Origin: Planctomycetota bacterium
GTDB taxonomy: Bacteria; Planctomycetota; Phycisphaerae; Phycisphaerales; Phycisphaeraceae
Length of the DNA: 51,197 bases
Reading direction: 5' to 3'
NCBI GenBank assembly: GCA_024276075.1
Contig: JAJRXX010000008.1
Span: forward strand, 1-51,197
This document shows positions 1 to 51,197 of the stretch, one piece after another (within the stretch, counting starts at the first letter, position 1; every line of letters begins with the position of its first letter). The position numbers were made by a program, and so were the translations under genes. The notes beneath the pieces were generated by a model. That model was not told the DNA's origin. It was given only the letters and a program-made list of their open reading frames with translations, and did not search any database.

Positions 1-1220
<1,220 letters not shown>

Positions 1221-1593
1221 GGTTTATTGTTGCTGTGGCTGCCCGACGAATCGAGTAAACACAATTGCTTCAATAAGAACGAAAGTTGACCCAGCAACCC
1301 CGATCCCGAAAGATCAGGGCCGGTCTACTCAACTTTATTTTATAAAGATTGAGTTTAACTCACCGATATATTTACCGGTGAGGTTCGCTGTGTACCCTCA
1401 ACCGGATAAATCCGGCTATCACAAGGACACACAGCTAAAGGAAAATGAGGATTGAATGTTCCGCGACGGATGCGTTGTGATAACAACACCCGGCGTGGAC
1501 ACATCCTCGCGGCGTTTCCAACTGTTCACTTGTCAAAGATCGGCGTAGCCTCACATAAAGTGCTGCTATGCGTGGGCTATGCCCAGACCCATC

Positions 1594-1621
1594 ATCCTAT
1601 TGAACCCGTGGGTCTTGTCAA
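1594..1621 (-). promoter_or_regulatory. candidate rRNA promoter
   Basis: On the minus strand TTGACA (1621-1616) is followed after 16 nt by TAGGAT (1599-1594). Transcription would start near 1587, giving a leader of about 365 nt before the 16S 5' end, which is reasonable for an rRNA operon. The -35 lies within a small palindrome (GTCTTG/CAAGAC). This is a consensus match only; a second TTGACA at 1536-1531 has no good -10. Confidence 0.3.
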
Positions 1622-1823
1622 GCAAGACGGACATGACCTGGATGATGTGTGAACTATCTGTTCTTTCTGGCCCCACGCCAATCAACGCAGAGCGTGTTGG
1701 GAATGGGGTGAGGGCCGTCAGGTTGACGAAGGCTTCTTGTGCATAAGGGCTTTGTAAATATTGTATTACATTAGCATTGGTTTCGTTTTTTGATCTAGAG
1801 ACATATCTAAAAACCCAAACAAA

Positions 1824-1928
1824 TAGAGCAACTTGCGTAATTATTCTCCATCTCCCCAAGAAGAAGGCAGGTCAATGACCTGCCCTACTCCAGAACTGAC
1901 ATGGCGATTATTTATGCAAGGTGCTCTA
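1824..1928 (+). mobile_element. 105-bp MITE-like element, copy 1
   Basis: Non-coding element with imperfect terminal inverted repeats: left TAGAGCAACTTGCGTAATTA, right (reverse complement) TAGAGCACCTTGCATAAATA. A central palindrome GGCAGGTCA/TGACCTGCC lies at 1866-1884. By direct comparison it is identical over all 105 bases to copies at 34778-34882 (same orientation) and 51044-51148 (inverted). The outermost TA at each end is probably the target duplication. There is no room for a transposase, so mobilisation would be in trans. Confidence 0.85.
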
Positions 1929-2011
1929 GACCACCGACAACTGATCCATCCGTGTAAATCATTGTCATTTACACTGGCAGACAAGGGGCCAGTGGCACCC
2001 GAGCGGGTCGA

Positions 2012-2092
2012 GCAGAAGACCGCTTGCTGACGCGCGCGGCTCGTTGCGGTGACGTGTGCGGCTGCACGCATTGGGATGTGTGGGCTTCGGGA
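2012..2092. repeat. degenerate intergenic repeats (families C and B)
   Basis: GAAGACCGCTTGCTGACG...GCGGCTCGTTGCGGTGACG is a diverged member of the family typified by GACCGCTCCCTGACGGTCGC (see 10573, 30152, 33477). It is followed by GCACGCATTGGGATGTGTGG, a diverged member of the CACGCATTGCAATGCGTG palindrome family (see 9098, 10543). Confidence 0.6.
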
Positions 2093-2377
2093 TAGCGGTT
2101 TTGGTGCGATGGGTGTGGGTGGTCATAGCATTCTCCGTGCCATGGTAGCGCAGCGAGATTGCCGCGGTGTGGGTGGTCATTAAATTTGACGATTCATCAC
2201 AGTTTGCCCCGGTGTGGCCGGGGAGGGTCTCCATTGGAGGCTATTATGAGGCGCTTGCGTGAAATTTGGAAGGGATTTTTTGCTGTTTTTGTGGATTTTT
2301 TTTGATTCGCTACGGGTTGCGTCGGTGGTTAGACGGGGAACGTTGAGGGTCATGGGGTGCGATGGCTTTACGAATCT

Positions 2378-2583
2378 GTCCGGGCGGGCCCGGACATACG
2401 GGGTGCAGACAGGAAGAATGCCCGGCAAAATGCCGGGCCTACCGGCTTACAACGCGCTAGAAATACGCAATGCGTATAAGTGGTGGTGGCTTGGTCGCAC
2501 GCAGGAAAGGGGAATTTATTTGTCCGGGCAGGCCCGGACCTACGGGAGGGGGACCCGCGCAATTGAGATGCGTGGGCTTCGGA
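2378..2583. repeat. cluster of GTAG-headed REP-like palindromes
   Basis: Two GTCCGGGC-AG/GG-GCCCGGAC palindromes (2378-2399 and 2522-2543), with CTAC on the right flank of the second, flank a different palindrome GCCCGGCAAAATGCCGGGC followed by CTAC (2420-2442). On the opposite strand these read GTAG followed by a hairpin, the layout of REP elements recognised by RAYT transposases. A degenerate CACGCATTG-type copy ends the cluster (2564-2583). Confidence 0.65.
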
Positions 2584-2615
2584 GAGTAGAGCGGTGGTTG
2601 TTTGATCGCAGTTGA

Positions 2616-2657
2616 CTCAACCCTCACCCCAGCCCTCTCCCTGAAAGGGAGAGGGGG
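2616..2657. repeat. CCTCTCCC...GGGAGAGG palindromic repeat (family H1)
   Basis: CTCAACCCTCACCCCAGCC then a CCTCTCCCT-gaa-AGGGAGAGG hairpin, just beyond the 3' end of addA. Near-identical units stand at 14831-14872 and 26811-26850. The hairpin could also terminate the addBA transcript, but no U-run follows it on the addA strand. Confidence 0.6.
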
Positions 2658-2689
2658 TAAAAGCGCCGACAAACAAGCTGCGATCGGTT

Positions 2690-5600
2690 TCAGCGCGGGA
2701 GGTCAATGCATTGGCCTGAATCGACGAACAGGAGCTTTCCCTGCACGGCGGTTGGCGAGAGTTGGAGCATGACGGCGAGTGCGGCGCAATAAGCGGAGAC
2801 CTGCGGCTCGTACCGTTGGACAATATCGTCGAGTGTGTCGGGTGTGACGCGGTCAGTCTTAAAGTCGATCAGCTGGGCATGGATCGGTACGTGGGCACGG
2901 TCGTGAACGACGACGCGATCGAACTTGCCGCGAAGCAAGCCAGACAGTGGCTGGGTGTCCAGACGGACGGCGAAGTCGCGTTCGCGCCAGAGGCGAAGTT
3001 CGGTGCCCGGCTGAAGGGTCGGCTTGGCTAAGGCGTGGGCGACGTGTGCGTGGCGGAGCATTTTCTTGAATTGGTCTAGCTGCTGGCGGACCCAGGCAAG
3101 GTCCATGGTGGGTGCGGCGAGTTGGGCGAGTTTTATAAGTTGCTCGTCGGTCAAAGGGGGTGTTGGGTTTTGCGGGTCGAGCCAACCGATTTGTTCAAAC
3201 CAGGCGTGGATGAGGCTGCCTCGCTGGCGAGCTACGGACGGTTGAAGAGTTAACAGGTCGGTGACACGGACGCGTCCGCCAGCTTCGAGCGAGGATGGGC
3301 TGACCTGTCGCCACGATCGCCGGGCGGGCTTGTGGCCTGGTGTGTCAGAGTGTGCGAGTTGGATCGTGATGCGTTCGGTATCGGACGGCGCGGGTGGCTG
3401 AGCGGTGGTGTGATTGGGTGGGTGTAGCTGCGTGTGCCAATCGGGGCGGCCACGGGTGTAGAGGGTTTGTTGGCCGGTGGGGTTTTCGGCGTCGTTTAAT
3501 TGTGAAAGTGCACGGCGGAGGATGGCGGCGAACGAGGGTTCGGACCAACCCGCGGCTTTGGGTTTGTCGGTGTTGGTTTTTTTGTCCTTGGTTTTGCCCA
3601 GTGGTTTTACGAACATGTGCAGCGCGTGGCGGGCGCGTGTCATGGCGACGTAGAGCTTTGACAGGTCGTCGTGGAGGCGGCGGTGCTGGAACTGTTGATG
3701 GGCATCAGTGAGTTGGGGGCATAGGCTGCGCACGGTTTTGTCGGCGGCGCGGAAGACGCTGCGGGCGGGCTGCGTGGGTAGCGGGCGGTCGACGTAGACC
3801 AAATCGTCGTGGTGGCTGAGCAGGCGTTGGTCGAGCTGGGCGAGGACAACGGTGTCAAACTCGAGGCCTTTGGACTTGTTGATTGTCATGACACGCACGG
3901 GCGCGGGGCTGGGCTCCCCGACGGAGGTGGCTTGAACGAAAGCAACGAAGTCGTGGGGCCGAAGCGTGGTGGCGGCGTCGTAGCGGTCGGCTAGCTCCAA
4001 AAGTTGCGTCATGCGCATGACGCTTCGCTGTGAGGCGTGGGTGGCTAATCGCTTTGCCCAGTCCATGAGCACGGATGCATAGCCCCGGGTGATCAGGTCG
4101 TGGCGAATCTTCGAGGCGACGGTGGCTGCGTGGGTGAGGTGGTCGGGTTGAAGGCCGATGACCGGGCCCAGGGGTGAGCTGGCGGTGTGAAACGCAGCGG
4201 CGGTGTGGCCTGGATGATCGGCGAGGGTGAGTGCTGAGAGCATGGCGTTGACGGCGGGGTCGTCGGTGAGGGGTGTGCCGCCCTCACCACTGGCGTGTAC
4301 GTCAAGGTCGCGTAGGAGGTCGATCAGGAGGCGGGCGTGTTTGTTTATATTAACGAGCACGCCAACGGTGTGACTAGGAGCGGCGGCGGCGATGAGCTTG
4401 ATCTGTTCGGCGGTGTAAATGTCGTGCTGGGTGATGGTGGTGGGCTGACTGGTGTCGTCGTTGTTGGGGTCGTTGGGGTCGGGATCAGGGGTGGTGTCGT
4501 CGTCTTGCGCGAGGGGATCGTGGGGTGATGTTTTTAGTGCTACGAATCCGGGGCGGTCGGTGTGGTGCGCGTGGTGGTCTTGGAAGCCTTTGGCCCAAGC
4601 TGCGGCTGCGTCGGTGTCGGTGTCGAACGCGGGGTTGGTGGGTAGTTGACTAAATACTTGGTTGACGGCATCGAGTACGACTTGCGACGAACGTCGGCTG
4701 GTGGTTTTTTGGCTGTGCGATAGGTTTAGCTCCTGCTCGATCTGGTCGAACAGTTCGGCGCACCCGCCGCGCCAGCCGTAGATCGCTTGCTTGACGTCAC
4801 CGGCGCAGTAGAAGGTGCGAGATGCGTCGGCGTGAGCGCATATCTCCTGTGCGAAGGGTCGCAGCCCGGCCCACTGCTGTACGCTGGTGTCCTGAAACTC
4901 GTCGAGCAACAGGTGCCCGACGCGAGCGTCGAGGCGGTAGTAGATGTCGAGTAATTGGTCGGGGTCCGCCCCGGCGAGCGTGCGCGAGAGCATGAGCGGG
5001 ATGTCGCTGTACAGGAGTATGCCTTGTCGGCGGCGGAGACGGGTGAAGTGGGTGTCGAACCGCTCGATAAGACGGTGGGTGGCGGTGGTGGCGTGAGCGA
5101 CGCGCGCGACGAGGGTGGCGGTGGCGTGGTCGATGAGCGGGCGGTAGGCGGCAATCACCGGATCGGGAATGTTACGCCGTGCAAATTTCGGCTGCCCAGA
5201 CGCGATGCTCTTGGCGATCCCTTTGGTTAGAAAGGTGCTCCAATCACTGTCTTGTGCTGCTTCGCGATTTTTTTTCAGCGCATCGGCCCACGTCTTGTTG
5301 GGCATCTGCTCCGTTAATTCACGAAGATCATTGATAGCAGCGGCAATCTGTAACGGTTTGAGTTCGCCCGGTGGCACGGTGAGTTGGGACCAGGTTTTGG
5401 CGTCGGGATTTTGCCTGTAGACGTCGTAGAGGTCGCCTGCGACGATTAGCTCGATGGTCTGGGTGACGGAGCGTTTTGCGCTGTCGTGGTGTAGACGGCG
5501 GAGCATATTTTCTAGTTCGTCGACATCCTGATCGGCGAGGTCGGCGAGTGTGGCGTCGATGGCACGGGCGCGTATCTGAGCGACGGCGGGATCGTCGTCG

Positions 5601-6058
5601 CTGGCGATGGCGGTGATCGAGCCGATGCCCATTTCGTGGCGGAAGCACATGGCCATGCGGTGGAAAAAGCTGTCGAGTGTGGAAATCGCGACGCGGTGCA
5701 GGCGTCGACAGACCAGAGCAAGCAATACACGGCAATCGCGGGCGGTCAATGGTCGGGCGGGTTGGTCTAGCAGGTATCCGAGGGAGGAAATTTTCAGGTC
5801 GTGGGTGAGTGTCGCGGCGTGGCGGTCGTCTGTGGCGGCGTGTACGAGCCGTTGCAGGACGCGCTGGAGTATTTCGCCTGCGGCTTTGCGAGTGAACGTG
5901 GTGGCGAGTATCTCGTCGGGGTTCGCGCCCAGTCGCAGCAGACCGAGGTAGCGCGTGGAGAGGTCGTAGGTCTTGCCGGTGCCTGCTGAGGCGCGTACGA
6001 CCTCGTGCGGCGAGCGCGTCTGTGAGACCGAATGTGATGCGGACGCGGGGGTGGTCAC
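2690..6058 (-). CDS. addA: AddA/RecB-like UvrD-family helicase-nuclease
   Basis: ATP-dependent DNA helicase with a C-terminal nuclease, expected to pair with AddB to resect double-strand breaks for RecA loading. About 1122 residues. Visible motifs: Walker A ASAGTGKT (about 23-30), DEFQDTS Walker B (about 380), GDVKQAIYGWRGG (about 420), the NKSKGLEFD helicase motif (about 720), and a PD-(D/E)xK-type core with LIDFKTD near 1060. GTG at 6058 is chosen because it gives a 4-nt GTGA overlap with the addB stop and has AGGAAGGGG about 6 nt upstream; an ATG at 6115 is possible but would overlap addB by 61 nt. It is the second gene of a two-gene minus operon. Low-complexity P/D/N/T linkers between motifs (around residues 500-530) are unusual but in frame. 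Confidence 0.88.
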   Translation of the reverse strand: MTTPASASHSVSQTRSPHEVVRASAGTGKTYDLSTRYLGLLRLGANPDEILATTFTRKAAGEILQRVLQRLVHAATDDRHAATLTHDLKISSLGYLLDQPARPLTARDCRVLLALVCRRLHRVAISTLDSFFHRMAMCFRHEMGIGSITAIASDDDPAVAQIRARAIDATLADLADQDVDELENMLRRLHHDSAKRSVTQTIELIVAGDLYDVYRQNPDAKTWSQLTVPPGELKPLQIAAAINDLRELTEQMPNKTWADALKKNREAAQDSDWSTFLTKGIAKSIASGQPKFARRNIPDPVIAAYRPLIDHATATLVARVAHATTATHRLIERFDTHFTRLRRRQGILLYSDIPLMLSRTLAGADPDQLLDIYYRLDARVGHLLLDEFQDTSVQQWAGLRPFAQEICAHADASRTFYCAGDVKQAIYGWRGGCAELFDQIEQELNLSHSQKTTSRRSSQVVLDAVNQVFSQLPTNPAFDTDTDAAAAWAKGFQDHHAHHTDRPGFVALKTSPHDPLAQDDDTTPDPDPNDPNNDDTSQPTTITQHDIYTAEQIKLIAAAAPSHTVGVLVNINKHARLLIDLLRDLDVHASGEGGTPLTDDPAVNAMLSALTLADHPGHTAAAFHTASSPLGPVIGLQPDHLTHAATVASKIRHDLITRGYASVLMDWAKRLATHASQRSVMRMTQLLELADRYDAATTLRPHDFVAFVQATSVGEPSPAPVRVMTINKSKGLEFDTVVLAQLDQRLLSHHDDLVYVDRPLPTQPARSVFRAADKTVRSLCPQLTDAHQQFQHRRLHDDLSKLYVAMTRARHALHMFVKPLGKTKDKKTNTDKPKAAGWSEPSFAAILRRALSQLNDAENPTGQQTLYTRGRPDWHTQLHPPNHTTAQPPAPSDTERITIQLAHSDTPGHKPARRSWRQVSPSSLEAGGRVRVTDLLTLQPSVARQRGSLIHAWFEQIGWLDPQNPTPPLTDEQLIKLAQLAAPTMDLAWVRQQLDQFKKMLRHAHVAHALAKPTLQPGTELRLWRERDFAVRLDTQPLSGLLRGKFDRVVVHDRAHVPIHAQLIDFKTDRVTPDTLDDIVQRYEPQVSAYCAALAVMLQLSPTAVQGKLLFVDSGQCIDLPR

Positions 6059-8982
6059 GGCAAGCCCCCTTCCTGTGTGGCGGGGTCGGTGGCGAGGGCT
6101 GGGCTGTCGTGACACCCGACCATGCAGATGGCGGCGTAGTCGTCGTGGCGCGGGGGATACGTTTTACTTGGCGGCCAAAATTTGCTGGCTCGGATATCGC
6201 GGATTACCTGGCGTGCGGTTTCGTAGGCCAACTGCAAATCGGCGTCGGCCCACGGGGCAATATCTAACTTGGCGCTATCTTTTGAGAGTGAGAAGTACCC
6301 CAGTTCGACGTTGGTTTTGATGTCTAATTTTTTAGCTAGTAGTTGGTACAGCGGTAGCTGGAGGTCGACCCAGTGTTTGTTTTGTTTGGGGCCGGCTCGG
6401 TGTGCTTTGTCGGGTGCCGTTGCGGTGTCACCTGTTTTGTAGTCGATGATGCGGTGGCCGAGGTTCGGGTGCGTGTCGATGCGGTCGATCCGGCCAACGA
6501 TTTTGAACGGCTGACCGTCCACGTCGAGGGTGGTGTGCAGGGCGATTTCTGCGTGCTGGGAATTGATGAGCCAACCTTCGGCTGTTAGATCGGCTTGGAG
6601 CGATGCGAACTGTGCGAGTCGCAGCCGTAGCTGGCGACACTGCATCTGAACGGCGACGCGGGGTGATTGGCTGAATCTGTCGAGCATCAACTCGTCGAGC
6701 TGAGTGTCCAGGTAAACGGCGATTTGGTTTGCGTCGGTGGAGTGGGCGAAGTCGCTTTGGCTAAACCGCTTGAGCACGTCGTGAGCGAGGCTCCCGAACC
6801 GCATCGCGTCGAGTTCGACGGCTTGATCGTCGACGACGCGTAGCTTGAGCACGTGCTGGAGGTAAAAACGGTACGGGCAGGCTAAGTAATCGTGGAAGTC
6901 GGTGATCGAAAGCTGCGTGATCGGCGGGTGGATGGGTTGAGGTTTGGGCACGTCAAAACGGGTGTGCTGGCTGTGCTGGAGCAGGATCGGCTGGGCGGGC
7001 GAGTCGGCGGCGTGGCTGTAGAAGCGTTCGATCATGGTTCGGAGCTTCGCGTCGTCGGTGGCGAGCAGCAGCCGACTGGGGACGAGGGGATTGTCGTCGT
7101 GGTCGCGACGCGCGGCGATGAGGGTGACGTGCTCTCGGCTGGCGATGATCGCGGTGAGCATCATCAGGTCGCGCGCGTAGCGGTGCTCGTTGTCTTGTAG
7201 ACCCAGGTGCTGGCGGGTGGCGTCGGGCAGGAATGCATCGGAGCTGGCGCTTTGCGGGACGAGCCCTTCGTTCATGCCCGTGACGATCAGAACGGGCGCG
7301 TCGTCTAGATGTAGTTCAAGCCAACCCAGCAGCTCGATAGCTGGCGGCCCACCCTGGACGGGTAGGTGTTGGTCCGCGACGCGAGCGAGGGTCAGGTCGA
7401 TGGCGTCGGCGAGTGTGACGCTTGGCGTGACGGGGCTATGAGGATCGAGGTCCGCTTGCTGACGAAGTGCGTAGGCGATCACCTCTAACGCGCGGATCAG
7501 GTCGGCGTGCTGAGGGTCGTAGCGATTTAGGTTGGTTCGGCTGTAGACCGCTTGGAGCGCGTGGGCGATCGGTCCGCTCCAATGAGGCAGCGGCTGAGCG
7601 GTGGCGGGGTCTTCGGGGAGTAATTCGGTGACGGCGTCGTGGAGTGCCTTGAGCTGTGGCGCGGTGCGGCCTAGCCAAGTTTGCGTGATTTGCCCTTGGA
7701 CGTGCTTGGTGGCGTAGTGATCGAGCAGTGTCAACCAGCTAGTGACGGCGTGTTCCGCCTCGTCGCGGCCAAGGCGGTCGTGGAGGTAGAGCTCGAGGTC
7801 GGGGTGGCGTAGTAAATTGGCAAGGTCGTCGAAGCGAGGCCCGCCGGGGTGTCTGGTGTATTGCGAGATCGCGTCGATGAGCATGGCGGGTCGGCTGCGC
7901 GTGACGGCGTGCTGCGTAGCTGATCGCGCGGGCACGGCGACGATTTCAAAGCTCCGCTGGAGCAAGGGCGCGAGGGACTCGTCCCCCATGCCAATGGTGA
8001 TCTGGTCGGGTGAGATGTGTTCTTTAGGTGAGATTGTTTTTTTACTTGTTGCGTTGTCGGGTGTGTCGGGGGCGTGTGCGGGGGCGTGGTCGGTGCGTAT
8101 GGGTGCGTGATCGTGAGATGCGTATTGCCCAATGACGCGCAACGCTTCGAATGCTTGGTCTCGTGGGTGATCGACGACCCGGACGCTAGAGGGGTTGAGG
8201 TGCAGGTGGCGATCAGCCCACCGGTGAGTGATGACGCAGCCGAGGTCGTCGAAATCATCGGCGCGAGACGGCGGCGCGTGGATGAGTGAAATGACGGGGC
8301 TGTGCGCGGCTACCTGGCGGAGCATGATCTGGGTGAGCCTGAACAGGTCCGCGGTGGCTAACAGCACGATGTGCTGATCGGTGGCACAGCGGTTTTGCGA
8401 GACGGCAGCGAACCGTGCGGTGTTCAGGTCTTGTAGGTTGCAGGTTTTTAGTAATTGTTCGTAGTCGTGCCGCAGTTGTGCCAATGCCTGCCAGCGATGG
8501 TGGTCGGCGAAGTTGGGCATCGTGGAGCATTTTTCGATGACCTGCACGGTCTTGACGGCGTCGCCCGCAAGGTGGTCGTCTAACGTGGCAAGGTCTTGCG
8601 CCAATGCCAACCATCCGGTCCAATCGTCGTGAGTGGGTGGGTGGGGCGCCACGGCGTTGAGTAGCTTTTGGGGTGCTTGTCTGAGTGATGCGACGCGAGC
8701 GAGCGTGGCTTGGAGTGGGTCGGCGACGGGATCGGCGGATTCGTAGAGCTGCTCGGGTAACTCGCCGGCGGTGACGATGCGTGGCGGAACGAAGACGCGA
8801 TCGGACGCATGCTCTACGAGTACTTCCAGGAGACGGCGACCCGAACGCCTACCGGGGACCACGATCGTGACGGGGCGCAGGTCCCACGCGCGGTCTTGGC
8901 TGTAGCGCTGGTCGAGCCAACGCGCTGCTTGGTGTAAACAGTGGCTGTCCCAGTTAAGAAATTCACGCTCGATCGTCGTCAT
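6055..8982 (-). CDS. addB: AddB-like PD-(D/E)xK nuclease, inactivated helicase fold
   Basis: Partner of AddA in an AddAB-type helicase-nuclease. 975 residues. The N-terminus has VPGRRSGRRLLEVL where the Walker A would be, a degenerate loop, so it probably acts as a scaffold or Chi-reading subunit. The C-terminal nuclease domain starts at SITDFHDYLACPYRFYLQ (about residue 690), has FGSLAHDVLKRF and the catalytic GRIDRID...IDYKTGD (about 820-845). One Cys in ACPYRFY and two in CMVGC (about 952) recall the AddB iron-sulphur cysteines; a fourth ligand is not obvious. It overlaps addA by 4 nt. Length and motif order fit the AddB/COG3857-like group, though overall similarity to characterised AddB looks low. 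Confidence 0.82.
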   Translation of the reverse strand: MTTIEREFLNWDSHCLHQAARWLDQRYSQDRAWDLRPVTIVVPGRRSGRRLLEVLVEHASDRVFVPPRIVTAGELPEQLYESADPVADPLQATLARVASLRQAPQKLLNAVAPHPPTHDDWTGWLALAQDLATLDDHLAGDAVKTVQVIEKCSTMPNFADHHRWQALAQLRHDYEQLLKTCNLQDLNTARFAAVSQNRCATDQHIVLLATADLFRLTQIMLRQVAAHSPVISLIHAPPSRADDFDDLGCVITHRWADRHLHLNPSSVRVVDHPRDQAFEALRVIGQYASHDHAPIRTDHAPAHAPDTPDNATSKKTISPKEHISPDQITIGMGDESLAPLLQRSFEIVAVPARSATQHAVTRSRPAMLIDAISQYTRHPGGPRFDDLANLLRHPDLELYLHDRLGRDEAEHAVTSWLTLLDHYATKHVQGQITQTWLGRTAPQLKALHDAVTELLPEDPATAQPLPHWSGPIAHALQAVYSRTNLNRYDPQHADLIRALEVIAYALRQQADLDPHSPVTPSVTLADAIDLTLARVADQHLPVQGGPPAIELLGWLELHLDDAPVLIVTGMNEGLVPQSASSDAFLPDATRQHLGLQDNEHRYARDLMMLTAIIASREHVTLIAARRDHDDNPLVPSRLLLATDDAKLRTMIERFYSHAADSPAQPILLQHSQHTRFDVPKPQPIHPPITQLSITDFHDYLACPYRFYLQHVLKLRVVDDQAVELDAMRFGSLAHDVLKRFSQSDFAHSTDANQIAVYLDTQLDELMLDRFSQSPRVAVQMQCRQLRLRLAQFASLQADLTAEGWLINSQHAEIALHTTLDVDGQPFKIVGRIDRIDTHPNLGHRIIDYKTGDTATAPDKAHRAGPKQNKHWVDLQLPLYQLLAKKLDIKTNVELGYFSLSKDSAKLDIAPWADADLQLAYETARQVIRDIRASKFWPPSKTYPPRHDDYAAICMVGCHDSPALATDPATQEGGLP

Positions 8983-9007
8983 GGTGGGCCCGTGTTACGA
9001 TTTAATC

Positions 9008-9130
9008 GTGGGTCAGTTTGAGTATTTTGGCAAGGTTTGTCATTCGAGATGCTCGTACCAGATGCCACGGGTGTGTTCACCCGTGGCTAAGTGGTGTGCC
9101 CACGCATTGCAATGCGTGGGCTTCGGTTGA
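9008..9130. repeat. composite intergenic repeat (I-A-B units)
   Basis: Three units in tandem: unit I starting GTGGGTCAGTTTGAGTATTT (9008), unit A hairpin GCCACGGGTG-tgtt-CACCCGTGGC (9064-9087), and unit B hairpin CCCACGCATTGCAATGCGTGGG (9099-9120) followed by CTTCGGTTGA. The same order recurs at 10455-10575, so the block behaves as one composite repeat. Confidence 0.75.
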
Positions 9131-9150
9131 CGACAGACCCCAGAAAAAAC

Positions 9151-9178
9151 TTGATCTGGCGATCTTGACCTTTATAAT
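9151..9178 (+). promoter_or_regulatory. sigma-70-type promoter for the DUF3179 gene
   Basis: TTGATC (9151-9156), 16-nt spacer, perfect TATAAT (9173-9178). Predicted start near 9185, leaving a leader of about 160 nt before the ATG at 9345. Confidence 0.6.
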
Positions 9179-9344
9179 AGGGACGTGGCAGCAATTGCCA
9201 GACAGGGGTCGGGAAAGTGGAATATATAACACCCCAAAACAGTAGTAGTAGATAGCCTGCCGTGACTCGTCCTGTTTGCGTACCCACCTGCAAACGGGCA
9301 TCGCCAGCGATTGAAAACTTGACCTTTGAGGGAGGGACCAGCGC

Positions 9345-10433
9345 ATGAAGCGACGATCTTTAGCATCTTACGGCGCTACCGTTGGGGACAGGGTATTTAT
9401 CATTGCTATTGTCGCTGTGCTGGCGTGGGTGACGGCGGGACGGTACGCGGCGAGACGCCGTATCGCGGTGCCGACGCTGCAGTCGGTGACAGCTCAGAGC
9501 ACGGATGAAGCGGAGATACCGGTACCGGCGCGACACCTGCTCAAGGAATTTAATACCGAAGACCTAACGATACCCATTGGCCACATCCTGCCCGGCGGGC
9601 CCGCGAAGGACGGTATCCCCTCGCTGGTCGAGCCGAGCGTTGTGCCTGTTTCACAAGCTGAACATCTCAAGCCCGGTGACCGGGTCGTCGGCGTGACGGT
9701 CGGCGGTCAGTCGAGGGCGTACCCCATCAACGTGCTCAACTGGCACGAGGTGATCAACGACCGGCTGGGTGCAACGGACGGAGGCGAGGCGCTACCGATC
9801 GCGGTGATCTATTGTCCGCTGTGCGACTCTGTGAGTGTGGTGAGCAGGCGGTTGGGCGACACGGTATACGAGTTCGGCGTGAGCGGGCTTCTGTACAACT
9901 CCAACGTGCTTCTGTACGACCGCACGGATCAGGCGTTGTGGTCGCAGGTGGGCATGGAAGCGGTAAGCGGCCCGAACGCGGGCCGATCGCTGGTGCACCT
10001 GGATAATTGGGAGTTGACCACGTTCGGCACTTGGAAACGCGAGCATCCCGACTCGACCGTGGTGGGCTTCGATACGGGACACCGTCGCGCGTACGACATG
10101 AACCCGTATGCTCGATACTTCCAATCGCATCGGCTGATCTTCCCGGTCGAACACAGAGACACGCGTTTGAGAAACAAAGACCCGGTAATCGGTATTCGGC
10201 TCGGTGAGGTGACGCGTGCGTATCCATTGGCTGAGCTTCGCGATGCGTCTGGGGGTCGCGTGCGCGACGTGCTGGAGGGTCAGCGCGTTCAATTCGACAT
10301 CGACGCGGAAAGCGGGGCTATAAAAATCGTTCAAATTCCTGAAGGGGCTGGTGTTACGCATACATTCTGGTTTGCGTGGGTGGCGTTTCACCCCGACACG
10401 GAAGTGTACGAACCGTCATTGAGCCTGCAATAG
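9345..10433 (+). CDS. DUF3179 domain-containing membrane-anchored protein
   Basis: 362 residues; start ATG with GAGGGAGGG 8 nt upstream. An N-terminal hydrophobic segment (about 17-33, VFIIAIVAVLAWVTAG) points to a membrane anchor with the rest outside the cytoplasm. The body matches DUF3179: ILPGGPAKDGIPSL, the repeated AYPI/AYPLAEL motif (RAYPINVLNWHEVIND and RAYPLAELRD), and YCPLCDSV with a CxxC pair (about 152-155). Family members are common in planctomycetes and haloarchaea; their function is unknown, so none is assigned. It is monocistronic between two blocks of repeats, with its own strong promoter. Confidence 0.85.
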   Translation: MKRRSLASYGATVGDRVFIIAIVAVLAWVTAGRYAARRRIAVPTLQSVTAQSTDEAEIPVPARHLLKEFNTEDLTIPIGHILPGGPAKDGIPSLVEPSVVPVSQAEHLKPGDRVVGVTVGGQSRAYPINVLNWHEVINDRLGATDGGEALPIAVIYCPLCDSVSVVSRRLGDTVYEFGVSGLLYNSNVLLYDRTDQALWSQVGMEAVSGPNAGRSLVHLDNWELTTFGTWKREHPDSTVVGFDTGHRRAYDMNPYARYFQSHRLIFPVEHRDTRLRNKDPVIGIRLGEVTRAYPLAELRDASGGRVRDVLEGQRVQFDIDAESGAIKIVQIPEGAGVTHTFWFAWVAFHPDTEVYEPSLSLQ

Positions 10434-10454
10434 GTTGCAGGGCAGGCGCCGGCC

Positions 10455-10630
10455 GTGGGTCAGTCTGAACATTTTGGCGGGAATTGTCGTTCGAGACACC
10501 GGTGCCGGATGCCACGGGTGTCATCACCCGTGGCTAAGTGGGGCCCACGCATTGCAATGCGTGGGCTTCGGTTGAAGACAGGACCGCTCCCTGACGGTCG
10601 CGGCTCGTGGCGGTGACACTCGGATTGAAA
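10455..10630. repeat. composite intergenic repeat (I-A-B-C units)
   Basis: Unit I (GTGGGTCAGTCTGAACATTT), unit A hairpin GCCACGGGTG-tcat-CACCCGTGGC (10511-10534), unit B hairpin CCCACGCATTGCAATGCGTGGG (10544-10565) with CTTCGGTTGA, then unit C with GACCGCTCCCTGACGGTCGC. Same order as 9008-9130, extended by unit C. Confidence 0.75.
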
Positions 10631-10667
10631 CTGCCCCACTACCCCTGCAACAATCGGCTCGGGTGCG

Positions 10668-10673
10668 TATGCT
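10668..10673 (+). promoter_or_regulatory. -10 box placing transcription start on ATG 10680
   Basis: TATGCT ends exactly six bases before ATG 10680, so the transcript would begin at the A of the start codon. No clear -35. See the leaderless-mRNA finding. Confidence 0.45.
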
Positions 10674-10679
10674 ATGGGT

Positions 10680-11312
10680 ATGGATATCGACGAGCGGATA
10701 GCTCAGTGGGAAAAGATGACTCAGGAAGCGCCGGACGATATGTCCTGGTTTAGCTTGGGTACCGCATACAAGGATGCCAAGCGGTATACCGACGCGGACG
10801 TTGCGCTGGCGAAGGCGATTGAGCTCAATCCCGGGATGTCACGGGCTTATCAACTGCGAGGGCAGGTGTTGATTGAGCTGGGGCGTGAGGACGAGGCGGC
10901 GCAGCTATTGGAGAAGGGGTACGGCATCGCGGCACAGCGAGGCGATGTAATGCCACAGAAGGCGATGGGCTCGCTCTTAGAAAAGCTGGGCAGACCTGTC
11001 CCCGAAATAGAGGGGTCAGCACCCATTTCGGCACCCGAGCCGACCGCTAACACCGTGCTCGACCGGCGGACGGGGCAGCTTGGCACGCGCATGACGGACC
11101 CGCCGATGCGAGGGCCACTGGGTCAGTATATTTACGATAATTACAGCTTAGAGACCTGGCGCCAGTGGATCGGACAGGGCACCAAGGTCATCAATGAACT
11201 GCGTCTGGACTTCTCGAACGAGCAGCACCAGGAGGTATACGATCAGCAGATGAAAGAGTGGCTTGGGATCAGCGACGAAGAGGTGCGAGCGTACGAGCAT
11301 CAGCATTCGTAG
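10680..11312 (+). CDS. TPR protein fused to a YggX-like Fe(II)-trafficking domain
   Basis: 210 residues. Residues about 1-105 form TPR-like helices (WFSLGTAYKDAKRYTDADVALAKAIELNPGM is split over two repeats). A linker leads to a C-terminal segment (about 140-205) that follows the YggX pattern: PLGQYIYDNYSLETWRQW, then TKVINELRLDFSNEQHQEVY and QQMKEWL, matching YggX landmarks (G-x-x-I-Y, W-x-x-W, INE, L, EH, M). YggX protects iron-sulphur proteins and resists superoxide in gamma-proteobacteria; its N-terminal Cys is not seen here. The ATG at 10680 is preferred over 10674 because of the -10 spacing. A similar TPR start is found in the next gene. Role inferred, not shown. Confidence 0.7.
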   Translation: MDIDERIAQWEKMTQEAPDDMSWFSLGTAYKDAKRYTDADVALAKAIELNPGMSRAYQLRGQVLIELGREDEAAQLLEKGYGIAAQRGDVMPQKAMGSLLEKLGRPVPEIEGSAPISAPEPTANTVLDRRTGQLGTRMTDPPMRGPLGQYIYDNYSLETWRQWIGQGTKVINELRLDFSNEQHQEVYDQQMKEWLGISDEEVRAYEHQHS

Positions 11313-11432
11313 CTGCGAGGGAGCGTTCGACGCCCCCCGCCCCCTCTCCGCTGAGCCTCGTGGCGAGGTCTGCTGGCCCGCTGCTGGGTGGGGGTCGATT
11401 GCCAAAGCGTGAAATTTGGCTATCTTGGTATT

Positions 11433-11465
11433 TTTACGCAATGTTTATGCAAGGTTTACGCAAGT
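11433..11465. promoter_or_regulatory. three 11-bp direct repeats upstream of the alpha-CTD gene
   Basis: TTTACGCAATG, TTTATGCAAGG and TTTACGCAAGT follow one another without gap, one helical turn apart, just upstream of a possible -10 (TATAGG, 11475-11480). The arrangement suggests an operator for cooperative binding. No known regulator motif is recognised. Confidence 0.5.
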
Positions 11466-11525
11466 CTGTACTGGTATAGGCGATAGAGAACACAATTCCG
11501 ACCCGGACCTGGAGCGATTGATTCG

Positions 11526-12467
11526 ATGAACGATTTTCCCACCGCTGTGCTCACTGACGACCACGAAATCCGCGACACCGAAACGGCGCAAAAGTACATC
11601 GCCAACGGGCTGAAGGCTGAGGAGGCTGGCGACCGTTTGGCGGCGATCGAAGCGTACGAAGCGGCCTACACCGCTGACCCCGATCACCCGGACGTGTCCT
11701 TCCGGCTGGCGTACAACCTGGACATGGTTGGCGAGGAGGACGAGGCGATGCACCTATACGAGCAGTGTGTGCAGCAGCCGCGTCCGCCGATCTCGGCGTT
11801 GCTGAATTTGGCTGTGCTGTACGAAGACCGAGGCCATTACGCGAAAGCTGAGCGGTGTGTGCGTCAGGTGCTAGCGACGGACCCCAACCACTCACGGGCC
11901 AGGCTCTATATTAAAGACATCCTCGCCAGCAAAGGCGCAACGGTGGTCGACGACGAAAAGGAGACGCGCACCGAGAAGCACGCTGCCATGATCGACACGC
12001 CTGTGACGGACTTCGACCTGACCGTGCGGACGCGCAACAGCCTGCGGAAGATGAATATCAGAACCTTGGGCGACCTGCTGCGTGTGACCGAGGCGGAGCT
12101 ACGGAGCTACAAGAACTTCGGGGATTCGAGCATTGACGAGATCAAGGCGATGCTCGCGCAGCGTGGCCTGCGTCTTGGCCAGGCGGTAGAAGAACAACGG
12201 TCGGCAGTGAAACGGGCTGTTTATGACCAGCTCAAAACGGCGGCGGGCTCGGATGACGAGATGTTCAACCGCGGCGTAAACGAATTGGACCTATCGGTGC
12301 GTGCCCGCAAAGCGCTGTCGCTATTGAATATCCAGACCATCGGCGACCTGTGCATGAGGACGGAGGCTGAACTGATGGGCGTCAAAAACTTCGGCATGAC
12401 CAGCTTGGTCGAGATCAAAGAGAAGATCACGAGCATGGGCTTGGCGCTGCGCACGCTCGAGCAATAG
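11526..12467 (+). CDS. TPR protein with two tandem RNA polymerase alpha C-terminal domains
   Basis: 313 residues; ATG with GGAG 11 nt upstream. Residues about 20-140 are TPR units (YIANGLKAEEAGDRLAAIEA; AKAERCVRQVLATDPNHSRA). Two copies of the alpha-CTD helix-hairpin-helix fold follow: about 165-215 (LTVRTRNSLRKMNIRTLGDL...KNFGDSSIDEIKAML) and about 255-308 (LSVRARKALSLLNIQTIGDL...KNFGMTSLVEIKEKI). Each has the canonical L-S-V-R-x-x-N/K-x-L and K-N-F-G-x-x-S motifs of RpoA, but there is no alpha N-terminal domain, so this is not RNA polymerase subunit alpha. It could bind UP-element DNA, polymerase or regulators. Direct repeats lie in its upstream region. Such proteins are known in planctomycetes as uncharacterised RpoA-C-domain proteins. 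Confidence 0.85.
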   Translation: MNDFPTAVLTDDHEIRDTETAQKYIANGLKAEEAGDRLAAIEAYEAAYTADPDHPDVSFRLAYNLDMVGEEDEAMHLYEQCVQQPRPPISALLNLAVLYEDRGHYAKAERCVRQVLATDPNHSRARLYIKDILASKGATVVDDEKETRTEKHAAMIDTPVTDFDLTVRTRNSLRKMNIRTLGDLLRVTEAELRSYKNFGDSSIDEIKAMLAQRGLRLGQAVEEQRSAVKRAVYDQLKTAAGSDDEMFNRGVNELDLSVRARKALSLLNIQTIGDLCMRTEAELMGVKNFGMTSLVEIKEKITSMGLALRTLEQ

Positions 12468-12507
12468 CTGAGAGAATGCCTCACGTAAATCACGCGGCTA
12501 GATTGGT

Positions 12508-12715
12508 GCCATGCATTGCAATGTGTGGGCTTTGTGATGCGCTAGGGCAAAACCAACCGGAGTGGTCCGCACAGCGGACCCTACACGGGTTTAGCACGCG
12601 CACACGGGTTGCAAAAGCAACCCGTGCCACCCGACGGTCCCCGATGAATCACCGGGGGCTAAATAAGATACATGGGGAGAGGTAGTGGCCCACGTATTGG
12701 GATGCGTGGGCTTCG
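12508..12715. repeat. intergenic repeat cluster (B-D-G-B units)
   Basis: A diverged unit B (12508-12533), unit D hairpin GGTCCGC-aca-GCGGACC followed by CTAC (12564-12584), unit G hairpin CACGGGTTGC-aaaa-GCAACCCGTG followed by CCAC (12603-12630), and another unit B (12688-12715). Read on the minus strand, D has the head GTAG and G the head GTGG. The cluster fills the convergent space between two genes. Confidence 0.7.
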
Positions 12716-12724
12716 ATCATGATT

Positions 12725-13495
12725 TCAAGCCAACCCGCTGCACGCTTGTGCGGAGCGGATGTTTTCTTGGATGTGTTTAAGGTTTAGCCCGCCGACGACG
12801 ACGCTGGCGACGGCTGGATCACCAAGCACGAAACGGATCGCGGGGTCGGGGTCAAGGCTACCCGACCCGAGGCCTTTTTTTACGATGACACCGACGCCTT
12901 GGGCTGCGGCTTGTGCGATGACCTGTGCGTGTGAACGGTCATCGAGGTGGTACTCGACCATGACGGCGTCTGCCCAGGGTAGTGCTGCGAGTGCGCCCTG
13001 GGGTGTTTTGCCCGACATGCCGATCGCACGGATTAAACCTTCGTCTCGCAGTGATTGGAGGGTGGGGACGACGTCGGTTTGGGTGAGTATTTTTTGATCG
13101 CTGCCGTCTGAGTGGATGAAGACGATGTCGAGCACGTCGGTGCGTAGCCTCAAGAGGCTGTGCTGGACGCTGGTGCGTATGGCGTGAGTTGAAAAGTCGT
13201 AGCGTGACTGCTGGTTGTCATAGGTTTCGCCGACCTTGGTCGATAGGACGAAGTCATTACGGCGGTGAGATATGGCGACACCGATGCGCTCTTCGCTGAG
13301 CCCGTAGGCTGGGGCGGTGTCGATGAGGTTTATACCCAAATCGAGTACGGCGTTTAGGAGGCGATGGGCCTGGTCTTCGTCGGGCAGGTCGTAGGCACTT
13401 GGGTACTTGATGCCGGTGTTGCGCCCGATCTTGAAAGCGCCGTACCCGATGGTGCTAACGGCCAATCCTGTGTGTCCCAGTGGTCTTAGCTCCAT
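12725..13495 (-). CDS. aldo/keto reductase family oxidoreductase
   Basis: 256 residues; NAD(P)H-dependent carbonyl/sugar oxidoreductase of the AKR superfamily, cytoplasmic. It starts [21 protein letters not shown], the usual N-terminus of the family. The catalytic tetrad is visible as Asp and Tyr in [10 protein letters not shown], Lys in LSTKVG and His in FIHSDG. The C-terminal [15 protein letters not shown] corresponds to the cofactor-binding G-x-x-x-x-x-Q/N-x-x-E/N region. ATG at 13495 overlaps the preceding oxidoreductase gene by 10 nt and has GGGAGA upstream; ATG 13513 and 13543 are in frame but would add non-family residues. Substrate unknown; translational coupling to the FAD enzyme suggests a shared pathway. 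Confidence 0.85.
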
Positions 13496-14691
13496 TGAGG
13501 ATCGGTCTCCCATGGTGGTCGTGCGACGGCGGGTCGTGGCCAATGGTCGGGGATCGTTGGGGTTATTGGCGCGTTTTGTTTCGCTGGTTTTAGTTGTTGG
13601 GCGATGTGCTGTGCCAGAACGGGTACCAGCGCGAGTTTGGTGGGCCAGGCTGTGATGACATTGCCCTGGGTCATGGTCTGTATGTCGTCTGGGCGGACCC
13701 CGCTATCGGTCGCTGCCTCCGCACGGTCTACACGGTAGGTTGCCCACTGTACGTGGTCCAGGTCGAGGGACCCCATGGTAGCGGCCAATTCTAACTTCAC
13801 GTGTGCAATGAGTTCTTGAGGGGTCATGTGCACGCCATCCTCGGCGACCTGCCCCCCGATCTGCCAAAGGGTTTGCCCGTGGGGGTCGGTGGTGGAAGTG
13901 ATTGTGACACGAGTCTTGGAGCCGTCGACGCAGTGGCCTTGGAATGGAGGAAGGTTTCCGCGTGCCACGGTCATGTGTAGCGGTCTGCGTTGCATGGCTT
14001 GGGGCGAAAGACCGACCATCTGTCTTAGCTGAGCGTTGCCCTGGCCGGCGGTGAAAATGACGGTGATTGGCTGTAGCTCTAAGACTTGGTTGGTATCGGG
14101 ATTTTTTAGTTTGATCGCACGCACCACGCCGGGGCTGTCGGTGTGGAATGTTAGTCCGTGTTCACAATCGATCTTGATGATGCGGTCGTGGTGACGAGCG
14201 GCTAGGTCGGCGATAAGAGTGGTTGGGTCGATAACCGGCTCGTCTAGCCTATATACCGCGCCCTTGCAATTTGTCAGTGGCGTGGGTCTCTGATCGGGGG
14301 TCAGTGCGATGGGCTTGATGGTAAGTAGGGACTTGGCGCCGAACATGCCGAAGCGTGATCCGATCGATTCGGTGTGCCAAAGATAAACGAAGGGCGAGCG
14401 GAGCTTGGTCGCGGCGAGTGCGGGCTGACGCTGGCTGTCTAGGCACTGTCGCCAAAGCGAGGGCATTTGTTTGATTGCCTGCGCTGATCGGGTGAATAGC
14501 CCCTTGAGGGTGTACTTTAGGCCGCCATGGATGATGCCTTGGGATGCGACGGTTTGACCGGCACCAAGTTCGTGAGCCTCGAGCAGTAGTGGGTTGTGAC
14601 CGGCGCGTATTAGCTCATCTAGTAGCCAAAGCCCCGCGGCACTCCCACCGAAGATCACAACGTTTGGTGATGCTGCTGCTTGGGTCTGCAT
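13486..14691 (-). CDS. FAD-dependent oxidoreductase (DAO family)
   Basis: 401 residues. It begins with a Rossmann dinucleotide fold [20 protein letters not shown] and an acidic end at LLLEAHELG, followed by [18 protein letters not shown], typical of glycerol-3-phosphate dehydrogenase/L-2-hydroxyglutarate oxidase-like DAO enzymes. [12 protein letters not shown] is the second FAD contact. ATG 14691 is chosen because the FAD motif then starts 10 residues in and GGAG lies about 11 nt upstream; the frame stays open to 14835 but that part has no family likeness. The glycine motif is GGSAAG instead of GxGxxG. Substrate not determinable. First gene of a coupled pair with the aldo/keto reductase. Confidence 0.78.
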
Positions 14692-14830
14692 CAATCGGGT
14701 GCTCCGGGCTAAGAGTAGTTCAAGAATCTTAAGTGTAATGGGAATTGGATATTTTTCTAAGATGTGCGGCTGCGCCGCATGCATTGAAACACGGAAGTCC
14801 AAGGGTATGTGGTGTTCAGGTAGTCGAAGA

Positions 14831-14872
14831 CTCAACCCTCACCCCAACCCTCTCCCTGAAATGGAGAGGGGG
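14831..14872. repeat. CCTCTCCC...GGAGAGGG palindromic repeat (family H1)
   Basis: CTCAACCCTCACCCCAACCC followed by a CTCTCCCT-gaa-ATGGAGAG hairpin, a near copy of 2616-2657 and 26811-26850, in the gap downstream of the LysM gene. Confidence 0.6.
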
Positions 14873-14897
14873 AAGTATTTGTGCGGGCACGTGTGTG

Positions 14898-15824
14898 TCA
14901 GGGCAGGGGCAGGTGTTCGGGTGGGATTGTCAAGACCATGCCCGCTTGGAGGCGGTCGGGATCGGTGCCGATCGTCTCGCGGTTGGCGTCGAAGATGGCC
15001 CGCCAAAGACCGGGGTCTTTGTAGTAACGAGTGGCAATGGTGTAGAGCGATTCGCCGGGGCGGACGATGTGCGTGGGCGCGTCGCGTCCCGAGACGGCTA
15101 CCGCTTGTGGCTGTGGCGACAAGACGTCTTGCGGGTGCGGGAGCCTGATGGCTTGCCCGACACGGAGGCGTTTAGGATTTGCGAAAGGGTTGGCTGCGGC
15201 GATGTCGATCCAGTGCTCCGCCGAGCCGTAGAACCGGATCGCAATCGAGCTGAACGTGTCGCCTGATTCGATGATGTATTCACGGGGCTCGCGGGGCGCG
15301 TTTGCCTGGACCGGCGGAGACGCATGTACGTTTGCGCGGTGCCCCCGGACGAGCCGCTGCTGGGTATTAGCCTGGGGTGTAACGGGCGCGGTGTTTGTCA
15401 TGGCTACGGCGGGGGTCGTTGACGTGGGTGGGTCGTGCTGAACGATCGGGACGATGGGCTTGGTACGGGGAGCCTGCACGGCAACCGCTTGGCTGGGGGG
15501 TGGGGTCGTCGACTGTGCTGCGGGGTCGACTAAGGAGGCGGGAGTCGTGTTTTGATCGGTATTGGCTTGCGGCGAGGTGATAGGCTTGGGCGATTGGCTA
15601 GATTGATCCGCGGAATCGATGTGTGTGCGAACCCGGGACATCAGGTCGCCGATCCCCGACTGATGTGCTGTGTCGGATGTTGCTGAAACGTCGGAGCGGG
15701 GTGGTGCGGAGTCGCCAACAGATACAGCAGGACTTTGATCGTTTGATTGGATCGTGTGATAGGAGACGATACCGGCGATCAGGACCAGAGCCAACACGAT
15801 CGCAATCTTGTATGAACGGCTCAT
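14898..15824 (-). CDS. membrane-anchored protein with two LysM domains
   Basis: 308 residues; ATG with TTGGAGTT upstream. An N-terminal transmembrane anchor (YKIAIVLALVLIAGIVSY, about 5-22) is followed by about 160 residues of Pro/Thr/Gln-rich linker and two LysM modules: EYIIESGDTFSSIAIRFYGS...RVGQAIRLP and HIVRPGESLYTIATRYYKD...QAGMVLTIP. LysM binds N-acetylglucosamine-containing glycans, so the protein probably tethers the cytoplasmic membrane to the cell wall. No catalytic domain. A related three-LysM protein sits in the rsmH-ftsI cluster at 37252-38388, with the same architecture (anchor, disordered linker, C-terminal LysM). Confidence 0.85.
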   Translation of the reverse strand: MSRSYKIAIVLALVLIAGIVSYHTIQSNDQSPAVSVGDSAPPRSDVSATSDTAHQSGIGDLMSRVRTHIDSADQSSQSPKPITSPQANTDQNTTPASLVDPAAQSTTPPPSQAVAVQAPRTKPIVPIVQHDPPTSTTPAVAMTNTAPVTPQANTQQRLVRGHRANVHASPPVQANAPREPREYIIESGDTFSSIAIRFYGSAEHWIDIAAANPFANPKRLRVGQAIRLPHPQDVLSPQPQAVAVSGRDAPTHIVRPGESLYTIATRYYKDPGLWRAIFDANRETIGTDPDRLQAGMVLTIPPEHLPLP

Positions 15825-15925
15825 GCCCGAACTCCAAAAAAACTCGTCACCTGAGAAAGGGTGTGAATTGCCAGTTTAACACGGCCTAAAGTTCAAAGCT
15901 ATCAACGCGAATTCGGCGGCGTTTA

Positions 15926-16768
15926 ATGAGCGATTGGCTGCGTGGGTTGGCCCGTCTTAAACTAATGCGAATGGTAAAAGTATCTGTGGTCATCTGCTGT
16001 GCAAACGTGGCTGACACCCTTGCACAAGCGTGCATCTCGGCACGCTGGGCGGATGAATTGGTCGTGGTGGACTCGGGCTCAACGGACGAGACGGCGGCAA
16101 TCGCTAAAGAACACGCGGACCGGTACCTCGTCGAGCCATGGCGCGGGTACACGGGGCAAAAACGGTTCGGTGCTCAGCAGTGCAGGCACGACTGGGTCTT
16201 TGTCCTGGACGGCGACGAGGAGGTCTCCCCGCGGTTGGCTGAGCAGATACAGGGTCTGAGCGAGGGTCGGCTTGATGATTACGACGTGTTTATGGTGCGT
16301 CGGCGTAACTATGTGATGGGTAGGCCGGTGCGGGCGTGGTGGCCTGATTGGCAGTCGCGACTGATCCATCGGGGTCGGTGTGTTTGGCCTGAAGAGGCGT
16401 TGCACGAGGCGCGGCTGCCGTCGGAGCCGGGACGTTTGGGCAGGCTCGATGGGTGGATCGAGCACAAGCGGCACAGCGAGGCGGGGTTCGAGGATTACTT
16501 TAGCGGTAGCAGGCTCGACCGACGTCTGGTCATGGTCGCGAAGCAGATGCACGCCAAAGGCAAGCGGTGTCGGTGGTGGGATTTGCTGATACGACCTTGG
16601 GTGGCGTTCTGGAAATTTTACCTTTTCAAACGAGGTTTTCTGGATGGTTCGTTCGGATTATTAATCGCTCAGAAAGCGGCGGTGAGCGCGCAACTGAAAT
16701 ACGCAGCACTGTGGGCGGAGCAATCGCGTGGTGCTCAGGGACAAGACGAGTCGCGTCCGGAAGCGTAG
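15926..16768 (+). CDS. family 2 glycosyltransferase, WaaE/KdtX-like
   Basis: 280 residues. A GT-A fold is shown by VSVVICCANVADTL, the nucleotide-sugar loop ADELVVVDSGSTDET and the metal-binding motif VFVLDGDEEVSP (D-x-D-E). PWRGYTGQKRFGAQQC matches the WaaE/KdtX group that adds glucose to lipopolysaccharide core; exact acceptor unknown. A conserved WPDWQSRLIHR...LHE segment follows. The C-terminus has an amphipathic region typical of membrane association (RPWVAFWKFYLFKRGFLDG). The start is uncertain: ATG 15926, 15965 and 15971 are all in frame and none has a clear ribosome-binding site; family alignment favours 15965 or 15971. Followed by repeats, so probably monocistronic. Confidence 0.83.
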   Translation: MSDWLRGLARLKLMRMVKVSVVICCANVADTLAQACISARWADELVVVDSGSTDETAAIAKEHADRYLVEPWRGYTGQKRFGAQQCRHDWVFVLDGDEEVSPRLAEQIQGLSEGRLDDYDVFMVRRRNYVMGRPVRAWWPDWQSRLIHRGRCVWPEEALHEARLPSEPGRLGRLDGWIEHKRHSEAGFEDYFSGSRLDRRLVMVAKQMHAKGKRCRWWDLLIRPWVAFWKFYLFKRGFLDGSFGLLIAQKAAVSAQLKYAALWAEQSRGAQGQDESRPEA

Positions 16769-16791
16769 CGGCGCAAAGACAGCCCGTGACG

Positions 16792-16891
16792 CACGTGTTA
16801 CAAGCAACCCGTGCCACGCGAATGTACAACTCTGTCCGGGCAGGCCCGGACCTACGCGCTAACCCGGAACGGTCCGCACAGCGGACCCTAC
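16792..16891. repeat. intergenic repeat cluster (G-E-D units)
   Basis: A unit G copy ending GCAACCCGTGCCAC, unit E hairpin GTCCGGGC-ag-GCCCGGAC followed by CTAC (16834-16855), and unit D hairpin GGTCCGC-aca-GCGGACC followed by CTAC (16871-16891). All have CTAC or CCAC on the right, i.e. GTAG or GTGG heads on the opposite strand. Confidence 0.7.
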
Positions 16892-17176
16892 ACTTTTGAC
16901 GGTCACGGTGCTGAATGTGCGGGTCGCAGCGGTTGCTCACGAGATATTATGGTGTGCGTAACGATCCGGCGTAGGAATCCTTGACACCCCCCTTCGACAA
17001 ACCTACCTTTTATGCGCATCCACTGTATGCTTTGACCGTGTCGTAATCGCTTAAGTAAGTCGTTGTTGGGCCTACTCCCGCGTACCAGAGTATTACGACA
17101 ATATTTTCTGTGATTTGGTATTGCTGCTGGTTATCGACTTGAACCCGAATGGATGGGACACCCTGGAGGCCGACCC
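16892..17176. other. upstream region of the STAS-RsbW operon
   Basis: About 285 nt without a gene. A TTGACA at 16981-16986 with a weak TACCTT 17 nt later is one promoter candidate, TTGACC at 17032-17037 another; neither has a good -10. Nothing else recognisable. Confidence 0.3.
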
Positions 17177-17536
17177 GTGCCAAGTGAGGACTCACGATTA
17201 ATCGTCAACCGTGAAGGTGACGTGTACCACATCGGTTTTTTGGACCGGAATATTCTGGAGGAGGTTTATATCCAGGCGATCGCCACGGAGATCAACCGCG
17301 TCCTGGATGAAGCGGAGAACCCCAAGGTCGTGATTAACTTTGAAAACGTCGAGCACCTGTCCTCGGCTGTGCTGGGCACGCTGATTACGATCAATAACCG
17401 GATCAAGGAACAGAACGGTCAACTGAGGCTAGCGAATATCGATGCAAAGGTCTATGAGATTTTCTTGATTACGAAGCTGAATCAGATATTTCATATATAT
17501 GAAACGACGCAACAGGCAGTACAGAGCTTCAAGTGA
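17177..17536 (+). CDS. STAS-domain anti-sigma factor antagonist
   Basis: 119 residues. Small single STAS domain of the SpoIIAA/RsbV type: NREGDVYHIGFLDRNILEE, then KVVINFENVEHLSSAVLGTL, where the Ser pair occupies the place of the phosphorylated serine, then QLRLANIDAKVYEIF. GTG 17177 is chosen because TGGAGG lies 7 nt upstream; ATG 17153 would add eight non-family residues. Its stop overlaps the start of the downstream kinase gene by 4 nt (GTGA), as in RsbV-RsbW pairs. Expected to bind the kinase when unphosphorylated and so free its target. Confidence 0.86.
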   Translation: MPSEDSRLIVNREGDVYHIGFLDRNILEEVYIQAIATEINRVLDEAENPKVVINFENVEHLSSAVLGTLITINNRIKEQNGQLRLANIDAKVYEIFLITKLNQIFHIYETTQQAVQSFK

Positions 17537-18015
17537 CGGGGGAAACGCTAACGGACACCGTGACAGCGAGACCTGATATGCGACCACCGACGACAAAGCG
17601 GTTGGTCATTGCCAACAACCCCGACGAGGCGGCGAGGGTCCTTCAAGAGATGTTGGCGGACGTGCAGGCACGCGGCTACAGCGACGACGTGCTTTTCGCG
17701 ATCCGTTTATCCATGGACGAGGCTCTGAACAATGCTGTGCAACACGGCAACTGCGGCGACCCCGATAAGACCGTGATCGTCGAGTACACGATCTCAGACG
17801 ACAGCTTCAAGGCTTCGGTCACCGATGAAGGGTGCGGCTTTGTCCCCGACCGGGTACCTGACCCCACGTGTGATGAAAATCTGGATCGCCCGCGCGGGCG
17901 GGGGGTCATGCTCATGAAAGCGTATATGAGCGAGGTGAGCTTCAATGAGCGTGGTAACTGCGTCACACTCGTGAAGCACCGTCAGTGCAAGCTACCGATC
18001 CGTACCAAGCCATGA
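17533..18015 (+). CDS. RsbW/SpoIIAB-like serine kinase anti-sigma factor
   Basis: 160 residues; GHKL-type ATPase. The N box is DEALNNAVQHGN, the G1 box DEGCGF and the G2 region RGRGVMLMKAYMSEV. Starts at GTG in a 4-nt overlap with the STAS gene. Known members bind a sigma factor or another partner and phosphorylate the cognate STAS protein. No dedicated sigma factor lies next to the pair; the sigma-70 family gene at 32426 is 14 kb away, so the partner is unknown. The downstream gene (ybeY) is unrelated. Confidence 0.86.
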   Translation: MTGETLTDTVTARPDMRPPTTKRLVIANNPDEAARVLQEMLADVQARGYSDDVLFAIRLSMDEALNNAVQHGNCGDPDKTVIVEYTISDDSFKASVTDEGCGFVPDRVPDPTCDENLDRPRGRGVMLMKAYMSEVSFNERGNCVTLVKHRQCKLPIRTKP

Positions 18016-18161
18016 CCGCTGGGTATCAACGCGGGCCAGGGTGTCGGATCAAAAAACGGCGCCCGGATGCGGCGGGCTTGGTTATGGCAGCCCAATTGCA
18101 TACACTATTTCTAGATACTCGGATCGATCGTTTGTATCGAAGGGGATCGTTCGTTTTTCAT

Positions 18162-18869
18162 ATGGTTTCGTTTGGTGACACTTCAGACCCGGCAGTCAAG
18201 CCGCAGTCGAACCTCAGCGACAGCGGGCTTGGGGGTGACGGCTCCGGGGGCCGATCTGGTTTGGAAGGCTCGCCTCGCATCGAACTGAATATCGACGACG
18301 ATCCACAGGACGACCCGCTCATAGCTGAGTGGCTGGTGTCGCAGTTCACGCGGATCGTCGCGCTCGCCGGGGCTGGGAATGCGCAGCTTTCTATCGTGCT
18401 GGTCGGCGACGCGCGCATGGCGGAACTCCACGAAGAATATCTGAACGTTTCGGGCACGACGGATGTGCTGACGTTTGACCTGCGCGACGACCCCGCGGAG
18501 CCTGTAGAGGGTGAGGTGGTGATCTGTGTGGACGAGGCATCGCGTCAGGCTGCTGTGCGTGGCCACGAATTAAAGATGGAGTTGCTGCTCTATGCGGTGC
18601 ACGGGCTCTTGCACCTGATGGGCCACGACGACCACGACGCACAAGGGGCGGCGGCGATGCACCGGCGCGAAGACGAATTACTAACCCAAGCGGGCCTGGG
18701 TGCTGTGTATGAAGCGCATCGGGTTCACGGTATTGATGGGGCCATTGATCGGGCTGTAATGGTAAGCGACGATACTGGACCGTCGACTAGCGGCGGCGTC
18801 TCCCGGGCGCGGCTGAGCGATGGCGGTGAACCAGAGACACACAAAAAAACCGGGACGGATAAGAGCTAA
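18162..18869 (+). CDS. ybeY: endoribonuclease YbeY (16S rRNA maturation factor)
   Basis: Single-strand metallo-endoribonuclease acting in 16S rRNA 3' processing and ribosome quality control. 235 residues from ATG 18162. The core has LSIVLVGDARMAELHEEYL, TTDVLTFDLRD, GEVVICVDEA and the zinc motif HGLLHLMGHDDH (His3). The start is uncertain: ATG 18012 would give a 4-nt ATGA overlap with the kinase gene but adds 50 residues of non-family sequence; 18162 was preferred because the added segment looks intergenic. There is an acidic/Ser-rich N-terminal extension and a C-terminal tail of about 45 residues beyond the usual length. Confidence 0.86.
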   Translation: MVSFGDTSDPAVKPQSNLSDSGLGGDGSGGRSGLEGSPRIELNIDDDPQDDPLIAEWLVSQFTRIVALAGAGNAQLSIVLVGDARMAELHEEYLNVSGTTDVLTFDLRDDPAEPVEGEVVICVDEASRQAAVRGHELKMELLLYAVHGLLHLMGHDDHDAQGAAAMHRREDELLTQAGLGAVYEAHRVHGIDGAIDRAVMVSDDTGPSTSGGVSRARLSDGGEPETHKKTGTDKS

Positions 18870-18872
18870 CCT

Positions 18873-20174
18873 GTGAGCGACCCTGCCATATGGATCGCGT
18901 TGATGGCGTGCGTGGTGTCGAGCTACGCGGCTGTGTGCCACACGTCACTCAAGACGTACAGCCGATCTCGGCTAGCTGAAATACTCGAAGACCGAGGCCA
19001 ATCGGCGTGGTTTGAGCCGTTTGTAGGTAATCGGTCCAAGCTATTGTTGATGACCGGTGCTCTGCGCACGGGCCTGAATATGGCCGTGTTGTTGGCGATA
19101 CTGATTTACCTGGAGCGGGCTTACCCGGGGCGGGCGAATGCCCCGATTCGATACGCGGCTGCGTTTGTGGTCGCGGGTACGCTGATCAGTATTTTCGCTG
19201 TGGCGGTGCCTATCAGCGTGGTGCGTTATCACCGTGAACGGATTCTGGCACGGTCGATCCCGGTGCTCAATAGGTGTTTGTCGCTGCTGTGGCCCGTGGC
19301 TGTGTTTTTGCATCTGTTCGACCCACTGGTCCGCAGGCTGCTGGGCCCGTCGAAACAAAACGGTGACAGCGATCTGAGCGATGAGATCCTTTCGGTGGTG
19401 GAGGAGCACGACGACCGCGGCGAGGTAGATGAAGGCCAAAAGGAAATGCTCGAAGCGATCGTCGAGTTTCCCAGCACCACGGCTGGCCAAATCATGACGC
19501 CTCGCACCGACGTGCAGGGCATCGAGATACACGCGACGCTCGACCAGGTCCGCCAATCGGTACAGCAGTTTGGGCATAGCCGAATACCTGTTTATGACGA
19601 TAACCTCGACCACCTCGTGGGGGTTTTGTACGCCAAGGACCTGATCCGCTTTATCGGGAACGACCATCCGTTTGAGTTGCGGAAGGTATTGCGTGAGGCG
19701 TTTATGGTGCCCGAGAGCAAGTCGCTGCGTGAGCTATTGGCGGAACTCAAAACACGAAAGGTGCACATCGCTATCGTGCTCGACGAGTACGGCGGCACGG
19801 CTGGGCTGGTGACGATCGAGGACATCATCGAAGAGATCGTGGGCGAAATCCATGACGAATACGAGCGTGCTGAGCCCGAGCCGATGATCCATCGCATCAG
19901 TGACACGGTCGTGGAAGCCGACGCTCGCGTGTACATCGACGACCTCAACGATGAGTTGGACCTGGACCTGTCCGAGAGCAGTGATTACGACACGCTCGGT
20001 GGGTATGTATTTTCAAGCCTGGGCCACATCCCCGACGTGGGCGAGAGCTTTGACGCTGACGGTGTTCGGTTTACGGTCACGGCTGCGGAACGGACCAAGG
20101 TCGGCCGCGTGCGTCTGGACCTGCTCGAACAATCGGCTCAGACTGTTGACCACGATGCTGTCCCGCCGATCTAG
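18873..20174 (+). CDS. CorC/HlyC-family CBS-domain membrane protein
   Basis: 433 residues; GTG start 3 nt after the ybeY stop, so the two genes are co-transcribed. The pairing of ybeY with a CorC-type gene is widespread. N-terminal DUF21/CNNM-like membrane part with about three or four hydrophobic segments (IWIALMACVVSSYAAV; MAVLLAILIYL; AAFVVAGTLISIFAVAV; LLWPVAVFLHLF). Two CBS domains follow: IMTPRTDVQGIEIHA...HSRIPVYDDNLDHLVGVLYAKDL and IAIVLDEYGGTAGLVTIEDIIEEIVGEI. The C-terminal CorC_HlyC domain (YIDDLNDELDLDL...TLGGYVFSSLGHIPDVGE) is complete. Family members are implicated in Mg2+/Co2+ homeostasis; the haemolysin name is historical. Confidence 0.88.
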   Translation: MSDPAIWIALMACVVSSYAAVCHTSLKTYSRSRLAEILEDRGQSAWFEPFVGNRSKLLLMTGALRTGLNMAVLLAILIYLERAYPGRANAPIRYAAAFVVAGTLISIFAVAVPISVVRYHRERILARSIPVLNRCLSLLWPVAVFLHLFDPLVRRLLGPSKQNGDSDLSDEILSVVEEHDDRGEVDEGQKEMLEAIVEFPSTTAGQIMTPRTDVQGIEIHATLDQVRQSVQQFGHSRIPVYDDNLDHLVGVLYAKDLIRFIGNDHPFELRKVLREAFMVPESKSLRELLAELKTRKVHIAIVLDEYGGTAGLVTIEDIIEEIVGEIHDEYERAEPEPMIHRISDTVVEADARVYIDDLNDELDLDLSESSDYDTLGGYVFSSLGHIPDVGESFDADGVRFTVTAAERTKVGRVRLDLLEQSAQTVDHDAVPPI

Positions 20175-20305
20175 AAGCTATTTCAAAACACCTCTCCCCT
20201 TGAGGGGAGAGGTTGGGTGAGAGGTGAAAGCCCCGTAAATCATGGACACACGACCCTCCCCCTACCCCCTCCCTGACAGGGAGGGGAGCTATGAAACCGG
20301 TTCTA
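20175..20305. repeat. 130-bp repeat with two G/C hairpins (family H2)
   Basis: CCTCTCCCCTTGAGGGGAGAGG hairpin (20191-20212), a spacer with GAAAGCCCCGTAAATCATGG, then CCTCCCTGACAGGGAGG (20269-20285) and GAAACCGGTTCTA. A close second copy lies at 40057-40183; the end of a third, inverted, is at 51149-51197. It starts directly at the stop codon of the CBS gene. Confidence 0.75.
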
Positions 20306-20371
20306 GTACATTTTCCATGCTGATGTAGCGGAGCACGACCGTCCAAGGGGCTTACTTTTAACCACAATTGG

Positions 20372-20377
20372 TATGAT
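20372..20377 (+). promoter_or_regulatory. -10 box close to the cysS start
   Basis: TATGAT ends 8 bases before ATG 20386; predicted transcription start at 20384, a 2-nt leader. This leaves no room for a T-box. Confidence 0.4.
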
Positions 20378-20385
20378 CCCCGACG

Positions 20386-21927
20386 ATGGACATCCGTTTC
20401 TACAACACGCTCACGCACGGTATCGAAAGCTTTTCGCCGATCGATCCGCCTAATGTGTACATGTACAACTGCGGGCCGACGGTCTACGACTACGCTCATA
20501 TCGGTAATTTTCGTGCGTTCGTGTTCGCTGACGTTTTACGCCGGTTTCTGGATCTAACGGGCCTGCGTGTGCGGCAGGTGATGAACCTGACCGACGTGGG
20601 TCACATGACCGACGACGCCCAGGCCGACGGCGCGGGGCAGGACAAGATGCAGGTGGCGATCGACCGGATGAAGACGGCTAAAAAATCGGGGCGGGTGCCC
20701 GATACAGCGGTGACCGATCCCAACGACCCCCGACAAGTAGCACAGTTTTTTATCAATGCTTTTCTGGAAGACGCGAAGCTGCTTGGCCTAAAGGTCGCTG
20801 ACGAGTCGCCGGGAAACATGCCTCGCGCTACCGACCACATCGCGCAGATGCGTGACCTGATCGTCAAGCTAATCGAACGGAACCACGCATACGTCGCGGC
20901 TGACGGCGCGGTGTATTACAGCGTGCAGAGCTTTCCCGAATACGGGCGGCTAAGCGGCAACACGCTCGACAAGCTACGCGGCGGCGCGGGTGGCCGCGTC
21001 CACGACCAGCACCAAGCGGCGAAGCGCCACCCGGCGGACTTCCTGCTGTGGAAACCGGATGCAGCTCACCTGATGAAATGGGACTCGCCTTGGGGTGTGG
21101 GGTATCCCGGTTGGCATATCGAGTGCTCAGCAATGGCGATGGCGCTACTCAAACGCGAGACCATCGACATCCACACCGGCGGCGAAGACAATATCTTCCC
21201 GCATCACGAGTGCGAGATCGCTCAGTCCACGGGGGCTACGGGCGAGCCATTCGCGCGGTTTTGGCTGCACACGCGGTTTCTGCTCGTCGAGGGCGAGAAG
21301 ATGTCCAAGTCACGCGGGAACTTTTATACGGTGCGCGACGTTTTGGCTGGCAAGGTCACGGGCCGGGCTGTCGATCCGGCGGTGCTGCGGTACGAATTGC
21401 TGAAGGTCCATTACCGGACGAACATGAACTTCACCGTGCAGGGGTTAAAGGATGCAGCGGGGGCTGTGCAGAAGCTGCGGGGCTTGGCGCGGACCCTCAA
21501 AGAGAAATGCGATGCCCCCCTACCGACGGTTGATCTGTCGCACCCGGTCCTGGCTGACTTTGCCGGTGCGCTGGCGGACGACCTGAACATGAGCGAAGCA
21601 CTGGCTGTGGTCTTCAAGTGGATCGCCCAAGCGCACACGTCGCCTGCCGAATCGCTGGCTGTGCTGGGAAAAATTGATTCGGTGCTAGGTGTGATCGGTG
21701 GTGTCGCCGAGGGCTCGGTAGGAATAGAGACTCAGGCAAACGGGTCTGCTCAGAGCGAGGGCTTACCCGGTGAACAGAACGTGCAGGAGATGTGCCAACA
21801 GATCGACGCGGCGCGAGTGGCGAAGGACTTTGCCACGTCCGATCGGCTGCGTCAGAAATTGATCGAAGCTGGGTACGATGTGATGACCACAAAGGACGGG
21901 ACCAGTGCGCGGAAGAAGCTGGCGTGA
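20386..21927 (+). CDS. cysS: cysteine--tRNA ligase
   Basis: 513 residues. Charges tRNA-Cys with cysteine; cytoplasmic class I synthetase. N-terminal [13 protein letters not shown] (Cys29 zinc ligand, HIGN for HIGH at 38-41), the GW..ECSAM motif [25 protein letters not shown] with zinc ligands His and Cys/Glu, and KMSKSRGNF (about 305). The C-terminal helical anticodon-binding part ends with the usual [20 protein letters not shown]. It has an insertion with Lys/Asp (about 75-110, [13 protein letters not shown]...KKSGRV) relative to E. coli. Complete and probably monocistronic. Confidence 0.97.
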
Positions 21928-22062
21928 GGACGAGGGACGAAGAGTGGGCTTGATAGCGTAGAGCGAATGGCAGATGGCTGCCTATACTTTGTTGTTATCC
22001 GTACTAGGTTGCAAAATCGCGGTCGAATATCTGTTAGGTTCGAGAGCACGACAGAAGGAAGA

Positions 22063-22635
22063 ATGGGCATACTTTCATCATTTTTCGGAAAGGACTGCCG
22101 GGACCTGAGCGATCGCTATGCTGCGTTGGCAGACGATGCTGCAAAAAGAGCACGAGCCTCATCCACAGATCCTGAGACGGCAGCCAAGGAAGTTGCGAAA
22201 AAATGTGGGCTGCACAATAAACCCAGAGAATTCACAGCCTACAAAGATGTGGCTGCATATCTCATTGGGACTTACGAGCCGGAGGTGGCATACTTTGTAG
22301 CAGTCGAAATTAACGAGCAGTACGCCCAGTCGCTCGGATATATCCCGATTGGCCAGATCGTTCTTGCCGTAGAACATCTCGACAAATTCAAGAAGGGGTT
22401 CATTGTCAAGACGGAAGAGCTCGAGAAGAACCCCTCTTTGGCTATCGGCATTAACAAATCGCCCGAGCGTACGAAGAGAGCGGTGGCTTTCCTGACCTAT
22501 GCGCTCCTGAATTTCCCCAATATTGGCACGGCTCGCAAAGCTTTCACTGTCTATCGTGTGCCCGAGATGAGGGAAAACGTTCTCCGGAAATTGCGGGCGC
22601 TCGATCAAGATGTGGCCAATTACATAGCTGGCTGA
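22063..22635 (+). CDS. hypothetical protein
   Basis: 190 residues. ATG 22063 has AAGGAAGA just upstream and is preferred over an in-frame ATG at 21967. No signal peptide or membrane segment; mostly alpha-helical with many charged residues (DCRDLSDRYAALADDAAKRA; TEELEKNPSLAIGINKSPER). The two terminal thirds read like helical repeats, but no family was recognised. Base composition and codon use are visibly more AT-rich than the neighbours cysS and pgsA, which hints at transfer. The product stands between a plus-strand tRNA synthetase gene and a convergent pgsA, without shared operon. Confidence 0.6.
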   Translation: MGILSSFFGKDCRDLSDRYAALADDAAKRARASSTDPETAAKEVAKKCGLHNKPREFTAYKDVAAYLIGTYEPEVAYFVAVEINEQYAQSLGYIPIGQIVLAVEHLDKFKKGFIVKTEELEKNPSLAIGINKSPERTKRAVAFLTYALLNFPNIGTARKAFTVYRVPEMRENVLRKLRALDQDVANYIAG

Positions 22636-22648
22636 TTTATCAACGAAC

Positions 22649-23293
22649 CTAACACCCCGCGTTTTTTTCGCCCATTTCGGGCATTGCGCAGGTGATGTAG
22701 GGCAGGCCACTGAGGACAGTGACGACGACGATGGTGTAGACGAGGATGTCTCTGACGAGGCCCCAGGCTTCTCGGCCTGGCGCTTGTGGGTTTAGCCAAA
22801 CGATCCAGAGGATAACGGGAACGCCTATGGATTGGAGCAGCATTTTCAGCTTGCCAAAGATGTTGGCGCCGAATTGCATGCCTGTGCTCTCGAGTTCGCC
22901 GCGGACGCCTGTGACGAGCAGCTCGCGCGCGAGCATGACGGCGACCATCCAGGGGTAGACGCCGCTGACCATGGTGAAAAGCTCGCCCTGCTCGACGGCG
23001 TGAGCGATGACGAAGCGCGGCCCGGCGAGGTAGATGAAGGCGCCGATGATCAGGACCTTGTCACAGAACGGGTCCATGATCCTGCCGAACCTGCTCTCGA
23101 CGTGCCAGCGTCGGGCGAGGTACCCGTCGAGGAGGTCGGTGAGTACGGCCAGGACGAAGACGACGATCGCGGTGCCCAGCCACCAGCCCGCGTCGGTGCC
23201 ACCGGGGTAGCGGTATTGGTTAATGACGAGGAAGAAGACGCCCGCTAACACGAGGCGTAGGACGGTGAGTTGGTTGGGTAGCTGTCGGTACAT
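22649..23293 (-). CDS. pgsA: CDP-diacylglycerol--glycerol-3-phosphate 3-phosphatidyltransferase
   Basis: 214 residues. Makes phosphatidylglycerol phosphate from CDP-diacylglycerol, the committed step to phosphatidylglycerol. The CDP-alcohol phosphotransferase signature D-G-x2-A-R-x8-G-x3-D-x3-D is complete (from LLDGYLARRW to MDPFCDK). Four to six membrane segments are visible (VLRLVLAGVFFLVI; WLGTAIVVFVLAVLTDLL; SIGVPVILWIVWL; YTIVVVTVLSGLPYI). It begins MYRQLPNQLTVLR, the usual N-terminus. A TAGAAT -10 candidate lies about 50 nt upstream. Other CDP-alcohol enzymes such as PssA are less likely because of the N-terminal NQLTVLRL motif. Confidence 0.85.
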   Translation of the reverse strand: MYRQLPNQLTVLRLVLAGVFFLVINQYRYPGGTDAGWWLGTAIVVFVLAVLTDLLDGYLARRWHVESRFGRIMDPFCDKVLIIGAFIYLAGPRFVIAHAVEQGELFTMVSGVYPWMVAVMLARELLVTGVRGELESTGMQFGANIFGKLKMLLQSIGVPVILWIVWLNPQAPGREAWGLVRDILVYTIVVVTVLSGLPYITCAMPEMGEKNAGC

Positions 23294-23382
23294 GGCGAGG
23301 TCGCTGGTGCGCTGGTTGCCGTCGGGCTGACGGCTGTCCGATTATTCTAAGCTGAATCCGACCGGTTTGGCGGTTCAGAAGC

Positions 23383-23403
23383 GGTCCGCACAGCGGACCC
23401 TAC
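23383..23403. repeat. GTAG-headed REP-like palindrome (family D)
   Basis: GGTCCGC-aca-GCGGACC followed by CTAC; on the minus strand GTAGG then the hairpin. Same unit at 12564, 16871, 33415 and, diverged, at 34962 and 40191. Confidence 0.7.
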
Positions 23404-23428
23404 ACGATTGCAACGTGGCGAGAGGGCT

Positions 23429-25231
23429 TCATCGGTGCTCGTAAAGCACGGCGGCACCTCGGTACATGGAGATATCCATGCTCTGGTCGAATCGGAGCTC
23501 GGGGAGCTTGGTCTTAGTCAGGATTTCATTGATCCGGGGTTCGCGAAATTCCGTCTCGCCGAACTCGACGATCCACACCCTGTCGGGCAGTGGGAAGGCT
23601 GGCTGCGGCTCTGTCCGGGGGCGGCCTACAAAACCGGGAGCCAGTTTTACGTTGAATTGCCCTGGCTTTAAATAGTAATGGATCGGCTCGACCCAATATG
23701 AACTCCTGACCAGGATAACGTCACCTTCCTGGATGTGGGGAATTAGTCTTGCGGCTAGTTGCTTGAAGTCGGGGCCGCCAGCTCTTGCGTTTCTAGAGAC
23801 GTAAGTCGAAAACGCAAACACACAGATCACGGTCATGACAGTCACCGCGCGTAGTCGATCCAGGCGCATGATCCCCCGTGCTATTAATATCAAGACGAAC
23901 GGAAGAAACGAAACCAATGCGTAAGAACTGATGAGGGGCTTGGCGAAACACAATACCCCCAGCATGATGTATGGGACAAATAGCTGTATGGCTACGGAGT
24001 CGCTACACAGGGTGCCGATCACGGGTATCTGCCGGATGTATTTGAGTAATGCTGTGTATATCGGCCAGGTTTTTCGGGCGGCGAACCAGCACGCGATCAA
24101 CACCCAGGGCGCAGACACAATGGCGAAGAACAACGTCCCGTGCTGAACCAGCGGGTTTGGACTGAAAAAGACCTCAACGAAAAGTAGTTCCGCGATCGCT
24201 GCGGCAAACAACAGGTAAACGGGGAAACGATTTTTTTTCTGCTCGTTTTGAGAATGAGTAATCGGATCGGTATTGGCGTGATCGGTGTCGGTGCTAGCGA
24301 TTAACCCCGCGAACAAAAGCCCCCCACCCGCCACGGTCATGGATATAAACGCAATGGGGTTGTCCACAGCTACCTGGGATGCTCCGAAAAACACGGCGAA
24401 CAAGTTACCAAATTGCAGGGTGTCGACAGCGTGAGGCCAAAAGTGGTCGTCGATGTGGCTGGGTCGGCCTAGCTGATATCGGATGTACATGAACACCGGC
24501 ATGGCGAGGATAAGCGCCAAGGTCTGCGCGCCGACCAAGGCTGGCATCTCTCGGCGATCGGCACCGCGAATCAGTACCCAAAGAATCTGGGCTGCGAATA
24601 TGAGCCAGAAGTAGTACTCGATCCACAAGCCACACGCGACGACCAATGCGTAACAGATGGCTAGCGTCAGCCGCCAACGCTTTTCTATCAGGACCATCAG
24701 CCAAGACGTCACGAGCGCCAAGAAGGCGACGAATACCCACGGCCTCATGTTCTGGCTCCAAAACACGTGGTGCCCGTGCAGCGCGAGCAACCAACTGGCG
24801 AGCACCGCGGTGCCCAGGCTCGATGACCGACGCACGTAGGCGAAGACCACCAGCACGGCTAATAGACCGACGAGCGCGGAGGGTGTTCTCATCGCAAATA
24901 CGGAGGTGCCAAAGACACGGTTCCAGGCCAGCATAAAGAGGTGATAGCCCGGCAGGTGCGGCTCATAAAACATGAAGTCGAAGACTTCTTGAAATGATTT
25001 CATCTTCGGGGGATGATGAACGAAATCGGGGAGGTCTATGCTGATGGCGACGTAGATTTCGGGGTGTGAAATCGTGTGGCGATCCAACTGATAAAAACGG
25101 ACCGCTGCGGCGACGAACAGGCCACACAGCAACAAGGTAACTAAAAGATAAATGTGCTGTTGGCCCCGCTGTCGAGTCTTTTCCGCCACGATGCCAAGTC
25201 CCCAAAGAATAATAACTGACACAACACACAA
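23429..25231 (-). CDS. multi-pass membrane protein, GT39-like glycosyltransferase
   Basis: 600 residues. N-terminal membrane segment, then a periplasmic loop with a HTISHPEIY motif where family members (ArnT, PMT) carry an acidic catalytic pair after the first helix, then about ten further hydrophobic segments (LVGLLAVLVVFAYV; AVLASWLLALHGHHVFW; FVAFLALVTSWLMVLI and so on) and a soluble C-terminal domain of about 110 residues. This layout is that of dolichyl-phosphate-mannose mannosyltransferase-like GT-C enzymes that move sugars from a lipid carrier onto envelope glycans or proteins. Starts at TTG 25231 with GGGG upstream; a GTG 9 nt further in is an alternative. Sugar and acceptor unknown. 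Slightly AT-richer than its neighbours. Confidence 0.7.
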   Translation of the reverse strand: MCVVSVIILWGLGIVAEKTRQRGQQHIYLLVTLLLCGLFVAAAVRFYQLDRHTISHPEIYVAISIDLPDFVHHPPKMKSFQEVFDFMFYEPHLPGYHLFMLAWNRVFGTSVFAMRTPSALVGLLAVLVVFAYVRRSSSLGTAVLASWLLALHGHHVFWSQNMRPWVFVAFLALVTSWLMVLIEKRWRLTLAICYALVVACGLWIEYYFWLIFAAQILWVLIRGADRREMPALVGAQTLALILAMPVFMYIRYQLGRPSHIDDHFWPHAVDTLQFGNLFAVFFGASQVAVDNPIAFISMTVAGGGLLFAGLIASTDTDHANTDPITHSQNEQKKNRFPVYLLFAAAIAELLFVEVFFSPNPLVQHGTLFFAIVSAPWVLIACWFAARKTWPIYTALLKYIRQIPVIGTLCSDSVAIQLFVPYIMLGVLCFAKPLISSYALVSFLPFVLILIARGIMRLDRLRAVTVMTVICVFAFSTYVSRNARAGGPDFKQLAARLIPHIQEGDVILVRSSYWVEPIHYYLKPGQFNVKLAPGFVGRPRTEPQPAFPLPDRVWIVEFGETEFREPRINEILTKTKLPELRFDQSMDISMYRGAAVLYEHR

Positions 25232-25343
25232 GGCTACCCCTATGGCCCCACAGGTGCCGCGTCACGTTTAGTGACTATTATAGGGCGTGCTGGACCGGTT
25301 TGGCGAGGTTGGAGAAGAATTATGAAAACGGGTTTTGGAGGAT

Positions 25344-25367
25344 GCCACGGGTGTGTTCACCCGTGGT
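25344..25367. repeat. CCACGGGTG palindrome (family A)
   Basis: GCCACGGGTG-tgtt-CACCCGTGGT followed by TAAATGG. Nearly the same as 9064-9087. Its right flank TAAATGG matches the flank found on the far side of MITE copy 2 and so shows the empty site. Confidence 0.65.
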
Positions 25368-25475
25368 TAAATGGTGCGGCGAGTCGACAACCTGCCCTAC
25401 AACAACCGACCCGCTGACAACGAACGGGTTTTGGCCCATTCATACGGGCGTCTAGCTGCTGGGGCGTGGGGCATC

Positions 25476-25481
25476 TATAAT
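25476..25481 (+). promoter_or_regulatory. -10 box for ispH
   Basis: Perfect TATAAT; predicted start near 25488, leader of about 50 nt. No matching -35 (TAGCTG at best). Confidence 0.45.
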
Positions 25482-25537
25482 GGGTCTAGATTCGTAGTCG
25501 AAGGTATTGCCATTTTTTCAGATAAGGTCCTTTGCAG

Positions 25538-26488
25538 ATGAAGATTATCTTGGCCAATCCGCGTGGCTTTTGCGCAGGGGTGAACATGGCGATCCAATGC
25601 GTCGAGGAGGCGCTGCAGATCGTCGGTGCTCCGCTGTACGTCTACCATGAGATCGTCCACAACCGCTACGTGGTCGAGCGATTCACGCAGCGAGGGGTCG
25701 TCTTTGTGGACACGATCGAACAGGTCCCGCCCGATCAGACGGTGATCTTCAGCGCCCACGGCGTGAGCCCCGAGGTACGACGCAGCGCCAAGGACCGGGG
25801 CTGCACGATGATCGACGCCACCTGCCCGCTGGTGACCAAGGTGCATATGGAAGCGGTGCGTTACGCCAAGCAGGGGTACAAGATTTTGCTGGTCGGACAC
25901 GCGGGTCACGACGAGGTGGTGGGCACGTTCGGCGAGGCGCCGGACGCGATCACGATTGTCGAATCCGCAGCGGACGTTGAGAAGCTGACCTTTACCCAGG
26001 ACGATCATCTGGTGTATCTGACCCAGACCACGCTGAGCATGGACGACGCCAACGTCATCATCGAGGCGATCAAGAAAAAATACCCCGAGGTGAAGGCGCC
26101 CCCCAGCGACGATATTTGTTATGCGACGACAAACCGCCAACACGCGGTGCGCCACCTGGCTCCGGTTACTGATCTGGTGCTGGTTGTGGGGTCTAAAAAT
26201 AGCTCGAACTCGGTGCGCCTGACGGAAATGTCCGAGAACGTGGGCACGAGAGCGTACCTCGTGGACGACAAGACTGAGATCGATCAAAGCTGGTTTGACG
26301 GGGTCGAGTCGGTGCTGGTGACGGCTGGCGCCTCTGCACCGGAGTACCTGGTGCAGGAGATCATCGCTGACCTTGTGGAACGACACGGCGGATACGTCGA
26401 GTCGGCTCAAGGCGTGGAAGAGGACATGCACTTTGAGCTACCGGTTACGCTGCGCGTGATCCGAGACGGCCAACCCGCTAAAGTCTGA
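25538..26488 (+). CDS. ispH: 4-hydroxy-3-methylbut-2-enyl diphosphate reductase
   Basis: 316 residues. Last enzyme of the MEP isoprenoid pathway, reducing HMBPP to IPP and DMAPP with a [4Fe-4S] cluster. The three cluster cysteines are visible in RGFCAG (Cys12), DATCPLV (about 96) and DDICYATTNRQ (about 194). Substrate-binding His and Thr/Ser residues are in HEIVHN, FSAHGVSP, GHAGHDEV, LTQTTLS and SKNSSNSVRL. ATG 25538 is preferred; a TTG two codons earlier is in frame. The first residues (MKIILANPRGFCAGV) match the family start. Complete and normal length. Confidence 0.96.
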   Translation: MKIILANPRGFCAGVNMAIQCVEEALQIVGAPLYVYHEIVHNRYVVERFTQRGVVFVDTIEQVPPDQTVIFSAHGVSPEVRRSAKDRGCTMIDATCPLVTKVHMEAVRYAKQGYKILLVGHAGHDEVVGTFGEAPDAITIVESAADVEKLTFTQDDHLVYLTQTTLSMDDANVIIEAIKKKYPEVKAPPSDDICYATTNRQHAVRHLAPVTDLVLVVGSKNSSNSVRLTEMSENVGTRAYLVDDKTEIDQSWFDGVESVLVTAGASAPEYLVQEIIADLVERHGGYVESAQGVEEDMHFELPVTLRVIRDGQPAKV

Positions 26489-26566
26489 TACCAATCACAA
26501 AAAGTCATGGCCTACACAATGGGTGTTGTGACTCACTGGGAAACAACCAGAAAGCCAGGATAGGGC

Positions 26567-26632
26567 GTTTTTATATTTGGTTGCAACCCTGCATCAAGAG
26601 ACCGCTTCCTAACGGTCGCGGCTCGCCGTGGG
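26567..26632. repeat. extended unit C repeat
   Basis: Starts GGCGTTTTTATATTTGGTTG, runs through AAGAGACCGCTTCCTAACGG and ends GTCGCGGCTCG. The same extended form is found at 33443-33504, with only a few differences. Confidence 0.65.
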
Positions 26633-26766
26633 AATCTGTTACGATCAAAAATGAAAATGCTCTAGGTCAAAAGTTTTTGCGATCTGTATGAGAAAGCAGG
26701 CATCGCACACAGCAGCCTCCGCCGTGCTGTGTGGCACCCCTTTTGTTGCCGACCTAAGACAAATCC

Positions 26767-26850
26767 GTCCGGGTGGGCCCGGACCTACGATCTTTTGGTT
26801 GCAGTTGACGCGACCCTCACCCCAGCCCTCTCCCTGCGAGGGAGAGGGGG
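26767..26850. repeat. family E and H1 palindromes
   Basis: GTCCGGGT-gg-GCCCGGAC followed by CTAC (26767-26788), then CACCCCAGCC with the hairpin CCTCTCCCT-gcg-AGGGAGAGG (26811-26850). Confidence 0.65.
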
Positions 26851-26881
26851 AAGAAGATTTGCAATCCACGGCTTCTTGGTG

Positions 26882-27772
26882 TCACGGGGCGGGGCTATCC
26901 TGTGCGTCAAGGTCGACGACTCGTGTGGGCTTAAACACGCGGATCAGATGGTCGAGGCTGAAGGCTTTTTCTTTGATCCGGTTTGACTGGCGCCCGTCGG
27001 TGGGTGCGGACAAGAAGAGGGTCATGGTTCCGTCCTGCCCGGGCAGTTCCACCTCGGCGCGGGTGGCGATCCAAGGGAACGCGCCGGGCGGTAGGCCTTG
27101 GATCGTCATGGGCTCCCAACGCGATAGTCGGCTGGTAACGGATGCGTGCCCCGTCTGGTCGAGCAGGTCCACGCGTGTGGGTAGGTAACGCTTGGGCTCG
27201 ACCCAGACCATCTGCGACGGTAGCCCATTGATCTGAAAATCCCCCTTATCCCACGCGACGGTACAGCTGAGGCTTGGTTTATCGAGCGGGGTAATCGCTA
27301 GGAGTCGTGTCAGCTCGGTGGGACGGATGGGTATGGCGAGCTTGCGGGTAGCGTTGGCGCTGTCGGCAGCGGTGTTTTGCCCGACGTACAGCACGGGCTC
27401 GTCTTGGAGGTCAAAGAGCCAATACCTTTGGCCGTCGCTTCCCGCCCACATGATTGTGTTGCCCAGCTTGCCGATCGACAGCGCCACCCGGTCGGGCATG
27501 AGTATCATCAGATTCCCGTCGCCCTGCTCGAAGTGTTTTTTGCCTTTATCGTCGCGCCAGTGCAGCTCAACGACGACCCTGGCCCATAGCCGATCGAGGC
27601 GTGCGAGGTTGTTGTTGTATTTGGTTGCGATCTCTTGACAGGTGGGCATGCGAGGCGGTGGCTGTGTCAGGTCCTGGGCTGGCGTGCAACCTGTGATCAG
27701 CAGCGTGGCCACGAGCCAAACGGATCGAGCCAGCGTGGTGCGCCCCAAACGATTCGTGTGTATGCGCATCAT
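26882..27772 (-). CDS. putative lipoprotein, LolA/LolB-like fold
   Basis: 296 residues. A signal peptide with lipobox LLITGC ends at Cys29, so the mature protein should be lipid-anchored. The body has a beta-rich pattern (LWARVVVELHWRDDKGKKHF; GNLMILMPDRVALSIGKLG; YWLFDLQDEPVLYVG) typical of outer-membrane lipoprotein carrier/receptor folds, but sequence likeness to LolB is weak, so the assignment is an inference. Two adjacent ATG codons (27772, 27769) can start it; no ribosome-binding site is seen, and TTTAAT lies just upstream. It lies 38 nt downstream of the hypothetical gene at 27811 and may be the last gene of the folD operon. Confidence 0.68.
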   Translation of the reverse strand: MMRIHTNRLGRTTLARSVWLVATLLITGCTPAQDLTQPPPRMPTCQEIATKYNNNLARLDRLWARVVVELHWRDDKGKKHFEQGDGNLMILMPDRVALSIGKLGNTIMWAGSDGQRYWLFDLQDEPVLYVGQNTAADSANATRKLAIPIRPTELTRLLAITPLDKPSLSCTVAWDKGDFQINGLPSQMVWVEPKRYLPTRVDLLDQTGHASVTSRLSRWEPMTIQGLPPGAFPWIATRAEVELPGQDGTMTLFLSAPTDGRQSNRIKEKAFSLDHLIRVFKPTRVVDLDAQDSPAP

Positions 27773-27810
27773 GAATGATTAAATTACGGTGCTGACGGGT
27801 GCTGTGTCGG

Positions 27811-28425
27811 TTACATGTCGACTTCGAGTATCTGCCCGACCTGTTCGGTGACCTGCATGATCTGCTGGTCGTTCATCTTCGGGTCGAGCACCTCGACGAT
27901 GTCTTTTTCGTCGGCGCCTTTTGGTTTCATCTGCCACCAGTCTTGCTGCGGGCCCGACGGGATGGGTCGCGTCTGGGTGCCCACGTATCGCAGCAATCTC
28001 TTGCGCATGAGAATGAGTGCTAGCACAAACCGGAACGCTAATTTTTCTGCTGTGTCGGCGTCGGCTAACCTATCGAAAAGGTCCAGCAATACGCCGTCGT
28101 CGACGAAGAGCTTTTTCTTCTCGTTGGGCTGGGGTACGCGTGACCGCCAATAGCTAAACAGATGATCGGGGCGGTGGCCCTGCTCCCATGCTTCGAGGCT
28201 GATATCTACCCGTTGTAGCCCGACGCTGATAGCGGAAGCGGCAGTTGTGTTGGCGTCTGTGGCGGTGTTTTTGTCGGAGGGTGTGTCGGACTCGGGCGGC
28301 TGTGGGGCTTCGATGAGTGCGGCGATGTATACCTCGTCGGGCTCGAGTGCTTGACCGGTGATGGCACACCGTCCCGTAGGTCGCTGCACATCGTATCCGG
28401 GTGTATTCATCCAGGCTATGCCCAT
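27811..28425 (-). CDS. conserved hypothetical protein with CxxTG motif
   Basis: 204 residues. Starts MGIAWMNTPGYDVQRPTGRC and carries a GRCAITGQALEPDEVY motif that recurs in planctomycete proteins of unknown function. A Ser/Thr/Asp-rich low-complexity stretch (about 45-65) divides it from a helical C-terminal part (LLDLFDRLADADTAEKLAFRF and so on). ATG 28425 lies 4 nt after the folD stop, which implies translational coupling; ATG 28452 would overlap folD by 23 nt. No membrane segment. Function unknown. Confidence 0.72.
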   Translation of the reverse strand: MGIAWMNTPGYDVQRPTGRCAITGQALEPDEVYIAALIEAPQPPESDTPSDKNTATDANTTAASAISVGLQRVDISLEAWEQGHRPDHLFSYWRSRVPQPNEKKKLFVDDGVLLDLFDRLADADTAEKLAFRFVLALILMRKRLLRYVGTQTRPIPSGPQQDWWQMKPKGADEKDIVEVLDPKMNDQQIMQVTEQVGQILEVDM

Positions 28426-28429
28426 TTGC

Positions 28430-29293
28430 TTACTCTTTTTCGGTGAGTCCAAACTGTTTTGCTGCGGCGAGCGACGTCTGGTCGATCAGCGTGGCGATTG
28501 TCATGGGCCCCACACCACCGGGGACGGGTGTGATCATCGACGCGCGTTCTGCGGCTGCGTCGAAGTCTACGTCGCCTACATTGCCGACGTTGTACCCTGC
28601 GTCGATCACGACGGCGCCCGGCTTGATCCAATCACCCTTGACAAACTCGGGCCGCCCCACTGCTGCTACGACAATGTCGCCCTGTTTCACGATGTCGGGC
28701 AGGTTCTGTGTCTTTGAGTGGCAGATGGTGACGGTAGCGTGCGAGGCGAGCAGCATCATGGCCATGGGCTTGCCGAGGATGGGGCTGCGACCGATGACCA
28801 CCGCATGTCGCCCGGCGATGGGTGTATTGTAGGCGTCCATGAGTCGCATGATCCCCGCTGGTGTGCATGAGCCGAAGCCCGGCAGCCCGAACGACGTGGT
28901 CCCGAAGCTGTGGATGGTGACGCCATCGACGTCTTTGTCCGGCAAGATCGCTTCGAACGCGGCGCGCTCGTCGATCTGCTTGGGCACGGGGTGCTGCAGC
29001 AGTATGCCGTTGATCGTGGGGTCGTTGCTGATCTGGGTGATCTTCGCGACCAGTTCGTGGGTCGTGGTCTGATCGCCCATTTCAATTTTGATCGATTTCA
29101 TGCCAACCGCTTCGCAGCGCCGCTGCTTCATGCGGACGTACGTGACCGAGGCAGGGTCGTGCCCCACGAGAACGGTCGCTAGACACGGGGTCTGGCCCGT
29201 CTGGTCAACGATCTGCTTTACACGGTCGGCGCACCGGTCGAGGACCTGCAGTGATACTGCCTTGCCGTCGAGGATGGTCGCGGTCGTGGTCAT
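28430..29293 (-). CDS. folD: bifunctional methylenetetrahydrofolate dehydrogenase/cyclohydrolase
   Basis: 287 residues. Interconverts 5,10-methylene-, methenyl- and 10-formyl-tetrahydrofolate with NADP. Motifs: catalytic Tyr/Lys in TYVRMKQRRCEAVGM, GILLQHPVPKQID, PDKDVDGV, SCTPAGIMRLMD, the Rossmann GRSPILGKPMAMMLL, TVTICHS, and PVPGGVGPMTIATL. All expected residues seem present. First gene of a minus operon with two proteins of unknown function; its -10 (29306-29301) is 7 nt from the ATG, divergent from the CinA-like gene. Confidence 0.95.
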   Translation of the reverse strand: MTTTATILDGKAVSLQVLDRCADRVKQIVDQTGQTPCLATVLVGHDPASVTYVRMKQRRCEAVGMKSIKIEMGDQTTTHELVAKITQISNDPTINGILLQHPVPKQIDERAAFEAILPDKDVDGVTIHSFGTTSFGLPGFGSCTPAGIMRLMDAYNTPIAGRHAVVIGRSPILGKPMAMMLLASHATVTICHSKTQNLPDIVKQGDIVVAAVGRPEFVKGDWIKPGAVVIDAGYNVGNVGDVDFDAAAERASMITPVPGGVGPMTIATLIDQTSLAAAKQFGLTEKE

Positions 29294-29300
29294 GTGAATG

Positions 29301-29306
29301 ATTATA
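29301..29306 (-). promoter_or_regulatory. -10 box of folD
   Basis: Perfect TATAAT on the minus strand, 7 bases before ATG 29293; predicted start at 29294, i.e. one base of leader. No -35 found. Confidence 0.5.
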
Positions 29307-29338
29307 GAAAATCAATCGTGCTTGCGTGCCCCTGCTGG

Positions 29339-29344
29339 TAAAAT
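29339..29344 (+). promoter_or_regulatory. -10 box placing transcription start on ATG 29351
   Basis: TAAAAT ends exactly six bases before ATG 29351. With the folD box it forms a compact divergent pair in a 57-nt gap that leaves no space for Shine-Dalgarno leaders. Confidence 0.5.
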
Positions 29345-29350
29345 AGCTAA

Positions 29351-30130
29351 ATGCACCCACCCCCTGCCACGATCAGTATCCACGTGTTTGGCATCGACCC
29401 TGGGCGTGTGACCACGATGCTGGCACCGCTAACGGAGGCGAACCCGGAATTATCACTGACGGTCACATGCGAGGCGGGTGTTGTGACGGTGCACGTTCGT
29501 AACCTGGAGGGGTCATCGGCGCAAGCGCATCGTCACGCGGATCAGGCGGCTACCCAAGCGGAGCGGTTGCTTGGGCCGTTCGCGTTTGGGCGAGGGTCAC
29601 GGACGATCCAGGAGTCACTGGTGAGGCTGCTGAAGGAGAACAGTCGGTGCGTGGTCACGGCTGAGAGCTGCACCGGGGGTCTGGTGGGGAAGATGATTAC
29701 GGACGTGCCGGGCAGTAGTGCTGTGTATGAGGGCGGTTGGATCGTGTACGCCGATGCCACGAAGGCTAGTCAATTGGGTGTTCTCACGGCTGACATCGAG
29801 GAACACGGCGTGGTGAGCGGCCCGGTGGCTACGGCTATGGCAAAAGGCGCGCTGGTGCGTAGCGGCGCGGACCTGAGCGTGTCTGTCACGGGGATTGCTG
29901 GCCCTGAGGGTGGCACAGATGACAAACCCGTGGGGACGGTCTGGTTTGGCGTAGCCCAGAAGACGGCAGGCGCGGGCGACCCCATTAGCGGTTGTGTGTG
30001 TTTGCATTTTCAAGGTAGCCGAGACGCGGTGCGTGACTTGGCGGCGAAGACGGCTGTTGGGCTTTTGCGGTTTACCTTGTTGGGAGTTTGCCTCGAGACG
30101 ATGGCAGCCCCGGAGCCACGATCGGGCTAG
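29351..30130 (+). CDS. CinA C-terminal (PncC) amidohydrolase without the MoCF domain
   Basis: 259 residues. The C-terminal part (about 85-250) is the CinA/PncC nicotinamide-nucleotide amidohydrolase: CVVTAESCTGGLVGKMITDVPGSS, YADATKASQLGV, VVSGPVATAMAKGAL, VSVTGIAGPEGGTDDKPVGTVWFG. It deamidates NMN in pyridine nucleotide recycling. Residues 1-80 resemble the small KH-like linker of full CinA (FGIDPGRVTTMLAPLTEANPE...VTVHVRNLEG), whereas the first 170 residues of CinA, the MoCF/COG1058 domain, are absent and are not encoded upstream. The gene is therefore a CinA cut at a domain border. Downstream is a unit C repeat. Confidence 0.86.
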   Translation: MHPPPATISIHVFGIDPGRVTTMLAPLTEANPELSLTVTCEAGVVTVHVRNLEGSSAQAHRHADQAATQAERLLGPFAFGRGSRTIQESLVRLLKENSRCVVTAESCTGGLVGKMITDVPGSSAVYEGGWIVYADATKASQLGVLTADIEEHGVVSGPVATAMAKGALVRSGADLSVSVTGIAGPEGGTDDKPVGTVWFGVAQKTAGAGDPISGCVCLHFQGSRDAVRDLAAKTAVGLLRFTLLGVCLETMAAPEPRSG

Positions 30131-30151
30131 CGTCCTAGTTTGAAATTTGGG

Positions 30152-30210
30152 GTAGAAGACCGCTCCCTGACGGTCGCGGCTCGTCACGGTAACACTTTGG
30201 TTTAAAACTA
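30152..30210. repeat. unit C repeat
   Basis: GAAGACCGCTCCCTGACGGTCGCGG followed by CTCGTCACGGTAACACTTTGG, given in two parts. Close to 10573-10628 and 33477-33530. Confidence 0.6.
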
Positions 30211-30246
30211 GGACACCGCCCACCGTCGGTATGAGGTTGGTCAAGC

Positions 30247-30252
30247 TATACT
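30247..30252 (+). promoter_or_regulatory. -10 box close to the cpsB-like start
   Basis: TATACT nine bases before ATG 30262; predicted start at 30259, a 3-nt leader. No -35. Confidence 0.4.
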
Positions 30253-30261
30253 GCCATTGTC

Positions 30262-31050
30262 ATGTCTGACTCGTCTTCTTGTGATGCTGGCCTGATCGAC
30301 CCGGAACCGCCTGCGGCTGGGCGAATCGATATCCATAGCCATTTGCTGCCTTCGATCGACGACGGGTGTGTCGACCTTGAACAATCGCTCGAGTGTGTGC
30401 GTTGTTTGATTGAAGCGGGTTTTGTCGGCTCGATCTGCACGCCCCACATCCTCCCCGAGGACCCGGCGTGTAACGCTATCGAGCACATCCGTGCGTGGAC
30501 CACGCAACTCGACCGGAGCATCCGCGAAGCGGGTTTGGCGTACCGGGTTTGGCCGGGTGGTGAGCTTCGGCTGTACGACGGTGTCATTGATTGGCTGGGC
30601 GAACGTGGTGTGCCCACGCTGGCAGGCTCACGGTGTGTGCTGGTCGACTTCTGGGAGGCGCACTGGCCTAAGTGGGCGACGGACGCATTCGCTTGGCTGA
30701 TCAAACGGGGGTATCAGCCCATCCTCGCGCACCCCGAGCGGCTGGCGTGTACCCATGAGCTCGACAAGCGGCTGACTGAGATCGTCGACATGGGCGTTTG
30801 GCTGCAAGGGAACTTCCGATCAATGACCGGCGAGGAAGGCGTCGAACCTGACCGGTGGGTGCGACGGTTGCTGGGTGAGGGCCGGTACCACTTCATGGCG
30901 ATGGACATGCACCGCCCAGACACGCTGTCGGGGCGATTTGATGGTCTGGAAATGGTGCAACAAGAATTTAGTCAAAAGGTGCTCGATCACTTTCTCGTCG
31001 ATGCACCGCGTAGCTGTATTTTCACGAGTGATCCGGCCCCCCACGGCTGA
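30262..31050 (+). CDS. CpsB/CapC-family PHP tyrosine-protein phosphatase
   Basis: 262 residues. Metal-dependent PHP-fold phosphatase of the type that dephosphorylates bacterial tyrosine kinases in capsule and exopolysaccharide export. The motifs are IDIHSHLLPSIDDG (His25, His27, Asp33/34), ICTPHIL, GGELRLY, LAHPERL and the C-terminal MAMDMHR, replacing the usual SDAH. No tyrosine kinase or polysaccharide gene is next to it, so a role in envelope glycan control is inferred from the family only. Its mRNA probably has a leader of only about 3 nt. Confidence 0.82.
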   Translation: MSDSSSCDAGLIDPEPPAAGRIDIHSHLLPSIDDGCVDLEQSLECVRCLIEAGFVGSICTPHILPEDPACNAIEHIRAWTTQLDRSIREAGLAYRVWPGGELRLYDGVIDWLGERGVPTLAGSRCVLVDFWEAHWPKWATDAFAWLIKRGYQPILAHPERLACTHELDKRLTEIVDMGVWLQGNFRSMTGEEGVEPDRWVRRLLGEGRYHFMAMDMHRPDTLSGRFDGLEMVQQEFSQKVLDHFLVDAPRSCIFTSDPAPHG

Positions 31051-31072
31051 CGATAGGCATTGCGATCGGGTA

Positions 31073-31200
31073 GTGAGTCAATTTGAATATTTTGGGTAAA
31101 TTGTCGTTCAAAACGCCGATGGCAAGGGGGTTTCAAAGCGGAAGATGCCCGCTCCCTAACAGTCGCGGCTCGTTGCGATGACGCTCGGATTCAAACTGCC
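31073..31200. repeat. intergenic repeat (I and C units)
   Basis: GTGAGTCAATTTGAATATTTT of unit I is followed by TTGTCGTTCAAAACGCCGATG, then unit C (GCCCGCTCCCTAACAGTCGC) and GATTCAAACTGCCCCACTAC. The same tail follows the unit C at 10573. Confidence 0.6.
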
Positions 31201-31257
31201 CCACTACCCGCGATCCGGGAACGTATTGCGCGGCATGTGATGCGTGTCCATCCACGC

Positions 31258-31263
31258 TAGAAT
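31258..31263 (+). promoter_or_regulatory. -10 box for the ROK kinase gene
   Basis: TAGAAT; predicted start near 31270. The 38-nt leader contains AGAGGAAT as a ribosome-binding site before ATG 31308. Confidence 0.35.
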
Positions 31264-31307
31264 CGATACTTGCGAGTGACTTTGACCTCGCTACAGAGGA
31301 ATCGGTT

Positions 31308-32273
31308 ATGCCCTTTTACATCGGCCTGGACCTGGGTGGAACGAACATCAAAGGCGGGGTGATAGACGACCGGGGCAAGGTCAAAGCAAACGATTCCGTT
31401 CCCACGCCCAGCAAGGAGGGACCCGAGGCTGTGATCGGGGCGATGGTGGACCTGGCGCATTCGGTGGCGTCGCAAGCGGGTCTGGACATGGCGAAGATCG
31501 ATGGGGTGGGGATCGGCTCGCCGGGACCGATTGATTTTGAAAACGGCGTGCTGGCGTCGGCGCCGAATATCCCTGAATTTAATAACGTTCCGCTTCGTGA
31601 CCGCATCGCAAAGGGTACGGGCCGACCCACGGTGCTGGAAAACGACGCGAACGCCGCGGCGCTGGGTGAGTACTGGATCGGAGCTGGGCGGGACGCGTCG
31701 ATCCGACACCTGATAACACTGACGCTGGGCACGGGCGTGGGCAGCGGTGTGGTGGTGGACGATCAGATCATCCACGGCGCACTGGGCAGGGGCGGTGAAG
31801 CGGGGCACATGATCGTGGTGCCCGAAGGCGGTCGTAAATGCGGGTGCGGTCAGCGCGGTTGCCTAGAGACCTACGCCTCGGCGTCACACACTGCTCGTCG
31901 TGCTGAGGAGGCGATGGAAGCCGGCGAGACCTCATCGCTAAATCAGATCCGCGAACAACGGTCCGTCACGGCTAAGGATGTTTTCGACGCTGCCAAGGCG
32001 GGCGACACACTGGCAAACCGACTGGTAAACGAGACGGCGATGTACCTGGGCATCGCGTGCGTGAACCTGAGCCGATTATTGGACCCGCAGATGATTGTTC
32101 TGGCTGGGGGCATGGTCCAGGCTGGCGAATTCCTGATCGATCGTGTTCGTGAGGCGTTTACCAGCAGGTCTTGGGCAATCATGAAAGACCATGTCCGCAT
32201 TGTCGGGGCAGCGCTGGGTAATGACGCTGGGATCATCGGTGCTGCGGCTGTGGCGTGGCACGACCGGACTTGA
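31308..32273 (+). CDS. ROK-family sugar kinase (probable glucokinase)
   Basis: 321 residues. Phosphorylates glucose or a related hexose with ATP. The ATP-binding loop is IGLDLGGTNIKGG (5-17), the substrate region VLENDANAAALGEYW (with Asp as catalytic base), GTGVGSGVV, and the ROK zinc motif GRKCGCGQRGCLE with His in EAGHMIV. The C-terminal adenosine motif is VLAGGMVQAGE. Similar to bacterial GlcK; ROK repressors are excluded because there is no helix-turn-helix. Clear AGAGGAA ribosome-binding site. Confidence 0.9.
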   Translation: MPFYIGLDLGGTNIKGGVIDDRGKVKANDSVPTPSKEGPEAVIGAMVDLAHSVASQAGLDMAKIDGVGIGSPGPIDFENGVLASAPNIPEFNNVPLRDRIAKGTGRPTVLENDANAAALGEYWIGAGRDASIRHLITLTLGTGVGSGVVVDDQIIHGALGRGGEAGHMIVVPEGGRKCGCGQRGCLETYASASHTARRAEEAMEAGETSSLNQIREQRSVTAKDVFDAAKAGDTLANRLVNETAMYLGIACVNLSRLLDPQMIVLAGGMVQAGEFLIDRVREAFTSRSWAIMKDHVRIVGAALGNDAGIIGAAAVAWHDRT

Positions 32274-32425
32274 CCTTACGTTCGGTACACTCCGGTTTTG
32301 CAGATCACCTCTAACGTTAAGCCTTGAGACCCTTGGGCCGAGGATAAACCGGTAGGCTAACCGCGTCTGGATCGCTTGAATTGCGCCCTGGGTCGAGCCG
32401 CGATAGTCCGGAAAGTGCAGGGGTG

Positions 32426-33391
32426 ATGGCTGGCTATAGGTCTGTAAGGTCCGTCAAAGACGGCTTGGAGCTCTATCTCAAGCAGATAGACAAAACCGAC
32501 CTGCTCACACCCGAGCAGGAGCGGGAGCTGTGCTGGCGTATCATCCACGAAAACTGCCCGCAGGCACGTGACCGGATGATCCGGGCTAACCTGCGCCTCG
32601 TGGTGAGTGTGGCTAAGCGATTTAATAACCGCGGCCTGCCGTTGACCGACCTGATCGAAGAGGGCAACCTGGGATTGCTGCGTGCGGTGGAGGCATTCGA
32701 CCCCGACCAGGGCGCACGGTTTAGCACCTATGCATCTTGGTGGATCAAGCAGGCGATCAAGCGTGCACTGATTAACGCGGTACAGCCCATTCATATCCCA
32801 GCGTACATGGTGGAACTGATCGCGAAATGGAAGAGGGCGAGCCTGACGCTGGAGGAGGAGCTGGGGCGATCGCCCACGATCCAGGAATTGGCACAGATCA
32901 TGGACCTGCCTACGAAGAAGGTGCGCATCATCCGCAAGGCTGTCAGCGCGTTTCAGCGCCCGCCTCAGACCGGTGCAGTCGATGGTGAGGGGCTGACCAT
33001 CTCTGAGTTGCTCAGTGACGAAAAGACGCCCAGCCCGGAGCAGCAGGTGCTCGACTCGGACGACATCCAGACGATCCGGAAGCTGCTGGACGTGATCGAC
33101 GATCGTGAGGCTTCGATCCTGCGTATGCGATACGGGCTCGACGACCAGGAACCGCTGACGCTCAAGGAGATCGGCCAGCGCGTGGGTCTGACACGCGAAC
33201 GTGTGCGTCAGATCGAGATCGAATCGCTGCGTAAGCTCGAGCAACGACTATCGAGCGGCAAGCCGATGGAGAACCTACCCACGAAGCGTAAGCGGGCCAA
33301 TCGCAAACCCAATAAGCAGGCCCAGACTGATCCGAAGAAAAACGGTCAGGCAGACGACCCCGATCACTCGGGTAAACGCCGGTCGGCGTAA
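32426..33391 (+). CDS. sigma-70 family RNA polymerase sigma factor (group 2-like)
   Basis: 321 residues from ATG 32426; a TTG 15 codons earlier is in frame but adds non-family residues. Region 1.2 (LELYLKQIDKTDLLTPEQERELCWRI), region 2 with DLIEEGNLGLLRAVEAFDPD and RFSTYASWWIKQAIKRAL (2.3-2.4), region 3 (HIPAYMVELIAKWKRA; LGRSPTIQELAQIM), region 4 helix-turn-helix (LTLKEIGQRVGLTRERVRQI). The primary-sigma N-terminal region 1.1 is absent, so this is a primary-like or alternative sigma. A basic Lys/Arg-rich tail of about 40 residues is added after region 4. It has no anti-sigma gene adjacent. Confidence 0.9.
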   Translation: MAGYRSVRSVKDGLELYLKQIDKTDLLTPEQERELCWRIIHENCPQARDRMIRANLRLVVSVAKRFNNRGLPLTDLIEEGNLGLLRAVEAFDPDQGARFSTYASWWIKQAIKRALINAVQPIHIPAYMVELIAKWKRASLTLEEELGRSPTIQELAQIMDLPTKKVRIIRKAVSAFQRPPQTGAVDGEGLTISELLSDEKTPSPEQQVLDSDDIQTIRKLLDVIDDREASILRMRYGLDDQEPLTLKEIGQRVGLTRERVRQIEIESLRKLEQRLSSGKPMENLPTKRKRANRKPNKQAQTDPKKNGQADDPDHSGKRRSA

Positions 33392-33414
33392 CGAAGCCGT
33401 GGGACAGTCGGAAC

Positions 33415-33530
33415 GGTCCGCACAGCGGACCCTACAAGCTAAGGCGTTTTTATATTTGATTGCAACTCTGCGTTAAGAGACCGCTCCCTAACGGTCGCGG
33501 CTCGTTGCGAAAACGTTTAGTTTCCAATCG
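33415..33530. repeat. family D palindrome and extended unit C repeat
   Basis: GGTCCGC-aca-GCGGACC followed by CTAC (33415-33435), then GGCGTTTTTATATTTGATTG (33443 on) and AAGAGACCGCTCCCTAACGG. The second part is nearly the same as 26567-26632. Confidence 0.7.
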
Positions 33531-33566
33531 CCCCACGACTTGCTGTAGGACCAAACACTTTGTCCG

Positions 33567-34664
33567 TTACGGTCGCTTATAAAACGGCAGCGCGGTCACT
33601 TGTGCGTCGACGCGCTTTGAGCTGATCTCGACGGATGCTGTGGCGTCCGTGTCGAGACGATCAGCCTCTATGTACGCCATCACAATCGGGAAGCCTAGCG
33701 TAGGTGAAAGGCACCCGCTGGTGACGTTGCCGACGTGGCTATCGCCGATGTAAACCGAAGCGCCCTGACGTGCAGTGCGTCTGCCATCGAGCTTGAGCCC
33801 AATTAGACGGCGTGCGGGACCGTCTTGAGCGATTTTTTTGAGTGCTTCTTGGCCAATGAAGGTGGGGTCGTCTTTATCGAGGCTAACGGCGAATAGCAGG
33901 CCTGCGGAGATCGGGTCGGTCGCCTCGTCGAGCTCGTGGCCGTAGAGCGGCATGCCCGCTTCCATGCGTAACGTGTCGCGAGCGCCCAGCCCGGCTGGCT
34001 GAATTGACACGCTGTTTTGACTGTCAGGGTCTTCGCGTAGGAGTAGTTTGATCGCCATACCCGCCATGAGCGAGGGCAGGATCACCTCGACGCCGTCTTC
34101 GCCGGTGTAGCCCGTCCTGCTGATGGTCATCTCGAGGGCTAGGAGTTTTTTAATGCAGAAGCTATACCGCCGAAGGTTGGGTACCTCTGTGGAAAAGCGA
34201 GCGATCTGGTCCATGACCCTCGGTCCCTGAAGTGCGACCATGGCAGTGGATAGGGTTTGGTCTTCGATCTTCACAGCCCAATCGCCAACATGGGCGTGGA
34301 GGTGTGCGAGTATTTTTTCGCGGTTTGATGCGTTGACGACGAGCAGCCAGTGGTACTCGAAGCGGTACACGAGGACATCGTCGAGTACGCCGCCTTGTTC
34401 GTTGCAGACCAGGCTGTAGCGGCATGCGCCTTGTTTCATGTCGCTGATGCGGCGTGTGAGTGTGCGTTCGAGCAACCGCCTGGCGTCTCGGCCTGATATT
34501 TTGAGTCTGCCCATGTGCGAGACGTCGAACAGCCCGCCCGCGGTGCGGACCTGGCGGTGTTCCTCGATGATCGAGCGGTACATGATGGGCATCTCCCAGC
34601 CCGCGAAGTCAACGAATCGAGCGCCGTGCTGGCTGTGGAATTTATAGAAGGGTGTTCGCTGCAT
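33567..34664 (-). CDS. gcvT: aminomethyltransferase (glycine cleavage T protein)
   Basis: 365 residues. Transfers the methylene group from aminomethyl-lipoyl H protein to tetrahydrofolate, releasing ammonia. Motifs: FVDFAGWEMPIMY at the N-terminus, GLFDVSHMGRLKISG, NEQGGVLDDVLVYR, LVVNASNREKI, SRTGYTGEDGVEV, GLGARDTLRMEAGMPLYGHEL. The catalytic Asp of the folate site is in GLGARDTLR or the DVSHMG area as in the family. Genes gcvH and gcvP do not lie next to it. Its -10 is spaced so that the mRNA begins at the ATG, so a glycine riboswitch is not expected. Confidence 0.94.
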   Translation of the reverse strand: MQRTPFYKFHSQHGARFVDFAGWEMPIMYRSIIEEHRQVRTAGGLFDVSHMGRLKISGRDARRLLERTLTRRISDMKQGACRYSLVCNEQGGVLDDVLVYRFEYHWLLVVNASNREKILAHLHAHVGDWAVKIEDQTLSTAMVALQGPRVMDQIARFSTEVPNLRRYSFCIKKLLALEMTISRTGYTGEDGVEVILPSLMAGMAIKLLLREDPDSQNSVSIQPAGLGARDTLRMEAGMPLYGHELDEATDPISAGLLFAVSLDKDDPTFIGQEALKKIAQDGPARRLIGLKLDGRRTARQGASVYIGDSHVGNVTSGCLSPTLGFPIVMAYIEADRLDTDATASVEISSKRVDAQVTALPFYKRP

Positions 34665-34670
34665 GGCAGT

Positions 34671-34676
34671 AATATA
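34671..34676 (-). promoter_or_regulatory. -10 box placing transcription start on gcvT ATG
   Basis: TATATT on the minus strand, exactly six bases before ATG 34664. TCGGCA (34700-34695) 18 nt upstream may be the -35 (4 of 6 matches). Confidence 0.5.
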
Positions 34677-34753
34677 GACGGTGACGGCGAGTCTTGCCGA
34701 GCGGGTGTGAGTGTAGGTAGGCTTACGAGCCTTCGGCGTATGAAGCGGCCGGG

Positions 34754-34777
34754 GCCACGGGTGTAATCACCCGTGGC
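34754..34777. repeat. CCACGGGTG palindrome (family A) abutting MITE copy 2
   Basis: GCCACGGGTG-taat-CACCCGTGGC. In other copies the next bases are TAAGTGG or TAAATGG. Here TA is followed by the 105-bp element, and after it comes TAAATGG, so the element sits in the TA of the repeat flank. Confidence 0.75.
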
Positions 34778-34882
34778 TAGAGCAACTTGCGTAATTATTC
34801 TCCATCTCCCCAAGAAGAAGGCAGGTCAATGACCTGCCCTACTCCAGAACTGACATGGCGATTATTTATGCAAGGTGCTCTA
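34778..34882 (+). mobile_element. 105-bp MITE-like element, copy 2
   Basis: Identical base for base to 1824-1928. Lies at the right flank of a family A repeat; comparison with the uninterrupted family A copy at 25344 gives the empty site and shows duplication of a TA dinucleotide. Confidence 0.88.
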
Positions 34883-34908
34883 AATGGGTGGTTGGGCCAT
34901 CCGTGACT

Positions 34909-34982
34909 CACGGGTTGCGAGCCACCCGTGCCACCGGCGTCGTTGGATAAGCGACTGAAGCGGTCCGCACAGCGAACCCTAC
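34909..34982. repeat. family G and D palindromes
   Basis: CACGGGTTGC-gagc-CACCCGTG followed by CCAC (34909-34934), then a diverged GGTCCGC-aca-GCGAACC followed by CTAC (34962-34982). Confidence 0.6.
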
Positions 34983-34994
34983 TTTTGCTCGTGC

Positions 34995-35035
34995 ATCGTG
35001 TCCTGATAGTCGCAGCTCGTTGCGGTGACGTAATG
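34995..35035. repeat. diverged unit C repeat
   Basis: GTGTCCTGATAGTCGCAGCT followed by CGTTGCGGTGACG, recognisable from the conserved GCTCGTTGCGGTGACG part. Confidence 0.45.
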
Positions 35036-35054
35036 GTTGCGAACAGAGGTCGCG

Positions 35055-36842
35055 CTAGTGAGACACCTGCACGTATGAGCGGTCCTGCGTCGTGCTGGTG
35101 GGTGTGACGCCCAGGTACATGAGCGATTGCTCGACGATGTTGCGTACCGCGGGCCCGGCGACTGTGCCGCCGTGGTGTGCGATGGACACGTCCGGGCGGT
35201 GGATCATGCACGCGACGACGATGCGCGGCGCGTCTTCGGGTGCCCCCCCGATGAACGATGAGACGTAGGCGTCTTCGAGGTACCCGCCGTTGACGGGATC
35301 GGCGATCTGGGCTGTGCCTGTTTTGCCGAAGATGGCGTACATTTTGCTGTTGGCCCTAATGCCGGTGCCTTGCGTTACAACACGTCGTAGGACTCGTCGC
35401 GTGTGAGCGGCTGTGGCTGAATTTAACACGCGCTCGTAGATCAGTGCTGCGTCACGGTGGTCTGGGCTGCTGGGGTCCGGCGCGAGAATAGTGGGTCGGA
35501 CGAGGTATCCCCCGTTTGCCAATGCGCAGAACGCTCGGACGAGCTGGAGCGCGGTGACGGCGATCTCCTGGCCCATGGGTACGCTGGTGAGTGTGTAGTG
35601 GTTCCACTTTTTCAGGGGTGTGATAATGCCCCCCGCTTCACCGGGGATTTCGCTACCGGTCACAGCACCAAAGCCGAACGCCCGCAGTGCGGCGTGCATC
35701 TGGGATGGTGTCATGCGCTGGGCGACGATCGCCATGCCGATGTTGCTCGACTTGACCAGCACGTCGTCCCAGGTGATGCGTCCGTGCGCGTGAACGTCGT
35801 GTAGCCGCCGCCCCTTGTCCGTGCGGTACACGCCAGATGTGGTGGTGTCGATGATCTCATCGGGTTGTACCAGCCCTGCATGGGTCGCCGCGGCCCAGAC
35901 AAAGGGTTTAAACGTCGAGCCCGGCTCAAAGACGTCGGTGACGCAGCGGTTGCGCCAATCGTCGGGGTGTGACCTGCTGAAGTCGTTTGGGTCGAAAGTC
36001 GGGTAGTTTGCCATTGCCAATACCTGGCCGGTGACGGGGTCCATCACGATGACCTGACCCGACTGTGCGGCGAACTGACGACACGCGGCGGCGAGTTGCG
36101 TTTCGGCGATGGTTTGGATGGTGGCGTCCAGGCTCAGGCGCACGGCTTGGCCATCGGACGGTGCTTTGTAGTCTGCCCGGTCGATCCACACGGGTTGGCG
36201 TTTGGCGTCGCGCAGGTAGCGCACTGCACCGGGTTGTCCAGCGAGATGAGGGTTTAGCACGCGCTCCATGCCCTCGAGGCCTTGCCCGTCGACGCTGATA
36301 AACCCGATCACCTGCCCCGCCAGCGTGCCCTGTGGGTAGTCCCGCACCACGTATGGCTCTTTGGCGAGGCCGCGTAATGCAAACCCGTCGAGCTTAGCGG
36401 CACGGTCGTCGCTGACGCGGCGGTCGATCACGACGTATCGCTTATTTTTTGATTGGCTGATTTTCCGCTCGATCGATGCGGGATCGTAGCCCACGGTGTA
36501 AGCGACGCGCTCAGAGAAGGTGTTGGGGTCTTCGATAATCTTCGGATCGACGAATAGCCGTTGGGCAACGCGCGTGGTGGCGAGTATCCGGCCCCGACGA
36601 TCGAGCAGGTTTCCCCGGCGAGCCTGGACGATGGTACGGCTGCGTTGCGAATCGATACGATCGACGATGCGCTTTGGCGGGTCGATCTGGAGTTGCGCAA
36701 CGCGCCCGGCTAAACCGAGCAACGCAAGGGTTATGACTATGGTAAACACACGCCCGGCACGCAGTGCTCTACGGCTGGCGTCGGGGCAGGGCGCCCAGTG
36801 TGTGCGGGCACGGCGATCACCGGCGCGGTCAATACTGTTCAT
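35055..36842 (-). CDS. ftsI: peptidoglycan D,D-transpeptidase FtsI (PBP3-type)
   Basis: 595 residues. Class B penicillin-binding protein that cross-links septal peptidoglycan. One N-terminal membrane segment (AGRVFTIVITLALLGLAGRVAQL), the dimerisation domain with RRGNLLDRRGRILA, and the transpeptidase motifs: SxxK in EPGSTFKPF, SxN in KSSNIG, KTG in FGKTGTAQI. ATG 36842 overlaps the upstream ftsL-like gene by 14 nt, as commonly in dcw clusters; an ATG at 36890 would increase the overlap. Having FtsI makes this planctomycete interesting, because peptidoglycan synthesis in the phylum was long disputed and many lineages divide without FtsZ. murE and later dcw genes do not follow; downstream is gcvT after repeats. 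Confidence 0.92.
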   Translation of the reverse strand: MNSIDRAGDRRARTHWAPCPDASRRALRAGRVFTIVITLALLGLAGRVAQLQIDPPKRIVDRIDSQRSRTIVQARRGNLLDRRGRILATTRVAQRLFVDPKIIEDPNTFSERVAYTVGYDPASIERKISQSKNKRYVVIDRRVSDDRAAKLDGFALRGLAKEPYVVRDYPQGTLAGQVIGFISVDGQGLEGMERVLNPHLAGQPGAVRYLRDAKRQPVWIDRADYKAPSDGQAVRLSLDATIQTIAETQLAAACRQFAAQSGQVIVMDPVTGQVLAMANYPTFDPNDFSRSHPDDWRNRCVTDVFEPGSTFKPFVWAAATHAGLVQPDEIIDTTTSGVYRTDKGRRLHDVHAHGRITWDDVLVKSSNIGMAIVAQRMTPSQMHAALRAFGFGAVTGSEIPGEAGGIITPLKKWNHYTLTSVPMGQEIAVTALQLVRAFCALANGGYLVRPTILAPDPSSPDHRDAALIYERVLNSATAAHTRRVLRRVVTQGTGIRANSKMYAIFGKTGTAQIADPVNGGYLEDAYVSSFIGGAPEDAPRIVVACMIHRPDVSIAHHGGTVAGPAVRNIVEQSLMYLGVTPTSTTQDRSYVQVSH

Positions 36843-37185
36843 AGCGGTGCCCCGCGGCGGATAAGATGGGCTGGGACGGACCGGGGACACCCGTTACGGG
36901 TTGCATATCGAGCGATGAGCGAGCGATCGCATCGCCCAGTGCACGCGGCCCGGTCAGGTCGGCGATGCGCACCTGCAGGTCCCACAGGCCTTGTCTGGTA
37001 TGGTTGATCTGGGTGTGCAGCACAGCCACTGCGTGCATGATGTGCAATCGCTCCTGACGAAACCACAGCAATGCTGTGCCCAACACCGTGACGTATACGG
37101 TCAGTGCGAGCATCATCCACCACGCCGTCGGCCTTCGCCGTTGCGCACGAGGGCGTGGCTGTGTTGTTGATTGGTGCGTTAGCAT
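36829..37185 (-). CDS. FtsL-like small membrane protein
   Basis: 118 residues. Basic N-terminus (PRPRAQRRRPTAWWMM), one membrane segment (MMLALTVYVTVLGTALLWF), then an extracytoplasmic coiled-coil region (RLHIMHAVAVLHTQINHTRQ). Bitopic layout, size and position between rsmH and ftsI correspond to FtsL, a divisome protein whose sequence is poorly conserved; the name rests on synteny. ATG 37185 chosen; a GTG at 37227 is in frame. Ends within the ftsI start region. Confidence 0.7.
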   Translation of the reverse strand: MLTHQSTTQPRPRAQRRRPTAWWMMLALTVYVTVLGTALLWFRQERLHIMHAVAVLHTQINHTRQGLWDLQVRIADLTGPRALGDAIARSSLDMQPVTGVPGPSQPILSAAGHRYEQY

Positions 37186-37251
37186 GACGAAACGGTTTTG
37201 TGCCCCCCGGTGACCTGACCCCAACACAGCTTGGGCGCCTCCCCTGCCCCC

Positions 37252-38388
37252 CTATCGAGGCGGGACCTTTAACCGCTGACCGACGCGCAGCGAATCGGGG
37301 TTTTTCAATTTCCCACGATTGGCGGCGTACAGATCGTCCCAACGGTTTGGGTCGCCCAACAGCTTGCCCGCGATGCTCGACAGCGAATCGTTTGGCTGCA
37401 CGACGTAAGTATCTGATTTGCTTGTTTGATCGCGGTGTTTTTTCTCACGTGTCTGTGCACGGGTGCTGTCGTTTGTGTGCGGCGAAACGCGGAGCTTCAT
37501 ACCGACGCGGATCTGATCGGGGCGCTTGAGTTGATCGCGGTTTGCGTCGAACAGCTCGCGCCACCGATCGCTCGAACCCAGGTGCTTTTGTGCTAGCGAA
37601 CTAAGCGAATCACCGGCACGGACCTCGATTAACTTGTTGCTGTCGCTACGGCTCTGTGATCGGCCTCGCGGGTTTGGCTGCGTCTGACCGAGACGGGCGT
37701 TGGTCTGGCTAGCCCGGCTCTCGCTGGTGGACGGACGGTTTGCCAGCCCCGCTTTGTTGGGTATCACGAGCCTGACACCCTCACGAACGCCGCCGGTGGG
37801 CTGGATGGCTTTGGGGTTGGCGTCTGCAATGGTTTGCCAGTAGTTCCCGTCGTCGTAGTACTTTTGAGCGAGCGTCCACAGCGACTCCCCTGCACGGACG
37901 TAGTGGATGATCGGCTGCGGGGTTGAGCCGTTAGCGCGTTGGTGCGACGGCGTCTGGGTCGCACCGGGCTGGGCTGCCCCGGAGGACTGGGTGTGGCTGA
38001 GGGTCAATACCGGTGCGTGGGTATTTCGCTGTGCAACGCGCTGATCTGGGCGTAATGCGGGGTTGCTTGGGCGTGGCGTGACGTGATTGGGCTGCGAGGG
38101 TACTCCCTGACCCGGTAGCGGCAGGGGCGAGGTGCGTCTTGTGGGCGCAACCCTTTGGGTGGCTACGTTACGAGTCGGCGCGGTCGTGCGACCGCGCAGG
38201 ATACCTGTTGGGTTACGCCGGCTTGTACCTGAGGATGGTTCGACGCTCTGCTGTGCCTGCTGGGCGAATTGCGTCAGATCGGCGGCATCCTGGTATTGGA
38301 CCACGGATAGGTGGTCGCTGACGATGATGCTGATAAGCAGGATGATTGCCAGCCCTACTAGTAGGCCGACTTTGGTGTCGCGTGTCAT
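37252..38388 (-). CDS. membrane-anchored protein with three LysM domains
   Basis: 378 residues. N-terminal membrane segment (VGLLVGLAIILLISIIV), a long Pro/Thr/Gln/Arg-rich linker, and three LysM modules: HYVRAGESLWTLAQKYYDDG, IEVRAGDSLSSLAQKHLGSS and YVVQPNDSLSSIAGKLLGDP, each with about 45-50 residues. It stands between rsmH and ftsL, a place where most bacteria have no gene, so a link to septal wall synthesis is likely by context. It shares its plan with the protein at 14898-15824 and may be a paralogue. No catalytic domain. Confidence 0.85.
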   Translation of the reverse strand: MTRDTKVGLLVGLAIILLISIIVSDHLSVVQYQDAADLTQFAQQAQQSVEPSSGTSRRNPTGILRGRTTAPTRNVATQRVAPTRRTSPLPLPGQGVPSQPNHVTPRPSNPALRPDQRVAQRNTHAPVLTLSHTQSSGAAQPGATQTPSHQRANGSTPQPIIHYVRAGESLWTLAQKYYDDGNYWQTIADANPKAIQPTGGVREGVRLVIPNKAGLANRPSTSESRASQTNARLGQTQPNPRGRSQSRSDSNKLIEVRAGDSLSSLAQKHLGSSDRWRELFDANRDQLKRPDQIRVGMKLRVSPHTNDSTRAQTREKKHRDQTSKSDTYVVQPNDSLSSIAGKLLGDPNRWDDLYAANRGKLKNPDSLRVGQRLKVPPR

Positions 38389-38479
38389 ACCCGTTCGTCC
38401 CTGTCTGGGCTTTGTGTGTCGTCCGTGACAGCAGCCCTAGACTTTACCACACTAAGCGGCGGTCTGTTAGTCAGGCGAT

Positions 38480-39421
38480 TTATTGCCCTATCCAGCGGAT
38501 CGCACGCAGCTTTGCCGATCGGCTGCGTGGGTTCTCACGCTGCTGTTCGTCGTCGGCGACGATCGGTTTGGCGGTCAGCACCGTGGCCAAGTCATCTCGT
38601 CGGTACTTGACAAACGCTTGTTTGACGAGCCTGTCTTCCAACGAGTGGAAGCTGATGACCGCCGCCGTCGCCCCGGGCCTAAGTAAATTTCCTAGTCCGT
38701 CGATCAACCGTTCCAAAGCCGCTAGTTCGGCGTTTACCGCGATGCGTAGGGCCATGAACGTCCGTGTTGCGGGATCGATCCGTCGGCCCCGCGAGTTTTT
38801 TTTGCTAGCAGGCGGTCTGGAAACTTGCCTGACGACCTGTGCTAGCTGCCTCGTCGTATTAATCGGTGATGTCCGGCGGACTTCGACAATCTTTCGCGCA
38901 ATGGCACGACTGCGGCGTTCTTCGCCGTACCGGAAGATCAAATTCGCCAGTTCATCTTGGGGTAATTCGTTGACCAAGTCCGCTGCTGTTTGATGCAAGC
39001 CGGGGTCGAGCCTCATATCCAAAGGCCCGTCGGCCTGGAATGAAAAACCACGGTCGGGGTCAGCCATTTGGTTCGACGAAAAACCCAGGTCTGCCAGGAG
39101 CAGGTCGACGCTTGTCACGCCAAGTTCCGCCAGGACGTCGCCTGCAGCAGCGAAGTTTGACCGCACCAGGTCCAGTTGTACGGGTATACCGGCCAGGCGC
39201 TGGCGAGCGATTTCAAGGTTACGCGGATCGACGTCCAAGCCGATGTACCGACCGCCCGGCGCCAGGTGAGGTGCGATTAGCTGCGCGTGCCCCCCCACGC
39301 CGACGGTGCAGTCCAGGCAAACCATCCCCGGGCCAGGCGCTAGCAGTTCCAGGACTTGCTGTGGCAGCACGGGCTGGTGCAGGGGCTTAGGCACGGGTTG
39401 CGGTTGTGATTCGTCGGGCAT
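38480..39421 (-). CDS. rsmH: 16S rRNA (cytosine(1402)-N(4))-methyltransferase
   Basis: 313 residues. SAM-dependent methyltransferase (MraW). It starts with HQPVLPQQVLELL, has the SAM loop VCLDCTVGVGGHAQ, DLLLADLGFSSNQMADPDRGFSFQADGPLDMRLD, TFMALRIAVNAELAALE and AVISFHSLEDRLVKQAF. First gene of a dcw-type cluster; mraZ is absent upstream, where the divergent hslV begins 83 nt away. Its -10 (TATAAA, 39435-39430) allows a leader of only about 2 nt. Confidence 0.95.
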   Translation of the reverse strand: MPDESQPQPVPKPLHQPVLPQQVLELLAPGPGMVCLDCTVGVGGHAQLIAPHLAPGGRYIGLDVDPRNLEIARQRLAGIPVQLDLVRSNFAAAGDVLAELGVTSVDLLLADLGFSSNQMADPDRGFSFQADGPLDMRLDPGLHQTAADLVNELPQDELANLIFRYGEERRSRAIARKIVEVRRTSPINTTRQLAQVVRQVSRPPASKKNSRGRRIDPATRTFMALRIAVNAELAALERLIDGLGNLLRPGATAAVISFHSLEDRLVKQAFVKYRRDDLATVLTAKPIVADDEQQRENPRSRSAKLRAIRWIGQ

Positions 39422-39429
39422 GACGGGTG

Positions 39430-39435
39430 TTTATA
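39430..39435 (-). promoter_or_regulatory. -10 box of rsmH
   Basis: TATAAA on the minus strand, eight bases before ATG 39421; predicted leader of about 2 nt. Confidence 0.4.
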
Positions 39436-39471
39436 GCAGGGTGTTAGCGGTGTGGCGCGACCTTTTACTTA

Positions 39472-39498
39472 TTGACTCTTTACGGTAGCTGTTAAGAT
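39472..39498 (+). promoter_or_regulatory. hslV promoter placing transcription start on ATG
   Basis: TTGACT (39472-39477), 15-nt spacer, TAAGAT (39493-39498), followed by exactly six bases and ATG 39505. The short spacer is suboptimal. Confidence 0.5.
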
Positions 39499-39504
39499 GT
39501 TTTG

Positions 39505-40053
39505 ATGAGTCAATTTCACGCCACCACGATTCTTTCGGTTCGACGGGGTCAGCAGGTCGCTATTGCCGGCGACGGGCAGGTCACGGTCGGGAGCGTGGTG
39601 GCTAAGGCGGACGCGGTCAAGGTACGAAGGCTCGATCAACTCGGTGCTGAAGGTGCGGGCGTGTTGCTGGGCTTTGCCGGTGCCGCGGCCGACGCGTTTG
39701 CGCTGCTTGAAAGGTTCGAGGCACGCCTCAAGGAGTCGCCAGCGAATATCAAGAAGGCGGCGATCGAGCTGGCTAAACAGTGGCGCACCGACCGGGTGCT
39801 GCGTCGGCTCGAAAGCCTCATCGTCGTAGCTGACCAATCGTGTAGTTTGCTCGTCTCCGGCTCGGGTGAGGTGATCGAACCGAGCGACGGCATCCTGGGT
39901 ATCGGCTCTGGCGGCGACTACGCCACCGCAGCAGCGCGGGCACTGGTCCAACACACCGAGCAATCACCCGAACTGGTGGTGCGGCATGCCATGGACGTGG
40001 CGGGCCAAATGTGCATCTACTCCAATACGAACCTTACCGTGCTGACACTGTGA
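39505..40053 (+). CDS. hslV: ATP-dependent protease peptidase subunit HslV
   Basis: 182 residues. Proteasome-related threonine peptidase working with HslU. After a short propeptide (MSQFHA) comes [23 protein letters not shown] with the N-terminal catalytic Thr, then [26 protein letters not shown], and [19 protein letters not shown]. The usual length is about 175-180. hslU does not follow; instead a repeat and a tRNA gene are found, so the ATPase must be elsewhere. ATG 39505 is chosen over an in-frame TTG one codon earlier because of the promoter spacing. Confidence 0.94.
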
Positions 40054-40056
40054 CTG

Positions 40057-40183
40057 GAAGCTGTTTCAAAACCCCTCTCCCCTCCAGGGGAGAGGTTGGG
40101 TGAGGGGTGAAAGCCCCGAAAACCATGAGCACACGACCCTCCCCCTACCCCCTCCCTGACAGGGAGGGGAGTTATGAAACCAG
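40057..40183. repeat. 130-bp repeat with two G/C hairpins (family H2), copy 2
   Basis: GAAGCTGTTTCAAAACCCCT, hairpin CCTCTCCCCTCCAGGGGAGAGG split by a short loop, GAAAGCCCCGAAAACCATG, then CCTCCCTGACAGGGAGG and ATGAAACC. Only a few substitutions distinguish it from 20175-20305. Confidence 0.75.
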
Positions 40184-40190
40184 ATAGCAC

Positions 40191-40300
40191 GGTCCGCACA
40201 ACGGACGCTACACAGATATCCGGGCAAGCCCGGACCTACGATCTGGTTCTAAAAAACGAAGAAGCCCGCTCCCTGACGGTCGCGGCTCGTTGCGGCGCTT
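40191..40300. repeat. family D, E and C units
   Basis: Diverged GGTCCGC-aca-ACGGACG followed by CTAC (40191-40211), ATCCGGGC-aa-GCCCGGAC followed by CTAC (40218-40239), then a unit C with CCGCTCCCTGACGGTCGCGG (from 40266). Confidence 0.65.
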
Positions 40301-40408
40301 GATAGAGCATACCGGCTTGATTAAATCTCATTGTGTGAGGCGCTCTTAGCCTAGCCCAGTTTGCTTGATTATCCGGATGATTGCCCTAGACTTGGCAGCC
40401 GATATGTC

Positions 40409-40494
40409 GCGGCCGTGGCGGAATTGGCAGACGCGCTAGGTTCAGGTCCTAGTGGGGCTCACACCCCGTGGAGGTTCGACTCCTCTCGGCCGCA
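40409..40494 (+). tRNA. tRNA-Leu (anticodon CAG)
   Basis: 86 nt with long variable arm (class II). Acceptor GCGGCCG/CGGCCGC (40409-40415 with 40487-40493), discriminator A 40494. Anticodon stem CTAGG/CCTAG encloses TTCAGGT, so the anticodon is CAG. GGTTCGACTCC forms the T arm. CCA is not encoded. Confidence 0.96.
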
Positions 40495-40622
40495 TTTCTT
40501 TTGTGGATCATGACCGCTCTACGTCTAACGCCGCGACCGGGCTGGGGACGGTTTAGGATGACCTATTGAGGGGCACGTCAGCCAGGGCGAGCCGTGATTT
40601 ATCTGATTGTGGGGATTATGCC

Positions 40623-41402
40623 ATGACGGCTAAACGTACAACCGTCGGTCTCGTACTCGCTGGAGTGGTGGTCGCCTGCGTTGCACCCTGGACGCAAGCA
40701 CAGGACCGGTCGATGCGTGTCCGGATCGAACGGCTAGAGCAGCAGGTCAGGGACCTGCAAGAAGAGGTACGGCGTTTGCGTGCGCAGTTGCAACCTAGCC
40801 AACCACGCCACGGATCGCCGAACCCCTCGGGGGTGACCGGAATACCCCTGGAACGGTCACAAGACGCGATGGGTACCGACGGCGTGTCGTTTTTCGGTGT
40901 GCATTCGTGGCTGGTCAGGGTCGATACCAATACCCAGGCACTTGCTGCCCGACAAGAGGCGCAGATACAGGCAGCGAAAAACAAACTTACTACGATCACT
41001 GGTGAGTTGGCGGCAGCGCGTCGGGCTGCGGAAGTGATATCACAGCAGCAACCGGTCTGGGACCCGTATCTAGGCGAAGAGGTGATGACAAACGTCCACA
41101 GCCAGGCTGAGATCGACCAAGCAAATGCTGTGGTGCGTCGGCTCGAACGTGAACAGCGATCTGCTCGGAATAAGGTCGCACAAGCTGAACGTGACGCGGG
41201 TGACGCCCCTGGTCGGCGGCGTATCACGGGCCAAACCGCTGACGGGCGATCCGTCAGGCTCACGGCAACGGGCGAGGCGGTGCCGCTGACCGCACAGATG
41301 GAACCCGGCATGTGGTACCGCATCACCGGAGCGGGCACCGAAAACGACGGCATACTAACGATCGACATCAAGACCGTGGTCAGGCCTCAGGACACGCCTT
41401 AG
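40623..41402 (+). CDS. secreted or periplasmic coiled-coil protein, unknown function
   Basis: 259 residues. N-terminal signal peptide (TVGLVLAGVVVACVAPWTQAQ) with likely cleavage after AQA/AQ, then coiled-coil heptads (RIERLEQQVRDLQEEVRRLR), a Pro/Ser-rich spacer, a second helical part (AARQEAQIQAAKNKLTTITG; VVRRLEREQRSARNKVAQAE), and a small beta domain at the end (YRITGAGTENDGILTIDIKT). No family recognised. ATG 40623 follows GGGGATT; an ATG 19 codons earlier precedes the signal peptide and is unlikely. It lies between two tRNA-Leu genes on the same strand. Confidence 0.7.
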   Translation: MTAKRTTVGLVLAGVVVACVAPWTQAQDRSMRVRIERLEQQVRDLQEEVRRLRAQLQPSQPRHGSPNPSGVTGIPLERSQDAMGTDGVSFFGVHSWLVRVDTNTQALAARQEAQIQAAKNKLTTITGELAAARRAAEVISQQQPVWDPYLGEEVMTNVHSQAEIDQANAVVRRLEREQRSARNKVAQAERDAGDAPGRRRITGQTADGRSVRLTATGEAVPLTAQMEPGMWYRITGAGTENDGILTIDIKTVVRPQDTP

Positions 41403-41497
41403 CAAAATCGTTCGCAGCGGCGGCTCCGTCACGGCGCGACGGTACGGGTGTTTTTTCTGATATGATCTTAATCTAAGATGATGTAGCTAATTGTGTT

Positions 41498-41581
41498 GCG
41501 GGCGTGGCGAAATTGGCAGACGCGCCAGATTTAGGTTCTGGTGGGGTAACACCCGTGTAGGTTCGAGTCCTATCGCCCGCA
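41498..41581 (+). tRNA. tRNA-Leu (anticodon TAG)
   Basis: 84 nt, class II. Acceptor GCGGGCG/CGCCCGC (41498-41504 with 41574-41580), discriminator A 41581. Anticodon stem CCAGA/TCTGG encloses TTTAGGT, anticodon TAG. CCA is not encoded. Similar in sequence to the tRNA-Leu at 40409, so the two may derive from a duplication. Confidence 0.96.
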
Positions 41582-41690
41582 TTGGTTGGCATAGTAATAC
41601 CGGGTTCTCCGGAGCGGTGGAGGACCATCCCCCCATTAAAATGTCCAAAAACCGGGTGGCGGCGAGCAAGCCTAAGTAAGAAGAAGCGAC

Positions 41691-41696
41691 TATAGT
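41691..41696 (+). promoter_or_regulatory. -10 box of the sulfotransferase-like gene
   Basis: TATAGT; predicted start near 41703, directly before the AAGGTG ribosome-binding site of TTG 41716. Confidence 0.35.
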
Positions 41697-41715
41697 AGCC
41701 TGCCAAGGTGAACCA

Positions 41716-42573
41716 TTGCCCCACCCCTTTGTAATCCATGTCGGATACCCCAAGTCGGCATCCACCTACATACAAAGGCAGCTTTGTAAACAACTGCACT
41801 CCAAGGGCGTTATTAAATTCTCATTCGGGTCGCTGACCAAATTGCTCAATGACAGAGATTGTGCGGCCAGTGAAGGGTTTTTTGCGGACGCATCATTGCC
41901 GAGGGTTCTTTCACAAGAAAAATTCTCCGGTGTGCCATTCGGCGATAGTGAGGACCGTTGCTACGACATCGTTACCAGGCTGAAAGGGATAATCCCCGAC
42001 GCTCGGATACTGATTGTTTTAAGGGAGCAATACTCCTACTGTGACAGCGTATATCGGCACGCCGTTGCAACCGATATAATGTCGCGCCTAACACCAAAGC
42101 GATTCGCCGAAAGGCACCATTTCCTCGGGGATTACCTTCGCTACGACGTTGCTATTGAGCGGTGGAAGACCCAATTTGATAGCGTGACGGCGATCCCCTA
42201 CGAGATGTTGACGCGGAACAGCGAAGAATTTGACCGGGTGGTTTGCGATGCTCTGGGCGTTGAAACCGTCTTTGGTCAGCGGGCCGAAGGTGTTGGGACG
42301 CCGCTGAGATACATAACGGCTTACCGTTTGATGAATCCGTTATTTAAGCTGTTCGATGCTATGACTCGAAGGCGGGTCGGACGCAAAAGAATCAGGAATT
42401 ATCGGGATCGTTACATTGCCCCGGTTCTGGATCGTCTGCCTGGGGATGGCCGGCGGAGTGATATCAAACCATTTGTCAGGAAATGGGACGGCTTGTGGTC
42501 CCAGTCCAATCGAAACCTCCGGGATCTTGTTGATTGGAACCCCTCAGATTATGGGTATAGGGTAGTGTCCTAG
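41716..42573 (+). CDS. sulfotransferase-like protein
   Basis: 285 residues; TTG start with AAGGTG 5 nt upstream. HVGYPKSASTYIQRQL near the N-terminus matches the PAPS 5'-phosphosulfate loop, and ILIVLREQYSYCDSVYRHAV (about 95) the 3'-phosphate motif of the P-loop sulfotransferase family. A sulfated envelope glycan or lipid is the likely type of product, but the acceptor is unknown. AT-richer with different codon use than its flanking genes, and follows a tRNA-Leu, a common integration neighbourhood, so acquisition by transfer is possible; no integrase or attachment repeat is seen. Its stop codon directly precedes the -35 of the DAHP synthase leader promoter. Confidence 0.75.
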   Translation: MPHPFVIHVGYPKSASTYIQRQLCKQLHSKGVIKFSFGSLTKLLNDRDCAASEGFFADASLPRVLSQEKFSGVPFGDSEDRCYDIVTRLKGIIPDARILIVLREQYSYCDSVYRHAVATDIMSRLTPKRFAERHHFLGDYLRYDVAIERWKTQFDSVTAIPYEMLTRNSEEFDRVVCDALGVETVFGQRAEGVGTPLRYITAYRLMNPLFKLFDAMTRRRVGRKRIRNYRDRYIAPVLDRLPGDGRRSDIKPFVRKWDGLWSQSNRNLRDLVDWNPSDYGYRVVS

Positions 42574-42602
42574 TTGACTTGCCCGGTGTTCGGTGGAATA
42601 CT
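42574..42602 (+). promoter_or_regulatory. promoter of the DAHP synthase leader transcript
   Basis: TTGACT (42574-42579), 17-nt spacer, AATACT (42597-42602). Predicted start near 42609, just before GGAG 42615-42618 and the leader ATG. Confidence 0.6.
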
Positions 42603-42623
42603 TAACCAGTTGTCGGAGCAGAT

Positions 42624-42695
42624 ATGCGGATGAGTAAGTTTTATTTTTTCTTTAGTTATTTTGGGAGTCACCCTGTAGCGGCGCGGGTGTCGTAG
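42624..42695 (+). CDS. Phe/Tyr-rich attenuation leader peptide
   Basis: 23 codons from ATG 42624 (or 21 from ATG 42630) to TAG 42693-42695. The ribosome-binding site GGAG lies 5 nt before the first ATG. Codons 6-13 (42639-42662) read FYFFFSYF: five Phe and two Tyr in eight residues, the composition expected of a leader that senses charged tRNA-Phe and tRNA-Tyr, as in E. coli pheA. The gene downstream is the first enzyme of aromatic amino acid synthesis. It is too short to be detected by ordinary gene finding. No stop or frameshift interrupts it. Confidence 0.82.
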   Translation: MRMSKFYFFFSYFGSHPVAARVS

Positions 42696-42751
42696 CCCAT
42701 AGATAAGCACGACTTGAGAACCCCGGTGCCGCCAAGCGTCGGGGTTTTTTT
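42669..42751 (+). promoter_or_regulatory. transcription attenuator of the DAHP synthase gene
   Basis: Four mutually exclusive segments can be drawn. Segment 1 CACCC (42669-42673) pairs with GGGTG (42685-42689). Segment 2 GCGGCGCGGGT (42678-42688) pairs with segment 3 ACCCCGGTGCCGC (42720-42732), about ten pairs with one or two bulges: the antiterminator. Segments 3 and 4, AACCCCG (42719-42725) and CGGGGTT (42740-42746), form the terminator followed by T7. A ribosome stalled on the Phe/Tyr codons would cover segment 1, freeing 2 to pair with 3; a ribosome at the TAG would cover segment 2 and let the terminator form. Confidence 0.78.
42719..42751 (+). terminator. intrinsic terminator (attenuator stem)
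   Basis: AACCCCG/CGGGGTT stem with an inner CGC-caa-GCG mini-hairpin, then seven T (42745-42751), 46 nt before the DAHP synthase ATG. It could also terminate transcripts from the upstream sulfotransferase gene. Confidence 0.85.
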
Positions 42752-42797
42752 GTGGCCCTTTTATTCACGCCGGGCCACCCACTAGGAGATCCGAACC

Positions 42798-43817
42798 ATG
42801 ATCGTCGTCATGCAATCCGAAGCAACAAAAGAACAAGTGGCCCACGTATCTGATCTGGTGCGTGAGATGGGCCTGAAGGACCACGTCATCGTGGGCACGG
42901 ACCTGACCGTCGTGGCGGTGATCGGTGACGACCGCAAGAAAGAGAAGCGTCGCCTGGAGCAGGCGCCGGGCGTCGACCGCGTGGTGCCCATCCTCCACCC
43001 GTACAAGATCGCTGCGAAGGAGAGCAGAAAGGAGCGCACGCAGGTGCGGATCAGCGACGCTTGCGTGATCGGGGGCGGTCACGTTCCGATCGTGGCTGGG
43101 CCTTGCAGCGTCGAAAACGAGAAGCAGATCCTCGAATCGGCGCGACAGGTGAAAGCCGCGGGTTGCCACGCGCTACGCGGCGGCGCATTTAAGCCTCGCA
43201 CCAACCCCTACGCCTTCCAGGGCCTTGGTGAGGAGGGCTTAAAACTCCTAGCTGCGGCGCGTGACGAGACCGGGCTGGCGATCGTAACGGAGGTCCTGAC
43301 GCCAACCGAGGTCGACCTGGTGTCTAGCTACGCGGACTGCCTACAGATCGGCGCGCGTAACTGCCAAAACTTTAAGCTGCTCGAAGCGGTGGGCAAGCAG
43401 CCCAAGCCCGTGCTATTTAAACGCGGGATGTCCACGACCATCGACGAGTACCTCCAAGCGGCTGAGTACATACTCGCGCAGGGGAACCCGAACGTCGTGC
43501 TGTGCGAGCGTGGCGTACGCACGTTTGAGGACCACACACGTAACACGCTGAGCCTGTCAGCGGTGCCCGAGTTGCACATTCGAACACACCTGCCCATTGC
43601 TGTGGACCCCTCGCACGGCACGGGTCATGCAAGGCTGGTGGCGGACATGAGTCGTGCTGCTGTGGCTGCGGGGGCTGATGCGTTGATGATTGAGCTGCAC
43701 CCGGACCCCGAACACGCGATGACCGATGGAGCGCAATCGCTCACACCCCAGGCGCTGAAGGACCTGGTGCCGACCCTGGCGCGGGTGGCGCAGGCTGTCG
43801 ATCGCTCGATCAACTGA
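42798..43817 (+). CDS. aroF: 3-deoxy-7-phosphoheptulonate synthase (DAHP synthase, type I-beta)
   Basis: 339 residues. Condenses phosphoenolpyruvate and erythrose 4-phosphate, the first step of the shikimate pathway. Residues 1-70 are a ferredoxin-like regulatory domain ([20 protein letters not shown]) as in Thermotoga DAHP synthase, where it mediates feedback by Tyr and Phe. The barrel has VAGPCSVEN (catalytic Cys), [35 protein letters not shown] and [13 protein letters not shown] lies 9 nt before the ATG. The preceding attenuator adds a second, transcriptional level of Phe/Tyr control. Alone; no other aro gene follows. Confidence 0.96.
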
Positions 43818-43824
43818 AACTTGG

Positions 43825-45414
43825 TTAGTAGATGAATCGCATCGACTCGAAATTGGGGACGAAGACGACGGGCCAATTCTCAGGCACGAAGCCAAGCGGG
43901 GCTGGGAAGTAGACGAAGAACGCTTTACCCATGAGTAGCTTGCGTGGCACGATGCCCAAGGCGGCTTGATGGTCTGTGCCCTGTTTGAACATGCGTGCGT
44001 GGATCCAAGGGTTGACCTGTCCCCAGAACCGGCTGTCGTGGCTGAGCGGGCTGTTGTCCCCAAAACACAGAAACTCGTCAGCACCTAGTTCGAACGGTTG
44101 ACCGACGTATCCGTCGTCGGCTTTGAATAGCGCTCCGCGTGCGGGGCTGCCGTTGGGGTTCATGTTTGTGTAGTACAGATCGCGGTCGACCTGCACGCGG
44201 TGCAGCGTCACAGGGGTACCCCGCACGGCGACCTTGATGCGAGGAACTGTAACCAGCCCCCGCCGACTCATGAGGGTGTCCAAGGGCAATTCAAATTGAC
44301 GGCGTAGCACCTGTTGACCATCGACCCAGAGGCTCGCTTCCTGGTCCACGTACCACAACTCGACACGTCTGCCGATGCCCGGGGCAAACGGCGATAGCTG
44401 AACACTCTCGGACCATGTCTCGCCGGGCGCGTCACGGGTTGGGGATATTGATAGCGATGCTTTGCCGGTCTCGTCGATCTGACCGACCACTTCCATCATG
44501 CGCCCGTGAGGGTCATCGGCGCGCGAGGTGGTGTGCAGGCTGACTGCCAAGCCTGGACCGTCGGGGACAAACGTCGCTACGACACGGATGTCTTCGATGG
44601 GCTCGAAAGGAAGTGCGAGCTGCTTGAGCTGGTTGTACCAGTAGATACCGGGTCCGCCGTGCTGCGCACGCTGAAAGTCAAAACGGATAAAACCCTGACT
44701 CTGTTGGGTGTACCGGTAGCTGTGACGTCCGCTGAGGTTCCACGCTGCGGGCTGACTTGCCAACCAAGGAACCTGCCAGGGGTGCTGCGCTCGGCCGATG
44801 CTCCTGCGACCACCGTCCAGGGGCACGTATCGGCTGTGGTAAATCGGCTGCCACACCGTCTTCTGAACACGTGGCCTTTCGGTCTTGCGTGCGATGCGCC
44901 AAGGCTGATCGCTGCTGTCCCCGGTGGGCTGGGTGTAGATGTTCCCGTCGATAATGCACAGCCGTTCGTGGGGCAGGCCGACGAGCCGTTTGATGAAATT
45001 TGTGTTGGGATCGTGGGGAGCTTTGAAGACGACGACGTCCCACCGACGCGGCTCGGTAAGGCTATAGATGTATTTGTGAACGAGGATGCGGTCGCCGGCG
45101 CTGACCCGGGTACCCACGCGCAGCAGGTTCTGAAAGTGACACATGGGACAGACGGCAGCGGCTTCGCTGTCGATCCGAGTCGGCGTTCGTTCGCCGCGGG
45201 GGGTGTCGGTGGCGAAGCGGTACCCGCACTGCTCGCAGGTCACGTGCATGTGTCGGCCGTACAACGTAGGCGCCATCGACCCGGTCGGAATGACAAACGC
45301 CTCGACGACGTACGCGCGGAAGACAAACGCCAAGATAAACGCGATGACGATTGACTCGAACGTCTCTTTGAGCACGTTCTCACTATCTTTTTCGGTTTGT
45401 TTGGTCTTAGACAC
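43825..45414 (-). CDS. lepB: signal peptidase I with large insertion
   Basis: 529 residues from GTG 45414 (GGGGA upstream); the frame runs on to 45690 but without likeness. One N-terminal membrane segment (ESIVIAFILAFVFRAYVVEAF), catalytic Ser in PTGSMAPTL (about 46), general base Lys in NTNFIKRLVGLP (about 141), and FLCFGDNSPLSHDSRFWG near 450. Two insertions depart from E. coli LepB: a zinc-ribbon-like pair of CxxC motifs (CEQC and CPMC, about 60-90) and about 290 residues between the Lys motif and the terminal box that read like a concanavalin/LamG-like beta-sandwich (GIYWYNQLKQLALPFEPIED; RRVELWYVDQEASLWVDGQQ). Transcribed divergently from nuoH. Not part of a visible operon. Confidence 0.9.
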   Translation of the reverse strand: MSKTKQTEKDSENVLKETFESIVIAFILAFVFRAYVVEAFVIPTGSMAPTLYGRHMHVTCEQCGYRFATDTPRGERTPTRIDSEAAAVCPMCHFQNLLRVGTRVSAGDRILVHKYIYSLTEPRRWDVVVFKAPHDPNTNFIKRLVGLPHERLCIIDGNIYTQPTGDSSDQPWRIARKTERPRVQKTVWQPIYHSRYVPLDGGRRSIGRAQHPWQVPWLASQPAAWNLSGRHSYRYTQQSQGFIRFDFQRAQHGGPGIYWYNQLKQLALPFEPIEDIRVVATFVPDGPGLAVSLHTTSRADDPHGRMMEVVGQIDETGKASLSISPTRDAPGETWSESVQLSPFAPGIGRRVELWYVDQEASLWVDGQQVLRRQFELPLDTLMSRRGLVTVPRIKVAVRGTPVTLHRVQVDRDLYYTNMNPNGSPARGALFKADDGYVGQPFELGADEFLCFGDNSPLSHDSRFWGQVNPWIHARMFKQGTDHQAALGIVPRKLLMGKAFFVYFPAPLGFVPENWPVVFVPNFESMRFIY

Positions 45415-45595
45415 GGTGTAATTCCCCGCCGTACCGGCAAGACGACTGCCAATTGCTGATATTGGAACGCATCCCGATACGCCGATGGGTATTGTAGCTG
45501 GTTGGGGCCATAGGCGTGCTAGGTTGCCTTGTGCAGCATCCGCAGTTACAAATCGACCATATATTGTTTTGCACCTTGCACTTTGGAAACCCCCG

Positions 45596-46792
45596 ATGGC
45601 CCCACAACTCCTGACCAGCCTCGTGACCATGATCATCGCGGTCCAGTTGATCCTGTTGTCTTGTGCGTACCTGATCCTGCTGGAGCGCAAGATGGCTGCG
45701 TGGATTCAGAACCGTATTGGGCCTAACCGTGTGGGATTCTCATTCGGAATCCTGCCGTTCAAACACCACTGCTGGGGCCTGGGCCAACCGCTGGCGGACG
45801 GGATCAAGCTGTTCTTTAAAGAGGACTACACCCCGCTGAACGTGGACCGTGCGCTGTTTCTGCTGGCACCGGTTGTGGTAATCATCCCCGCGCTACTGGG
45901 CTGGGCGATCATCCCCTGGGGTGGATACCTGCAATGGGGTGACGCGGTGGTCAACGTCACAGCGGCGCCGATCAGCATCGGCGTGATCTACGTCTTGGCG
46001 ATCGGATCGCTGGCGGTGTACGGCGTGGTGCTCGGTGGGTACGCGTCTAACAACAAATACTCGTTTCTCGGTGCCCTGCGTGCCACCGCACAGATGGTTA
46101 GCTACGAGATACCGATGAGCCTGTGCGTGCTGATCGTAATACTGATGTACGCCAGCCCCCGTGCTGATGTGCTGGTGCAATTCCAGGCCAACGGCGTCTG
46201 GAACATCTTCTACCAGCCCGTCCTGGCAGTCATTTTCTACATCTGTGTACTCGCTGAGTGTAACCGTGCGCCGTTTGACCTCGCTGAGTGCGAGCAGGAA
46301 CTCGTGGGCGGGTACCACACGGAGTACAGCTCGATGAAATGGGCGCTCTACTTCCTGGGCGAGTACATGCACATGATCACGGGGTGCGCGTTTTTCACGC
46401 TTCTGTTCTTGGGCGGTTGGGACCTGCCGGTGGTGCAAGAGCCCGTGGTGGCGGGCTTGGGGTGGGTGCTGCTCAAGTCGGGGGTGTTCATCTCTAAGGT
46501 TGGCTTTCTTCTTTTCCTGATGATCTGGATTCGGTGGACGCTGCCGCGGTTTAGGTTCGACCAACTGATGCGTCTGGCGTGGCGGGGACTGATCCCGATC
46601 ACAGTAATCCTCCTGTTGGCCAGTGGTGTGCTAATCTTTCTGAGACAACCGCACTGGACGTTTCTCGCTGCGAACGCAGCGGTGGTCGTGGGTGTCTTGA
46701 TCGTCGCGCCGCTGATCCCGCACGGCCCAACGATTAACCGGCGTATACCGCTGGCTGGCTCACGGTTCAGCCCTGCGGAACCGGCTGCGTGA
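45596..46792 (+). CDS. nuoH: NADH-quinone oxidoreductase subunit H
   Basis: 398 residues. Membrane subunit of respiratory complex I at the quinone site. About eight membrane segments and the family signatures LLERKMAAWIQNRIGPNRVG, LADGIKLFFKED, ATAQMVSYEIPM, LAECNRAPFDLAECEQELVGGYHTEYSSM and FLMIWIRWTLPRFRFDQLM. ATG 45596 is chosen from family length; TTGGAAA lies upstream and TATATT at 45559-45564 may be the -10. In most bacteria nuoH lies between nuoG and nuoI; here the upstream gene is lepB (divergent) and the downstream one a NYN gene beyond a terminator, so it is separated from any other nuo gene within this window. Confidence 0.95.
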   Translation: MAPQLLTSLVTMIIAVQLILLSCAYLILLERKMAAWIQNRIGPNRVGFSFGILPFKHHCWGLGQPLADGIKLFFKEDYTPLNVDRALFLLAPVVVIIPALLGWAIIPWGGYLQWGDAVVNVTAAPISIGVIYVLAIGSLAVYGVVLGGYASNNKYSFLGALRATAQMVSYEIPMSLCVLIVILMYASPRADVLVQFQANGVWNIFYQPVLAVIFYICVLAECNRAPFDLAECEQELVGGYHTEYSSMKWALYFLGEYMHMITGCAFFTLLFLGGWDLPVVQEPVVAGLGWVLLKSGVFISKVGFLLFLMIWIRWTLPRFRFDQLMRLAWRGLIPITVILLLASGVLIFLRQPHWTFLAANAAVVVGVLIVAPLIPHGPTINRRIPLAGSRFSPAEPAA

Positions 46793-46902
46793 TCGGCGGA
46801 AGCCATAAATCTGTATTTATATTAATTTTATAAAATACACCAAAGGATTTATAGAAGCTTGATGTAGAGTTCGATGTACTGATAGTAGGATTGAATAACA
46901 AT

Positions 46903-46961
46903 CCCTTGGTGGTACGCGCTCCCAATTTATTGCGGGGCTGCCGAAACCAAGGGGTTTTTTT
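46903..46961 (+). terminator. intrinsic terminator downstream of nuoH
   Basis: CCCTTGGT (46903-46910) pairs with ACCAAGGG (46946-46953), an inner GCTCC/GGGGC stem shortens the loop, and a T7 run follows (46955-46961). It lies 110 nt after the nuoH stop and 20 nt before the NYN start, so it either ends nuoH transcripts or belongs to a leader or small RNA of the NYN gene. Confidence 0.7.
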
Positions 46962-46981
46962 CTTTGAATTAGAGCTTAGCC

Positions 46982-47449
46982 GTGCCTACCGCAATTCTGA
47001 TTGATACCGATTTCTTTCTTCGACGATATCGTTTTCTGCGTGAAAACAGATCTCCGGATCAAGCGGCGAAGGACCTACACTGGATGTATCGGGAACACCT
47101 CAAGTGGGACGATTCCGAGAACCATCGCCTATACCGGATATTCGTTTACGATTGCCCACCTCTTTCGAAAAGAGCGCATTATCCAATCACACGTAACCCC
47201 ATTGATTTTGGCAAGACATCGACAGCCACATGGCGACTTGCCTTTCATGAGGAGTTAAAGAAGCTTCGGAAAGTCGCACTACGGCTTGGATACCTCAACG
47301 AACGATACGGTCAATGGCGTCTGCATCCAGATACGCTTAAAGCGCTGATCGCAAAACAGATTGTCATTGACAGTCTTGTCGACAAGGATTTCAAATATGA
47401 CGTGCAACAAAAGGGGGTAGATATGCGGATCGGCCTCGACATCGGGTAG
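46982..47449 (+). pseudogene. NYN-domain protein, N-terminal part, split by transposon
   Basis: First 154 codons of a LabA/DUF88-type NYN ribonuclease-like protein, GTG start. TAILIDTDFFLRRY gives the first acidic residue, KQIVIDSLVDKD and GVDMRIGLDI the central acidic motif. The frame then runs into the transposon end and stops at a TAG made by its terminal repeat (47447-47449). Joining at the 8-bp duplication gives GLDIASLAYKRQVDQIILVA and GDSDFMPAAKLARREG, the standard continuation of the family, with the end at 50434. The intact protein would have about 224 residues. Confidence 0.88.
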
Positions 47450-47497
47450 TGGTATACTTTGGGGATTGTTAAAAACCCGCCAGCCAATCAGCCCGTG

Positions 47498-47503
47498 TAG
47501 AAT
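47498..47503 (+). promoter_or_regulatory. -10 box placing transcription start on ATG 47510
   Basis: TAGAAT ends exactly six bases before ATG 47510. No -35. Lies within the transposon. Confidence 0.45.
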
Positions 47504-47509
47504 ACACGC

Positions 47510-47725
47510 ATGGGCAGAGACAACGAACACAATACCGATCCCAACGTCAACGCGGCGCGGATCGTCCGTGAGTCCACCCAGGACCAGGACAAGCTACCCG
47601 CCGACCTAGAGGCGGCTTGGGGGGAATGGTTCAAGGGCATCCAGAAGGTGGACGAGCGGGCTATGACGCTGCTTCGGGCAGCGTTTGAGGCGGGTTATGA
47701 GGTGGGCCGTTTTAAAAACGAATGA
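47510..47725 (+). CDS. small hypothetical protein, transposon cargo
   Basis: 71 residues: an acidic, helical protein with VNAARIVRESTQDQDKLPAD near the N-terminus and KVDERAMTLLRAAFEAGYEV at the end. Sequences of this kind are met as small conserved hypotheticals, but no domain is recognised. It has better GC and codon match with the chromosome than the adjacent ATPase. It converges on the ATPase gene with 6 nt between the stops. No toxin or antitoxin likeness can be claimed. Confidence 0.6.
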   Translation: MGRDNEHNTDPNVNAARIVRESTQDQDKLPADLEAAWGEWFKGIQKVDERAMTLLRAAFEAGYEVGRFKNE

Positions 47726-47731
47726 TTGTGA

Positions 47732-49207
47732 TTATTTGCTAATTAGGCGATTTTCTAATGCCTGACCAATACACCCGCTGACAGCTATGAGGAATGCATC
47801 CAGGGGTATTCGGCCAATTCCATTCTTGTTTTCCCCAGGCATCTCTATAGCGCCGGCTTGGGGCGATACCAAAAAGCAGCGATCAGAAAATGCTGGGTAT
47901 CGTTCTCGGAATGCATTGAGGTTTTTGAGTGAATGACGGGGGCCGCTTGCAACCTCAAATGCCAAACGATCGCTCGGGTTGTCGTAAACGAAGTCTACTT
48001 CTTGTTGTCTTTCCCGCCAATGGAATAGCCTTGCCCCATTTTGTATTGATAGAGCGTACAGATGAGATGCGACGACATTTTCTATCAAAAATCCACGCTC
48101 ATTAGCATCGGTTGTCGGTGTAATCCCACGCTGAAGTGCGGCATTCCTTACGGCTCCATCTACAAAAAATATTTTACGACCACGGCGCTGTATAGAATCT
48201 TCACTGTTTGAATATGATGGCAAGGTAAAGACTAGGAATGCTTTTTCCAGATAATCAATATATTGCAATATTGTTTGTCTAGTAATAGCCAAGGAACTCG
48301 ATAGCTTATTAGCACTGATTAAGCCACACATTTGACCAGCCAAAAGGTACAAGAGTCGTTCGAGTTCTATAGGGTGTTGCACATGGAATACTTGCGGCAA
48401 GTCCATACCCGTAACCCTCTGGACCGCCTCATTTCTAAGCGTTTGTTGTGATCTAAGCATGCTGGTTTCAAGATTGTCGGCATCAAGTTCATTGAGGATA
48501 ATTTCAGGGAATCCACCTACCAGCATGTAAAGATTAAGTTTTTCTGGTGAAGGAAAAGAGTCTGATGTTAGTTTAGCAGCAGAGGATAAGCATTCTGATA
48601 GAGATGAGGTTGGTTGAAATTCTTCTGGCACAGAATTGCTCAGCTCAAGGAACTCAAGAAAGTTGTACGGTGTAAGAAACTGTTCGGACCATCGTCCTAT
48701 ACCGCTTTCTATTCTACGATCGCGGAGAGCTGCTACCGAGCTAGATGTTGCAACTATTTGCACAGGCCACTTTTCGTCATAAAAAGTTTTCATCCATAAA
48801 TCCCATTTCTGGGAATAGTTCACTTCATCTAAAAACAAATACAGCGGCTTTTCAGGAGTAGCTTTTTCATGAAGGATTAGAGACTTGACCCAGCCACCTA
48901 GTGGGTAATCCAAAAATAGCGGGTGGTCCATTCGCATGAACCAAAGTCGCTTAGGTGGGATGCCGTATTTAATTAGTTGTTGTATAGTTTGGTAAAGACA
49001 AACTGTTTTACCCACACGTCTCGGGCCAAGAACCACCTGAAACCGCCAGGGTTTATCTACAAGCGTTTTCCATAGCTTTTGAGTAAGAAGCCTTTCCTTG
49101 TTATACGACAGTCCTTCCGGCACATATCCGAGGCTGTGCCACGGATTTTGCCCAGCAAGGGCATCGTAATAATCAGACGGATCAGGCTTCCATGTGTCAG
49201 TGCTCAT
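47732..49207 (-). CDS. AAA-family ATPase with DUF4143 domain, transposon cargo
   Basis: 491 residues. ATP-binding domain AAA_14 with Walker A LGPRRVGKTVCLYQ (about 61-68), Walker B PLYLFLDEVNY (about 124-134) and sensor-like IVATSSSVAAL. A winged-helix part follows (LAITRQTILQYIDYLEKAFLVF), then DUF4143 with a PD-(D/E)xK-like core WRERQQEVDFVYD...LAFEVAS, in which Lys is replaced by Ala/Ser. Family members occur widely in bacteria and archaea and have no firm function. Visibly AT-rich compared with the rest of the window. Promoter TTGACT-N16-TAAAAT predicts an mRNA starting at the ATG. Confidence 0.88.
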   Translation of the reverse strand: MSTDTWKPDPSDYYDALAGQNPWHSLGYVPEGLSYNKERLLTQKLWKTLVDKPWRFQVVLGPRRVGKTVCLYQTIQQLIKYGIPPKRLWFMRMDHPLFLDYPLGGWVKSLILHEKATPEKPLYLFLDEVNYSQKWDLWMKTFYDEKWPVQIVATSSSVAALRDRRIESGIGRWSEQFLTPYNFLEFLELSNSVPEEFQPTSSLSECLSSAAKLTSDSFPSPEKLNLYMLVGGFPEIILNELDADNLETSMLRSQQTLRNEAVQRVTGMDLPQVFHVQHPIELERLLYLLAGQMCGLISANKLSSSLAITRQTILQYIDYLEKAFLVFTLPSYSNSEDSIQRRGRKIFFVDGAVRNAALQRGITPTTDANERGFLIENVVASHLYALSIQNGARLFHWRERQQEVDFVYDNPSDRLAFEVASGPRHSLKNLNAFRERYPAFSDRCFLVSPQAGAIEMPGENKNGIGRIPLDAFLIAVSGCIGQALENRLISK

Positions 49208-49213
49208 GTGCTC

Positions 49214-49241
49214 ATTTTACTTGATGCCGCAATTAAGTCAA
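49214..49241 (-). promoter_or_regulatory. promoter of the DUF4143 ATPase gene, leaderless
   Basis: TTGACT (49241-49236), 16-nt spacer, TAAAAT (49219-49214), then exactly six bases and ATG 49207. The best complete leaderless promoter of the window. Confidence 0.65.
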
Positions 49242-49248
49242 ATAGCAG

Positions 49249-49276
49249 TTGACTTATAGATGCATTGTTGTAAGAT
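49249..49276 (+). promoter_or_regulatory. transposase promoter
   Basis: TTGACT (49249-49254), 16-nt spacer, TAAGAT (49271-49276). Start near 49283. Back to back with the ATPase promoter; the two -35 boxes are 7 nt apart, so they may compete. Confidence 0.6.
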
Positions 49277-49314
49277 GTTAGGTACATCAGCAGCAATAAG
49301 AGGTGTAAAGCCGT

Positions 49315-50203
49315 GTGAAAACTCCACACAAAAACACGGGCTTCAATTCTAAGCTCTTTATCAGAAGGCAATAGCGTTAACGCCACCGCTCGGATGGCTG
49401 GTGTTTCCAAAATCACCGTCCTTCGCTTACTGGCCGACGCGGGCACGCTATGCGATCAATTGCACGATCTGGTAGTCCGCGATCTGGAAAGCCGCAGGGT
49501 TCAGGTCGATGAGATTTGGTCGTTCTTCGGCTGCAAGGAAAAGGCCAAGAAGGAAGGGGCTGGTGGCTATGGTGACGTGTGGACCTGGATTGCCCTTGAC
49601 GCCGACTCCAAGCTGTGCGTGAGCTACCTCGTCGGGTTAAGGGGCAGAGAATACGCCCATGAGTTCATGGAGGACGTAGCCAGCCGTCTCGCCAAACGAG
49701 TTCAACTAACCAGCGATGGCTACAACCCGTATCCCGATGCGGTGGACAACGCCTTCGCAGGCAATATCGACTTTGCTCAACTCGTCAAAATCTATGGCAA
49801 GGACCGATCAGATGACACGCGACACAGCCCACCGCAATGCGTCGGATGCCGCGAGCAATCCGTCACGGGCGATCCTGACCCGGACCATATCAGCACCAGC
49901 TATGTCGAGAGGCAAAACCTCACGCTCCGCATGTCCTCAAGACGGTTTACCCGCCTAACTAACGCATTCAGCAAGAAAATCGACAACCATCGGCACGCAG
50001 TAGCCCTGCACTACTGGCATTACAACTTCACCCGCAAGCACCAGACGATCAAGACCACGCCAGCGGTATTCGCCGGGATAGACAATAAGCCCATGACCAT
50101 GCTGGGGCTGGTGAAGATGATTGAGGATGAGGAAAACCGGCTGGGCGGCAGGATCACGGATTACAAGCCAGCAGCGTCAGTTAAGGCCAAGAAAAATCTT
50201 TGA
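49315..50203 (+). CDS. IS1-family transposase
   Basis: DDE transposase. [11 protein letters not shown] holds the first Asp, [11 protein letters not shown] the second and [17 protein letters not shown] the Glu, followed by [15 protein letters not shown]. The first in-frame ATG is 49394 (269 residues), but family-like sequence starts earlier: the frame from 49319 reads [13 protein letters not shown] then [18 protein letters not shown], the usual N-terminal helix-turn-helix. A GTG at 49315 with AGAGGTG upstream would start this domain, yet it is one base out of frame (GTG-AAAA-CTC). So either a +1 shift at the A4 run is used, or an extra A has broken the start. Ends just inside the right terminal repeat. 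Confidence 0.85.
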
Positions 50204-50231
50204 AGCCAAAGTATACCACTACCCGACATCG

Positions 50232-50434
50232 CCTCTTTGGCATACAAGAGGCAGGTCGATCAGATCATCCTGGTGGCTGGCGACAGCGATTTTATGCCCG
50301 CAGCCAAGCTAGCTAGACGTGAAGGAATCGACTTTATCCTCGATCCGATGTGGGCGAACATCCGATCTGATTTGCATGAACATATCGACGGGCTCCGCAG
50401 TGTTATTCGACGAAAAGAAGAAATACGCCAGTGA
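50232..50434 (+). pseudogene. NYN-domain protein, C-terminal part
   Basis: Continuation of the gene at 46982. From the duplication it reads ASLAYKRQVDQIILVAGDSD then FMPAAKLARREGIDFILDPM, with the conserved GDSDF acidic motif of the NYN fold, and ends with a TGA at 50432-50434. A TTG at 50237 could start translation but would lack the N-terminal acidic residue, so the fragment is probably inactive. Confidence 0.87.
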
Positions 50435-50478
50435 ATAAAGCGCTGACACAACGCTAATTCGATCTACAAATAAATACG

Positions 50479-50940
50479 CTATCTATGGGGATTTTCGGGT
50501 CCAAACGGGTCGTGGCGCAGCTCGATCTTCGGTGCGTCGACAGCCAGGTCGACGGGCATCTCCTGCCCGCGTCCGGTTGCGGGGTCGAACGCCTTTGGCC
50601 CCATCGCTAACACGGGCTCGACGATGTGTGCCAGCGCAGCGATCTGCTTGGGGATGTCGAACCCCATGTAGACGTCGGTTAGCCCTTTGAACTTTTCCTG
50701 CATGGTCTCGTAGACGCACCGCACGCCACGGGGATTGCCCCTGCGGATGTGCTCGATGGTGACCGCGTACTGGATGAGGCCTTGGTAGAAGCGTTTCTTG
50801 TCGCCCGCCGCCATGTGCCAAATGTCCTCCCACACCTCGTGCGACTCGAACCAGTCACCCTTGTTAAATAGCCTTAGACCCTCGTGAAAGAGCCTCGCCT
50901 CTTCGTCGATGCTGAACGTCTGTGGCGATGGTTTCGTCAA
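50479..50940 (-). CDS. DUF309 domain-containing protein
   Basis: 153 residues, TTG start. RLFHEGLRLFNKGDWFESHE and VWEDIWHMAAGDKKRFYQGL follow the DUF309 pattern (F-x2-G-x2-L-F-N-x-G-x-[YW]-x-[AES]-H-E-x-W-E), then IQYAVTIEHIRRGNPRGV. Predicted all-alpha, cytoplasmic; function unknown. The C-terminal 40 residues are outside the domain. No clear ribosome-binding site precedes the TTG. It is followed upstream by a short repeat-derived region and MITE copy 3. Confidence 0.82.
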   Translation of the reverse strand: MTKPSPQTFSIDEEARLFHEGLRLFNKGDWFESHEVWEDIWHMAAGDKKRFYQGLIQYAVTIEHIRRGNPRGVRCVYETMQEKFKGLTDVYMGFDIPKQIAALAHIVEPVLAMGPKAFDPATGRGQEMPVDLAVDAPKIELRHDPFGPENPHR

Positions 50941-51043
50941 GGTATCTTGCTCGCGTGCAGGGCCGGCGCATTGGGTGGCTGTACCGTGCTGTGAAACAAA
51001 ACGATTGTAGGAACTAAATCGTTCGGCAATGGGTCAGTTTAAC

Positions 51044-51148
51044 TAGAGCACCTTGCATAAATAATCGCCATGTCAGTTCTGGAGTAGGGCAGGTCATTGA
51101 CCTGCCTTCTTCTTGGGGAGATGGAGAATAATTACGCAAGTTGCTCTA
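51044..51148 (-). mobile_element. 105-bp MITE-like element, copy 3
   Basis: Reverse complement identical to copies 1 and 2. Its right end abuts an inverted H2 repeat: the tail GAAACCGGTTCTA of H2 (see 20293-20305) provides the TA at which the element sits. Confidence 0.88.
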
Positions 51149-51197
51149 GAACCGGTTTCATAACTCCCCTCCCTGTCAGGGAGGGGGTAGGGGGAGG
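51149..51197 (-). repeat. family H2 repeat, inverted, cut by the window end
   Basis: GAACCGGTTTCATAACTCCC followed by CCTCCCTGTCAGGGAGG; reverse complement of the right part of the repeats at 20175 and 40057. Confidence 0.7.

Follow-up and report, generated by a model that had tools for sequence, protein, structure and literature searches.

How did a 101-bp MITE come to lie inside an older repeat of a planctomycete genome, which target did it use, and what kind of transposase could have moved it? The locus that raises this question is in a window of 51,197 nucleotides (the whole stretch of DNA that we analysed), which is contig 64 of a 2.88-Mb assembly of 77 contigs that is 95.8% complete. 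The MITE occurs in this window as copies 1 to 3, and copy 2 is the one that splits the older repeat (Table 1). Copy 2 has terminal inverted repeats, GAGCAACTTGCGTAATTATTC / GAGCACCTTGCATAAATAATC, and a central palindrome, GGCAGGTCAATGACCTGCC. When folded as RNA together with its flanking TAs, it forms one long hairpin of -42.5 kcal/mol (z -6.9), and Rfam gives no match over the MITE at gathering thresholds. At 101 bp there is no room for a transposase gene and the ends are inverted, which makes the MITE a short, gene-less element with terminal inverted repeats. We refer to the 101-bp MITE plus its two TAs as the 105-bp family. The window also holds a partial 16S rRNA gene (positions 1-1221, minus strand; Rfam RF00177), which is cut by the contig end.

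Table 1. MITE copies in the window, the target duplications of copy 2, and the older repeats concerned.
Feature	Position	Strand	Remark
MITE copy 1	1826-1926	+	TA at 1824-1825 and 1927-1928
H2 repeat, complete 134-bp TA-bounded element	20172-20305	-	ends TAGAACCGGTTTCA / TAGAAGCTATTTCA; the kind that copy 3 adjoins
Older TA-bounded element	26561-26664	+	ends TAGGGCGTTTTTATATTTGG / TAGAGCATTTTCATTTTTG; contains D1/D7 repeat
Interrupted Family A repeat, left part	34754-34777	+	GCCACGGGTGTAATCACCCGTGGC hairpin
Left TA, target duplication of copy 2	34778-34779	.	64/64 flanked copies likewise
MITE copy 2 (101 bp)	34780-34880	+	one of 43 identical copies
Right TA, target duplication of copy 2	34881-34882	.	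64/64 flanked copies likewise
Interrupted Family A repeat, right part	34883-34887	+	AATGG
MITE copy 3	51046-51146	-	TA at 51044-51045 and 51147-51148; adjoins terminal TA of H2 repeat

The first part of the answer comes from the interrupted repeat itself. The window reads CCCGTGGCTA at 34770-34779, followed directly by MITE copy 2 and then by TAAATGG from 34881, the Family A repeat being split between CCGTGGCTA and TAAATGG. According to the original prediction, Family A copies elsewhere run uninterrupted through this point, and removing the MITE with one TA restores the repeat. Both statements stand. The copies at 9081 and 10528 (CCGTGGCTAAGTGG) and the one at 25361 (CCGTGGTTAAATGG) are uninterrupted, and the joined site, CCGTGGCTAAATGG, agrees with the 15 matches that read through among the 17 found in 451 kb of the genome (the window together with twenty other 20-kb stretches). 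These 15 carry G(C/T)TAAR at the site, and the remaining two are the copy split by MITE copy 2 and one without the TA. A second MITE copy, at C27:57030, has entered a different Family A repeat at this same TA.

The same picture holds across the genome. Either end pattern has 70 matches at up to three mismatches, and 66 complete 101-bp copies could be extracted from these loci. As many as 43 of the 66 are identical, which argues for a recent spread. Once the two copies lacking one flank at contig ends were left out, TA was found on both sides of all 64 others, and target duplications of at least three bases in none of them. The predicted duplication of TA therefore survives its most direct challenge, flanks without it having been sought and being absent among the 64 copies of the 105-bp family. 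The insertion site is YTAR for 53 of the 64; in a 400-kb control, 18.9% of TAs have this context. A pyrimidine precedes the TA in 58 copies and a purine follows it in 59, and GTA is found on the left side of none of the 64. By itself, the 14-base Family A tag does not reach significance within the window (at up to three mismatches, 7 matches with 4.7 expected), so that significance comes from genome-wide counts, namely the 64/64 TA-flanked copies and, for the 20-base end pattern at up to three mismatches, 376 genome matches versus 17 for a reversed control.

The 105-bp family is not alone. A second family of ~126 bp has similar ends and is common in the genome. Differences of the 105-bp copies from their consensus cluster at left-end positions 9 and 14 (T9G in 6 copies, A14C in 7), and both changes give the base of the 126-bp-family ends, which may reflect either subfamilies or exchange between families. 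Two 105-bp-family copies, L007 (C49:40120) and L077 (C18:10180), have nearly the same flanks and differ in the elements themselves; either a duplicated segment or two insertions at one site would account for this. A looser end search yielded 98 paired elements of all kinds, of which 86 are flanked by TA at both ends and 12 lack it at one end or both; the non-TA pairings that we viewed look like decayed or chance pairings. Within the same family and order, 12 of 61 genomes, our own included, contain the end pattern at no more than one mismatch, and one (G012) has six exact-pattern copies of the 105-bp family. We also considered whether the two sizes (~105 and 126-128 bp) reflect helical-turn spacing. 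Among 63 distinct elements, which fall into 7 groups by single linkage and were collected with one exact end pattern only, no periodicity of 10.5 bp was seen (Rayleigh p ~0.21), and we dropped the idea, although more lineages could change this result.

Where do the copies land? We compared 58 105-bp copies having ~500 bp per side with YTAR sites, using a crude ORF caller (ORFs of at least 100 aa). No fewer than 46 of the 58 insertions lie outside called ORFs, compared with 778 of 2,694 YTAR sites, which points to strong selection or bias against genes. Leaving out the 12 insertions within called ORFs, a repeat is present within the 60-bp flanks of 37 of the 46 non-coding insertions versus 112 of 491 intergenic YTAR sites, and it spans the site in 14 of 46 versus 35 of 491; self-matches were excluded in unlike ways, for insertions by identical stretches of at least 40 and for controls by same place. 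An earlier version with all element kinds, with self-matches treated in these same two ways, gave 55 of 78 insertions near repeats versus the same 112 of 491 controls. The original claim that repeats are favoured landing sites is thus upheld as a statistical statement, with the reservation that intergenic calls were crude and that selection may explain part of the excess.

Whether the excess reflects targeting or survival can be read either way. Selection alone, with genes intolerant of insertion, repeats marking dispensable DNA and no targeting at all, has in our judgement about an even chance of being the whole explanation. It is favoured by the deficit of insertions in genes, which is also seen under a stricter ORF rule (applied to insertions and not to controls), which places 78 of 86 insertions outside when all element kinds are counted. 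Moreover, hidden functional DNA in the controls could produce part of the excess, since the ORF caller is crude. Against selection alone, the excess of nearby repeats holds among intergenic YTAR sites in all three gap-length classes: 3/5 insertions versus 14/90 controls in gaps shorter than 150 bp, 17/19 versus 45/138 in gaps of 150-300 bp, and 17/22 versus 53/263 in gaps longer than 300 bp. The excess of spanning repeats is weak in the shortest class (1/5 versus 1/90, p = 0.10).

Some of the repeats hit are themselves elements of this kind. By automatic scoring, two copies lie inside another TAGAGCA-like element and six at its edge TA. Among the latter is copy 3 of the window, for which contact with the tail of an H2 repeat had been correctly predicted; the point of contact is H2's own terminal TA. 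By eye, copies at L003, L039, L097 and C39 are also nested, and a further MITE copy splits the gene of an IS630 transposase (C74, 1597-1699; L144). Both the H2 repeat and the element at 26561-26664 have inverted ends and are bounded by TAs, which identifies the older repeats as being in part mobile elements. Since several are TA-bounded, the older repeats very probably represent, in part, earlier waves of the same process. A rather doubtful extension, which we entertain only tentatively, is that IS630-type mini-elements form a stratigraphy, each new wave preferring to land in older waves or exactly at their terminal TA. If so, old mini-elements would be safe landing pads by real target preference, beyond selection alone. 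As a separate observation, the window has several occurrences of the motif CCGCTCCCTnACGGTCGCGGCTCG (2014-2054, 10578-10618, 30154-30194 and others), and similar motifs are found in other genera inside TA-ended elements with different ends (L151, L165, L171).

As for the enzyme, the likely mobiliser of the MITE, judged from sequence, belongs to the IS630 (Tc1/mariner) family. This type had been proposed at the outset, and it is now backed by an IS630 element with matching ends in the same genome and by relatives, both in their ends and in the YTAR sites where they lie. The element, on contig C45, matches PF13358 (DDE_3) with 130 bits and HTH_Tnp_IS630 with 34 bits. Its start, TAGAGCAGATTGCGTGAATAATTG, agrees with the looser end pattern TAGAGCANNTKGCRTNA at each of the 14 positions that the pattern specifies. 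It is decayed, a stop codon cutting orfA, and its right end has diverged (12/14 positions, without the TA). Past the ends, no sequence common to it and the MITE was found by eye. The C45 element is the sole close transposase relative found in the genome (1 match, E ≤ 1e-10), and no intact IS630 source with ends TAGAGCAACTTGCGT... was found in the 77-contig, 95.8% complete assembly; because the only close relative found is decayed, the enzyme behind the burst is not seen.

Relatives carry the same kind of ends. With the search for ends limited to seven preset TAGAGC-like hexamers, 65 of 110 IS630 loci gave TAGAGC-type end pairs, ~1.0-1.1 kb apart, versus 1 in 100 stretches taken from this genome as controls, the 110 loci being not independent because of repeated IS copies and loci fetched twice. 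Of these 65 paired loci, 63 are TA-bounded, with YTAR at 60 of the 63; the other 45 loci gave no pair, and some of them are cut by contig ends. By eye, some Phycisphaerae IS630 elements have a TTGCGT/TGGCGT end part in common (L222, TAGAGCAACTTGCGC; L219, TAGAGCCACTGGCGT). TAGAGC ends without the TTGCGT part are found in IS630 elements of G031, also from Phycisphaerae, and the listed proteobacterial IS630 ends, by eye, mostly do without the TTGCGT/TGGCGT part. The ends of the MITE are thus of IS630 type, being matched by the C45 element and by some Phycisphaerae relatives. In the 61-genome comparison, which counts our own genome, a transposase relative is held by 7 of the 12 genomes with the end pattern and not seen in 5, versus 9 of the 49 others holding one (Fisher p = 0.009, uncorrected for kinship).

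Several candidates for the source were examined and rejected. A 1317-bp element on C39 (L091:2097-3411), taken for an autonomous parent, is really a MITE copy with an IS3-type insertion; the latter lies inside the central palindrome of the MITE with a 4-bp CAAT repeat, and the MITE copy is itself nested in a 126-bp-family member. IS630 fragments on C74, C76, C68 and at C6:16976 have no MITE-like ends, nor does the IS5 gene C6:5, although a missing end is possible among these IS630/IS5 fragments because several are truncated. On C6, an IS630 remnant is flanked by a 135-bp inverted repeat (L146:1125-1259, 1719-1853) that is 96% complementary, and by eye it adjoins an apparent tRNA gene 3' end.

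Some IS5-family (IS427/IS1031-like) transposases also target TA or YTAR. That such an enzyme moved the MITE appears to us highly improbable. One IS5-type (DDE_Tnp_1) gene does lie at the contig start on C6; however, the side of it that is present in the contig has no end match closer than 4 mismatches (the other side is off the contig), and it is IS630 elements that carry the end sequence.

The empty sites also bear on the duplication itself. Among the 98 elements with 60-bp flanks, to which the search was confined, 20 have an uninterrupted homologue across the junction within the sequence covered. Six of these match element ends rather than an empty repeat. The remaining 14, sorted by eye and with gap status judged on the best match per element, comprise 12 that are gapless at the junction, with the length expected for one TA, and 2 with a one-base gap; some homologues are substituted at the TA itself (e.g., CCAA or TTTA). 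That the terminal TAs are instead part of the MITE, which would have spread by recombination between repeats without any duplication, is barely credible: TA is self-complementary, so a lone copy cannot tell a duplicated from an owned TA, and the common flanks at C49:40120 and C18:10180 could be a segmental duplication, but at empty sites there is just a single TA, from which the repeat runs on unbroken in either direction, and the listed flanks are otherwise largely unrelated to each other.

Together, these findings make it very probable that the MITE is a non-autonomous IS630 (Tc1/mariner superfamily) mini-transposon. We propose that a DDE transposase of the IS630 clade whose ends start with TA-GAGC would recognise the ~21-bp terminal repeats of the MITE, excise it and insert it at a YTAR site whose TA is cut with a stagger, after which repair would duplicate the target TA. 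Both the cut-and-paste chemistry and the assignment to a transposase of that clade, rather than to another TA-using one, are what we infer from the ends and sites described above. Insertions accumulate in non-coding DNA, above all in or near older repeats.

Among the matches listed from a limited full-text literature, as titles and abstract starts, there was no publication on this MITE, which adds a new, if ordinary, member to a known class of elements. It offers a clean bacterial case from a little-studied phylum, in which target, context, empty sites, nesting and likely mobiliser can all be read from the sequence. Because it is nearly uniform, the 105-bp family would serve well as a natural archive of very recent transposition, and it could be used to ask whether mini-transposons favour older repeats.

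IS630 is said, going by the title of a 1991 paper of Tenzen and Ohtsubo, to prefer CTAG, which is one form of the YTAR used by the MITE. For ISY100, of the Tc1/mariner family, the accessible part of the report describes TA chemistry in vitro (PMC2170065). As far as these sources go, TA duplication is common to IS630/ISY100 and the MITE, the former being complete insertion sequences whereas the MITE is 101 bp without a gene. The Correia/NEMIS elements of Neisseria, as described in the accessible part of another report, are ~107 and 155 bp long, have TA at both ends and a stable stem-loop, and have had filled and empty sites compared (PMC2229807); as described there, they resemble the MITE in size, end TAs and stem-loop. 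The closest known system is RUP of pneumococcus, a 107-bp element that, according to the same part of that report, is present in 108 copies, targets TA, resembles an IS630 element in its ends, has IS630-Spn1 as proposed mobiliser and often sits inside other mobile elements (PMC2229807). The host phylum differs, and the partner of RUP is IS630-Spn1 whereas the partner IS630 of the MITE is seen only as a decayed copy. So far as RUP is described there, the two are nevertheless alike in plan, size, TA target, IS630-like ends and insertion in mobile elements, the likeness being one of plan, size and target.
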